From positions 1 through 42,824 of the forward strand of contig NZ_JRNB01000010.1 in the NCBI RefSeq assembly GCF_000758885.1: a DNA stretch of 42,824 nucleotides, written 5' to 3'. The position numbers and the translations under genes are program-made. The stretch is from Peptostreptococcus sp. MV1 (GTDB taxonomy: Bacteria > Bacillota > Clostridia > Peptostreptococcales > Peptostreptococcaceae). Positions 1-42,824 of this stretch are shown one piece after another (position 1 is the first letter of the stretch; each line of letters starts with the position of its first letter). Below the pieces are notes generated by a model that searched no databases, was not told the origin of the DNA, and worked only from the letters and a program-made list of their open reading frames with translations.

Positions 1-43
1 ATTTAGCGTTGGGAGAGAATTTTTTCTCTCACCAACGCTAAAT
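1..43 (-). terminator. Strong hairpin after murE, probable terminator
   Basis: A near-perfect inverted repeat has arms of about 19 bp (ATTTAGCGTTGG...CCAACGCTAAAT) around a T-rich loop. It lies 18 bp past the murE stop codon. On the minus strand any U tract would fall before position 1 of the window, so intrinsic termination is inferred from the stem and its position only. Confidence 0.65.
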
Positions 44-60
44 ATTATACAACCCTTATT

Positions 61-1542
61 TTATCTATTCTTAACTATTTCAATTGCCTTTAGGACTTCT
101 GCCTTTTCGTCATAGAATACTCTCTGACCCTTTATTATCTGGTACTTTTCATGACCCTTGCCTGCCACTACTACCATGTCACCTGGCTTGGCTATTTCTA
201 TCCCCTTTAGTATGGCTTGTGGCCTGTCTACAATCTTGTATACCTGACACTTAGAATCTACAAATGACTCCCCTATATCGTTGATTATATCCATTGGGTC
301 TTCATCATCTGGATTGTCTGTTGTTAGGATTGATACGTCACATAGTCTGGCTGCAACATCTCCCAATTCCTTCCTACGTAGGGCTGCCCTTCCCCCTATT
401 GAGCCAAATATGCAAATCAACCTCTTTGGTTGGTACTTGAGTAGGGTTTCTAGGACATTTTCTAGGCTGACACCGTTATGGGCATAGTCTAGGACTACGG
501 TAATGTTTAGTATAGATGGTAGGACTTGAACCCTTCCATCTACCTGGGCTGTAGAGAGTGCTAGCAGCATCTTGTCCTTATCAATGGTTAAATAATTTGC
601 AGCAGCTATTACTGCTAGGGCATTGTATACACTGAATTCACCCGGTGATGCTATATGAGTCCTAGTAGTCTGACCATCCCTAGTCACATAGTCAAAATCT
701 ACACCCAGGCTAGTTTCTGTCCTTGTCAGACTAATATCCTGGGCCCTGTAGTCACTGTCTGCCTTGATAGAGAAGGTCTCTATGTCACAGTTTGCCTTAT
801 CAATCATATAGGCAGCATGGTCGTCATCTAGGTTGATGATACCATGTCTACATAGGGAGAATAACCTGGACTTGCAGTCCCTATAGTCTTCAAATGTTGG
901 ATGTTCTTTGGGACCAATGTGGTCAGGAGATAGGTTGGTATATATACCTATATCAAAATCTATGTGGTTTACCCTCTCCATCATCAGGCCTCCTGAAGAT
1001 ACTTCCATAGCAAGACATTTTACGCCTGCATCTACCATTTCTCTTATAGTCTTGTGTAGCTCATATGACTCTGGTGTTGTATTTATGGTCTTGCCTGCAT
1101 AGTCATTGTAGAAGACCCCATTTGTCCCTATTACGCCTGTGTTTAGGCCCGACTTTGTCAAGACCGTCCTCAGGTAGTTTGTAATTGTAGTCTTGCCCTT
1201 GGTACCTGTCACACCGATTACCTTCAAGTCTCTTGATGGGTTGCCAAAGAAATTTGCTGAAATATGGGATAGGCAGTTCCTGCTATCATCTACAATTATC
1301 ATAGTAGCATCCTCTGCAAGTTCCATATTGTCATTGACTACAAATACCCTACACCCCTTTTGGTAGGCTGAGTCTATATAGTCATGCCCATCTACTGTTT
1401 CGCCCTTTATTGCTACAAAGATCCCATTTTGGCTTGCCTTTCTGGAATCGTAGCATATATTGTCTATCTCACACTCTTTTAACTGGTCCTGACTCCTGTT
1501 TGATATATAGTCCAGACCTGCGAGTAATTCACTAAGTTTCAT
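61..1542 (-). CDS. murE: UDP-N-acetylmuramyl-tripeptide synthetase (MurE), probably L-Lys-adding
   Basis: MurE is a cytoplasmic Mur ligase that adds the third stem amino acid to UDP-MurNAc-L-Ala-D-Glu using ATP. The 493-aa length is normal for the family. The P-loop GTKGKTT sits near residue 113, and the central-domain acidic and Ala/Asn-rich motifs are in place. At the substrate-specificity site near residue 407 the protein reads DNPDDEDP. The DNPR motif of diaminopimelate-adding enzymes is absent, so L-Lys (or less likely Orn) is inferred. It is the last gene of a three-gene run with an Asp/Glu racemase (25 bp gap) and an ATP-grasp ligase, which fits a Lys-D-Asp bridge. The ATG start follows a GGGGTGG Shine-Dalgarno sequence. 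The MurE family is certain; the amino-acid choice is inference. Confidence 0.93.
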   Translation of the reverse strand: MKLSELLAGLDYISNRSQDQLKECEIDNICYDSRKASQNGIFVAIKGETVDGHDYIDSAYQKGCRVFVVNDNMELAEDATMIIVDDSRNCLSHISANFFGNPSRDLKVIGVTGTKGKTTITNYLRTVLTKSGLNTGVIGTNGVFYNDYAGKTINTTPESYELHKTIREMVDAGVKCLAMEVSSGGLMMERVNHIDFDIGIYTNLSPDHIGPKEHPTFEDYRDCKSRLFSLCRHGIINLDDDHAAYMIDKANCDIETFSIKADSDYRAQDISLTRTETSLGVDFDYVTRDGQTTRTHIASPGEFSVYNALAVIAAANYLTIDKDKMLLALSTAQVDGRVQVLPSILNITVVLDYAHNGVSLENVLETLLKYQPKRLICIFGSIGGRAALRRKELGDVAARLCDVSILTTDNPDDEDPMDIINDIGESFVDSKCQVYKIVDRPQAILKGIEIAKPGDMVVVAGKGHEKYQIIKGQRVFYDEKAEVLKAIEIVKNR

Positions 1543-1567
1543 TTAGTCCACCCCTGTTTCTATTGAC

Positions 1568-2287
1568 CTATATTTGATAGTCCTCTTTTAGTTTTCTACC
1601 TGCCTTCATTATTGTTGTCATGGCTAGAACCTCTGAAGAGTCCACAAAAAAGTCATTCGGAAGTTTTTCATCCTTTTTAATAATAGATAATTCTGTACAG
1701 CCTAGAATAGCACAGTCGCATCCTTGAGCTAGCAAGGCGTCTACAATCTCCTGGAACTGGCCCATATCAGCCTTTTTCCCTGCCTTTACCTGCTTGTAGA
1801 TTATGTCCATTACACTTTCCTGGACTGAATCATTTGGCACATAGTAGTCCATTGACTGCTTGATGCACATATCTTGGTATAGGCCTGTCTTGATGTTGCC
1901 TGTTGTAGCCAGTATACCTATTTTCTTGTGGCCTTGTTTCTTGGCATGGGCAACTGTTTCTTCTATCATATTTATCAAGGGTACACCTATAGAATCTGCT
2001 ATATCCTGATAGAAGTAGTGGGCAGTATTGCAGGTCAAGACCAAAAAGTCAGCCCCTGCCGCCTCCAATCTCTTGGCATCCCTACATATATATTCCAGTG
2101 GACTGGCATCTGAGGACCCCACTATATAGGCTGTCCTGTCAGGTGTAGTCGCCCTGTTCATTATTATCATATCTAGGTGGTCCTGGTCTATCCTGGCATC
2201 TGTCATCTCAACTACCATATCATAAAAATAGACAGTTGCCATTGGGCCCAAGCCCCCCAAGACACCTACAGTTATATCTTTTTTCAT
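1568..2287 (-). CDS. Aspartate/glutamate racemase family protein, probably aspartate racemase
   Basis: This 239-aa protein belongs to the PLP-independent two-cysteine Asp/Glu racemase family. The N-terminus has the family's [11 protein letters not shown] loop. The two catalytic cysteines lie in LTCNTAH (near residue 85) and LGCTEL (near residue 196). The family interconverts L- and D-aspartate or glutamate. It is placed between an ATP-grasp D-aspartate ligase-like gene (26 bp upstream) and murE (25 bp downstream), so its likely job is to supply D-Asp for the peptidoglycan cross-bridge. A MurI-type glutamate racemase is less likely given the GGLGPMAT motif and the context. An ATG start with an upstream GGAG supports this start. 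Confidence 0.85.
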
Positions 2288-2313
2288 ATTTTTCTCCGTT
2301 TGTAAATTATTGC

Positions 2314-3531
2314 CTAGTATTTTTTACAATACTTGTTGAATTTCTTCTTCTGGTTTAGACCATACAAGAATAGGTAAAACCTCCTCTTGAAGTTGCCCTT
2401 TAGGTCATAATCGTATCCAAATGAGCTGGCTGACTTGCCTTGGGCTACAAGGTCCTTGCACCTTTTAACCAGTGACTTGTCCTTGACAAAGTCATATACT
2501 ACTGAATTTGGTATTACGTGCCAGTAGAATGGATCCTTCTGTATCTTTAGGTCCATTTCCTTATTGTATATCTTGTCCTCTACTACATACCTAGCTATAT
2601 TGTTGCCGCTAGATGTAACGTAGAAGTTACTCCTACCCTGTCTTAGGTTGATTTCAAATACCTTGAATTTTCCGTCCCTGTCATCATACTTGATGTCGAA
2701 GTTAGAAAAACCTACATAGCCTATTTCCTCTAGGAACTTTTTATACTTGTCCATCAGCTCTTCTTCGTATTCTGTGATGATGGCAGCATGGTTGCCTATT
2801 CCCTTAGGAGTATGTTCCTCTAATAGGACATGGCCTAGACACATCATCTTGACCTTGGCATTCTGGTCTGAATAACAAGTCAAAACCCTCATATGGTCAT
2901 CTTCACCAGGTATAAAGTCCTGGATAATCATACTCTTTTCATAGCCATGTGAATATACATCAGATATTATCTGGTTGAACTCTTCTTCACTATGGGCTAC
3001 ATAGGCCTTGTTCATACCTTCAAATGGATGTTGGAAGAAGGATATACTATCAGAGGCCTTGACTATAATTGGGTACATAAAGCCAAAGTCCCTAGTCTGG
3101 TCCCCCTTGTTGTATATATAGGTCTTTGGATAATCCAAGCCGTATTCCTCGCATACAGCATAGAAGGATTCCTTCTCAACCAGCCTATTTTTTAGGTCTG
3201 CATCTATATAGGGAAGTACAAAGGCATCCTTTAACTGGTCCTTTTTGTCTATTATTAGTTCTGCGTATTCATCCGTACATCCCATTAGGATTAGCTTGAC
3301 GTCAGCTGGATGCTTCTTGGCCTCATCCAAAAGTATATCGACAAACTTGTCAGGGTCTGTAATATCAGGAGTCACCCTAAAATCTATAATCTTGCTGTCC
3401 TTAGTCGCACCTAAGTAGTATCTACCAAAGGCAATCGACCTTAGTCCGTATTCCTCATGAAAGGCCCTTGCAACACTGTAGCAGTTCAGGTCTCCACCAC
3501 ACAAAATTGGCTGTATTTTTATATTCTCCAT
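2314..3531 (-). CDS. ATP-grasp ligase, D-aspartate ligase-like (Asl family)
   Basis: This 405-aa cytoplasmic ATP-grasp enzyme has an N-terminal nucleotide-fold region, a central ATP-grasp lid (PIIVKASDS, near residue 155) and a C-terminal metal-binding segment ([13 protein letters not shown]) typical of carboxylate-amine ligases. In Enterococcus faecium the related enzyme Asl joins beta-carboxyl-activated D-aspartate to the epsilon-amine of L-Lys in the UDP-MurNAc-pentapeptide, beside its racemase. Here the same ligase-racemase pair heads an operon ending in murE, so the same role is inferred. The start is an ATG after GAGGTG. Other ATP-grasp peptide ligases remain possible. Substrate specificity cannot be read directly from the sequence. 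Confidence 0.8.
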
Positions 3532-3595
3532 TATCTACACCTCGTTTATAATTAATCTAATTAAATTTAGTCAATAGCTCATATATACAATAAAT

Positions 3596-3624
3596 ATAAT
3601 AACTTAAAAAGTTAATATTTGCAA
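3596..3624 (-). promoter_or_regulatory. Sigma-A promoter of the ligase-racemase-murE operon
   Basis: On the minus strand a -35 TTGCAA (3619-3624), a 17-bp spacer and a -10 TATTAT (3596-3601) lie about 65 bp before the ligase start. The spacer and its edge contain the palindrome AACTTAAAAAGTT (3601-3613), which could be an operator. Confidence 0.6.
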
Positions 3625-3646
3625 GGTTTCTATACTCATTTGACTC

Positions 3647-3775
<129 letters not shown>

Positions 3776-3780
3776 CTAGG

Positions 3781-4542
3781 CTATTTTGACTGCCACTCGT
3801 CAAATTTATCTCTCAACTCAAGAAAAACATCCCTATACCTGTTCTCTTTAATATTCGGGAAGGCAGAAAAAATTCTTTTTTCCCTAGCTGTAAACTTGGA
3901 TATCAAAAGAGACTTATCCATGACATTTAATGTCCTATCAGCTACTTCCTCTCCTATTTTGTCACTGACCTTATAAATGTCCTCTCTCATTTCACTCAAT
4001 AGCTTCAACTTCCTGTTAAACTTTAGTATAGATTGAACAGTAGATATTAGATCAATTATAAAAATAATTAAAAATAGTATATCTACTACCATCAATAACT
4101 GAATCGGTATCAAGGATACCATATTGACCATACTGGTATGTATGTCTCTTACAAGTATTATGCCTCCTACACCCCAGTATAGTAGGAATTCCAGACATAC
4201 ATATCCGCCTAGATTAAATTTGTTGTCCGAGTAATCCCACCACCTCTTATGAAATAGTTTATCTAGTATAAGACCCGCCAAATATTCTAAAAAGGTACAT
4301 ATTAAGGCCGAACTCAAAAATAAAATTAATGTTTTATCTCTATACGGAAAAAGTAAATAGGTCAACAATACCGAACCAAAACCGTATATAGGGCAAATAG
4401 TGCCTGCCAGCATGCCTCTATTTACAAACTTTCCCTGCTTTACAACATGATAGACTACTTCAACTATCCAACCAATAAAGGCGTATATGAAAAAGTATAG
4501 AATCCATGTAAGAATATGATTGTTTTCAAGTAATAAATGCAT
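3781..4542 (-). CDS. CmpB-family multi-pass membrane protein (putative ABC-transporter type IV)
   Basis: This 253-aa protein has about five hydrophobic segments in residues 1-170. It carries the family-typical FIGWIVEVVYH motif near residue 22, the small-residue motif NRGMLAGTICPIYGFG near 42-57, and WWDYSDNKFNLGGYVCLE near 100. These match the putative ABC_trans_CmpB family, whose biochemical role is unsettled. The C-terminal 80 residues are charged and helical, probably cytoplasmic. It stands alone, divergent from the CDF transporter gene, and its stop codon abuts the GH1 relic. The start is ATG after AGGAGGAG. Nothing here identifies a substrate. Confidence 0.75.
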   Translation of the reverse strand: MHLLLENNHILTWILYFFIYAFIGWIVEVVYHVVKQGKFVNRGMLAGTICPIYGFGSVLLTYLLFPYRDKTLILFLSSALICTFLEYLAGLILDKLFHKRWWDYSDNKFNLGGYVCLEFLLYWGVGGIILVRDIHTSMVNMVSLIPIQLLMVVDILFLIIFIIDLISTVQSILKFNRKLKLLSEMREDIYKVSDKIGEEVADRTLNVMDKSLLISKFTAREKRIFSAFPNIKENRYRDVFLELRDKFDEWQSK

Positions 4543-4553
4543 TTTCTCCTCCT

Positions 4554-4627
4554 ATATCTATCTAAATCTATAAGGTATATTATATCTCAAATATCTATCT
4601 AAACCTATAAAGTATATTATATCTCAA
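4554..4627. repeat. Two tandem 37-bp direct repeats in divergent promoter region
   Basis: Two 37-bp units (4554-4590 and 4591-4627) differ at two positions. A partial third unit starts at 4628. Each unit carries TATAAT on the minus strand, so the duplication doubles a candidate -10 element upstream of the CmpB-family gene. No clear -35 was found for either copy. Confidence 0.75.
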
Positions 4628-4659
4628 ATACCTAATTTAAACTAACATTATTAAAAATA

Positions 4660-4718
4660 TTGTTATATATGCAAAAAAAGTGGTATTATATATACTAAGG
4701 TTATTATCAATCGATAAT
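4660..4718 (+). promoter_or_regulatory. Promoter and palindrome upstream of the CDF transporter
   Basis: A -35 TTGTTA (4660-4665), an 18-bp spacer and a -10 TATTAT (4684-4689) precede the transporter gene. Just downstream is the inverted repeat ATTATC-AATC-GATAAT (4703-4718), placed where a metal-responsive repressor could act. The promoter is moderate, and the operator role is a guess from its position. Confidence 0.45.
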
Positions 4719-4741
4719 CTAATGATAAGGAGGTTATGAAA

Positions 4742-5890
4742 TTGAATACAGAACAAATTAAAATACCTAATCAAAATAATTCAACTAAAATAGATAATAG
4801 GGAAACTAGGATCATGAGGGCATCTATAATCGGTATCATAGTAAATATAGCCCTTGCTGTAACAAAAATTATACTTGGTATATTTACAAACTCAATAGCA
4901 ATTACATCAGATGCCATGAACAACTTTACAGACTCGTCATCGTCAATAATCACCATAGTTGGAACCAAGCTTTCACTAAAAAAGGAAGATGAAAAGCACC
5001 CCTTTGGTCACGGTAGGATTGAATACCTCACTAGCATGGTTATAGCAATAATAGTCATAGTTACAGGTATACAGGTACTTATCAGCTCTGTCAAAGGATT
5101 TTTTAATCCCTCACAAACAAGCTACACCCTAATAAGTTTGCTTATAATGGTTATTACAGTTATAACTAAAATTATACTTGGCTGCTACACTGAAAACCTT
5201 GGTAATAAGGTTAATTCGGGAGCCCTTGTAGGATCTGGTAAGGATGCAAAAAATGATGCTATTATAACTAGCTTGACTGTAATATCTGCCCTAGCCAACA
5301 TATTCTTTAAAGTTCAGTTGGATGCCTATGCTGGTGCCATCATATCAATTTTTATTATAAAAACTGGTATAGATATACTTTTAGATTCTGTCAACAAGAT
5401 ACTTGGAATAAAGATAGACCCTAGCACTACAGATGAAATAAGAAATTTAGTAAAATCTCAGGATGGTATACTTGGAGCCCATGACCTGATAATACATAAC
5501 TATGGTCCAGTCTACAATATGGGATCTATAAATGTCGAGCTTGACCATGAGACTCAGGTTGGAGACATCTACCCAACCCTTCATAGGCTACAGACAGAAA
5601 TCTATAATAGATTTAATATATATCTTACATTCGGTTTCTATTCTGTGAACAAAAACCATGGAACTGCTAAGGCACTTATGGATATAATAAATGAATATAT
5701 TTCCAAAAACTCACACTGCCTAGGATATCATGGTTTATTTATAGATGAAGAAGCCAAATCAATATACTTTGACCTCCTACTCGACTATTCTACTGACGAG
5801 GATTTGGTAAGAAATGAAGTTCAAGAGCTTGTCAAAGATAAGTACATAGGTTATAATGTGAATATAAATATTGACACCAAATTTATATAG
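4742..5890 (+). CDS. Cation diffusion facilitator (CDF) family transporter
   Basis: This is a CDF-family divalent cation/proton antiporter of the cytoplasmic membrane. Six hydrophobic segments occupy roughly residues 25-215. The first metal-site motif is SDAMNNFTDSSSS near residue 60, followed by HPFGHGRIEYL, and the second acidic site is KNDAIITS near 180. The C-terminal dimerisation domain is about 170 residues and ends the protein near 382. The strong AAGGAGG (4727-4733) is only 2 bases from the upstream ATG at 4736 but 8 bases from TTG at 4742, so TTG is preferred. It overlaps no neighbour and is followed 20 bp later by maf. The metal (Zn, Fe or Mn) cannot be decided from the sequence. 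Confidence 0.9.
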   Translation: MNTEQIKIPNQNNSTKIDNRETRIMRASIIGIIVNIALAVTKIILGIFTNSIAITSDAMNNFTDSSSSIITIVGTKLSLKKEDEKHPFGHGRIEYLTSMVIAIIVIVTGIQVLISSVKGFFNPSQTSYTLISLLIMVITVITKIILGCYTENLGNKVNSGALVGSGKDAKNDAIITSLTVISALANIFFKVQLDAYAGAIISIFIIKTGIDILLDSVNKILGIKIDPSTTDEIRNLVKSQDGILGAHDLIIHNYGPVYNMGSINVELDHETQVGDIYPTLHRLQTEIYNRFNIYLTFGFYSVNKNHGTAKALMDIINEYISKNSHCLGYHGLFIDEEAKSIYFDLLLDYSTDEDLVRNEVQELVKDKYIGYNVNINIDTKFI

Positions 5891-5910
5891 ATTTAGAGAA
5901 AGGAATAAAA

Positions 5911-6510
5911 ATGAATAAGATAATACTAGCTAGTAAATCGCCTAGGAGAATAGAACTCCTAAAAATGTGCCAAGTAGAATTTAGGTCTATGGTTGCAGAT
6001 ATAGATGAAGATGCTATAAAGGACCAAGTCCTTTCAGAATCAAGTGGCCAAGATACCTTCCATATAGCAGACAGGTTGACTAAAAAACTAGCCTATGAAA
6101 AGGCCAAGGCCATACACGACCACTACCCTCATGCCATAGTCATAGGGTCTGATACCCTAGTCGTTACCTACAATTCTATACTAGGTAAACCAAAAGACCA
6201 GGATGATGCCTACAATATGCTCAAGGACCTATCAGGCCAGGTACACAGGGTCTACACAGGAGTCAGCATAATAGGACCAGACCAGGAGTATAATTTTACT
6301 AACTTCGCCCAGGTAAGATTCTATGACTGGGATTCAAATATGGAAAACATTGTAAGAGACTATATAGCTACTGGCTCTCCAATGGACAAGGCAGGTGCCT
6401 ATGGTATACAGGACATGGGAGCCTTATTGGTAGAATCTATAGATGGTGATTATTACACTATAATGGGCCTTCCTATTGCCCAGCTATATAGAAAACTTAA
6501 GATACTGTAA
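5911..6510 (+). CDS. maf: Maf family nucleotide pyrophosphatase
   Basis: This 199-aa cytoplasmic enzyme is of the Maf/YhdE family, which hydrolyses non-canonical or modified nucleoside triphosphates to monophosphates. Visible motifs are ASKSPRRIELL at the N-terminus, GSDTLVV near residue 77 (catalytic Asp), GKPKDQDDAYNML near 90, and AGAYGIQDMGALLVESIDGDY near 160. The length matches the family. It lies 20 bp after the CDF transporter gene and is probably co-transcribed with it. A GAGAAAGGA ribosome site precedes the ATG. The Maf call is firm; dTTP/UTP preference is not determined. Confidence 0.93.
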   Translation: MNKIILASKSPRRIELLKMCQVEFRSMVADIDEDAIKDQVLSESSGQDTFHIADRLTKKLAYEKAKAIHDHYPHAIVIGSDTLVVTYNSILGKPKDQDDAYNMLKDLSGQVHRVYTGVSIIGPDQEYNFTNFAQVRFYDWDSNMENIVRDYIATGSPMDKAGAYGIQDMGALLVESIDGDYYTIMGLPIAQLYRKLKIL

Positions 6511-6573
6511 ATTATACAATAAATCAAATAGCTTTTTCCACATAAATTCTGAAAAGTATATTTAAATGTAAAT

Positions 6574-6629
6574 CAAAAGGGAGGCAAGACATTCATTTTT
6601 CTGTTCTTAGAATGTCTTCCTCCCTTTGC
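6574..6629. terminator. Convergent terminator between maf and ptsG
   Basis: The stem CAAAAGGGAGG-CAAGACATTC pairs with GAATGTCTT-CCTCCCTTTG around a T-rich loop. On the minus strand it is followed by TTTTGATTT, which fits the end of ptsG. It can also serve maf on the plus strand. Confidence 0.75.
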
Positions 6630-6703
6630 TTGAATAAGCATGTTTATAGTCTATAGAGACTTATTTATTAATATTATCCGACCTACAAGTAGGTATATAG
6701 TCT

Positions 6704-8857
6704 TTACTTACAAACTACTCTGTCCTTCTGTCCAGCCTGAACCTGTCCTGGCTGAAGTTCTATCTTCTTGCTAGCATCTAGGTTAGTGAAGATTACTGGA
6801 GTAACTGTAGCGTATCCTTTTGACTGGAATAGGGCCTTGTCCATATGAGCTAGCTTGTCACCAGCCTGAACCTTCTGTCCCATCTGACAGAATACTTCAA
6901 ATCCTTGGCCTTCCATCTTAACAGTATCTATACCCATGTGGATTAATACTTCAAGACCATCTTCTGTAGCTATTATTATGGCGTGCTTAGTTGGGAATAT
7001 CATTCCTACTTCACCACTTACTGGAGCATATATATCACCATCAGCAGATTCTACGGCGAATCCTTCACCCATCAACTTCTGTGAAAATACATCATCTGGA
7101 ACCTGAGATAGGTCTAGTAGTTCTCCATTTGCTGGTGCTACTATTTCCATACTAGACTGACCAAGGTCAACCTTCTTTTCTTCTTCAAGCATCACACCTT
7201 CGCTTAACTTACCGGCAGCCAACATATCCCCATAAGCATCTTCAATATTAGATCTTTCCAAGTATTCTTCAAGGTTAGACTTTATGATTGTTACCCTAGG
7301 ACCATATATTACCTGTACACCTGCTCCTGCCTTTACTACACCAGCAGCACCAGTTGCCTTCAAGACATCATCCTTAACAAGTCCCGAATCCTTTACAGTA
7401 CACCTTAATCTAGTGATACAGCAATCAACTGATTCTATATTAGACTTTCCACCAAGACCATGGACTATAGCCATTGATAGATCATCATCTGCATTTGTAG
7501 ATTTGTCTTCCTTAGCCTTTTCGTCCTTTTTTGCATTTACATCGGCCTTAGTATAAAGCTTAACTTCTGCATTGTCATCTTCTTCCCTACCTGGAGTCTT
7601 TAGGTTGAACTTCTTGATTAGGAAGCTAAATAGGAAGTAGTAAACTACAAAGTAACCTATACCAACTAGGACAATCATAAACCAATTTGTTCTAGCATTA
7701 CCTGGTAGTATACCGAATAGAGTCATATCTATCAGACCACCAGAGAATGTCATACCAACACCAACCTTGAATATATGCATCAACATATATGCTGCACCTG
7801 CAAATATACAGTGGATTAAGTATAGGAATGGAGCAACGAATAAGAATGTAAATTCTATTGGCTCAGTGATACCTGTTAATACTGATGTAAGAGCAGCTGA
7901 GAATAATAGACCTCCAACGATCTTTCTCTTTTCTGGCTTAGCTGTTCTGTACATAGCAAGAGCTGCACCTGGTAAAGCAAATATCATTAGTGGGAACTTA
8001 CCAGACATAAATCTAGTAGCTTCTACACTGAATATTGATGTATTAGGGTCAGCTAGCTGGGCAAAGAATATGTTCTGTGCACCCTCTATCATCTTGCCAC
8101 CAACTTCCATTGTACCACCAACTGATGTCTGCCAGAATGGTAGGTAGAATACGTGGTGTAGACCAAATGGTATAAGTATTCTTTCCATGAAACCATATAC
8201 CCAAGTACCAAAGTAACCAGATACTCTAACTATTTCACCAACACCGTTGATACCCATCTGAACTTTTGGCCATACATAGAACATGATGATACCTACAACT
8301 AGGTAGACAACAGCTGATATGATTGGCACAAACTTTGTACCAGCAAAGAAAGATAGTGATTGTGGTAATTCTATCTTGTAGAACTTGTTGTGTAGGTAGG
8401 CAACACCTAGACCTACTATAATACCACCGAACACACCCATCTGTAATGACTCAATACCAACTGTAGTAGCTACAGAACCTGCCAACATCTTGTCTGCCCC
8501 ACCATGAACTGTAATCATGGCACCTATAGCAGCATGCATGATAAAGAAGGCAAGTGCACCAGCAAGTGCAGCAACGGCCTTTTCTGCCTTGGCCATACCT
8601 ATAGCAACACCCATGGCGAATAGGATTGGCAAGTTACCAAATACTATGCTACCTGCATCGTTCATAACTGTAAGTATTGAGTTGGCAAAAGTACCAGGCC
8701 CTAATACTCCCGTCAAATTATAGGCTTCCAACATCGTAGTATTGGTGAATGAGCCACCTATACCAAGGAAAAGCCCTGCAACTGGTAGAATTGCTATCGG
8801 AAGCATGAAAGATCTACCAATTCTCTGTAAAACTTCGAAAATTTTACCCTTGTTCAT
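6704..8857 (-). CDS. ptsG: PTS glucose-type transporter subunit IICBA
   Basis: This 717-aa phosphotransferase permease carries all three domains. IIC is a membrane domain at roughly residues 1-410, with the GITEPIEFTFLFVAP signature. IIB has its phospho-cysteine in CCITRLRC near residue 475. IIA is C-terminal, with the phospho-histidine in LIHMGIDTVKM near residue 641. The enzyme imports and phosphorylates a hexose at the membrane. The partner gene upstream encodes a GlcT-type antiterminator, and a RAT/terminator switch lies between them, so glucose is the likely substrate. N-acetylglucosamine is a weaker alternative. The ATG start follows AGGAGG at a good distance. Confidence 0.9.
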   Translation of the reverse strand: MNKGKIFEVLQRIGRSFMLPIAILPVAGLFLGIGGSFTNTTMLEAYNLTGVLGPGTFANSILTVMNDAGSIVFGNLPILFAMGVAIGMAKAEKAVAALAGALAFFIMHAAIGAMITVHGGADKMLAGSVATTVGIESLQMGVFGGIIVGLGVAYLHNKFYKIELPQSLSFFAGTKFVPIISAVVYLVVGIIMFYVWPKVQMGINGVGEIVRVSGYFGTWVYGFMERILIPFGLHHVFYLPFWQTSVGGTMEVGGKMIEGAQNIFFAQLADPNTSIFSVEATRFMSGKFPLMIFALPGAALAMYRTAKPEKRKIVGGLLFSAALTSVLTGITEPIEFTFLFVAPFLYLIHCIFAGAAYMLMHIFKVGVGMTFSGGLIDMTLFGILPGNARTNWFMIVLVGIGYFVVYYFLFSFLIKKFNLKTPGREEDDNAEVKLYTKADVNAKKDEKAKEDKSTNADDDLSMAIVHGLGGKSNIESVDCCITRLRCTVKDSGLVKDDVLKATGAAGVVKAGAGVQVIYGPRVTIIKSNLEEYLERSNIEDAYGDMLAAGKLSEGVMLEEEKKVDLGQSSMEIVAPANGELLDLSQVPDDVFSQKLMGEGFAVESADGDIYAPVSGEVGMIFPTKHAIIIATEDGLEVLIHMGIDTVKMEGQGFEVFCQMGQKVQAGDKLAHMDKALFQSKGYATVTPVIFTNLDASKKIELQPGQVQAGQKDRVVCK

Positions 8858-8935
8858 AATAACCTCCTAAAAAATAATATTTAAATATATATGACATCAA
8901 CTTCTTTCAAACTAGCTGTCCTAAAGAGAATCAAA

Positions 8936-9030
8936 TAAAAAGACTTAAGCATATAGGAATATATGATTATTCGAATACCAAATAAAAGTGGTTCAAATAC
9001 ACTTCATAATATACCTATACACCTAAGTCT
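8936..9030 (-). terminator. Conditional terminator in the ptsG leader
   Basis: On the minus strand AGACTTAGGTGTATAGG pairs with CCTATATGCTTAAGTCT and is followed by TTTTTATTTG. The first arm overlaps the end of the RAT sequence, so the two structures are mutually exclusive. This is the arrangement used by GlcT/LicT-type antitermination. Confidence 0.8.
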
Positions 9031-9051
9031 TGCCTTCTTCAGTAACAACCT
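9025..9051 (-). promoter_or_regulatory. RAT (ribonucleic antiterminator) site for GlcT
   Basis: Just after the glcT stop codon, the minus strand reads GGTTGTTACTGAAGAAGGCA then AGACTT. It resembles known ptsG RAT elements (TTACTG...AGGCA core). Its 3' edge is shared with the downstream terminator stem. Binding of the antiterminator would stabilise this element and allow ptsG transcription when glucose is present. Confidence 0.78.
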
Positions 9052-9055
9052 TAGC

Positions 9056-9904
9056 TTATAAGATTTTTTTTGTGACTCTATCAATATGTAGGGTTAAATA
9101 TAATTTCTCATCATTACCAATTTCATAAAAATAATTATTCAAGATATACTCATTTATCTTTTCTACACACCTATAGGCCTCATCATATTTATTTTTAACT
9201 AATTCCAATAAATCATCGTTATTGTCGTCCAACCTCTTGTTCAAGAGTACCCTCTTTGCAAAAAACCTTACATGGGTAACCAAACGATCATAATCCAGAT
9301 CATCTTCCTTATATTCTATTTTATAATAATATCTAATAATATTCAAGACATCTTTCAAAATTTTTAAAACTTTTATATCTTCCTGATACTTCTCGGAATT
9401 TCCCTGGTAGTATGAATTTATTATATGGATGGCTATAAAACCGGCCTCATCCTCAGGCATATCTATAGAAAATTTACTATTTAAGTAATCTACTGCCAAC
9501 TTACCGGCTTCAAACTCCCTCTTATATACCCTCTTTATTTCATACAGAAAAGTATTCCTAACAATTATACCCTCATTAAACCTCTTGATAGCGAAAGCTA
9601 TATGGTCTGTAAGAGACAAGTATATATACTTATAAAGGTCTTCTCCCAGGAACTTTTCAATTTTACCTATTATTTCGTTAGTAGCCTCAAATATATCTGG
9701 ATCTATCTCCTCAGCTAAAGCTATCAGCCTCTTTTTGACACTGGTATCATCAGATATAAATTTCTTTTCCACCTTATCTACATCAACATCCATGCCTTTT
9801 TTCTTTTGGAAGCCTAGACCCTTGCCTGTTAGAATATATTCTCTATTTTTTAATTCATCATATACCAGCACCACATTGTTGTTTAGTACTTGCTTTATTA
9901 ACAT
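9056..9904 (-). CDS. glcT: BglG-family transcriptional antiterminator, GlcT-type
   Basis: This 282-aa protein has an N-terminal co-antiterminator RNA-binding domain (about residues 1-55, with VLNNNVVLVYD and GKGLGFQKKKG) and two PTS regulation domains (about 65-170 and 175-282). Candidate phospho-histidines lie in SLTDHIAFA, IAIHIINSYY, THVRFFAKR and LTLHIDRV. Proteins of this family bind a RAT hairpin in nascent mRNA and prevent termination when dephosphorylated by an active PTS transporter. A matching RAT/terminator pair sits directly between this gene and ptsG, so ptsG is the obvious target. The ATG start has GGAGG at a good spacing. Confidence 0.9.
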   Translation of the reverse strand: MLIKQVLNNNVVLVYDELKNREYILTGKGLGFQKKKGMDVDVDKVEKKFISDDTSVKKRLIALAEEIDPDIFEATNEIIGKIEKFLGEDLYKYIYLSLTDHIAFAIKRFNEGIIVRNTFLYEIKRVYKREFEAGKLAVDYLNSKFSIDMPEDEAGFIAIHIINSYYQGNSEKYQEDIKVLKILKDVLNIIRYYYKIEYKEDDLDYDRLVTHVRFFAKRVLLNKRLDDNNDDLLELVKNKYDEAYRCVEKINEYILNNYFYEIGNDEKLYLTLHIDRVTKKIL

Positions 9905-10049
9905 ATTCTATACCTCCACGTTAATGTATAATACCCCTATCCATAATATCTTACCATAAAGAATGACTTTTTGCATATTTTTTTGATTTTTTTGATAAAT
10001 CCCAAATTTTTCTACAACTATGACGCAAGGTGTCCACATCCAAATACCA

Positions 10050-10090
10050 AAAAATAGTAAAGGCCATGCCAACATAGTCGACACAGCCTT
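10050..10090 (-). terminator. Weak terminator after the pyruvate:ferredoxin oxidoreductase gene
   Basis: On the minus strand an interrupted stem AAGGC...GCCTT, with a few inner pairs, is followed by TACTATTTTTT. It lies 15 bp past the gene's stop. The stem is short, so read-through into glcT is possible. Confidence 0.4.
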
Positions 10091-10104
10091 CACACTACTT
10101 ATTC

Positions 10105-13100
10105 TTATCTATCTGCCATTGCTTTATAGCCTTCGTATCTTTCTCTAGCATTTTGTTCTGCAAGAGCGAATAATTCTTCACTTTCTTCTGGGAACATCTT
10201 AGCTATTGAAGCATATCTATTCTGACCCATGATGAACTCTCTGAATGACTCAGTTGGTTCCTTAGAATCTAGGATAAATGGATTCTTACCTTCAGCCTTT
10301 AGCTCTGGGTTAAACCTGTATAGGTGCCAGTATCCGCACTTAACTGCATCAGCCTCGTTTTCTACTGATTTACCCATACCCTTCTTAATACCATGGTTGA
10401 TACATGGAGCATAAGCTATTATTAGAGATGGTCCCTTGTGCTTTTCAGCTTCTAGGATAGCCTTTAGTACGTGGTTCTTGTCAGCACCGATAGCAACCTG
10501 TGCAACGTATACGTTACCGTAAGTAGCAGCCATCATACCAAGGTCTTTCTTCTTAGATCTCTTACCAGCTGCAGCAAACTTAGCCATTGCAGCTACTGGA
10601 GTAGCCTTAGAAGACTGTCCACCTGTGTTAGAGTAAACTTCTGTATCGAATACCAATACGTTGATATCTTCACCTGAAGCCAATACATGGTCTAGACCAC
10701 CGTAACCGATGTCGTATGCCCAACCGTCTCCACCAAGAATCCAGTTAGATCTCTTAACAAAGTAATCCTTTAATTCTGCCAACTGACCTGCAAGCTCTAC
10801 AAACTGGCCTTCAGCAAGATACTTGTCTACAAGAGCTTCAAATGCATTACTTGTAGCAATAGTTGTGTCACCGTTGAACATATTAGCAAGGTAGTCGTTT
10901 ACTATAGCCTTGTCAGCTTCTGGGGCAAGATTTACTAGCTCTTCTGCTAGTGACTTAACTCTATTTCTTAACTGCTTAACACCTAGGTACATACCATATC
11001 CGTATTCAGCATTATCTTCGAACAATGAGTTTGCCCAAGATGGACCCTTACCTTCGTGGTTAACTGTGTAAGGAGTTGATGGAGCTGAAGCACCCCAGAT
11101 TGATGAACAACCTGTAGCATTTGCAACCATCATTCTTGGTCCAAATAACTGAGTTACAAGCTTCATATAAGCTGTTTCACCACAACCTGCACATGCGCCT
11201 GAGAACTCAAGAAGTGGCTGTCTGAACTGTGATCCCTTAACTGTAGTTGGAGCCATTACGTCTGGCTTAGCTGATACCTTTTCAAAGTCAGTTGCAAAGT
11301 ACCAGTTAGCTTCCTGAGCTTCCTTCTGTTCTTCCATAGGCTTCATTACTAGAGCCTTAGTCTTGGCTGGACAGATGTCAGCACAGTTACCACAACCTGT
11401 ACAGTCCATAGCTGATACCTGGATTCTGTACTGTAGACCTTCTAGTCCCTTACCAGCAGCCTTCTTAGTTTCAAATCCTTCTGGAGCATTAGCTACTTCT
11501 TCTTCTGTTAGTAGGAATGGTCTAATTGCAGCATGAGGACATACTAGTGAACACTGGTTACACTGGATACAGTTGTCTATCTGCCATTCAGGAACGTCAA
11601 CAGCTATACATCTCTTTTCATATGCTGCTGTACCCTGAGGGAAGTGACCATCTTCACGACCGTTGAATGCTGATACTGGTAGAGAGTTACCTTCTACAGC
11701 TGTCATTGGTCTAAGGATATTCTTGATGAACTCTGGTTCACCGATTGTAGCCATTTCTGCTTCGTCAACTGCATCAGCCCAAGCAGCAGGTACATCTATC
11801 TTAACTAGGGCATTTATACCCTTTTCAACTGCTTCGTTGTTCATGTTTACGATCTTGTCACCCTTCTTACCGTAAGTCTTCTTTATAGAATCCTTCAAGT
11901 AAGCTACTGCATCTTCTACTGGTATTATATCTGCCAATTTAAAGAATGCTGACTGACAAATCATGTTTATTCTATTTCCTAATCCTATTTCCTTAGCTAT
12001 GTTTACAGCATCTAGAGTATAGAATTCTATTTCGTTTCTAGCTATATATCTCTTAAGAGTAGCTGGTAGGTTGGCATCTAATTCTTCTGGAGACCAGATA
12101 GTATTAAGTACGAATGTACCACCCTTTCTCAAGCCCTTGATTACATCATACTGGTGTACATAGCTCTGCTTGTGACAGGCAATGTAATCTGCTGCATCAA
12201 GTAGGTAAGTTGATCTGATTGGAGTATCACCAAATCTTAAGTGAGACATTGTAATACCACCAGACTTCTTAGAGTCATAGTCAAAGTAAGCCTGTACATA
12301 CTTGTCAGTGTTGTCACCGATGATCTTTATAGCCTGCTTGTTGGCACCTACAGTACCATCAGAACCTAGACCCCAGAACTTACATCTTACTGTACCTGGA
12401 TGAGCTATTGTAACTTCCTTGCTAGCCTTGATTGAGTGATGAGTCACATCATCAACTATGCTTAGAGTAAATCTATCCTTTGGCTGGTCTGAAGTCAAGT
12501 TTTCAAATGCTGCCAATAGGTCAGTTGGTATAGTATCCTTTGATCCTAGACCATATCTACCACCTATAATAATTGGGGCATTTTCTCTACCATAGTAAAT
12601 ATCTCTTACATCTAGGTATAGAGGTTCTCCATTTGCACCTGGTTCCTTAGTTCTATCCAATACAACTATTCTTTCAACAGTCTTTGGCATAGCTGCTAGG
12701 AAGTGGTCCTGAGAGAATGGTCTGTAAAGGTGAACCTTAACTATACCGTACTTACCACCATCAGCGTTTAACAGGTCTATTAATTCTTCAGCTGCTTCTG
12801 TAACTGAACCCATAGCTACCATTACATACTTGGCATCTTCTGCACCATAGTAATCAAATAGACCGTGCTTTCTTCCTGTCATTTCTGACATCTTGTCCAT
12901 GTATTTTTCAACTATACCAATCATGTTGTCATAGTACTTGTTTGATGCTTCTCTAGCCTGGAAGTAGATGTCAGGGTTCTGAGCAGTACCTCTAGTTACT
13001 GGTGAATTTGGAGAAAGTGATCTATCTCTGAATTCCTTAACAGCATCAAAGTTCAATAACTTAGCATAGTCTTCATTTTCAAATAATTCAACCTTCTGTA

Positions 13101-13638
13101 TTTCGTGAGATGTTCTAAATCCATCGAAGAAATGTATGAAAGGTAGTCTACCTTCAATTGCTGCATAGTGGGCTACTGGAGCTATATCTGCAACTTCCTG
13201 AACAGAACCAGATGCCAATAGACAACATCCTGTCATTCTAGCTGACATAACGTCCTGGTGGTCACCGAATATTGATAGTGCCTGAGCTGCTAATGCTCTT
13301 GCAGATACGTGGAATACACCTGGTAGTAATTCACCTGCACACTTGTACATATTAGGTAACATTAATAGAAGACCCTGAGATGCAGTATATGTTGAAGTAA
13401 GTGCACCTGCTGCCAATGAACCGTGGAAAGCACCTGCTGCTCCACCTTCAGACTGCATTTCTACTACTTCTACAACCTGACCGAAAATATTCTTTCTTCC
13501 CTGTGATGCCCATTCGTCAACAACTTCTGCCATTGTAGATGATGGAGTGATTGGGTAAATAGCAGCTACATCTGTAAAGCTATAAGATACATGAGCAGCA
13601 GCTGTATTACCGTCAACTGTTTTCATAAATTTAGCCAT
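10105..13638 (-). CDS. nifJ: Pyruvate:ferredoxin (flavodoxin) oxidoreductase, single-chain
   Basis: This homodimeric cytoplasmic enzyme of anaerobes oxidises pyruvate to acetyl-CoA and CO2, reducing ferredoxin. The 1177-aa chain has the usual domain order: N-terminal pyrimidine-binding domain (AIYPITPSSTMAE), gamma domain, two [4Fe-4S] motifs near residues 689 (CIQCNQCSLVCP) and 744 (CTGCGNCADICP), and a C-terminal TPP domain with GDGWAYDIGYGG near 970 and NTGGQSSKATP. The open frame runs 21 codons further upstream, but AAGGAGG sits just before the ATG at 13638 (MAKFMKTVDGN), so that start is chosen. It is transcribed alone. This enzyme would feed acetyl-CoA metabolism from the PTS-driven glycolysis encoded next door. 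Confidence 0.96.
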   Translation of the reverse strand: MAKFMKTVDGNTAAAHVSYSFTDVAAIYPITPSSTMAEVVDEWASQGRKNIFGQVVEVVEMQSEGGAAGAFHGSLAAGALTSTYTASQGLLLMLPNMYKCAGELLPGVFHVSARALAAQALSIFGDHQDVMSARMTGCCLLASGSVQEVADIAPVAHYAAIEGRLPFIHFFDGFRTSHEIQKVELFENEDYAKLLNFDAVKEFRDRSLSPNSPVTRGTAQNPDIYFQAREASNKYYDNMIGIVEKYMDKMSEMTGRKHGLFDYYGAEDAKYVMVAMGSVTEAAEELIDLLNADGGKYGIVKVHLYRPFSQDHFLAAMPKTVERIVVLDRTKEPGANGEPLYLDVRDIYYGRENAPIIIGGRYGLGSKDTIPTDLLAAFENLTSDQPKDRFTLSIVDDVTHHSIKASKEVTIAHPGTVRCKFWGLGSDGTVGANKQAIKIIGDNTDKYVQAYFDYDSKKSGGITMSHLRFGDTPIRSTYLLDAADYIACHKQSYVHQYDVIKGLRKGGTFVLNTIWSPEELDANLPATLKRYIARNEIEFYTLDAVNIAKEIGLGNRINMICQSAFFKLADIIPVEDAVAYLKDSIKKTYGKKGDKIVNMNNEAVEKGINALVKIDVPAAWADAVDEAEMATIGEPEFIKNILRPMTAVEGNSLPVSAFNGREDGHFPQGTAAYEKRCIAVDVPEWQIDNCIQCNQCSLVCPHAAIRPFLLTEEEVANAPEGFETKKAAGKGLEGLQYRIQVSAMDCTGCGNCADICPAKTKALVMKPMEEQKEAQEANWYFATDFEKVSAKPDVMAPTTVKGSQFRQPLLEFSGACAGCGETAYMKLVTQLFGPRMMVANATGCSSIWGASAPSTPYTVNHEGKGPSWANSLFEDNAEYGYGMYLGVKQLRNRVKSLAEELVNLAPEADKAIVNDYLANMFNGDTTIATSNAFEALVDKYLAEGQFVELAGQLAELKDYFVKRSNWILGGDGWAYDIGYGGLDHVLASGEDINVLVFDTEVYSNTGGQSSKATPVAAMAKFAAAGKRSKKKDLGMMAATYGNVYVAQVAIGADKNHVLKAILEAEKHKGPSLIIAYAPCINHGIKKGMGKSVENEADAVKCGYWHLYRFNPELKAEGKNPFILDSKEPTESFREFIMGQNRYASIAKMFPEESEELFALAEQNARERYEGYKAMADR

Positions 13639-14264
13639 TTTTTTCCTCCTTAAGAAAATAAGAATAAGTATATTGTTTCTTGTATACAATATGGAACACA
13701 CAAATACACCTATAAGTAGTAGTCCATTTATGATGAATATATAATTTAATTATACATCCTCCAAGAATATATCCTATACTAGTCGCATTTGATAATGCAA
13801 AAACAGTCTATTAGTATGTCCTATATTAATTAATAAAATTCACAATTAGATTTTCTGAGAAAACTTTTTAAAGTATTTCTTTATTTCTAACCGTTTAGAC
13901 TCATTATACTAAAAAAAAACCAAAAAATCAACTTAATAATAAAAATTCATTTGTCTAAATATAGTCATTTAAAATGTCTAATTTATATATATTTTACACA
14001 TTCTGTTTACAGTAACTTGACATCTTTTATTTTTTTTATTCTGGATAATCATTGTGTAATAATATTAAATATATATCCCAAAATAGCCAACTTTTTTAAA
14101 CTTTTATATTTTTTACATAAAAAAACAAGCTAATTGATGTTAAACAATTAACTTGTTTTTGGTTAAGCCCTACGAAATGAAGTTTCAATTGATATTTTTG
14201 TTATCATTTGATATTCTTGTCAGGCATATATAAATAATATGCAAATAAGGCATAAAATAAAATT
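13639..14264. other. AT-rich intergenic leader of the oxidoreductase gene
   Basis: This 626-bp gap has no convincing gene. For the oxidoreductase gene the minus strand offers a weak -35 TTGGAG, a 17-bp spacer and a -10 TATATT near 13718-13760. The 10-bp palindrome TTGTATACAA (13680-13689) lies in the leader and resembles GntR-type sites with a GTATAC core. A GCATT-TGAT-AATGC palindrome is at 13785-13798. The remainder is low-complexity AT sequence ending in the phosphatase terminator at 14117-14160. Confidence 0.5.
14117..14160 (-). terminator. Terminator of the GAF-PP2C phosphatase gene
   Basis: On the minus strand the stem AACAAGTTAATTG pairs with CAATTAGCTTGTT around TTTAACAT and is followed by a TTTTTTTA tract. 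It lies about 105 bp past the gene's stop codon. Confidence 0.8.
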
Positions 14265-16025
14265 CTATTTAATAACTACCAAAAGAATATCGTCCCTCTT
14301 CTCTTCATCATAGGTATTTTCCTTTATTGTAGTGTCTAGTATATTCAAAAATTCCTCCTTATCATCATCGATATGGTCTATGAAAAACTTTTCCAATTTT
14401 GACACACCAAACTCTTGCCCATCTGCATTTTTTAATTCAACTATACCATCAGTAAATAAAAGCATACCCTTTGTATCCTTTATATCAAGAGACATATTTT
14501 CATACTTTGTATCATCTAGTATACCAACAGGTATCCCCCTCTTGTCATCTTCGAAATGCATTAGTCTATAATCCTGATCAACCATTATTGGCAAGTAGTG
14601 ACCTGCATTCGATATAGTTAGCATTTTTGTATTCTTATTGATTGTCCCAACCAAGGCTGTTGAGTAAACACTCATCTTGTCAAACTCATCGTACAGGTAC
14701 TTGTTAATTTTGGTTAATAACTCGGCAGGAGTATCTACATAACTAACTAAGGCATTAAAGGCCCCTTTCATCGTAGCTACTATGTAATTTGATATTATCC
14801 CATGCCCCATCACATCTGCAATTATAAATACTATATGATCGTTGGTTTCTATAGCATAGTGAAAGTCTCCACCAACCACCTTAGCTGACTTGTGATAGTA
14901 AAAAATTTCCTTGCCATTGACAGTTTTTACATTATTTTGTTTCATAATGAGTTCTTGCTGGCGTTTTAATACATTTAGTTCATTGTCTATATTCCTATGC
15001 TTTTCATCATTCAGAGTATACTCATAAGACTGCATACTCATACCTATTTGCCTAGATAGGGCTGACAAGGTATTTTGATCATCCTTGGTATATTTTTTTC
15101 CACTGATGCACCATAAAATAAGCTGTGTCTTTGAATCTATTATCAGTTTGTAGTAAAGGTAGTACCTAGCATTTTTGCCATTGGATTTAGCCAATTCTTC
15201 ACTCTCTCCAAAGGCAGATATCTTGTTGGCCCTGATTATATATGGCATCATCTTATTCATATAATTAGACTCTTCAATAGGCTCAACTATGCTTATCTTC
15301 TGCCCCACAACATCACCCCTACTGCCAAGATTATATATATTCAATAGGCAATAAGTACTATTGGTAGTATCTTGAAGTATAACTGCCATCCTTCTAAGAT
15401 AATCATACATATCTTTTGTGGAGTATAACTGTTTTGATGCATTATTCAAGCTACTAACTGAATTTCTAAGTTTATTTATCAACTTACTAATGCCACTATT
15501 TTTCTGAGTAATGGAAATTGACAGAGTCATAAGTGATGCAACCTGTGTAATAAAGTCTATATCGTCATCAGTCAAAAAGTCACTTTCCCGCAGGTAACAA
15601 GTCATAAAACCAACAGTCTTGTGGTTTATAACAAATGGAAAAACTGCCCTTCCAACATAATTTTCTTTGCTGGCAAGTTCAACTTCCTTGCCTGCCCTAG
15701 GGTCCTCAAGTATATTATCAACAACAATTACCTTTTGATTGTCAACTGCTTCATGAATATATTCTGGATATGTATCAAAATCTATCTTAGCACCATATTT
15801 TTTATCTGGATTAAATAATTGAGGTATATACTCAAGCGTTGCTGAACAAACTAGGTGTGCATAATTATAGTCATTTCCATAAAAAAGATTTACACAGGCC
15901 TTTGTTGGATGTACAACATTAAGCATCTTGCTAATTATTAAGTCTTTAACCTCGTAAAAGCTATCGGCACTTGTTACAATCTTGGTTATCTCAACAAGAT
16001 TTTTCATTCTCTCAATATTACTCAT
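14265..16025 (-). CDS. GAF domain and SpoIIE/RsbU-type PP2C serine phosphatase
   Basis: This 586-aa soluble protein has an N-terminal GAF-like sensor (about residues 5-175) and a middle segment with a second GAF-like fold (about 195-340). The C-terminal SpoIIE/PP2C domain spans about 365-586. Its metal-binding motifs are KVVGGDFHYA (near residue 380), IADVMGHGIISN, SNAGHYLPI and LLFTDGIVEL. Phosphatases of this group dephosphorylate anti-sigma-factor antagonists or act in other partner-switching cascades. No anti-sigma or STAS gene lies beside it, so its target is unknown. It is monocistronic, with a candidate -10 TATAAT at 16055-16060 on the minus strand. The ATG start follows GGGAGGAG. Confidence 0.88.
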   Translation of the reverse strand: MSNIERMKNLVEITKIVTSADSFYEVKDLIISKMLNVVHPTKACVNLFYGNDYNYAHLVCSATLEYIPQLFNPDKKYGAKIDFDTYPEYIHEAVDNQKVIVVDNILEDPRAGKEVELASKENYVGRAVFPFVINHKTVGFMTCYLRESDFLTDDDIDFITQVASLMTLSISITQKNSGISKLINKLRNSVSSLNNASKQLYSTKDMYDYLRRMAVILQDTTNSTYCLLNIYNLGSRGDVVGQKISIVEPIEESNYMNKMMPYIIRANKISAFGESEELAKSNGKNARYYLYYKLIIDSKTQLILWCISGKKYTKDDQNTLSALSRQIGMSMQSYEYTLNDEKHRNIDNELNVLKRQQELIMKQNNVKTVNGKEIFYYHKSAKVVGGDFHYAIETNDHIVFIIADVMGHGIISNYIVATMKGAFNALVSYVDTPAELLTKINKYLYDEFDKMSVYSTALVGTINKNTKMLTISNAGHYLPIMVDQDYRLMHFEDDKRGIPVGILDDTKYENMSLDIKDTKGMLLFTDGIVELKNADGQEFGVSKLEKFFIDHIDDDKEEFLNILDTTIKENTYDEEKRDDILLVVIK

Positions 16026-16160
16026 AAGACTCCTCCCTAGTAGATATTATGTTTATTATACTATATTTTTAGAAAAAATAGTGATTTTTGTAAACTATTT
16101 ATTAGTATTAACTAGCTTTTTTTATTTTTTTATTGTAAAATTAAAGTAGAGGTGATGCTG

Positions 16161-16628
16161 ATGAAGTTTTTAGATCTTAGTTTGAAAAACCGTTACGACA
16201 TCTATACCCGTACTAAAAAGGTTCTGAGGAAGTACCAGAAAGGAATCATATCAGGTAAATTAACAGCCGATAAGTTTGCTGACAACATGTTAAAAGATGA
16301 ATCTATGACGACTTATTTGAATGAAATAGGAATAGTTGTATCAGACTTCAGAGATGCCTATAAGGAATATGTCCAGACACTTATCACAATACAAAATGAT
16401 TGTTTGACATACCACAGGCAAAAAGTGACTTCCTATTATTCAAGAAAGGCTGATTATACCAGCATTTTTAAATTAAATTCCATATTGGCTGACAGTGGAT
16501 ATAATCTTTCCATACCTGCCCAGTATTTGACAGAATGGGACGTGGATTGTATTAAAAAATTTTTAGAAACGGGTAATATAGATATTGGAAACGAAAAAAT
16601 CTATAACTATATAGGTAGAGATATATAA
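16161..16628 (+). CDS. Hypothetical helical protein, 155 aa
   Basis: I do not recognise this protein. It is soluble, basic and predicted mostly helical, with no signal peptide, membrane segment or metal-binding motif. The frame can start at GTG 16152 or ATG 16155, but these fall inside the ribosome site AGAGGTG (16148-16154). ATG 16161 has a 6-base spacing and is chosen. The gene is divergent from the GAF-PP2C phosphatase, with about 135 bp between them, and ends before the 98-nt fold-back. The two divergent genes could share regulation, but there is no direct evidence for a functional link. Confidence 0.7.
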   Translation: MKFLDLSLKNRYDIYTRTKKVLRKYQKGIISGKLTADKFADNMLKDESMTTYLNEIGIVVSDFRDAYKEYVQTLITIQNDCLTYHRQKVTSYYSRKADYTSIFKLNSILADSGYNLSIPAQYLTEWDVDCIKKFLETGNIDIGNEKIYNYIGRDI

Positions 16629-16670
16629 TTATATTAATAGCTATAATTTTATTGTAAAACCACATTATAA

Positions 16671-16717
16671 CATTAGCCTTATCTTGTTGTTTTTTCGGAA
16701 ATATAACAAAGGCTAAT
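16671..16717. repeat. Inverted repeat in convergent intergenic region
   Basis: ATTAGCC (16672-16678) pairs with GGCTAAT (16711-16717), and inner TTGTTGT/ATAACAA pairing extends the stem around a T-rich loop. It could stop transcription of the 155-aa gene. No U tract follows on either strand, so a terminator role is uncertain. Confidence 0.5.
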
Positions 16718-16816
16718 AAGAGGTCATTCATGTCTTCCACTTTGATATGCCTCCAGTACAGGTCTAGCCTGACTCACTGGGGTCAAATCAATCTGGAAGA
16801 CAAGGATGGCCTCTTA
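16718..16816. repeat. 98-nt near-perfect fold-back with 5-bp flanking direct repeats
   Basis: The arms AAGAGGTCATTCATGTCTTCCA (first 20 bases paired here) and the matching TGGAAGACAAGGATGGCCTCTT form 21 of 22 pairs counting G-U. Pairing then continues through an inner section (TTTGAT/ATCAA-like and CCTCCAGT/ACTGGGG) to a small apical loop CAGG-TCTAG-CCTG. The element is bounded by CTAAT at 16713-16717 and again at 16817-16821. It sits 8 bp past the flavoprotein stop. It may be a MITE-like element or a structured RNA; neither is shown. Confidence 0.7.
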
Positions 16817-16823
16817 CTAATTT

Positions 16824-18056
16824 TTACTGGGCACTATTTATTCCTGCCAAATAGCCTGTAGAAAATGCTATTTGAAGGTTGTAGCCACCAGTAAATCCAT
16901 TTATGTCCAAAATTTCTCCAGCAAAATATAAACCCTCTACTAGTTTGGATTCCATTGTACTTGGGTTAACCTCTTTGACTGATATTCCACCTTCAGTTAC
17001 AATTGCTTCTTCAATGGGTCTTAACCTTTTTATATCGTATTCTACACCCTTTATAAGCCCTAGTAGTATATGCCTTTCTTCTTTTGATACCTGGTGAACC
17101 GGTTTTTTTCTATCTATTCCTGTTTTGTATACTATATAGTCAATCATCTTCTTAGGAAGTAGGTCCTTTAAAGATTTTTCAAATGGTTTGTTTGAATATT
17201 TTTCAAAGTCTCTCAAAATTCTAGCATCTAATTTTTCATATGTTAGAGCAGGCTTTAAATCCAAAACTATTTTATAGTTATTTTTTTGAAAGTTATCCAT
17301 ATAACATGACGCAGATTTAATAATAGGGCCATCTATACCATAGTCCCTATATTCCAACTCACCAAAATCTTCATATATCTTCTTACCATTCTTGTAGAGG
17401 TTTATAGAAATATTTCTAAGATTAAGGCCCACTAATTCCTCGGAAATAGGCTCTCTAGTCTCTAAACCTACCAAAGCAGGATAAAGGTCAGTAATACTAT
17501 GGCCACACTTCTTAGCCATTATATAGCCATCTCCAGTTGAACCCGTCAAAGGATAGGACTTGCCCCCCGTAGTTACTATTACTCTATCAGCCATCATTTT
17601 TGTTCCATTAGACAAAACTACACCTTTGACTTTTTCATCCTCTAGAATTATATTTTTTACTGTAGAGGATGTCTTGACCCTAACATTTTTACTGTCCAAC
17701 ATTTTCTCCATAGTCTTAACAACGTCAATTGACTTGTCACTAACTGGAAACACCCTATTACCTCTTTCAGTCTTTAACTTCAAACCAAAAGATTCAAACA
17801 AGTCTATCAGATTGTCATTGGTAAAGGAATACAGAGAACTATACATGAAATTACCATTTCTATATATATTATTGATTATAGTCTCTAAATCAGAAGCGTT
17901 AGTCAAATTGCACCTACCCTTACCGCTTATCCTTATCTTTCTTCCGAGCATCTTATTTTTTTCTAAAATAGTGACACTAGCCCCTTCTTTTGCTGCAAAA
18001 TATCCAGCCATCATACCGGCAGCTCCTCCACCTATTACTACAACTTTTTTATCCAC
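16824..18056 (-). CDS. HI0933/YhiN (BaiN-like) FAD-dependent oxidoreductase
   Basis: This 410-aa flavoprotein of the HI0933 family has an N-terminal Rossmann FAD-binding motif GGGAAGMMAGYFAAKEGA and the family signature GKGRCNLTNA near residue 46. A second nucleotide loop, TTGGKSYPLTGSTGDGY, lies near 165, and the C-terminal FAD motif GEILDINGFTGGYNLQIA lies near 385. The physiological substrate of most members is unknown. BaiN-type members are linked to bile acid dehydroxylation, but that cannot be inferred here. The start is GTG after GAGGAG at 8 bases. It lies 112 bp downstream of the HAD phosphatase gene and may be co-transcribed with it. Confidence 0.85.
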   Translation of the reverse strand: MDKKVVVIGGGAAGMMAGYFAAKEGASVTILEKNKMLGRKIRISGKGRCNLTNASDLETIINNIYRNGNFMYSSLYSFTNDNLIDLFESFGLKLKTERGNRVFPVSDKSIDVVKTMEKMLDSKNVRVKTSSTVKNIILEDEKVKGVVLSNGTKMMADRVIVTTGGKSYPLTGSTGDGYIMAKKCGHSITDLYPALVGLETREPISEELVGLNLRNISINLYKNGKKIYEDFGELEYRDYGIDGPIIKSASCYMDNFQKNNYKIVLDLKPALTYEKLDARILRDFEKYSNKPFEKSLKDLLPKKMIDYIVYKTGIDRKKPVHQVSKEERHILLGLIKGVEYDIKRLRPIEEAIVTEGGISVKEVNPSTMESKLVEGLYFAGEILDINGFTGGYNLQIAFSTGYLAGINSAQ

Positions 18057-18168
18057 TTATAATCTCCTCTTATTCGCCATCGTCTGGCAAAATCCATAAT
18101 TTTTTATATATTTATCTACCAGCAAACACAGAATATTATCCCTATTTTCTCGTCTAAACCATAATAAT

Positions 18169-18975
18169 TTAGTCTATCCAACCAAAATGCCTACAAGCAT
18201 ATTCTATGCCGCCGTCATCTGCATCCTTGGTTACAAAATCAGCAATTTCCTTTAACTCTTTGACTGCATTGCCCATAGCGATTGATGTCCACTCTGGCCT
18301 AAACATCTTGATATCATTGGTATTGTCTCCAAAAACAACCACATCCTGGTCCTCTATACCCATCAGGTCCATGACCTTTCTGATACCTAAAGACTTGTCA
18401 TCTGGCTCTATGATTATATAGCTTGGACTATATCTGGTATAAGTTACATTTTTCAAAGCATCCAGTTTGCTCTCTAGCTCCACATCTATACATGCAAAGC
18501 CCTTAAACACGTCTTTTACCTTTCTAATATCTAAATCCCGATCTATAATTGTATCCATATAGTTTTTGGTTTCCCGCTTCATGATATCATAAAATCTCTT
18601 GTCTTTAGTATGCCATACCCTTTCATCTGCTAGGCAGATAGCCCAAGGTATATTATTTTCTTCAAACACATCAACTATATCTATCATCATCTGTTTATCA
18701 AGAGGCTTTATATCTATCTTGCCATCTAAAACAGTCCCATACCCTCCATCTGTAACCATATTACTTATACCGAACTGGTCACAAAAATCCTTGGCCATAG
18801 TATACATTCTGCCAGTAGCTACACTTATAAAGTGGCCATTTTCTTTTAGCTTGTTCAAGGCATACTCAGTTGACTCAGGTATATATCTAGGCATGCCAAT
18901 AGCAATAGTTCCATCTATATCGAAAAAGAAGTATTTCTTCCTCGAGTCCTTATTACTTTCTCTAATATTTCCCAT
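18169..18975 (-). CDS. HAD superfamily phosphatase, Cof-type (subfamily IIB)
   Basis: This 268-aa cytoplasmic HAD hydrolase has motif I FFFDIDGTIA near the N-terminus, motif II in SVATGRMYT near residue 55, and motif IV VVFGDNTNDIKMF near 215, preceded by a conserved Lys region. A Cof-type C2 cap domain lies between. Such enzymes dephosphorylate sugar phosphates, pyridoxal phosphate or flavin nucleotides; the substrate is not predictable. A GTG nine bases upstream is inside the ribosome site, so ATG 18975 (MGNIRESN) is chosen. A terminator precedes the gene, separating it from asnA-hpt. Confidence 0.88.
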   Translation of the reverse strand: MGNIRESNKDSRKKYFFFDIDGTIAIGMPRYIPESTEYALNKLKENGHFISVATGRMYTMAKDFCDQFGISNMVTDGGYGTVLDGKIDIKPLDKQMMIDIVDVFEENNIPWAICLADERVWHTKDKRFYDIMKRETKNYMDTIIDRDLDIRKVKDVFKGFACIDVELESKLDALKNVTYTRYSPSYIIIEPDDKSLGIRKVMDLMGIEDQDVVVFGDNTNDIKMFRPEWTSIAMGNAVKELKEIADFVTKDADDGGIEYACRHFGWID

Positions 18976-18995
18976 TAACTTCACCTTCCCATATA

Positions 18996-19038
18996 TAAAA
19001 AGACTGTAACCTAATTATATCATATCAGGTACAGTCCT
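18996..19038 (-). terminator. Terminator of the asnA-hpt operon
   Basis: On the minus strand AGGACTGTACCT pairs with AGGTTACAGTCT and is followed by TTTTTAT. It lies about 28 bp past the hpt stop codon. Confidence 0.82.
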
Positions 19039-19066
19039 TATATATTATCAAAAAATATTTATTCAA

Positions 19067-19597
19067 TTAATCTTCTACATCTTCAACTATTGCTATATAA
19101 GGAAGGTTCCTATACTTTTCATCATAGTCAATACCGTATCCAACTATAAATTTATCTTCAATTATATATCCTACATAGTCTACATCTATATCCACCTTTT
19201 TTCTAGCAGGCTTGTTTAATAGGGTACATAGCTTTAGACTCTTTGGTTCCCTAGTCATAAGAGTATCATAAAGATTTCTAAGAGTTATACCAGAGTCTAT
19301 AATGTCTTCAACAATCAAGACATTCTTGTCCTTTATGTCAACGTCAAGGTCTTTTAAAATCTTTACTGTACCAGATGATTCTGTCCCACTTCCATAGCTA
19401 GACACACTCATAAAGTCTATATTTACATTTAGATTTATCTTTCTCATCAAATCTGCTACAAATACACTCGCTCCTTTTAATATACCTACCAATAAAAGGT
19501 CCTGTCCCTTGTAGTCCTCTTCAATCTGTCTAGCCAATTCTTCAACCTTGCTAGCTATTTCTTCTTGGCTAAACATAACACCAGTTAACTTATACAT
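19067..19597 (-). CDS. hpt: Hypoxanthine phosphoribosyltransferase
   Basis: This 176-aa cytoplasmic purine-salvage enzyme joins hypoxanthine or guanine to PRPP to give IMP or GMP. The PRPP-binding signature VLIVEDIIDSGITL sits near residue 95. The N-terminal GILKGASVFVADL and C-terminal VGYGIDYDEKYRNLPYI segments are typical of bacterial Hpt. It follows asnA by 27 bp and is terminated by the hairpin at 18996-19038. The ATG start has a GGAGG at a good distance. Pairing with asnA rather than tilS/ftsH is unlike Bacillus. Confidence 0.95.
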   Translation of the reverse strand: MYKLTGVMFSQEEIASKVEELARQIEEDYKGQDLLLVGILKGASVFVADLMRKINLNVNIDFMSVSSYGSGTESSGTVKILKDLDVDIKDKNVLIVEDIIDSGITLRNLYDTLMTREPKSLKLCTLLNKPARKKVDIDVDYVGYIIEDKFIVGYGIDYDEKYRNLPYIAIVEDVED

Positions 19598-19624
19598 ACT
19601 GCCTCCAAAATTCTATACAAATAA

Positions 19625-20629
19625 TTATAGTAGGTGGATGCCTGCCTTAGCACAATCCTTGATCATGCCATTTGGCCATATACCTACCTGAACTTCACCT
19701 ATATGAGCCTTCCTAAGGAAGAACATGCATATTCTTGATTGACCTATGCCACCACCTATTGTATATGGTAAGTTTCCATTTAGTAGCTCTCTATGGTAGT
19801 CACATGACTTTCTATCCTCTGCACCTGCTATCTCTAGCTGCCTAGTTAGAGACTCCTCATCTACCCTAATACCCATTGATGATAATTCTATTACATCATC
19901 AAGGACTGGATTGTAGAATAGCAAGTCACCGTTCAAGTCCCAATCGTCGTAGTCTGGAGATCTACCGTCATGCTTTTCGCCTGACTCCAAGACACTGCCT
20001 ATCCCCTTCAAAAATACTGCCTTGTGTCTTCTCACTATAGCCCTCTCCTTTTCCTTTGGAGTAAGGTTTGGCCATTCATTTTCTAATTCCTGGCTAGTTA
20101 CAAAAGTTATCCTTTCAGGTAGTAGTGGTGTGAACTGTGGATACATACTTAGTATATATTCATCAGCCCTCTTAAATACATCATATATTTTTTCAACTAT
20201 CCAAACTAGCTTTTCAGGTGTCCTATCCTCTTTTTTGATTTGGTATTCCCAGTCCCACTGGTCAACATACAATGAATGTAGGTTGTCTAATTCCTCATCT
20301 TTTCTAATTGCATTCATATCAGCATATATACCTTCGTACATAGGTATATTATATTTCTTTATTGCCATCCTCTTCCATTTTGCTAAAGACTGAACTATTT
20401 CTGCCTTCTTGTTTATAAATGGAACTATAAAGCTTACAGGAGTTTCTACTCCATTCAAGTTATCGTTAGTACCTGTTTCTGGTAGGACAAAAAGAGGTGA
20501 AGATACTCTTAGTAGGTTCAACTCCTTACTCAATTCTTCTTGAAAAAAGTCCTTTAGTTTCTTTATTGCCTTTTGCGTTTCTAAAACGTCTAAATCACAT
20601 TTATAGTCATCTGGTATAATCATTACCAT
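19625..20629 (-). CDS. asnA: Aspartate--ammonia ligase (asparagine synthetase A)
   Basis: This 334-aa cytoplasmic enzyme makes L-asparagine from L-aspartate and ammonia with ATP, through an adenylated intermediate. It has the class II aminoacyl-tRNA synthetase-like fold of AsnA. Visible family segments are LRVSSPLFVLPETGTNDNLN near residue 42, YVDQWDWE near 121, DGRSPDYDDWDLNGD near 219 and GGGIGQSRICMFFL near 290. The length matches E. coli AsnA (330). The start ATG follows GGAGG. It is the first gene of a two-gene unit with hpt, driven by the consensus promoter at 20670-20698. Confidence 0.96.
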   Translation of the reverse strand: MVMIIPDDYKCDLDVLETQKAIKKLKDFFQEELSKELNLLRVSSPLFVLPETGTNDNLNGVETPVSFIVPFINKKAEIVQSLAKWKRMAIKKYNIPMYEGIYADMNAIRKDEELDNLHSLYVDQWDWEYQIKKEDRTPEKLVWIVEKIYDVFKRADEYILSMYPQFTPLLPERITFVTSQELENEWPNLTPKEKERAIVRRHKAVFLKGIGSVLESGEKHDGRSPDYDDWDLNGDLLFYNPVLDDVIELSSMGIRVDEESLTRQLEIAGAEDRKSCDYHRELLNGNLPYTIGGGIGQSRICMFFLRKAHIGEVQVGIWPNGMIKDCAKAGIHLL

Positions 20630-20669
20630 ATTTCTACCTCCATCAAATCAATATATAAATAATATTTTC

Positions 20670-20698
20670 ATTATACTTTTTAGTATGCTATTTGTCAA
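20670..20698 (-). promoter_or_regulatory. Consensus sigma-A promoter of asnA-hpt
   Basis: On the minus strand a perfect -35 TTGACA (20693-20698), a 17-bp spacer and a perfect -10 TATAAT (20670-20675) lie about 40 bp upstream of the asnA ATG. This indicates strong constitutive transcription starting inside the gap after the lipoprotein gene. Confidence 0.88.
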
Positions 20699-20715
20699 TC
20701 TCAAAGATATCTAAA

Positions 20716-21936
20716 CTAATAAATATATGGGTCTGGATCTACCTGCTTGTAGTTCTTTGTACCCTTGCTAACATTAGAAAAAGCTGCATTAAGCTTAATC
20801 CTAAATGTAGATATTTTTTCTAGAAAGTATGGATTATAGCATTTTTCTATGTCAGTACCCTTTCCGGTGATATTTACAGCAAGTTCTAATGCCATCCTTA
20901 GGGTATGATTTTTAGGGTCTGCGCTAGATGAGCCCATTCTATTGCCTGAATCGTTGATTCTAGACAAGAAAGTAGACACCTGAGAATTTAAGTATGCATA
21001 CTCATACCTTTGCCTGTGTATATATTTAATGCTATACTTGTCCAATATATCGGCAAGTTTATTAGGTTGGGATAGTTCAGCTACATAGAAATTATTCTCT
21101 GTAATTCTACTAATCAAAATATCATCTATAAGTTTACTAGTAGGGTAGTAGTTTACCTTGTCACCATATTTCTTGGTCATTTCATCTATAAGATTAGACA
21201 CATATGCAACTTTTTCATTGGCTTCTAATTTAGGTAGACTTACCTCTTCATATGCCATGCCGTATGATTTTGTTTCACTATCTAGACCATCCAAGTTTAA
21301 TTTTACAGATGCTGACAAGTTGTCATCGACTATAGCTATCGTCCTCTCTGCTCCCAAAGTTCTCGCCAATTCAGCTATTCTCTTAGTACGGTCTGGTTGA
21401 GCAGTCTTAAAGTTCATATCAAAAGTATCCATCAAGTCCCTTGTGCCAGCGGCCACATCCTTAGTCTTATTGTCAGTGGTATTTTTATCGATACTTGTAG
21501 CCTGATCAGCAGATACTAGAAGCATGTCTTTTCTGGATTTTTTAAGTTCCTTCAAAGCAGATATAATATTAGGATCTGAAGTAGATACTACTAGACCCTT
21601 AATTTCCCTATTTTCCTTTATCTTGTCTAGGACACGTTTTTTATCCTTTTCATAGTTTGTCATATCCTTATTAGGCAAATGATAGTCGACTATTTGAGCC
21701 TTGGTCAACTTGTTCTTTTTTTTGACACCATATTGTTCTTTTATAGCCATAGATGCATCATAAGCTTCAAAATCATCCTTCTTACTATCTGTAAGGATAG
21801 CTACACTTGCCTCATTGTCTGAATCAGAGTCCAAAATTTCCTTTTTCACCTTGTTGTCACCAGAACAGGCAGTCAAGGACACTAGAAGGCTTGCAAGACC
21901 GGTAAACAAACATATTTTTTTAAATATACTATTCAT
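20716..21936 (-). CDS. DUF3798-like lipoprotein, periplasmic-binding fold (copy 1)
   Basis: This 406-aa protein has a lipoprotein signal with lipobox LTAC near residue 24. It would be lipid-anchored outside the membrane. The mature part resembles the DUF3798 family of periplasmic-binding-like lipoproteins: it opens with a SVAILTDSKKDDFEAYDAS strand-helix unit, then IKGLVVSTSDPNIISALKEL and LARTLGAERTIAIVDDN. Its neighbour upstream (11 bp gap) is a diverged paralogue of similar layout. No permease or ATPase gene is adjacent, so a solute-binding role for an ABC importer is not supported locally. The family assignment is from memory of the motifs. Confidence 0.65.
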   Translation of the reverse strand: MNSIFKKICLFTGLASLLVSLTACSGDNKVKKEILDSDSDNEASVAILTDSKKDDFEAYDASMAIKEQYGVKKKNKLTKAQIVDYHLPNKDMTNYEKDKKRVLDKIKENREIKGLVVSTSDPNIISALKELKKSRKDMLLVSADQATSIDKNTTDNKTKDVAAGTRDLMDTFDMNFKTAQPDRTKRIAELARTLGAERTIAIVDDNLSASVKLNLDGLDSETKSYGMAYEEVSLPKLEANEKVAYVSNLIDEMTKKYGDKVNYYPTSKLIDDILISRITENNFYVAELSQPNKLADILDKYSIKYIHRQRYEYAYLNSQVSTFLSRINDSGNRMGSSSADPKNHTLRMALELAVNITGKGTDIEKCYNPYFLEKISTFRIKLNAAFSNVSKGTKNYKQVDPDPYIY

Positions 21937-21947
21937 AAGTGTCCTCC

Positions 21948-23051
21948 TTAATAAATTCTAGTTAAAAAAGTCAGTTTCCTGAAATATCCGTATGAAATCC
22001 CCATGCTATCAAAATTCAAACCTAGATTTAGATCTGTGTTGGCCCTGTTTAATATAGTTGAATTTGAATAACACTCCTCCAATGTAAAATTCTTTTCGTA
22101 CATATAATTAGCTACCTCTGCAACTAATTCTGTAACTACTGCCTTTCTCGATTCAGATATACCAGCCACCTTATTTTTTAGCCCTTTACTGGCAAGTTTT
22201 TTGGAAATTTCCTTATCGAAGTCTTCTCTATTTTTAAATTTCTCCATAGAATCACTAGCCAACTTCTTTGCCAACAATTCGCCATCATTTTCTGAATTTA
22301 TATTTGGCAATATAAACCTACTCTTGATAACATTATCTAAGCAAAACTCAGAATACTTTTCTTCAGACGGATAAATAGCAGTGGTAGACTTAGTTTGTTC
22401 ATCCATAGCATCTAACTTTTTTTGTAAGTCGCCATAATCTTCACCAACCTCTTCTACGGAAAACTTCATATTGTATTTTTCAGCAGCTAGCCTCGCCTTA
22501 TTTATATCCTCTATAAATCCTCTTGTAGATGCCTTTTCTTTTGAAATAATATAAATAAAGTTATCTGCCGACATCTCCTTGGCTGTGATAACAGACTCTC
22601 TACCAGAATACATATATTCCAAAAGACCAATATCTATATTCTTATCCTTAATTACCATATGCTTGTCCTCTGAAGATAATTCACCAATACCATCAGCTAT
22701 TGTAATTACACCTGGTAATTTATTTTTAACCCCTTTAAATACAGGCTCTAGTCCCTTTTTATTTGTGGATATCAGAAGAACCTTAACATTTTTATCAATA
22801 CTGTTGACTATCTTATCAATATGTTTCTTTTCAAAATCACCTTTAATATTAGGTAAATAGTTAATCGCCAACTTACCACTAGCAAGGTACTTGGGGTCAA
22901 TTTTAGCCCCCTTATCCATATATACAGTTATACCTGCCTTGTTACTAGTCATATCCAAATTGTCTTTTTTTGCATTTTCACCCTTTTTGCAAGCTGTCAA
23001 ACTGACCACCATCACAAGAGCCAAGCAAGGCATCATCAATTTTTTTAACAT
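21948..23051 (-). CDS. DUF3798-like lipoprotein (copy 2)
   Basis: This 367-aa protein has a lipobox LTAC near residue 21 followed by KKGENAKK. The mature part has the alternating strand-helix pattern of a two-lobed binding protein (VLLISTNKKGLEPVFKGV, then NFIYIISKEKASTRGFIED). It is a diverged tandem paralogue of the next gene: both share a C-terminal pattern of Leu-Ala-rich helix, E/C-Y-N or C-Y-S and a final aromatic segment. A start ATG follows GAGGTG. A -10 TATAAT (23085-23090, minus strand) and an inverted repeat lie upstream. Function unknown. Confidence 0.6.
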   Translation of the reverse strand: MLKKLMMPCLALVMVVSLTACKKGENAKKDNLDMTSNKAGITVYMDKGAKIDPKYLASGKLAINYLPNIKGDFEKKHIDKIVNSIDKNVKVLLISTNKKGLEPVFKGVKNKLPGVITIADGIGELSSEDKHMVIKDKNIDIGLLEYMYSGRESVITAKEMSADNFIYIISKEKASTRGFIEDINKARLAAEKYNMKFSVEEVGEDYGDLQKKLDAMDEQTKSTTAIYPSEEKYSEFCLDNVIKSRFILPNINSENDGELLAKKLASDSMEKFKNREDFDKEISKKLASKGLKNKVAGISESRKAVVTELVAEVANYMYEKNFTLEECYSNSTILNRANTDLNLGLNFDSMGISYGYFRKLTFLTRIY

Positions 23052-23084
23052 TCTGCACCTCTTTAGTTTTACATATATTTCTAA

Positions 23085-23121
23085 ATTATATATATTTGAC
23101 TCAAAATACTAAATCAAATAT
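23085..23121 (-). promoter_or_regulatory. Candidate promoter and operator before the lipoprotein pair
   Basis: A TATAAT (23085-23090, minus strand) is preceded by the inverted repeat ATATTTGA (23092-23099) ... TCAAATAT (23114-23121). The -35 position is poor. The inverted repeat could be an operator or a weak galE terminator. Confidence 0.4.
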
Positions 23122-23125
23122 TGTG

Positions 23126-24148
23126 CTATTCTTCATAACCTCTAGGATTGTTTTTTTGCCATCTCCAAGAGTCCTGACACATCCTGTCTATATCGTATTC
23201 AGCAGACCATCCTAGTTCTCTCTCAGCCTTTGAAGAATCCGCATATGTCATGTCTATATCGCCATCTCTTCTTGGACCAATCTTGTATGGTATTTCCCTA
23301 CCACAAGCCTTAGAAAATGACTCGATCAACTCCATTACACTATAACCACGTCCTGTGCCCAGATTGTAATAATCTACGCCGACCTGGTCTTTAAATAATT
23401 TTTCTATAGCCTTTATATGACCCTTAGCCAGATCAACCACATGTATATAGTCTCTCACACCTGTACCATCCTTTGTCCTGTAGTCATTACCAAATACATT
23501 TATATGTGGCAATTCTCCTACGGCAACCTTGGTCAAATATGGCATAATATTAGCAGGTATTCCTGTGCAATCTTCTCCTATCATGCCTGACTCATGGGCT
23601 CCAATTGGGTTGAAGTATCTCAATACTATAGCGTTCAAGTCTCTATTAGCAAACCAAGCATCCTTTATTATCTTCTCACCCATCAACTTTGTAGTACCAT
23701 ATGGGTTTGTAGTAGATAATCTATGATCTTCCTTAGCTGGCAAATCCTCAATATCCAAGTCACCGTACACAGTAGCAGATGAACTAAATACAAAGTTATG
23801 TACACCGTACTTAGCCATAATAGACAACATATTAATTAATGAAAGTAAATTGTTGTCATAGTATTTAAGTGGATTGGCCACAGAATCACCGACTGCCTTG
23901 TATGCAGCAAAGTCTACAACAGCATCTATATCATTCTCTTTAAATATATTTTCCAAGTCAGCCGATCTAGTATCCATTTCATAAAACTTTACTGTCTTTG
24001 ATGATATTTTTTCTATCCTATCAATAACAGTATGATAACTATTAGATAGGTTGTCTACTATAACAACACCATAACCAGACTTCAATAGTTCAACTGCAGT
24101 ATGACTACCAATATAACCTGCTCCACCAGCCAATAAAATATTTTTCAT
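23126..24148 (-). CDS. galE: UDP-glucose 4-epimerase
   Basis: This 340-aa cytoplasmic short-chain dehydrogenase/reductase-type epimerase interconverts UDP-glucose and UDP-galactose (or their N-acetyl forms). The NAD-binding motif GGAGYIGSHTAVELLKSGY is at the N-terminus. The catalytic Ser/Thr region is SSSATVYGD near residue 123, and the YxxxK is YGTTK near residue 149. The C-terminal segments VRDYIHVVDLAKGH and NLGTGRGYSV are typical of GalE. It is the last member of the unusual SPOR/659-aa/58-aa gene run, 11 bp after the 58-aa gene. This position suggests a link to cell-surface polysaccharide rather than galactose catabolism, since no other Leloir gene is present. Confidence 0.95.
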   Translation of the reverse strand: MKNILLAGGAGYIGSHTAVELLKSGYGVVIVDNLSNSYHTVIDRIEKISSKTVKFYEMDTRSADLENIFKENDIDAVVDFAAYKAVGDSVANPLKYYDNNLLSLINMLSIMAKYGVHNFVFSSSATVYGDLDIEDLPAKEDHRLSTTNPYGTTKLMGEKIIKDAWFANRDLNAIVLRYFNPIGAHESGMIGEDCTGIPANIMPYLTKVAVGELPHINVFGNDYRTKDGTGVRDYIHVVDLAKGHIKAIEKLFKDQVGVDYYNLGTGRGYSVMELIESFSKACGREIPYKIGPRRDGDIDMTYADSSKAERELGWSAEYDIDRMCQDSWRWQKNNPRGYEE

Positions 24149-24159
24149 CTGCTTACCTC

Positions 24160-24336
24160 CTATACCAACTTGCTAGTAACATCCGGATCAACTATTTCTA
24201 TAATATTGTCCCTATCAATATTCGTACCTTCTACCAACAATTCATCTAAATCAATTTCCCTGTATTTAACACTTTTTTCCCTAGCCACAAAATTACACAA
24301 CCTGTACTCCTTGGCCATTATCTCATCTATTAACAT
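24160..24336 (-). CDS. Small hypothetical protein, 58 aa
   Basis: This short gene begins ATG after AGGAGG (4-base spacing) and ends TAG. It sits between the 659-aa gene (8 bp gap) and galE (11 bp gap). The 58-residue product starts MLIDEIMAKEYRLCN and is acidic toward its end (DNIIEIVDPDVTS). It has no signal peptide or membrane segment. Tight packing, a good ribosome site and an intact frame argue that it is real. I do not recognise it. It probably acts with its operon neighbours. Confidence 0.68.
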   Translation of the reverse strand: MLIDEIMAKEYRLCNFVAREKSVKYREIDLDELLVEGTNIDRDNIIEIVDPDVTSKLV

Positions 24337-24344
24337 AAGCCCTC

Positions 24345-26324
24345 CTACCTATAGCCACCAGTGAAGTAATAATCACTGTCTATCTTCATACTAGCAAACT
24401 TCATAAGAGAATATAAATCCTCAATTATATCCTTCCTTAAGATCCTCGATTCCTTATTCATGTTAAACTGTCTGAAGATATGAGTAGATTTTATCCTCTC
24501 CATCAGCTCAATTTTTAGCTCTGCCTCATCAAGCTGCCTGTAATTTGGATAAAAACTATAATATGTTTCAAATACTATTTTTACAGTCTTGGCTACATAG
24601 TGTGGCAACAAATTATAAATCAAGTGCCCAAGCTTCTTGTAGGCCATGTCTATATGTAGGTCAATCTGATATATCTGGGCTTCTTTTAGCATCCTAATAC
24701 TAGACCTTCTCATTTCCTCTGGTAATAGCATGTATGAAACCTTGTCTATGATGGCTATAATTCCATTTATATCCATCTTTATATCATTTCTCAAATCAAA
24801 GAAGTGCCTCTGAAGTCTTGAGATTTGACTAAGGTCACAAGTCCTATTCATAGACTTGAAGTACCTTTCTTCACTCCTCTCCAAAATATCAGACATATGG
24901 ACTGTTATTAAATCTATATTACTAAGTTGATCCTGAAGGTCACTATAAAGGTAGTTTAGAAAATCGACCTTAGTAGCCAAGTCAATATTGCTATTCATCA
25001 TATAAGAATACTTACTGTTCATATGATAGATATGGCCAAAGAAATTAAATATAACCATATCAGATACAGACTTTATCCAATTGTCATATACCTCATCAAG
25101 GTCTGTAGTCTCTAGCAAGGACTTTTGATATTCAGAAAATATATTTGCTGATAGGTCTGTAATTATCTCCCTCTTTAGGTTCATAACTACAAACTTGTCC
25201 TTGTACTTTATTTCTACGCCTACAAAGCCTTCATTTTCAAACTCATCTTCATTTACCGAAATATTTGATATAGTTCTTTTTTCTATATCCAGTATACACT
25301 TGTCTTCTGACTTCATTATAGATACGTACTCATCATCTATTTCTATAAAAAATGGTCTGAACTCCCTAGAAAAACCGATCGACTTATTTTCTATAGCCTT
25401 TAAGGAATCAAATCCAACCCTCTCAGCAGATTGACCATCGATATAAAGGTTAAATACATCCTGTCCGTCATAAACTATGTAATTACAATCCCCGATATAA
25501 TAACTAGTAAAAGATGATCTTTCCTTACATACTAACTCTTTCTTATCCTTTTTTTCATATAAGACATATAGGTCTTCATGCCTAATCAAAAACATATTTT
25601 TATTTAGGTACTCCTTAGCCCTCAGTCTACCAGATACCTTGCAAAATACTATTGGATCCTGAGGAGGTAATACACCTATCTTAGAATTATTTTTGACAAT
25701 TTCGTCTATATTCCTTGGAAGAGTAGTCTTTTGTATACTCCCCATAAAGCTTATATTTCTGTATACTTTAGATTGAAAATCAACATAAAAATATCCTCTA
25801 ATATTTATCATATTATCAATATTGTTGTAGGATTCAAGATCATGCAGGTTAAATTCAAACCTCTTACCCCTACTTACAAATACCAACCTGCTATCATCAT
25901 GCTCTAAAATACCAGTGTATAGGTCTCCGTCTGCATTCATAATTAGGTTCTTGCCCTCTATATCAAATATAAATTTTTTTGAGTTTTGTCCTATTTTGAC
26001 CAATTCAAACAAGTCCAAGACCATTATCAGGGATGGATATACCCTATAAGATTCTCCATCCTTGACCCTGACAAATGGTATAGAATCTGCAATAATATTT
26101 ACGCTATCACCATCTAATTCCGTATATAACTTTTGACCTTCCTTTGAAAAATCATAGAATATATAATCTTCTTTTTCCCCTTGTAAAGAATCAACCTTGG
26201 AAACATAAATGTTTCCAAGGTTAGTAAATTGCAGGTACTTATCTTCAAGGTTAAAGTCAATTAGTCCATTTAAGCTATATCCAGATTTTATTTTAAATAC
26301 TACTTTTTCACTATCTTTTAGCAA
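24345..26324 (-). CDS. Uncharacterised 659-aa cytoplasmic protein of the SPOR operon
   Basis: I do not recognise this protein. It has no signal peptide or membrane segment. Residues 1 to about 400 are rich in short alternating beta-strand patterns (for example FIFDIEGKNLIMNADGDLY), suggesting a large beta domain with repeated units. Residues about 410 to 659 are predicted helical with many charged heptad-like stretches (for example ERSEERYFKSMNRTCDLSQ). It starts with TTG after GGGGGT at about 9 bases and follows the SPOR-domain gene by 16 bp. Being co-transcribed with a septal peptidoglycan-binding-type membrane protein, it may be its cytoplasmic partner; this is inference from position. Confidence 0.72.
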   Translation of the reverse strand: MLKDSEKVVFKIKSGYSLNGLIDFNLEDKYLQFTNLGNIYVSKVDSLQGEKEDYIFYDFSKEGQKLYTELDGDSVNIIADSIPFVRVKDGESYRVYPSLIMVLDLFELVKIGQNSKKFIFDIEGKNLIMNADGDLYTGILEHDDSRLVFVSRGKRFEFNLHDLESYNNIDNMINIRGYFYVDFQSKVYRNISFMGSIQKTTLPRNIDEIVKNNSKIGVLPPQDPIVFCKVSGRLRAKEYLNKNMFLIRHEDLYVLYEKKDKKELVCKERSSFTSYYIGDCNYIVYDGQDVFNLYIDGQSAERVGFDSLKAIENKSIGFSREFRPFFIEIDDEYVSIMKSEDKCILDIEKRTISNISVNEDEFENEGFVGVEIKYKDKFVVMNLKREIITDLSANIFSEYQKSLLETTDLDEVYDNWIKSVSDMVIFNFFGHIYHMNSKYSYMMNSNIDLATKVDFLNYLYSDLQDQLSNIDLITVHMSDILERSEERYFKSMNRTCDLSQISRLQRHFFDLRNDIKMDINGIIAIIDKVSYMLLPEEMRRSSIRMLKEAQIYQIDLHIDMAYKKLGHLIYNLLPHYVAKTVKIVFETYYSFYPNYRQLDEAELKIELMERIKSTHIFRQFNMNKESRILRKDIIEDLYSLMKFASMKIDSDYYFTGGYR

Positions 26325-26340
26325 AATCTGTGACCCCCTC

Positions 26341-29103
26341 TTATTTTTCCTTTAATGCCTGTTCATATATTTCATCCAAGTTAGTTACATAAGATGTATT
26401 CTTGCCAGTTGAAGATATCTGATTTCTCAAGTCATTATAGTCTGTCTTCAACTGCTCCTTAGACAGGTTAGGTATTCTCGCCTGGTAGGCGCTAATTTTC
26501 AAGTCGAAGTACTTATTCTGGCTGGCTATGTAGTTTTGTATACCCTTTGCTCCTATTGACTTTGACTTGGCATATGCCTGGTTATAGTCAAAGTACTCAC
26601 CTACTCTTAGCATATAATAACCTGAATTTCTAACAAGCTGGGCTTGAACACCCCTCCTAGCAAAATTATTGGCAACTGACTCAGCGCCATCCTTATCCTT
26701 AGTGGCACCAACAAAAACAGTGTAATAAGTTCCCTTACCATTTTTATATTGTTCAGCCTGTCTATCTAATCCACTAGCCTTGGCTTCATTTTCATCCTTA
26801 GCTTTTTCAGCCTCAGTCTTCTGTGTTATTTCATCTGTTGACTTTGGTGCATCTTTAACTGTTGTAGATTTAGTATCAACTTTCTTTTCAACCTTTATAT
26901 TCTTTGTTGTATTATTAGTTTCCTCAACTGATGGCATAGTAAACTGCTTTATAAAGAAAATGTATGTACAGAATAAAAGTGCTAATATGACAATTATTAT
27001 AAGACCATCTCTAGCTACCTTGGTCTTTGACATACCAGCCATAAAGCCTTCATCATCAGCTACATCGACTTCTTGTGACATTTTTTTCTCTGCTCTAGCC
27101 TCTCTAAATGAGGCAAACTTGGCAGCCAACTTTGATTCCCTAAATTTTTCCACAAAACCTGGGCCATCATCTATATCCTCATCATCATATTCGTCGTACT
27201 CTTGATCATATTCATAATCCTCAGTAAGATCTTCTTCTTTTTCGACATGCAAAGAACTTCTATCCCCATCAACTGATTCTTCACTCATTGACTTCAACAT
27301 TTCTAGTTCTTCAAATTCATTTTCTTTGTCATCTTTTATTTCTACATCTGCCTTATCTTCAATATCCTTAGAAACATTAGCGACTTTCTCAACGGAGTCT
27401 GGCCTACTATCTAGAGGTTCAGATTTTGGTGCCCTTCCAGCTATGTATTCTTTCTTAGGATATACACAATCCTCTTCTTCAAATACAATATCTGACTTGC
27501 TAGCAAATGATTTAATACCTGTTTTTGATATTTTCTCTGCTATGTGCCTCTCATCCTTCAAGTCATCATATTCCTTTTTAATATCATTATCTTCCTTACG
27601 CTTGTTCTTCTCTCTCATCATAAGAATTGCTAAGGCATTTTCATCTTGTATAGACCTGTCTCCATTAAAGAGGTTGGGGTCTATATCATTATACTCGTCT
27701 TCATCCATGTCTGAGTACTTTTCAAACTCTTCTCCCCTATACTTTTTAGAAAAGAAATTTTTAAACCTATCAGATATACTATCTTTTTCATAGTAATCCT
27801 CTTCATCATTTATTTCGTCATAATTATACTCTTCAAATTCGTCATCATAGTATTCATCAGATGCCATTTCATCTTCTAGCTTATTTTTTTTCTTGAATAA
27901 ATTATCCTTCAAGGAAGATATAAGACCACCTTGCTTATCATCTTCATATGAATCAATACCGTCAAGTATATTTTCAACTCTTTCTCCAATTGGAGTGGCT
28001 CTATCAGTATCTAGCAGGTCCATTTTTTGTGAAAAATCAACCTTATCAAAACTAGTTTCTACTAAGTTTCTACCAAAGAAATTATTATTTTCTAGGTTAA
28101 AGTCTGATTTTACAAGCTTCTGACAGCCAATCCACCTAGACTTGTTTAAAAATGTCTTATTTCTCACTAGTCTCTCAATTATTTCTTTGAACTCAGATTC
28201 ATCAACTAGACCTATAACCACCATCCTAAAGGCATTAGTAAAGTACTGCTTGTTGTCATCGGATATATAATCCATCAAAAGGGCTACGCAGGAAACATAG
28301 TCTCTAGAAGTGTCAGAAAAGCCATAGGCATCATCTTCTTCAATATCTTCCGCCTCTACTGCATCTCTGAAAATATCATTTATCTTTACAGAAATTTCCG
28401 GTGTACTAATCATTGATACGTACTTGGTAAAACTGATACACTTATCTTCATCTGCCAGTTCATATTCATCTGATATATCATCATCTTCAACTAGGGCCTC
28501 ATCAGTAAACTCCTCTATAACTGTTTCCTGGCTAAAAAGTATGTCATTTATCATACTAAATATCTCATTCATAAGATCAATTTTGACCTCTTCAGTGCTC
28601 ATATCCAGTATATACTTGTATTTATCAACATTTCCAGATATTACAGTTATCACCATACCCAGTATATCTTTATAAATATTCAGTATTTTATAGTCATTTT
28701 CTATCTTTTCTATCTTTTTAACACCTGAATTCTTGTCATAGGACATGAAAATTTTTCTGTCCTTGTCGTTAAGGTGTTTATTGCCATTTTTCATGGCTTT
28801 ATTTACATACTGTCTGGAAGAAGCCTTGATATTTTCTATACTCTTTTCAACAGACTGGTGACCTTGTATCAAGTCATTTTGTATCCACATCTCTAGTATA
28901 TATTCCAACTTCTTGATTATAGACTTGTAGTATATTATATTATACCTCAAAAGTTCTATATATTTTTCTTCGTTTTCATCTACTTTTTCAAATTTATTTT
29001 TAAGCGTTTCATTCAAGTTACTGTTCATGGTATATTTATTATCAATATACTTTTCATCGACTTCAAGAACAGCCAACCTAATCAATTCTCGGCTATTATT
29101 CAA
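26341..29103 (-). CDS. Large single-pass membrane protein with C-terminal SPOR domain
   Basis: This protein is about 920 aa. Residues 1-330 are mostly helical. About 380-690 is a very acidic low-complexity linker with runs such as EYDQEYDEYDDEDIDD. One membrane segment lies near 700-717 (GLIIIVILALLFCTYIFF), followed by a Thr/Lys-rich stretch. A SPOR-like domain lies near 787-865 (TYYTVFVGATKDKDGAE, YYMLRVGEYFDYNQA). The topology is therefore a huge cytoplasmic N-part and an external SPOR domain. SPOR domains bind denuded glycan strands at division septa. The frame could start at GTG 29112, but that overlaps the AAGGAG site. TTG 29103 at 8 bases is preferred. It heads an operon with two unknown genes and galE. 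Confidence 0.78.
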   Translation of the reverse strand: MNNSRELIRLAVLEVDEKYIDNKYTMNSNLNETLKNKFEKVDENEEKYIELLRYNIIYYKSIIKKLEYILEMWIQNDLIQGHQSVEKSIENIKASSRQYVNKAMKNGNKHLNDKDRKIFMSYDKNSGVKKIEKIENDYKILNIYKDILGMVITVISGNVDKYKYILDMSTEEVKIDLMNEIFSMINDILFSQETVIEEFTDEALVEDDDISDEYELADEDKCISFTKYVSMISTPEISVKINDIFRDAVEAEDIEEDDAYGFSDTSRDYVSCVALLMDYISDDNKQYFTNAFRMVVIGLVDESEFKEIIERLVRNKTFLNKSRWIGCQKLVKSDFNLENNNFFGRNLVETSFDKVDFSQKMDLLDTDRATPIGERVENILDGIDSYEDDKQGGLISSLKDNLFKKKNKLEDEMASDEYYDDEFEEYNYDEINDEEDYYEKDSISDRFKNFFSKKYRGEEFEKYSDMDEDEYNDIDPNLFNGDRSIQDENALAILMMREKNKRKEDNDIKKEYDDLKDERHIAEKISKTGIKSFASKSDIVFEEEDCVYPKKEYIAGRAPKSEPLDSRPDSVEKVANVSKDIEDKADVEIKDDKENEFEELEMLKSMSEESVDGDRSSLHVEKEEDLTEDYEYDQEYDEYDDEDIDDGPGFVEKFRESKLAAKFASFREARAEKKMSQEVDVADDEGFMAGMSKTKVARDGLIIIVILALLFCTYIFFIKQFTMPSVEETNNTTKNIKVEKKVDTKSTTVKDAPKSTDEITQKTEAEKAKDENEAKASGLDRQAEQYKNGKGTYYTVFVGATKDKDGAESVANNFARRGVQAQLVRNSGYYMLRVGEYFDYNQAYAKSKSIGAKGIQNYIASQNKYFDLKISAYQARIPNLSKEQLKTDYNDLRNQISSTGKNTSYVTNLDEIYEQALKEK

Positions 29104-29155
29104 CGTATTCACTCCTTATTAGTTAATTGCTACTAAATTACAGTTTACTCATTCT

Positions 29156-29186
29156 ATTATAACATATTTTCTATTACTAGATTCAA
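29156..29186 (-). promoter_or_regulatory. Promoter of the SPOR operon
   Basis: On the minus strand the extended -10 TGTTATAAT (hexamer at 29156-29161) lies about 50 bp before the gene. A -35 TTGAAT is present at a 19-bp spacing, which the TG extension can compensate. Confidence 0.55.
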
Positions 29187-29211
29187 ACTATTTAAAATTA
29201 GTTAATAATAT

Positions 29212-29240
29212 TTGCATATAGTCCGTGTTTTTGATATAAT
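29212..29240 (+). promoter_or_regulatory. Promoter of rnpB
   Basis: A -35 TTGCAT (29212-29217), a 17-bp spacer and a -10 TATAAT (29235-29240) with a TGA extension just upstream of the -10 place the transcription start near 29247, at the 5' end of RNase P RNA. Confidence 0.85.
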
Positions 29241-29246
29241 TATCGT

Positions 29247-29572
29247 TGAGTATAGCAGATGATCGCAGGTAGTAATACGTGAGGAAAGTCGGAGCTCCAT
29301 AGAGCAGGGTGCTAGGTAACGCCTAGTGAGAGCGATCTTAAGGATAGTGCAACAGAAATAAACCGCCCTTTTATAGGGTAAGGATGGAAAGGCGAGGTAA
29401 GAGCTCACCAGCATATAGGTGACTATATGGCTATGTAAACCCCACCTGGTGCAAGGCCAAGTTAGGAAGAAGAGATGTTGCTCGCATCTCCCGGTAGGTA
29501 GGCCGCTTGAGCCTATTGGTGACAATAGGCCTAGAAAGATGATCATCTAATACAGAACTCCGCTTATAGCTA
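29247..29572 (+). ncRNA. rnpB: RNase P RNA, type B (Bacillus class)
   Basis: This is the catalytic RNA of RNase P, which trims the 5' leaders of tRNA precursors. Conserved elements are present: GAGGAAAGTC near the 5' end (P4/CR-I region), GGGTAAGGATGGAAAGGCGAG-like core, and the 3' segment CAGAACTCCGCTTATAG. The terminal pairing AGTATAG with CTATACT closes P1. The insertion pattern fits the type B RNA of Firmicutes. A consensus promoter precedes it and a terminator follows. The exact 5' and 3' ends are estimated from P1. Confidence 0.93.
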
Positions 29573-29586
29573 TACTTGACAAAGAG

Positions 29587-29610
29587 ACTGTGGTTTTCCA
29601 CAGTTTTTTT
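29587..29610 (+). terminator. Terminator of rnpB
   Basis: The stem CTGTGG-TTTT-CCACAG is followed by TTTTTTT. It is a textbook intrinsic terminator 15 bp past the RNase P RNA 3' end. Confidence 0.92.
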
Positions 29611-29746
29611 GTTGTCTTAAATTTTTAAAATCCAATCCTATATACCTTAAATTAAGTTTTTTGTCTTATAATAGGTAAAATTCTAAAATATATTTTTATA
29701 TATACTTACTTAGGTGTTCGAATCAAGATAATATGTCTTCACTTAA

Positions 29747-30484
29747 TTGGAGGTGATTTATATAGCTAGTCTAGATAGTAGGGTCAAGAAAAAAAATGTC
29801 GATTCTGGAAAAACTAGAACAAAGGCAAGTGGCAAAAATAAAAAAAATTCCAAGACTAAAAGAACAAAGAAAAATAAAAGACCTAGAAAGGTTTTTCGTC
29901 TATGCATCCTATTCTTACTTATCACATTTTTATATACGTCCACCAACCTATTCAGGTATTTTGATAACCTAGAAAAACAAATTTTGGTTGAGAGTAATAA
30001 AAGCAAGCAAGAATTTATAGACAGTCTTAAGGATATATCTATTGTAGAATATAGAAAATCTGGTCTCCTCCCATCTGTGACCATTTCACAGGCAATTTTA
30101 GAATCAAACTGGGGAAGGTCAAAATTGACAAGGGATGCAAACAACCTCTATGGTATCAAGGCTGATTCCTCTTGGCATGGGGACAAGGTCCTATTCAATA
30201 CCAAGGAATACTACAACAGTCACGTTAATGCCTATTTTAGAAAATACCCTTCCTGGGCCGACAGCGTATCCGATAGAACTGACTTTTTGATGAAAAATCG
30301 GCGTTATCTAAAGGCAGGTCTCTTTGAATCCAATACATATAGGGCACAAGCTCAGGCACTAGAAGATGCAGGATATGCTACTACAACTAATTCCAAGGGT
30401 AAAAAAATATATGCAGACAAGCTTATATCAATTATTAAAAGCTACGATTTGTATGAAATAGACTATATGGTCAAACCAAAATAA
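29747..30484 (+). CDS. Membrane-anchored endo-beta-N-acetylglucosaminidase (GH73)
   Basis: The protein is about 240 aa. A basic N-terminal cytoplasmic tail of about 50 residues, rich in KKN/TK, precedes one hydrophobic segment (RLCILFLLITFLYTSTNLF). A GH73 glucosaminidase domain follows, with SVTISQAILESNWGRSKL (catalytic Glu near residue 117) and NNLYGIKADSSWHG. It would act outside the membrane, cleaving the glycan backbone of peptidoglycan. The start is unclear: TTG 29747 is the only canonical codon here, but it precedes the strong GGAGGTGA (29749-29756). The codon best placed for that site is ATA at 29762, 8 bases from GGAGG. TTG is kept as the formal start. Confidence 0.82.
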   Translation: MEVIYIASLDSRVKKKNVDSGKTRTKASGKNKKNSKTKRTKKNKRPRKVFRLCILFLLITFLYTSTNLFRYFDNLEKQILVESNKSKQEFIDSLKDISIVEYRKSGLLPSVTISQAILESNWGRSKLTRDANNLYGIKADSSWHGDKVLFNTKEYYNSHVNAYFRKYPSWADSVSDRTDFLMKNRRYLKAGLFESNTYRAQAQALEDAGYATTTNSKGKKIYADKLISIIKSYDLYEIDYMVKPK

Positions 30485-30554
30485 GGCCCTATTAGCTTGA
30501 TGTTGACTTCTCGTTATCGTTTAAATACACCGGCCAAATTTTAAAATTTAATTT

Positions 30555-30597
30555 AAAGGGAGACTGGCTAGTTGATATGCTTGCAGTCTCCCTTTTT
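30555..30597. terminator. Bidirectional terminator between GH73 gene and glnS
   Basis: The stem AAAGGGAGACTG (30555-30566) pairs exactly with CAGTCTCCCTTT (30584-30595). T-rich sequence follows on the plus strand, and TTTAAATTA on the minus strand. It serves the convergent GH73 and glnS genes. Confidence 0.85.
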
Positions 30598-30697
30598 ATA
30601 TCTTATTATATTTGTCTTGTTTTTATAATTATCTCAATCGATAGTAGTCCCTACTCGAGGTCACTTCAAATTATAGCTGAATCCCAATTAGGTCTAC

Positions 30698-32356
30698 CTA
30701 TAATTTAAAAGAACTCTTTAGAGGTACTATCCTATTGAATACCAACTTGTCTTCACTTGAATATTTTGAGTCTACACAGTAGAAGCCGTTTCTAATAAAC
30801 TGGAATTTATCATTTTTCTGAGCACCTTCAACAGCTGTTTTCTCAACAAATCCCTGCTTTACTTCTAGTGATGCTGGATTTATCTGGTCTAGGAAGTGCT
30901 TGCCTTCATTTGCCGGTTCATCATCTAAAATCAATGGTTCAAACAGCCTAAATTCAGCTGGGTATGAATTGTTGGCATCTACCCAATGAATTGTAGCCTT
31001 CACCTTCCTGCCTACAAATCCTGAACCGCTCTTTGTATCTGGGTCATATGTACAGTGGATTTCTGTCACATTACCATCAGCATCCTTTATCACATCATTA
31101 CACTTGACAAAGTAGCCACCCTTTAGTCTAACTTCATTGCCTGGGAATAGTCTGAAATACTTCTTTACAGGAACCTCCATAAAGTCATCTCTTTCAACAT
31201 ATAGCTCTCTTGAGAAGCTAACCAGCCTCTTACCCATTTCTTCATTCTTGGCATTATTTTCTATTTCAATTAGTTCAGATTCACCTTCAGAATAGTTAGT
31301 TATAACCACCTTTAATGGATTAAGAACGGCCATAGCCAAAGGTGCCTTAGGCTGTAGGTCCTCTCTTAGGAAATAATCAAGCATCCTACTATCAACAGTA
31401 GAATCTGCCTTTGATATACCAATTTCCCTACAGAAATTCTTGATTGACTCAGGTGTATAGCCCCTTCTCCTTAGGCCTGATATTGTAGGTATTCTTGGGT
31501 CATCCCATCCATCTGCTACTCCAGTATCAACTAACTGCTTTAATTTACGTTTTGACATAACTGTGTTAGTAAGGTTCAACCTAGCAAACTCTATCTGCCT
31601 AGGAACTGCTTCCATTTCACATTCCCTTACAACCCAATCATAGAAAGGTCTCTGGTCCTCAAACTCTAGGGTACAGATTGAATGTGTAATATGCTCTATA
31701 GCATCCTCTAGTGGATGTGCAAAGGCATACATTGGATATACACACCACTTGTCACCAGTGTTATGGTGGGTATTGTGAGAAATCCTGTATATGACTGGGT
31801 CCCTAAAATTTATATTAGGTGAAGCCATGTCTATCTTTGCCCTTAATACCTTCTCTCCATCTGCAAATTCTCCAGCAGTCATCCTCTTAAATAGGTCAAG
31901 ATTCTCCTCTACAGACCTATTCCTATATGGACTCTCCTTACCAGGTTCAGTCAGTGTCCCCCTGTACTCTCTAATCTGGTCAGCTGATAGGTCATCAACA
32001 TAGGCTAAGCCCTTATTTATTAATAGGACTGCCCTCTTGTGCATCTCTTCAAAATAGTCAGACGCAAAATGTAATTCATTCCAGTCAAAGCCCAACCACT
32101 TGACATCTTCTTTTATAGAATCGACATATTCTACGTCTTCCTTTACTGGATTTGTATCATCAAACCTAAGATTCACCCTACCCTTAAACTCATTGGCTAA
32201 TCCAAAATTTAGGCATATGCTCTTGGCATGTCCTATATGCAGGTAGCCATTTGGTTCTGGTGGAAACCTTGTGATGATACTATCATGCTTACCACTTTCT
32301 AAATCATCTATCACTATATTTCTGATAAAGTTTGAATTTTCTCTTTCAAACGACAT
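30698..32356 (-). CDS. glnS: Glutaminyl-tRNA synthetase
   Basis: This 552-aa class I aminoacyl-tRNA synthetase charges tRNA-Gln directly. The HIGH-type motif is [15 protein letters not shown] near residues 30-44, and the KMSKS-type motif is MSKRKLKQL near 268. The N-terminal [16 protein letters not shown] signature and the ability to discriminate from GluRS fit GlnRS. A two-part beta-barrel anticodon-binding region (from residue ~340) completes it. Direct GlnRS is not universal in Firmicutes, where GatCAB transamidation is usual, so its presence is worth noting. It follows a small lipoprotein gene and has no T-box leader. The start is ATG after GGGAGG. Confidence 0.96.
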
Positions 32357-32429
32357 ACTGTACCTCCCGCTTATATTTTCAAAATATTTATAATTATATT
32401 CTATAGTATATTAGAGAAAAAATAAAGTC

Positions 32430-32445
32430 ACTTATGTCAATAAGT
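32430..32445 (-). terminator. Small hairpin immediately after the 185-aa lipoprotein stop
   Basis: ACTTAT-TGAC-ATAAGT, read on the minus strand, is followed by GACTTTATTTTTT. The stem is only 6 bp, so termination before glnS is likely partial. Confidence 0.5.
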
Positions 32446-33003
32446 CTAATATGGCTTTAATTTTTCATCATATACTTTCAATAGACTAGATTCTATCTCT
32501 GAAAGTTTTTTTATATCATTTTGGTCAAATTGACCATCTTTACCAAGTTCAAGACCCTTCCTAAGCCTATTTAAGAGTTTCAACATTGAATTCTTATTGG
32601 GTTCTATATCAGCTTTTACATTTTCTATATTTGCCTTATATTTTTTATCATCCTTGTCATTTTTTGAAACATCCTCGGACTCCTTATCTATGGCTGCTCT
32701 AATTTTTTCAGGATCAAGCTTTTTCACTTCTTTAATCTTGGCATCTAGATCTGCAATTATAGAGTCCAAGTCCTCTAGATTGACCTTATATTCCCTGTCC
32801 TTTATATCCAATAAGTATTGATTGATATACTTACTATACCATGTGTATTTGGAATCAACTATATTTTTCCTGTAGGCATCATATTCTAGAGAATTTTCTC
32901 TCATAGAAGAGTCCTTCATTCTATTGTCAGTGGTTACTTCAGATTTACAACCTGACAATAATCCACATAGCAGTAGGGTCAAAACCACAACCTTGCCTTT
33001 CAT
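32446..33003 (-). CDS. Small predicted lipoprotein, helical, 185 aa
   Basis: The signal peptide MKGKVVVLTLLLCGLLSGC ends in the lipobox LSGC at residue 19, predicting lipid attachment outside the membrane. The mature part is Lys/Asp/Glu-rich and helical (for example DLDAKIKEVKKLDPEKI), possibly coiled-coil. No catalytic motif is visible. It lies between miaB (48 bp upstream) and glnS (89 bp downstream), two translation genes with no obvious link to a lipoprotein. The start ATG follows GAGGGGG. I do not recognise the family. Confidence 0.75.
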   Translation of the reverse strand: MKGKVVVLTLLLCGLLSGCKSEVTTDNRMKDSSMRENSLEYDAYRKNIVDSKYTWYSKYINQYLLDIKDREYKVNLEDLDSIIADLDAKIKEVKKLDPEKIRAAIDKESEDVSKNDKDDKKYKANIENVKADIEPNKNSMLKLLNRLRKGLELGKDGQFDQNDIKKLSEIESSLLKVYDEKLKPY

Positions 33004-33051
33004 CTTATTCCCCCTCTTCTCAATTAAAATATATTTTTATATTAACAATAC

Positions 33052-34491
33052 CTATTTTACCAGCTCTCCGTTTAGAGAAAATGACTTTGGTTCTCTTATT
33101 TTAACTTGCACTAGCTTTCCAATTAGGGATACATCTCCTCCAATAAAGTTGACTGTTTTATTCTGTCTAGACCTTCCAGTCATTACAGCATCATTTTTCT
33201 TGCTGGCACCCTCTACTAGTACTTCTAATGTTTTGCCCATATATTCAGCATTTTTCTCTGCTGAAATTCTATTTACTACCTCAAGTACTCTTTCAAACCT
33301 CTGGTGTTTTATATCTTCTGGTATCTGATCTTCCATCTTTGCTGCAGGAGTCCCCCTCCTCTTTGAATATATGAAGGTGAAGGCAGAATCATACCTTACC
33401 TCTTCACATATATCTATAGTATCATCCACATCCTGGTCTGTTTCGCCTGGGAAACCTATCATTATATCTGTAGAAAATGCTAAGTCTGGTATTTCTCTCT
33501 TGGCCTTTTCTATTATGGCTAGGTAGTCTTCCTTTGTGTAATGTCTATTCATCTTCTTTAGAAGGCTTGTACTACCTGCCTGGAATGGTAGGTGCAAGAA
33601 TTCACAAACCTTATCACAATCCCTCATTGCGAATATTACATCATCAGATATATCCTTTGGGTGGGATGTCATAAATCTGATTCTCTCTAGTCCATCTATC
33701 TCATTGACCTGCCTCAAAAGCTGGGCAAATGTAATCCTTTGGTCTTCATCAAGTGTCTTGCCATAGGAGTTTACATTCTGTCCCAATAGGGTTACCTCTT
33801 TTACGCCATTTTCAACTAATGATTTTATTTCATTTATTATATCGCTTGGTTTCCTACTTCTCTCCCTGCCCCTTGTATATGGAACTATACAATATGTACA
33901 GAAGTTATTGCATCCGTACATAATATTTACAAAGGCCTTTATATCAAACTTTCTATTGCTCTTTAGACCTTCAACAACTTCACCATCTACATCCCAGACA
34001 TCAACTAATATTTTATCTCTATTGAAAGTAGACTCTAAAAGTTCTGGGAACTTGTATAGGTTATGAGTACCAAATATCAAATCAACGTGCTTATACTTTT
34101 CCTTTATTTCTTCTACTACATGAGCTTGCTGCATCATACAACCACAGACTACAATTTTCATGTCAGGCCTTTTCTTTTTTATGCTCTTTAGGTGACCCAA
34201 ATTTCCATAAACCTTTAGTTCTGCATTTTCTCTTACTGCACAGGTATTGTATATGACTAGGTCTGCCTGGTCCTCTGACAAGGCCTGGACATATCCCATT
34301 GCTTCTAGCATAGAGATTAGCATTTCTGAGTCATGCTCATTCATTTGACATCCGAATGTGTGGCATAGCCACGATTTTTTCTTGCCAGTCCTATTAAACC
34401 TGTCTTCATTCATTCTATGAACAGCTTCGATATACTTTTCCTGTTCATCAATTTTATCTCTAGATATTTCAACTTGCTTTCTTTCTGACAC
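33052..34491 (-). CDS. miaB: tRNA-2-methylthio-N6-dimethylallyladenosine synthase
   Basis: This 479-aa cytoplasmic radical SAM methylthiotransferase modifies i6A37 of tRNAs to ms2i6A37. The N-terminal methylthiotransferase domain has three cluster cysteines (HTFGCQMNEHDSEM, YNTCAVRENAE, VCGCMMQQ). The radical SAM motif is CNNFCTYCIVPYTRGRERS near residue 194, and a C-terminal TRAM domain covers roughly 410-475. An N-terminal extension of about 40 residues precedes the first domain, as in other Firmicutes MiaB. The start is GTG with GGAG at 8 bases. It heads the run miaB > lipoprotein > glnS. Confidence 0.96.
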   Translation of the reverse strand: MSERKQVEISRDKIDEQEKYIEAVHRMNEDRFNRTGKKKSWLCHTFGCQMNEHDSEMLISMLEAMGYVQALSEDQADLVIYNTCAVRENAELKVYGNLGHLKSIKKKRPDMKIVVCGCMMQQAHVVEEIKEKYKHVDLIFGTHNLYKFPELLESTFNRDKILVDVWDVDGEVVEGLKSNRKFDIKAFVNIMYGCNNFCTYCIVPYTRGRERSRKPSDIINEIKSLVENGVKEVTLLGQNVNSYGKTLDEDQRITFAQLLRQVNEIDGLERIRFMTSHPKDISDDVIFAMRDCDKVCEFLHLPFQAGSTSLLKKMNRHYTKEDYLAIIEKAKREIPDLAFSTDIMIGFPGETDQDVDDTIDICEEVRYDSAFTFIYSKRRGTPAAKMEDQIPEDIKHQRFERVLEVVNRISAEKNAEYMGKTLEVLVEGASKKNDAVMTGRSRQNKTVNFIGGDVSLIGKLVQVKIREPKSFSLNGELVK

Positions 34492-34509
34492 TTCGTTTCT
34501 CCTTACTAT

Positions 34510-34543
34510 AAAGGCCCTTGTATTGAGGGCCTTTTATTTTTTA
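34510..34543. terminator. Hairpin between the HTH gene and miaB
   Basis: AAGGCCC (34511-34517) pairs with GGGCCTT (34527-34533). The T-rich run TTATTTTTT follows on the plus strand, where no gene runs into it; on the minus strand only TTTATA follows. It may end the HTH gene, or it may block antisense transcription into miaB. Confidence 0.65.
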
Positions 34544-34548
34544 TTATT

Positions 34549-34740
34549 CTATTTTACCACAGAATCACGCTTTTTGTACTTCTGCTTTATATAGTTTTCA
34601 TTTATCAGCCACGTTTTGCCAACTTTTTTAAGGTGATACTTATATATCAATCCTCTGAATATGTGGCTTCTAAGAGTTACCGCCTTTACTTCATATTCAC
34701 CCTCTATCTCTTTCAAGGTTCTCCATTTTGCTACAGCCAT
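34549..34740 (-). CDS. Small helix-turn-helix protein, 63 aa
   Basis: The 63-aa product begins MAVAKWRTLKEIEGEYEV. It carries a predicted helix-turn-helix (KAVTLRSHIFRGLIYKYHL) followed by VGKTWLINENYIKQKY, the layout of small phage or plasmid DNA-binding proteins such as excisionase-like factors. The open frame extends 10 codons further upstream, but AAAGG placed before ATG 34740 supports this shorter start. It borders a patch of broken small genes (34.8-35.9 kb), consistent with a decayed mobile element. Its DNA target is unknown. Confidence 0.65.
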   Translation of the reverse strand: MAVAKWRTLKEIEGEYEVKAVTLRSHIFRGLIYKYHLKKVGKTWLINENYIKQKYKKRDSVVK

Positions 34741-34831
34741 GCTAATTAGCCTTTCCACTTGCAATAGCAAGTTTCACCAATTTAGATGTTGGATATGATA
34801 AACAGATAAGCAATTTAGCGGTTTTCTAAGA

Positions 34832-34941
34832 ATGTTAATTGACAGACTAGAAGATACTAAGTCAGAAAATGACAGCGACGCAAAAAAAAACAGAAGTTAG
34901 AAAAAATAATCTCAGATTTACAAAAAACAATTGAAGATTAA
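34832..34941 (+). pseudogene. Small ORF interrupted by a frameshift at an A9 run
   Basis: The ATG at 34832 opens a 22-codon frame, MLIDRLEDTKSENDSDAKK, that reaches a stop after the run of nine A (34891-34900 region). The heptamer A-AAA-AAC at that point would allow a -1 shift. A -1 shift continues as QKLEKIISDLQKTIED and stops at 34941, giving a 36-residue charged helix. A stop codon of another frame lies 2 bp upstream of the ATG. This could be a decayed gene, an assembly homopolymer error, or programmed frameshifting. No function is known. Confidence 0.4.
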
Positions 34942-34975
34942 AACTACCTCACTATCGCAGTAGTAAGGTAGTCAC

Positions 34976-35017
34976 AAAATTGAATACTGGTGTATGCCCC
35001 GCCAGTTTTCAATTTCA
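34976..35017. repeat. Inverted repeat ahead of the 35.0-kb small ORF
   Basis: AATTGAATACTGG pairs with CCAGTTTTCAATT around TGTATGCCCCG. It lies 25 bp before the AAGGGGG ribosome site of the next small ORF. It may be a regulatory hairpin or a mobile-element remnant. The surrounding gap 34,942-35,040 holds nothing else. Confidence 0.45.
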
Positions 35018-35040
35018 TTATATCACAAGGGGGTTAATAA

Positions 35041-35224
35041 ATGAAAGAGGAAAGTAAAACCTCAAAAAATACAAAAAAGTGGACAAGAAAATGTAGTATC
35101 AGAGATTGAAGAAGCTGCCAAGGAATTAGAAGAAGATGAAACTTTAGAAGACTTGATAGAAGAAACTTTATACTACTACTCAGCTATGAGCGAGATAATC
35201 GACAGAATAGCAGAAGAAAACTAA
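35041..35224 (+). pseudogene. Small acidic gene with an apparent frameshift
   Basis: A good ribosome site (AAGGGGG) precedes ATG 35041, which opens MKEESKTSKNTKKWTRK and stops after 22 codons. The next frame from about 35070 reads an intact acidic helical tail, SEIEEAAKELEEDETLEDL then YYYSAMSEIIDRIAEEN, to a TAA at 35224. Joining the two needs a +1 shift, most simply one extra A in one of two A6 runs. The tail is followed by a good terminator. The original was probably a ~60-aa protein of the accessory patch. Confidence 0.5.
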
Positions 35225-35227
35225 AAA

Positions 35228-35258
35228 GATAAGGGCCCAGCTAAGGGCCCTGTTTTAA
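35228..35258 (+). terminator. Terminator after the 35.0-kb small gene
   Basis: AGGGCCC-AGCTAA-GGGCCCT is followed by GTTTT. It is a compact GC-rich intrinsic terminator placed a few bases past the small gene's stop. Confidence 0.78.
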
Positions 35259-35387
35259 TGCTATTTAAGTGTCTTATTTGATGTTTTTACACAAATCATT
35301 CTATTAAATTACATTTTTAAGCCAAATGCATAATATTAAAGCAGATTTAGTTACATTAAAAAAGCACCCTAACTACTGTTAAGATGC

Positions 35388-35564
35388 TTAGTTTAATCCC
35401 GATAACTCCTTGTGTCTTAAAGCTACATATTCTGGGAATAGTTTTTTAACTTCTTCTGGAGCGTCATTAACTAATTTAGAGCCACCGTTTTCAAAGTCAT
35501 ACTCTTCATACGGTTCTATTAATTCCATAAGTTTTTTTAGTTTTTCACTAAATATCACCATCAT
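35388..35564 (-). CDS. Small hypothetical acidic protein, 58 aa
   Basis: Its ATG overlaps the stop of the upstream fragment by ATGA, with GGAGGAG before it, so it is translationally coupled. The product begins MMVIFSEKLKKLMELIEP and continues with DFENGGSKLVNDAPEEV; it is acidic, soluble and of unknown role. It ends in TAA at 35388. Since its partner has lost its 5' end, this gene is probably a leftover of the same decayed element. It is not recognised. Confidence 0.6.
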   Translation of the reverse strand: MMVIFSEKLKKLMELIEPYEEYDFENGGSKLVNDAPEEVKKLFPEYVALRHKELSGLN

Positions 35565-35899
35565 AATAACTCCTCCATAATTTTAATTAACTCTTTATTC
35601 TGTATCTTTTTATTTTTAATCAAAACATACAATTCAGAATACACTTCTCGGAAATTCCTATCCAATAAACTTCTGTGGGCATATTTGCTTATATTTTTCA
35701 TTACATATAATTTATCATTAAGCAATTTTATTTTTATGTATTTCCTTAAAGGTTCTTCATATGCCATGCTTGCTTCTATAATACTATTATATAACTTTTT
35801 ATTGCCATTGTATAGCTCTTTAGCCTTATCCCAGTATATCTTATGTCCATATTCATGTGGTAAAATATCATCTATCCCCGTAGATACAAATTCTCCATT
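35561..35899 (-). pseudogene. 5'-truncated gene with HEYGH motif (possible metallopeptidase or phage protein)
   Basis: An open frame without a start codon begins directly after an in-frame TGA at 35900-35902, just downstream of a terminator. It encodes 112 residues beginning NGEFVSTGIDDILPHEYGHK. HEYGH matches the HExxH zinc-protease pattern found in metallopeptidases and in some phage head proteins. The remainder is helical. An internal ATG at 35767 could make a 68-aa product but lacks a ribosome site. The missing 5' part and abrupt join to the terminator of the 222-aa gene point to a deletion. Confidence 0.6.
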
Positions 35900-35902
35900 T
35901 CA

Positions 35903-35940
35903 TTAAAAAAAGGACTAAGCTAAAATGCTAGTCCCTTTTT
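35903..35940. terminator. Bidirectional terminator downstream of the 222-aa gene
   Basis: On the minus strand AAAAAGGGACTAGCATTTTA can fold as GGGACTA...TAGTCC followed by TTTTTTT. On the plus strand the same stem is followed by CTTTTT. It separates the 222-aa gene from the truncated HEYGH gene. Confidence 0.78.
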
Positions 35941-35975
35941 AATTATGGCTAAAACCTTATTCTTTTTAATTGATT

Positions 35976-36005
35976 AAGAAACTAGACTATGACTCATAGT
36001 TTCTT
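35976..36005. repeat. 9-bp perfect hairpin after the 222-aa gene
   Basis: AAGAAACTA (35976-35984) pairs with TAGTTTCTT (35997-36005) around a 12-base loop. It has no U tract on either strand and no assigned role. It lies 28 bp downstream of the 222-aa gene stop. Confidence 0.55.
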
Positions 36006-36033
36006 GTAACTGGTATATTAAAAATAGAAATTC

Positions 36034-36699
36034 TTACTTATAGTACCTTTCAACTGCATATATATGACACTCATTAACATATCTAAGTCTCTGGTCTTCA
36101 GGCAACTTGTCAAGTTCTCTTCTAAATACGGTATCAAATGATTCATTACCAGTCTTTAATAGTGACATATTCATCATAACATCTGGAGAAAGAACCTTTA
36201 GCTTTTTATCTATTATTGACATTGTTCTCATAGTTATATCTATTCTTTCAAGGCCAATTTCCTTCAAGTACTCATCATATGCTTCAACTATCAAACGATA
36301 ATCAGGGCAAGTGTGCCTCAAACATTCCAGTTTGTCCTTGTCTAAGATTTGACAAGTGAAAGGGATATTGTCCCAAGTATGATAAATATCTGATATATAC
36401 ATATCATTCTTTAGCAGTAGTTTGATAATATCTTTAATCTTATCAACATCGTAGAATTTGTTGTTGCCTGTATTAATACTCTTTGTTTTTTCATCCATTT
36501 CATTGATCTTCATTATGTGATCAAATTCATTGGCCAAATCAGTATTAACCCATTCTTCATCAAATCCCAACTCTTTAACTGTTGATAAAACTGCTCTCTT
36601 ATAAACTTTAGGATTATCAAATGCCTCACGCCTAAGTACAGCCATCACAAAATCCTTTAAATCCTTCTTGTCTCTTATGCTTAAGTTTAATCCCTTCAT
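36034..36699 (-). CDS. Hypothetical protein, 221-222 aa, soluble
   Basis: I do not recognise this protein. It is charged, soluble and mostly helical, beginning MKGLNLSIRDKKDLKDF. It has a short loop LECLRHTCPDYR and ends ECHIYAVERYYK. A GTG at 36708 falls inside the AGGTGA ribosome site, so ATG 36699 at 5 bases is chosen. Upstream a promoter is readable on the minus strand (-35 TTGCAT 36785-36790, 17-bp spacer, -10 TAGACT 36762-36767 with a TG extension). A (TTTA)4 run lies in the leader. It is divergent from the T-box gene. Confidence 0.7.
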   Translation of the reverse strand: MKGLNLSIRDKKDLKDFVMAVLRREAFDNPKVYKRAVLSTVKELGFDEEWVNTDLANEFDHIMKINEMDEKTKSINTGNNKFYDVDKIKDIIKLLLKNDMYISDIYHTWDNIPFTCQILDKDKLECLRHTCPDYRLIVEAYDEYLKEIGLERIDITMRTMSIIDKKLKVLSPDVMMNMSLLKTGNESFDTVFRRELDKLPEDQRLRYVNECHIYAVERYYK

Positions 36700-36761
36700 A
36701 TAAGTCACCTATCCCTTCTCAGAAATTAAATTCTTGTTTATTTATTTATTTGTTTGACATT

Positions 36762-36790
36762 AGTCTAACATACTTTCTCTGTAAATGCAA
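36762..36790 (-). promoter_or_regulatory. Promoter of the 222-aa gene
   Basis: On the minus strand -35 TTGCAT (36785-36790), a 17-bp spacer and extended -10 TGTTAGACT (hexamer 36762-36767). The (TTTA)4 tetranucleotide run at about 36737-36754 lies between promoter and gene. Confidence 0.55.
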
Positions 36791-36879
36791 TGATTTTAGT
36801 GAAAAAGTTGCAAAAAAAAATCAAATTTTATGAATTTTTTACAAATTGACTTTTATATAAATAAAAATCACAAAAATAC

Positions 36880-36908
36880 TTGACAATAACATCCAAAAGG
36901 TATATTAT
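36880..36908 (+). promoter_or_regulatory. Sigma-A promoter of the T-box/trpP unit
   Basis: A perfect -35 TTGACA (36880-36885), a 17-bp spacer and a -10 TATTAT (36903-36908) place the start near 36915, ahead of T-box stem I. Confidence 0.85.
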
Positions 36909-36929
36909 GTTTACAAATAGAAAATCCTA

Positions 36930-37180
36930 TGAGGAGAAATAGTAGGTCAGGTAACTACTTATAGAGAGTCGGCGATGGTGGAATGTCGATATTAGTAACT
37001 GAGTGAATGGGTCTCTGAGGAGTGAATCGAAATCTTTCGAGAGTAGACTTCACCGTGGGCTGCACGATATAGCGGATAGGGAATCATGTGTTCCTGAATA
37101 GAGATATACGATTTTTTTCGTATAAATTAGGTGGCAACGCGGATTATACTTCGCCCTATATATAGGGCGGAGTTTTTTTA
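36930..37180 (+). promoter_or_regulatory. T-box leader, probably tRNA-Trp responsive
   Basis: The leader has stem I (from about 36,961), a stem III-like hairpin TATACGA...TCGTATA, the T-box sequence AGGTGGCAACGCGG (37129-37142) and an intrinsic terminator with a palindromic CGCCCTA-TATA-TAGGGCG stem followed by TTTTTTT (37152-37179). In the stem I internal loop the likely specifier is TGG (37056-37058), flanked as CCG-TGG-GC. This predicts uncharged tRNA-Trp as ligand. The TrpP-like gene that follows supports this. The exact fold was not computed. Confidence 0.88.
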
Positions 37181-37228
37181 TTGGATTTTTTATATCAAAA
37201 AATTTATGTATTTTACGGAGGTATAAAA

Positions 37229-37780
37229 ATGAGAAACTCAAAAACAAAAACTATGATTTTAAACGCAATTTTACTTGGTATAGGCTTTATAGCCCACCAA
37301 ATTTTCCCAGCAATAGCAGGAGGTATTACTCCTGACCTTACACTTGTAATGCTATTCTGTATTATGATAATTAATAGGAACGACTACAAGTCATGCTTGG
37401 TAGCCGGTATAATATCTGGTATATTCTCTGCCCTAGCTACAAAGTTTCCTTCAGGCCAGGTTCCTAACCTAGTTGATAAACTTGTAACTGTAAATGTCAT
37501 GTTCATTCTTATGAAGACAATGTATGCACTACCTATAATGAATAGGTTGAAAGAAAAGAAAGACCAGGCAATTATCATTGTTATGACTCTTGTAGGTACT
37601 TTTGTAAGTGGACTAGTATTTTTAGTAATAGCAGCTGCTATGGTAGGACTCCCAGCTAGCCTTATGAACCTTATAATCGCAGTTGTGCTACCATCTATTG
37701 CCTTAAATCTAGTTGCTTCAGTGGTACTCTTTAATATAATTAAGCTAGCCTTAAAGAGGTCTAGCTACCAAATCGGCTAG
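37229..37780 (+). CDS. trpP: TrpP-like tryptophan transporter, ECF S-component type
   Basis: This 183-aa integral membrane protein has about five or six hydrophobic helices. It carries the family-like segments GFIAHQIFPAIAGGITPDL near residue 18, VAGIISGIFSALATKFPSGQ near 66, and the loop SGQVPNLVDK. It resembles the tryptophan transporter TrpP (YhaG) of Bacillus, a small membrane S-component-like protein. A T-box with a TGG specifier immediately upstream links its expression to tryptophan starvation. The open frame extends to 37181 but the ATG at 37229 has GGAGG at a good spacing. No ECF module gene is nearby, so it may share or lack the energising unit. Confidence 0.85.
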   Translation: MRNSKTKTMILNAILLGIGFIAHQIFPAIAGGITPDLTLVMLFCIMIINRNDYKSCLVAGIISGIFSALATKFPSGQVPNLVDKLVTVNVMFILMKTMYALPIMNRLKEKKDQAIIIVMTLVGTFVSGLVFLVIAAAMVGLPASLMNLIIAVVLPSIALNLVASVVLFNIIKLALKRSSYQIG

Positions 37781-37874
37781 TCAAGCCAAGCTAGCTAGGT
37801 CTTGATATAGCAATAATTCTAGCCGGCCAATTTGATATATAGTTAATTATAAGTATGGTATTATTCTTAGCACA

Positions 37875-37930
37875 AAACAGCCAGGTATTCTGAATGTCAA
37901 AAAATGAATATCTGGCTGTTTATTTTAATA
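37875..37930. terminator. Terminator of trpP
   Basis: AAACAGCCAGGTATTC pairs with GAATATCTGGCTGTTT around a 15-base loop and is followed by ATTTTAAT. It may also serve nif3 on the minus strand. The stretch 37,781-37,874 holds a weak ATCGGCTAG/CTAGCCG inverted repeat and nothing else. Confidence 0.78.
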
Positions 37931-38001
37931 TATTAAACTGTACTAAAAATACTTGAATATAGCAATACACTATTTATGGTTTAGAACCCTTATTTAAGAA
38001 T

Positions 38002-38805
38002 CTATACAAAAGTAAATGGGTCTATATTTTCCTCACTTATAAGTACCTCTATTTGGTCTGATATAGAGTTTATAAATTCATAAATAGACTCTGAGAATAT
38101 ATGTTCTGTCCCATAATGGCCAAAATCAAGTATTGCCATACCTATATCGATAGCATCCATAGCCTGGTGGTATTTCACATCTCCTGTAACCAATAGGTCG
38201 CACCCCTTGGACTTGGCCATCTCAAAATATTCAGCACCGGAACCCGTCACAAGGGCAATTTTCTCAACCATCAAGTCTTTTGGACCAGTATACCTAGCAG
38301 AATCTATATTCAACTTACCCTTCAAAAGACCTATAAAATCACCTATAGCCATTGGTTTTTCTAGGCGTGATATACGACCCAACCCATATTCCTTACCACC
38401 ATTATAGTAGTCTAGGCTGGATTCGACCTCCAAAATCTGCCTATCCTCAATCCCCATCAAGTCCAAAAAATAGTCATTTAATCCACCCTCTGCCACATCA
38501 TATGATGTGTGCATACAATAGGCACTAATATTATGCCTAATCATCTTGTATATCAACCTACCCTTAACAGTATCCGTTGCTATCTGGTTGACCTTTGAAA
38601 ACAAAAATGGGTGGTGGGATATAATCAAATCGACGCCCTTCTCTATTGCCTCATCTATAGTTCTATCATTTATTTCAAGTGATAGCATGACCTTCTTGAT
38701 ATCTTGGTCTAGGTCTCCAATATTCAAACTTGAATTATCCCAACTATACTGTAGCTCTTCCGGGTACTTTTCCCTTATCCTGTCAAGTAACTTCCTTAGT
38801 TCCAT
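38002..38805 (-). CDS. Nif3-like dinuclear metal-centre protein
   Basis: This 267-aa protein is of the Nif3/YqfO family, hexameric in known structures, with a dinuclear metal site. Ligand motifs include ISHHPFLFSKVNQI near residue 62, MHTSYDVAEGGLNDYF near 97, and GDVKYHQAMD with FGHYGTEHIF toward the C-terminus. It is the short version, lacking the central insert of YqfO-type proteins. Its enzymatic role is debated (GTP cyclohydrolase-like or regulatory). It follows trmK by 17 bp, as in many Firmicutes. The ATG start has GGAGG. Confidence 0.88.
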   Translation of the reverse strand: MELRKLLDRIREKYPEELQYSWDNSSLNIGDLDQDIKKVMLSLEINDRTIDEAIEKGVDLIISHHPFLFSKVNQIATDTVKGRLIYKMIRHNISAYCMHTSYDVAEGGLNDYFLDLMGIEDRQILEVESSLDYYNGGKEYGLGRISRLEKPMAIGDFIGLLKGKLNIDSARYTGPKDLMVEKIALVTGSGAEYFEMAKSKGCDLLVTGDVKYHQAMDAIDIGMAILDFGHYGTEHIFSESIYEFINSISDQIEVLISEENIDPFTFV

Positions 38806-38822
38806 TTTTACCTCCGTATCAT

Positions 38823-39530
38823 CTAAATATTTGTTTTTATCTCTTCTAACTTCATCAGTTTAGTTTCAACAATGTTTTTTCTATCAACAATAGCCTTATT
38901 AGTCTCTTGTCCCTGACTAGACCTTTCTAGCTTTTCTAAGATAGACTTGTTCTCTCTTATCTTTTTGTCAAGTAGGTCTGGCAAAAGAGGATCCTTTTTT
39001 TCTATAAGTTTAGTCGGTATTTCATAGTAGATATCATCAATATCTTGTGTTCCACCACCATACCTTACTTCCATAATCTCATAAATCCTAAAATCTTCCC
39101 CAACTAAATATTCATCTATAATAGAAAAACCTCTCTTATTCAAGTATGATCTAAGGTCTTCTTGAGCCTGCATAGGCTGGAGTATCATCTTATCTAGGCT
39201 CTTGCACAGACCTAGTTTTTTTTCTATTAGGTCAGCTATAAGGATACCTCCCATACCCGCAATTATCACCTGGTCAACCTCACCATTTTCCAAGACCTCC
39301 AGACCACTTCCCAACCTCAAATCAGTCTTGTCAGCCAGTCCCTGTCTCCTGATTTCTTTTCGGGCATTTTCAAGAGGTCCCTTATTTATATCACTCAATA
39401 TGGCAAAGTCTATCTTACCTGATTTCAATAGCTCAATCGGTATATAAGCATGGTCAGTACCTATATCAGCTAATCTGACACCCTTGTCTACCAAACCTAC
39501 TATTTTTTCTAATCTAGCACTCAATTTCAT
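38823..39530 (-). CDS. trmK: tRNA (adenine(22)-N1)-methyltransferase
   Basis: This 235-aa cytoplasmic SAM-dependent methyltransferase is of the TrmK (YqfN) family. It methylates A22 of tRNAs. The SAM-binding motif ADIGTDHAYIPIELL lies near residue 20 and the catalytic-type region VIIAGMGGILIADLIE near 90. The C-terminal third is a charged coiled coil. It is followed 17 bp later by nif3, the standard order in Firmicutes. The rpoD terminator at 39565-39608 lies upstream, so trmK-nif3 likely uses its own promoter. Confidence 0.92.
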   Translation of the reverse strand: MKLSARLEKIVGLVDKGVRLADIGTDHAYIPIELLKSGKIDFAILSDINKGPLENARKEIRRQGLADKTDLRLGSGLEVLENGEVDQVIIAGMGGILIADLIEKKLGLCKSLDKMILQPMQAQEDLRSYLNKRGFSIIDEYLVGEDFRIYEIMEVRYGGGTQDIDDIYYEIPTKLIEKKDPLLPDLLDKKIRENKSILEKLERSSQGQETNKAIVDRKNIVETKLMKLEEIKTNI

Positions 39531-39558
39531 ATCTATCTACCCCACTACACTAAAATAT

Positions 39559-39608
39559 AAAAATAGGGATACAGAAAACTTAACTAATTAAGACTCACCT
39601 GTATCCCT
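39559..39608 (-). terminator. Terminator of rpoD
   Basis: On the minus strand AGGGATACAG pairs with CTGTATCCCT around a loop holding a CTTAA...TTAAG inner stem, and ATTTTTAT follows. It lies about 40 bp past the rpoD stop. Confidence 0.85.
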
Positions 39609-39647
39609 GTAAATTTTAATACCTATCTAGACTAGGCACCAAGACAC

Positions 39648-40805
39648 CTAGTCTAAGAAGTCTCTTAACTTTTTAGACCTACTAGGATGCCTCAACTTCC
39701 TCAAGGCCTTGGCTTCTATCTGCCTAATCCTCTCTCTAGTAACGTCAAACTCTTTACCGACTTCTTCTAGGGTTCTAGCCCTGCCATCTTCTAAGCCAAA
39801 CCTCAACTTTAGAACCTTTTGTTCCCTATCATTTAAGGTATTTAAAACATCTTCTATCTGCTCTTTTAGCAAGGAATATGCAGCTGCCTCTGCTGGAGCT
39901 GGAGCATCTTCATCAGGTATGAAATCTCCCAAGTGGCTGTCTTCTTCTTCACCTATAGGAGTCTCCAAAGAAACCGGATCCTGGGCTATCTTCATGATTT
40001 CTCTGACCTTTTCCTCAGTCATATTCATTTCCTTGGCTATTTCTTCAGGCTTAGGGTCCCTACCCAACTGCTGTAATAGCTGTCTAGATACCCTAATCAG
40101 CTTGTTTATAGTTTCAACCATGTGAACTGGTATTCTAATTGTCCTCGCCTGGTCAGCTATGGCCCTAGTTATGGCCTGCCTAATCCACCATGTTGCGTAT
40201 GTAGAAAATTTATAGCCCTTCTTGTAGTCAAACTTCTCAACTGCCTTTATCAGACCTAGGTTACCCTCCTGGATAAGGTCAAGGAATAACATTCCCCTAC
40301 CTACATATCTCTTGGCTATACTTACAACCAATCTAAGGTTAGCCTCAACTAGCTTCTGCTTGGCAAATTCATCACCCTCAGCCATCATCTTGGCATAGTC
40401 CACCTCTTCATGTGGCTTTAATAGGGGTATTTTACCAATTTCCTTTAGGTACATCCTAACAGGATCGTCAATGCTGATTCCCTTTGGCACTGCTATTTCC
40501 ACAGGTTCACTTGACTCCTTGCTAGTTTCTTCTTTTTCTTCCTTTTCTTCATCGATAGACTGTATGTCCAAGTCATCTGGCTCCTTTAAATCAATATCAG
40601 CCTTTACTTCCTTGTCATCCACTACCTCAATACCTAAATTACCCAGTGTCTCATACAAATTTTCCGCGACATCCTTGTCCATCTGATTATCCTGAAAGGC
40701 TTCCATAATATCGATTAGTGTCACAGTACCATCTTTTTTACCCTTTTCAAAAAGTTTTTTCTGAGCGACCTTATTAATCACCAACTTATTCTTTTTCTCT
40801 GCCAT
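39648..40805 (-). CDS. rpoD: Housekeeping sigma factor RpoD (SigA)
   Basis: This 385-aa primary sigma-70 factor directs RNA polymerase to the -35/-10 promoters seen throughout this window. Region 1.2 is near residue 110 ([21 protein letters not shown]). Region 2 is marked by [20 protein letters not shown] and [20 protein letters not shown]. Region 3 has [12 protein letters not shown], and region 4.2 [20 protein letters not shown]. The acidic N-terminal 90 residues are region 1.1-like. It follows dnaG by 15 bp. The ATG start has CAGGAGG. Confidence 0.97.
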
Positions 40806-40820
40806 AACTAATCCTCCTGC

Positions 40821-42644
40821 CTACAGTGATTTTTTCTTATTTTGAGCTACTATTTCTAGTGCAATCTTCATAATTTCCAAATCAACCTCTTCTGCTTCCT
40901 TGCTATTATCTTCAATAGTCTTCCTTCTATTTTCCAATTTCTTTTGTTTCTTCAATAAGCAGTCTATTTTAACCTGTCTGTTTTTATCTAGTAAATTATC
41001 GACTAATTTATCGACCTCCACAACATCATTTAAATCAACACCACTTAAATCCAACTTACTCAACCTATTTAAATAATCTAAATTAATCCTGTCGTCATAG
41101 ATATCTTCATTTTTAATTATTCCCTTTTCATCAAGCTTTAAAACCTTTGAGTATATTATTTTACTATTATTATCAGTAAAATCATCCTCATCTAGTTTAT
41201 ATCTGACAATATCCCTTGCCTTTATATTACACATAATTGCAGCAATTATATTCATTTCTACAAATAAATTTGGTTCCTCGACTTCCTTTGGCTTTTTAAA
41301 CTCTATCTGTCTCTTATTGGTTCTGTTAGATCTATTAGCAAAGCCCTTCTGCCATGTAACCTTTTTGCCATTCATTTCATTTCTTATTATTTCAGCATTT
41401 GTCATTGTCATCTGAGACAATATCTTTATGTAATAATCTTGTTCTATGGGACTCTTAATATTCCTTAATATATTTACAGCCTCCCTCAAATATTTCATTG
41501 AGTCTTTCCTGTCAGTCAAATCGTAGTCCTTTGCCAAAATCTTTAGTTTAAATCTAGTAGCTTCCACGGCATTTTCAATGCTATCATACATTCTAGCCAT
41601 ACCGTGTTCTCTAACAAATTCATCTGGGTCCTTACTATCTCCAAGATCCAATATTTTGACAGCTATAGAATGTTTCTCCAATATATCTATAGCCCTCATA
41701 CTGGCATTTATACCAGCCTGATCTGAATCGTATGACAATACAAGAGTGTCTGCATACCTCTTTATCAAGCTCGCCTGTTCGTCTGTAAGGGCCGTTCCTA
41801 AGGTGGCGACTGTATTCCTAATACCAAATTGATATAGAGAAATAAGATCCATATAGCCTTCTACTAATATCAATGTCTTTTGGTTGCCTATATGCTTTCT
41901 TGCAAAATTCAATCCATACAAGTTGTATCTCTTGTTGAATATCTCCGAGTCCGGTGAATTCAAATACTTTGGCTGGCTATCATCCATGACCCTTCCGCCA
42001 AAACCTATCACATGACCCTTGTAGTCAAATATGGGAAACATAACCCTATTCCTAAACTTATCAAACATACGGTCTGACTTAGAGCTCTTGCTCAATAAAC
42101 CTGACTCAAAAAGTTCTTCTTCTGTGTATCCTTTTGAAGTCATAAATGTTTTGAGCATATCCCATGAATCCGGAGCAAAACCCAAACCAAATTTTTTTAT
42201 AGTCTTCAAATCTAGGCCCCTTTTTTTCAAATAGTTAAAACCTGGATTTTCTACATTCATCAAGTTTGAATAATAAAATCTAGCTGCATCTACATGAATG
42301 GTCTGAAACTTATTAATCTTCTCTAACCTCAATCTAGTATCTTGATCAATATTACTCTTTATCTCAATACCACACCTATCTGCCAGAAGCCTAACCGCAT
42401 CCATAAAGTCTAAATTTTCAATTTTCATGACAAACGATATTACATCACCACCTTCTCCACAACCAAAACATCTAAAAATCTGCTTGGATGTGTTTACATG
42501 AAAGGAAGGCGTCTTTTCATTATGAAAAGGACACAGACCCTTATAATTAGTCCCTGCTGGCTTCAATTTGACATAGTCGGAAATTATGTCAGCTATATCA
42601 CTTCTATATTTAATTTCCTCTATCACATCTTTAATATCATTCAT
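40821..42644 (-). CDS. dnaG: DNA primase
   Basis: This 607-aa replication primase makes RNA primers for DNA polymerase and works with the replicative helicase. The N-terminal zinc finger reads CPFHNEKTPSFHV with C38, H41, C59 and C62 as ligands. The TOPRIM catalytic domain has LVEGYMDLISLYQFG near residue 265 and the acidic site VLSYDSDQAG. The C-terminal helicase-binding region is smaller and Lys-rich. It leads the dnaG-rpoD part of the macromolecular synthesis operon. A -35 TTGACA (42700-42705, minus) with a weak TAACAA -10 lies upstream. The start is ATG after AGGGG. Confidence 0.97.
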   Translation of the reverse strand: MNDIKDVIEEIKYRSDIADIISDYVKLKPAGTNYKGLCPFHNEKTPSFHVNTSKQIFRCFGCGEGGDVISFVMKIENLDFMDAVRLLADRCGIEIKSNIDQDTRLRLEKINKFQTIHVDAARFYYSNLMNVENPGFNYLKKRGLDLKTIKKFGLGFAPDSWDMLKTFMTSKGYTEEELFESGLLSKSSKSDRMFDKFRNRVMFPIFDYKGHVIGFGGRVMDDSQPKYLNSPDSEIFNKRYNLYGLNFARKHIGNQKTLILVEGYMDLISLYQFGIRNTVATLGTALTDEQASLIKRYADTLVLSYDSDQAGINASMRAIDILEKHSIAVKILDLGDSKDPDEFVREHGMARMYDSIENAVEATRFKLKILAKDYDLTDRKDSMKYLREAVNILRNIKSPIEQDYYIKILSQMTMTNAEIIRNEMNGKKVTWQKGFANRSNRTNKRQIEFKKPKEVEEPNLFVEMNIIAAIMCNIKARDIVRYKLDEDDFTDNNSKIIYSKVLKLDEKGIIKNEDIYDDRINLDYLNRLSKLDLSGVDLNDVVEVDKLVDNLLDKNRQVKIDCLLKKQKKLENRRKTIEDNSKEAEEVDLEIMKIALEIVAQNKKKSL

Positions 42645-42771
42645 CTGCTAACCCCTATTATAAACATCAATATTTTATTGTTACACGGATTACAAATTTT
42701 GTCAATACGTTACAATAATTGTTTTCGACAAATCTATTCAATTTCCTTTATTTTATGCACATTTTAAAAAA

Positions 42772-42824
42772 ATCGAGTAGGGAGGACTTTCTCCTCCCTC
42801 TCACACCACGGAGCGTGCCGTTCG
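42772..42824 (-). mobile_element. 3' end of a group IIC-like intron (partial domain V and domain VI)
   Basis: On the minus strand from the window edge, GAACGGCACGCTCCGTGG is the 3' half of a domain V hairpin and its GAAC loop. TGTGAGAGGGAGGA follows, then the domain VI stem GGGAGGA-GAAAG-TCCTCCC and the 3' end TACTCGAT at 42772. This sequence type is common at the end of bacterial class C introns. The next bases are TTTTTT (42766-42771), the U tract expected when a class C intron inserts into an intrinsic terminator. The rest of the intron, including any reverse transcriptase, lies beyond the window. The gene whose terminator it entered is upstream of dnaG and not visible. Confidence 0.75.

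Follow-up and report, generated by a model that had tools for sequence, protein, structure and literature searches.

The window, as we call the whole 42,824-nucleotide stretch of Peptostreptococcus sp. DNA analysed here, carries mldA, mldB, mldC and galE on its minus strand, separated by gaps of 16, 8 and 11 bp (Table 1). These gaps reproduce the run of three tightly spaced genes into galE that an earlier sequence-only reading had described. The longest mldA frame starts with a GTG at 29112; as this codon overlaps the AAGGAG ribosome-binding site, the TTG at 29103 (920 aa), which that reading had also favoured, is the better start. Its description of the operon as uncharacterised was wrong, since the counterparts are mldABC, division genes already described in C. 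difficile.

Several other features surround the genes. An RNase P RNA (RF00010; 29247-29582) adjoins mldA on the opposite, plus strand; of nine relatives' loci scanned, seven have it upstream of mldA and in the same orientation, and it was not found in the other two fetched stretches. A gene for a glucosaminidase-domain protein (PF01832; 29747-30484) diverges from mldA. Downstream of galE, two adjacent DUF3798 proteins (20716-23051) share 23-40% identity between species, compared with 80-87% for asnA beyond them, indicating much faster divergence. A T-box leader (112.5 bits) occupies 36920-37161 on the plus strand.

Table 1. Coordinates of the mld genes, their parts and the dcw cluster
Feature	Position	Strand	Description or basis
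mldA	26341..29103	-	920-aa single-pass membrane protein; open frame reaches 29112
MldA N-terminal cytoplasmic region	28114..29103	-	predicted two all-helical parts with a disordered linker between
MldA transmembrane segment, residues about 700-718	26950..27006	-	hydropathy
MldA SPOR domain, then conserved stretch of about 60 residues	26539..26733	-	Pfam PF05036 and alignment
mldB	24345..26324	-	659-aa protein without hydrophobic span
MldB PH-like module, residues 314-399	25128..25385	-	structure comparison
MldB long alpha-helical region, residues 385-645	24390..25172	-	AlphaFold2 model
mldC	24160..24336	-	58-aa protein, short form
galE, downstream neighbour	23126..24148	-	UDP-glucose 4-epimerase; passes GalE model TIGR01179, 414.1 bits, cut-off 262.3
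Stripped dcw cluster, window genome	L085 4939-12219, contig C57		lacks FtsL-like, class B PBP, SEDS, FtsQ, YlxW and YlxX genes

Correspondence with C. difficile MldABC and spread in the family

Judged by sequence and gene order, the window genes are almost certainly orthologues of C. difficile mldA, mldB and mldC, reportedly a cluster in that species; the locus is a known division gene set in a new genus, Peptostreptococcus. The available part of PMC9674922 equates CD2717 with mldA and gives for it a C. difficile phosphopeptide, SVVIPIK (S573). The MldA homologue in locus L076 of genome G061 contains SVVIPIK, with its serine at residue 573 counted from a GTG start. G061 RpoB is identical over printed residues 2-958 to chain 7l7b_C, from a structure that we take to be of the C. 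difficile protein. The RpoB of the Clostridioides genome G024 is slightly unlike 7l7b_C, and we therefore treat G024 as a close relative rather than demonstrated C. difficile.

The L076 run encodes MldA (847 aa), MldB (663 aa), MldC (106 aa), a 314-aa GalU-like protein (98% identity to GalU of L039) and GalE (337 aa). Window MldB aligned with its L076 counterpart over 661 columns (32% identity, E = 1.8e-128), and MldA in two blocks, one N-terminal (28% identity, E = 2.8e-39) and one spanning SPOR and the end (36% identity, E = 2.1e-27). Two marks of an MldABC locus were found: an MldA orthologue with a membrane span and a SPOR domain, and an MldB orthologue directly downstream of mldA.

MldB was present in 13 of 61 genomes (the window genome included) and MldA in the same 13. 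Twelve named loci came from the alignment search: seven from Peptostreptococcus, two from Peptacetobacter and single records from Metaclostridioides mangenotii, Asaccharospora irregularis and Terrisporobacter petrolearius. Among 71 family genomes, 27 had MldB (g1, which is Peptostreptococcus, 9/9; g17, 8/8; g10, 5/5; g23, 3/3; g5, 1/1; g14, 1/6) and the other 44 gave no MldB match. Gene order, which the sequence-only reading had wished to see compared across relatives, is kept, so loss of the order did not occur.

The slot after mldB holds a small frame of 42-70 aa in all nine Peptostreptococcus genomes, and differences among four mldC copies number 98, 41 and 175 at codon positions 1, 2 and 3 (six non-independent pairs); for these two reasons we regard the 58-aa frame as real. 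Profile comparison of short with long MldC was borderline (hhalign E 0.001, probability 21%). In genus g10, MldB and MldC are fused in 5/5 genomes (frames of 777-861 aa), and the two fusion tails checked, L053 and L079, matched Clostridioides MldC at 51% (E = 3e-26) and 40% (E = 4e-17) identity. Such natural fusions point to a physical MldB-MldC partnership. As a separate observation, in the Terrisporobacter locus (L052, 6255-10680) the protein encoded in the MldC slot is a 182-aa run of acidic repeats, whose EF-hand matches do not reach the cut-off.

Architecture of MldA and MldB

Hydropathy windows of 19 residues exceeding 1.6 start only at MldA residues 693-706 (best value elsewhere, 1.18), giving one strongly hydrophobic segment, as expected of the single-pass protein that had been claimed. 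The claimed acidic region is also present, with D+E fractions of 0.39 at residues 415-460 and 0.46 at 599-644; all-helical parts are predicted at residues 1-192 and 222-333 (numbering of the 923-aa frame). The large cytoplasmic region, thought unusual for a SPOR protein, is typical of MldA.

The SPOR domain, proposed for residues 787-865 and probably external to the membrane, was recovered by Pfam (PF05036) at 22.1 bits, above the cut-off of 21, and covers residues 794-858 in the numbering of the 923-aa frame; the match is nevertheless weak, because it lies near that cut-off and the six-frame match (21.4 bits) was placed somewhat upstream. Among five MldA orthologues scanned, three scored 31.1, 39.8 and 41.1 bits, one fell below cut-off at 17.1 and one had no SPOR domain. 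Terrisporobacter MldA (L052) carries YARHG at its C-terminal end in place of SPOR. Against the FtsN model TIGR02223 (NCBIfam), MldA scored 18.5 bits, far under the cut-off of 107.65.

MldB has no hydrophobic span. Pfam and NCBIfam searches to E = 1 returned no family for the 659-aa MldB or the 58-aa MldC; the profile search suggested by the sequence-only reading thus assigned neither protein to a family with another role. The MldB profile had no sequence match in the PDB. In structure models, a predicted PH-like fold in MldB matched across a whole domain above background; pTM was low in both models (0.57 and 0.54), so that the arrangement of domains is tentative. The PH-like reading provides a fold hypothesis for MldB, and a literature search on this fold and on Mld proteins in Peptostreptococcus gave no paper among the matches listed.

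An apparently reduced division machinery

Much of the usual division machinery appears to have been lost from Peptostreptococcus, which has nevertheless kept the mldABC set. Of the 71 family genomes, 12 showed only one SEDS protein (nine Peptostreptococcus and three of g23); all 12 are Mld-positive and none has SpoIIE above its cut-off. The remaining 59 have two or more SEDS proteins. mldABC is kept alongside a single SEDS protein in Peptostreptococcus and Peptacetobacter-group genomes. The sole SEDS protein of the window genome is RodA (NCBIfam, 345.1 bits, cut-off 336.7), encoded beside PBP2 and MreB. Thirteen of 61 genomes had one PBP_dimer match; three of these belong to other families, and the rest are G030 and the nine Peptostreptococcus. 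In G000, G005 and G080 the dcw cluster reads rsmH, murF, mraY, murD, murG, ftsZ; it lacks the FtsL-like, class B PBP, SEDS, FtsQ, YlxW and YlxX genes, which G017 and G024 retain. G005 and G080 are single-contig assemblies, and the dcw gaps at those places in G000 and G005 are too short for the missing genes.

In the portion of PMC10693644 available to us, dcw SEDS-bPBP genes track sporulation and many Clostridia lack FtsW-FtsI; the string 'Peptostreptococc' is absent from its main text. We tentatively propose, as a possibility that we hold at somewhat less than even, that Peptostreptococcus and the Peptacetobacter group divide without FtsW, FtsI, FtsL, FtsQ and FtsA, that FtsZ, PBP1 and MldABC form a reduced divisome core, and that MldABC retention let the dcw SEDS-bPBP set (the sporulation set in C. 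difficile) go once sporulation was lost. If true, MldABC would take the functional place of FtsQLB-FtsN, and these bacteria would offer a natural system, ready to hand, for testing this. That 15 of the 27 Mld-positive genomes have two or more SEDS proteins, every one with SpoIIE above cut-off, speaks against Mld explaining SEDS loss. Two or three SEDS proteins are retained in four SpoIIE-negative, Mld-less genomes (from three genera only), in line with the idea that Mld allowed the loss; this count leaves out G079 (75% complete) and G010 (match below cut-off, from base 2 of its contig).

Proposed role and comparison with known systems

Our preferred reading, to which we give a probability of about 0.6, is that MldA, MldB and MldC form a septal complex that binds peptide-free glycan through SPOR, signals to FtsZ-side proteins and steers PBP1. 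MldA would sit in the septal membrane, in keeping with the division-site localization published for C. difficile MldA, MldB and MldC (PMC12548448, available part), its external SPOR domain probably holding it on peptide-free glycan strands produced by amidases at the closing septum. The large helical and acidic cytoplasmic part may bind MldB, a candidate cytoplasmic scaffold with PH-like modules and a helical arm, on which MldC would be a small acidic linker. FtsZ-side proteins would receive information on the condition of the septal wall from this complex, which may also steer the class A enzyme PBP1 and could stand in for FtsN and FtsQLB-type regulators, apparently missing here.

C. difficile mldA and mldB mutants have reportedly been obtained, so that the genes are not essential and PBP1 cannot depend on MldABC alone for its activation. 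The proposed mechanism is also weakened by the near-cut-off SPOR match in the window, the orthologue below cut-off and the YARHG replacement in Terrisporobacter, as well as by the 44 of 71 family genomes without an MldB match, the borderline similarity of short to long MldC and the low pTM of the models. In E. coli, the SPOR proteins DamX and DedD stimulate PBP1A and PBP1B (PMC7642682, available part). A division-site set made up of a SPOR membrane protein with cytoplasmic partners, as claimed earlier, agrees with what PMC12548448 and PMC10693644 say of C. difficile MldABC in the parts available (MldABC is mentioned also in PMC5727935); the coupling to galE claimed with it is weak.

That coupling would have the operon tie division to sugar-nucleotide supply for wall polysaccharide. 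In its favour, the stretches fetched for 18 distinct mld loci include galE in 16 cases; in 11 it directly follows mldC or the mldB-mldC fusion, and in three a galU-like gene intervenes (profile-tested in L039, to which the other two are 98% and 89% identical). However, no galE was found in the stretches fetched for the Peptacetobacter-group loci L051 and L078, and in Terrisporobacter L052 the gene sits on the upstream side of mldA. Its product is a housekeeping enzyme, and proximity alone is no sign of coupling; we consider this account very improbable. Scarcely more probable is a role as a Z-ring-to-membrane tether replacing FtsA. PH-like modules often bind membranes or peptides, FtsA was above its curated cut-off in 0 of 71 family genomes, and the five with near full-length FtsA-like matches among those listed (95-112 bits, cut-off 175.85; frames of 644-702 aa; G086, G032, G023, G011 and G026) are all Mld-negative. 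Mld nevertheless does not track FtsA loss: 39 of the 44 Mld-negative genomes also have no FtsA-like match at 95-112 bits among the matches listed (one, G022, has a near full-length match of 44 bits), and the window genome has a SepF-like ORF (L085 18802-19296, recognized by eye rather than by profile).

A stronger competitor, although still rather unlikely, is that MldABC serves mainly daughter-cell separation, with SPOR-held MldA positioning or restraining wall hydrolases and wall synthesis not its target. This would accord with the chaining of C. difficile linked to MldA and MldB (PMC12140426) and with SPOR domains binding glycans left by cell-separation amidases (PMC6895207), both as given in the available parts of those papers, and with the glucosaminidase gene beside mldA in the window. 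That neighbour, however, had a match close to mldA in five of the eight other Peptostreptococcus stretches and in none of the four from other genera, and the cytoplasmic scaffold appears larger than a hydrolase anchor would need.

The three genes can now be named. MldABC, described in the rod-shaped, spore-forming C. difficile, is thereby extended to Peptostreptococcus, whose members are cocci. C. difficile mld mutants are said to point to a role in rod shape; the presence of MldABC in cocci indicates that this is not its whole job. Beside a stripped dcw cluster, mldABC offers a small natural divisome for studying what controls a septum that a class A PBP builds. We regard the locus as an already known system now seen in another genus, where it provides a useful natural experiment; the septal-complex reading is a probable mechanism for it.

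Among known systems, tandem PH domain proteins (Rtt106 and FACT subunits) resemble MldB in the PH fold of residues 314-399 by structure comparison, but they are eukaryotic proteins of other function and their whole-chain TM-scores against MldB are low (about 0.1 by query length). E. coli FtsN, DedD and DamX are, like MldA, bitopic membrane proteins with a SPOR domain outside the cytoplasm, and may likewise act on peptidoglycan synthases; MldA differs in its approximately 700 cytoplasmic residues. C. difficile MldABC (with CD2717 as mldA, PMC9674922) has the same three genes in the same order and galE downstream; its MldA shares the N-terminal block and the end with that of the window, together with a single membrane span and SPOR. 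In contrast to the C. difficile set, Peptostreptococcus MldA is longer (920-1218 aa versus 847 aa in L076) with a longer acidic middle, MldC is shorter (42-70 aa versus 106 aa) and no galU separates mldC from galE.
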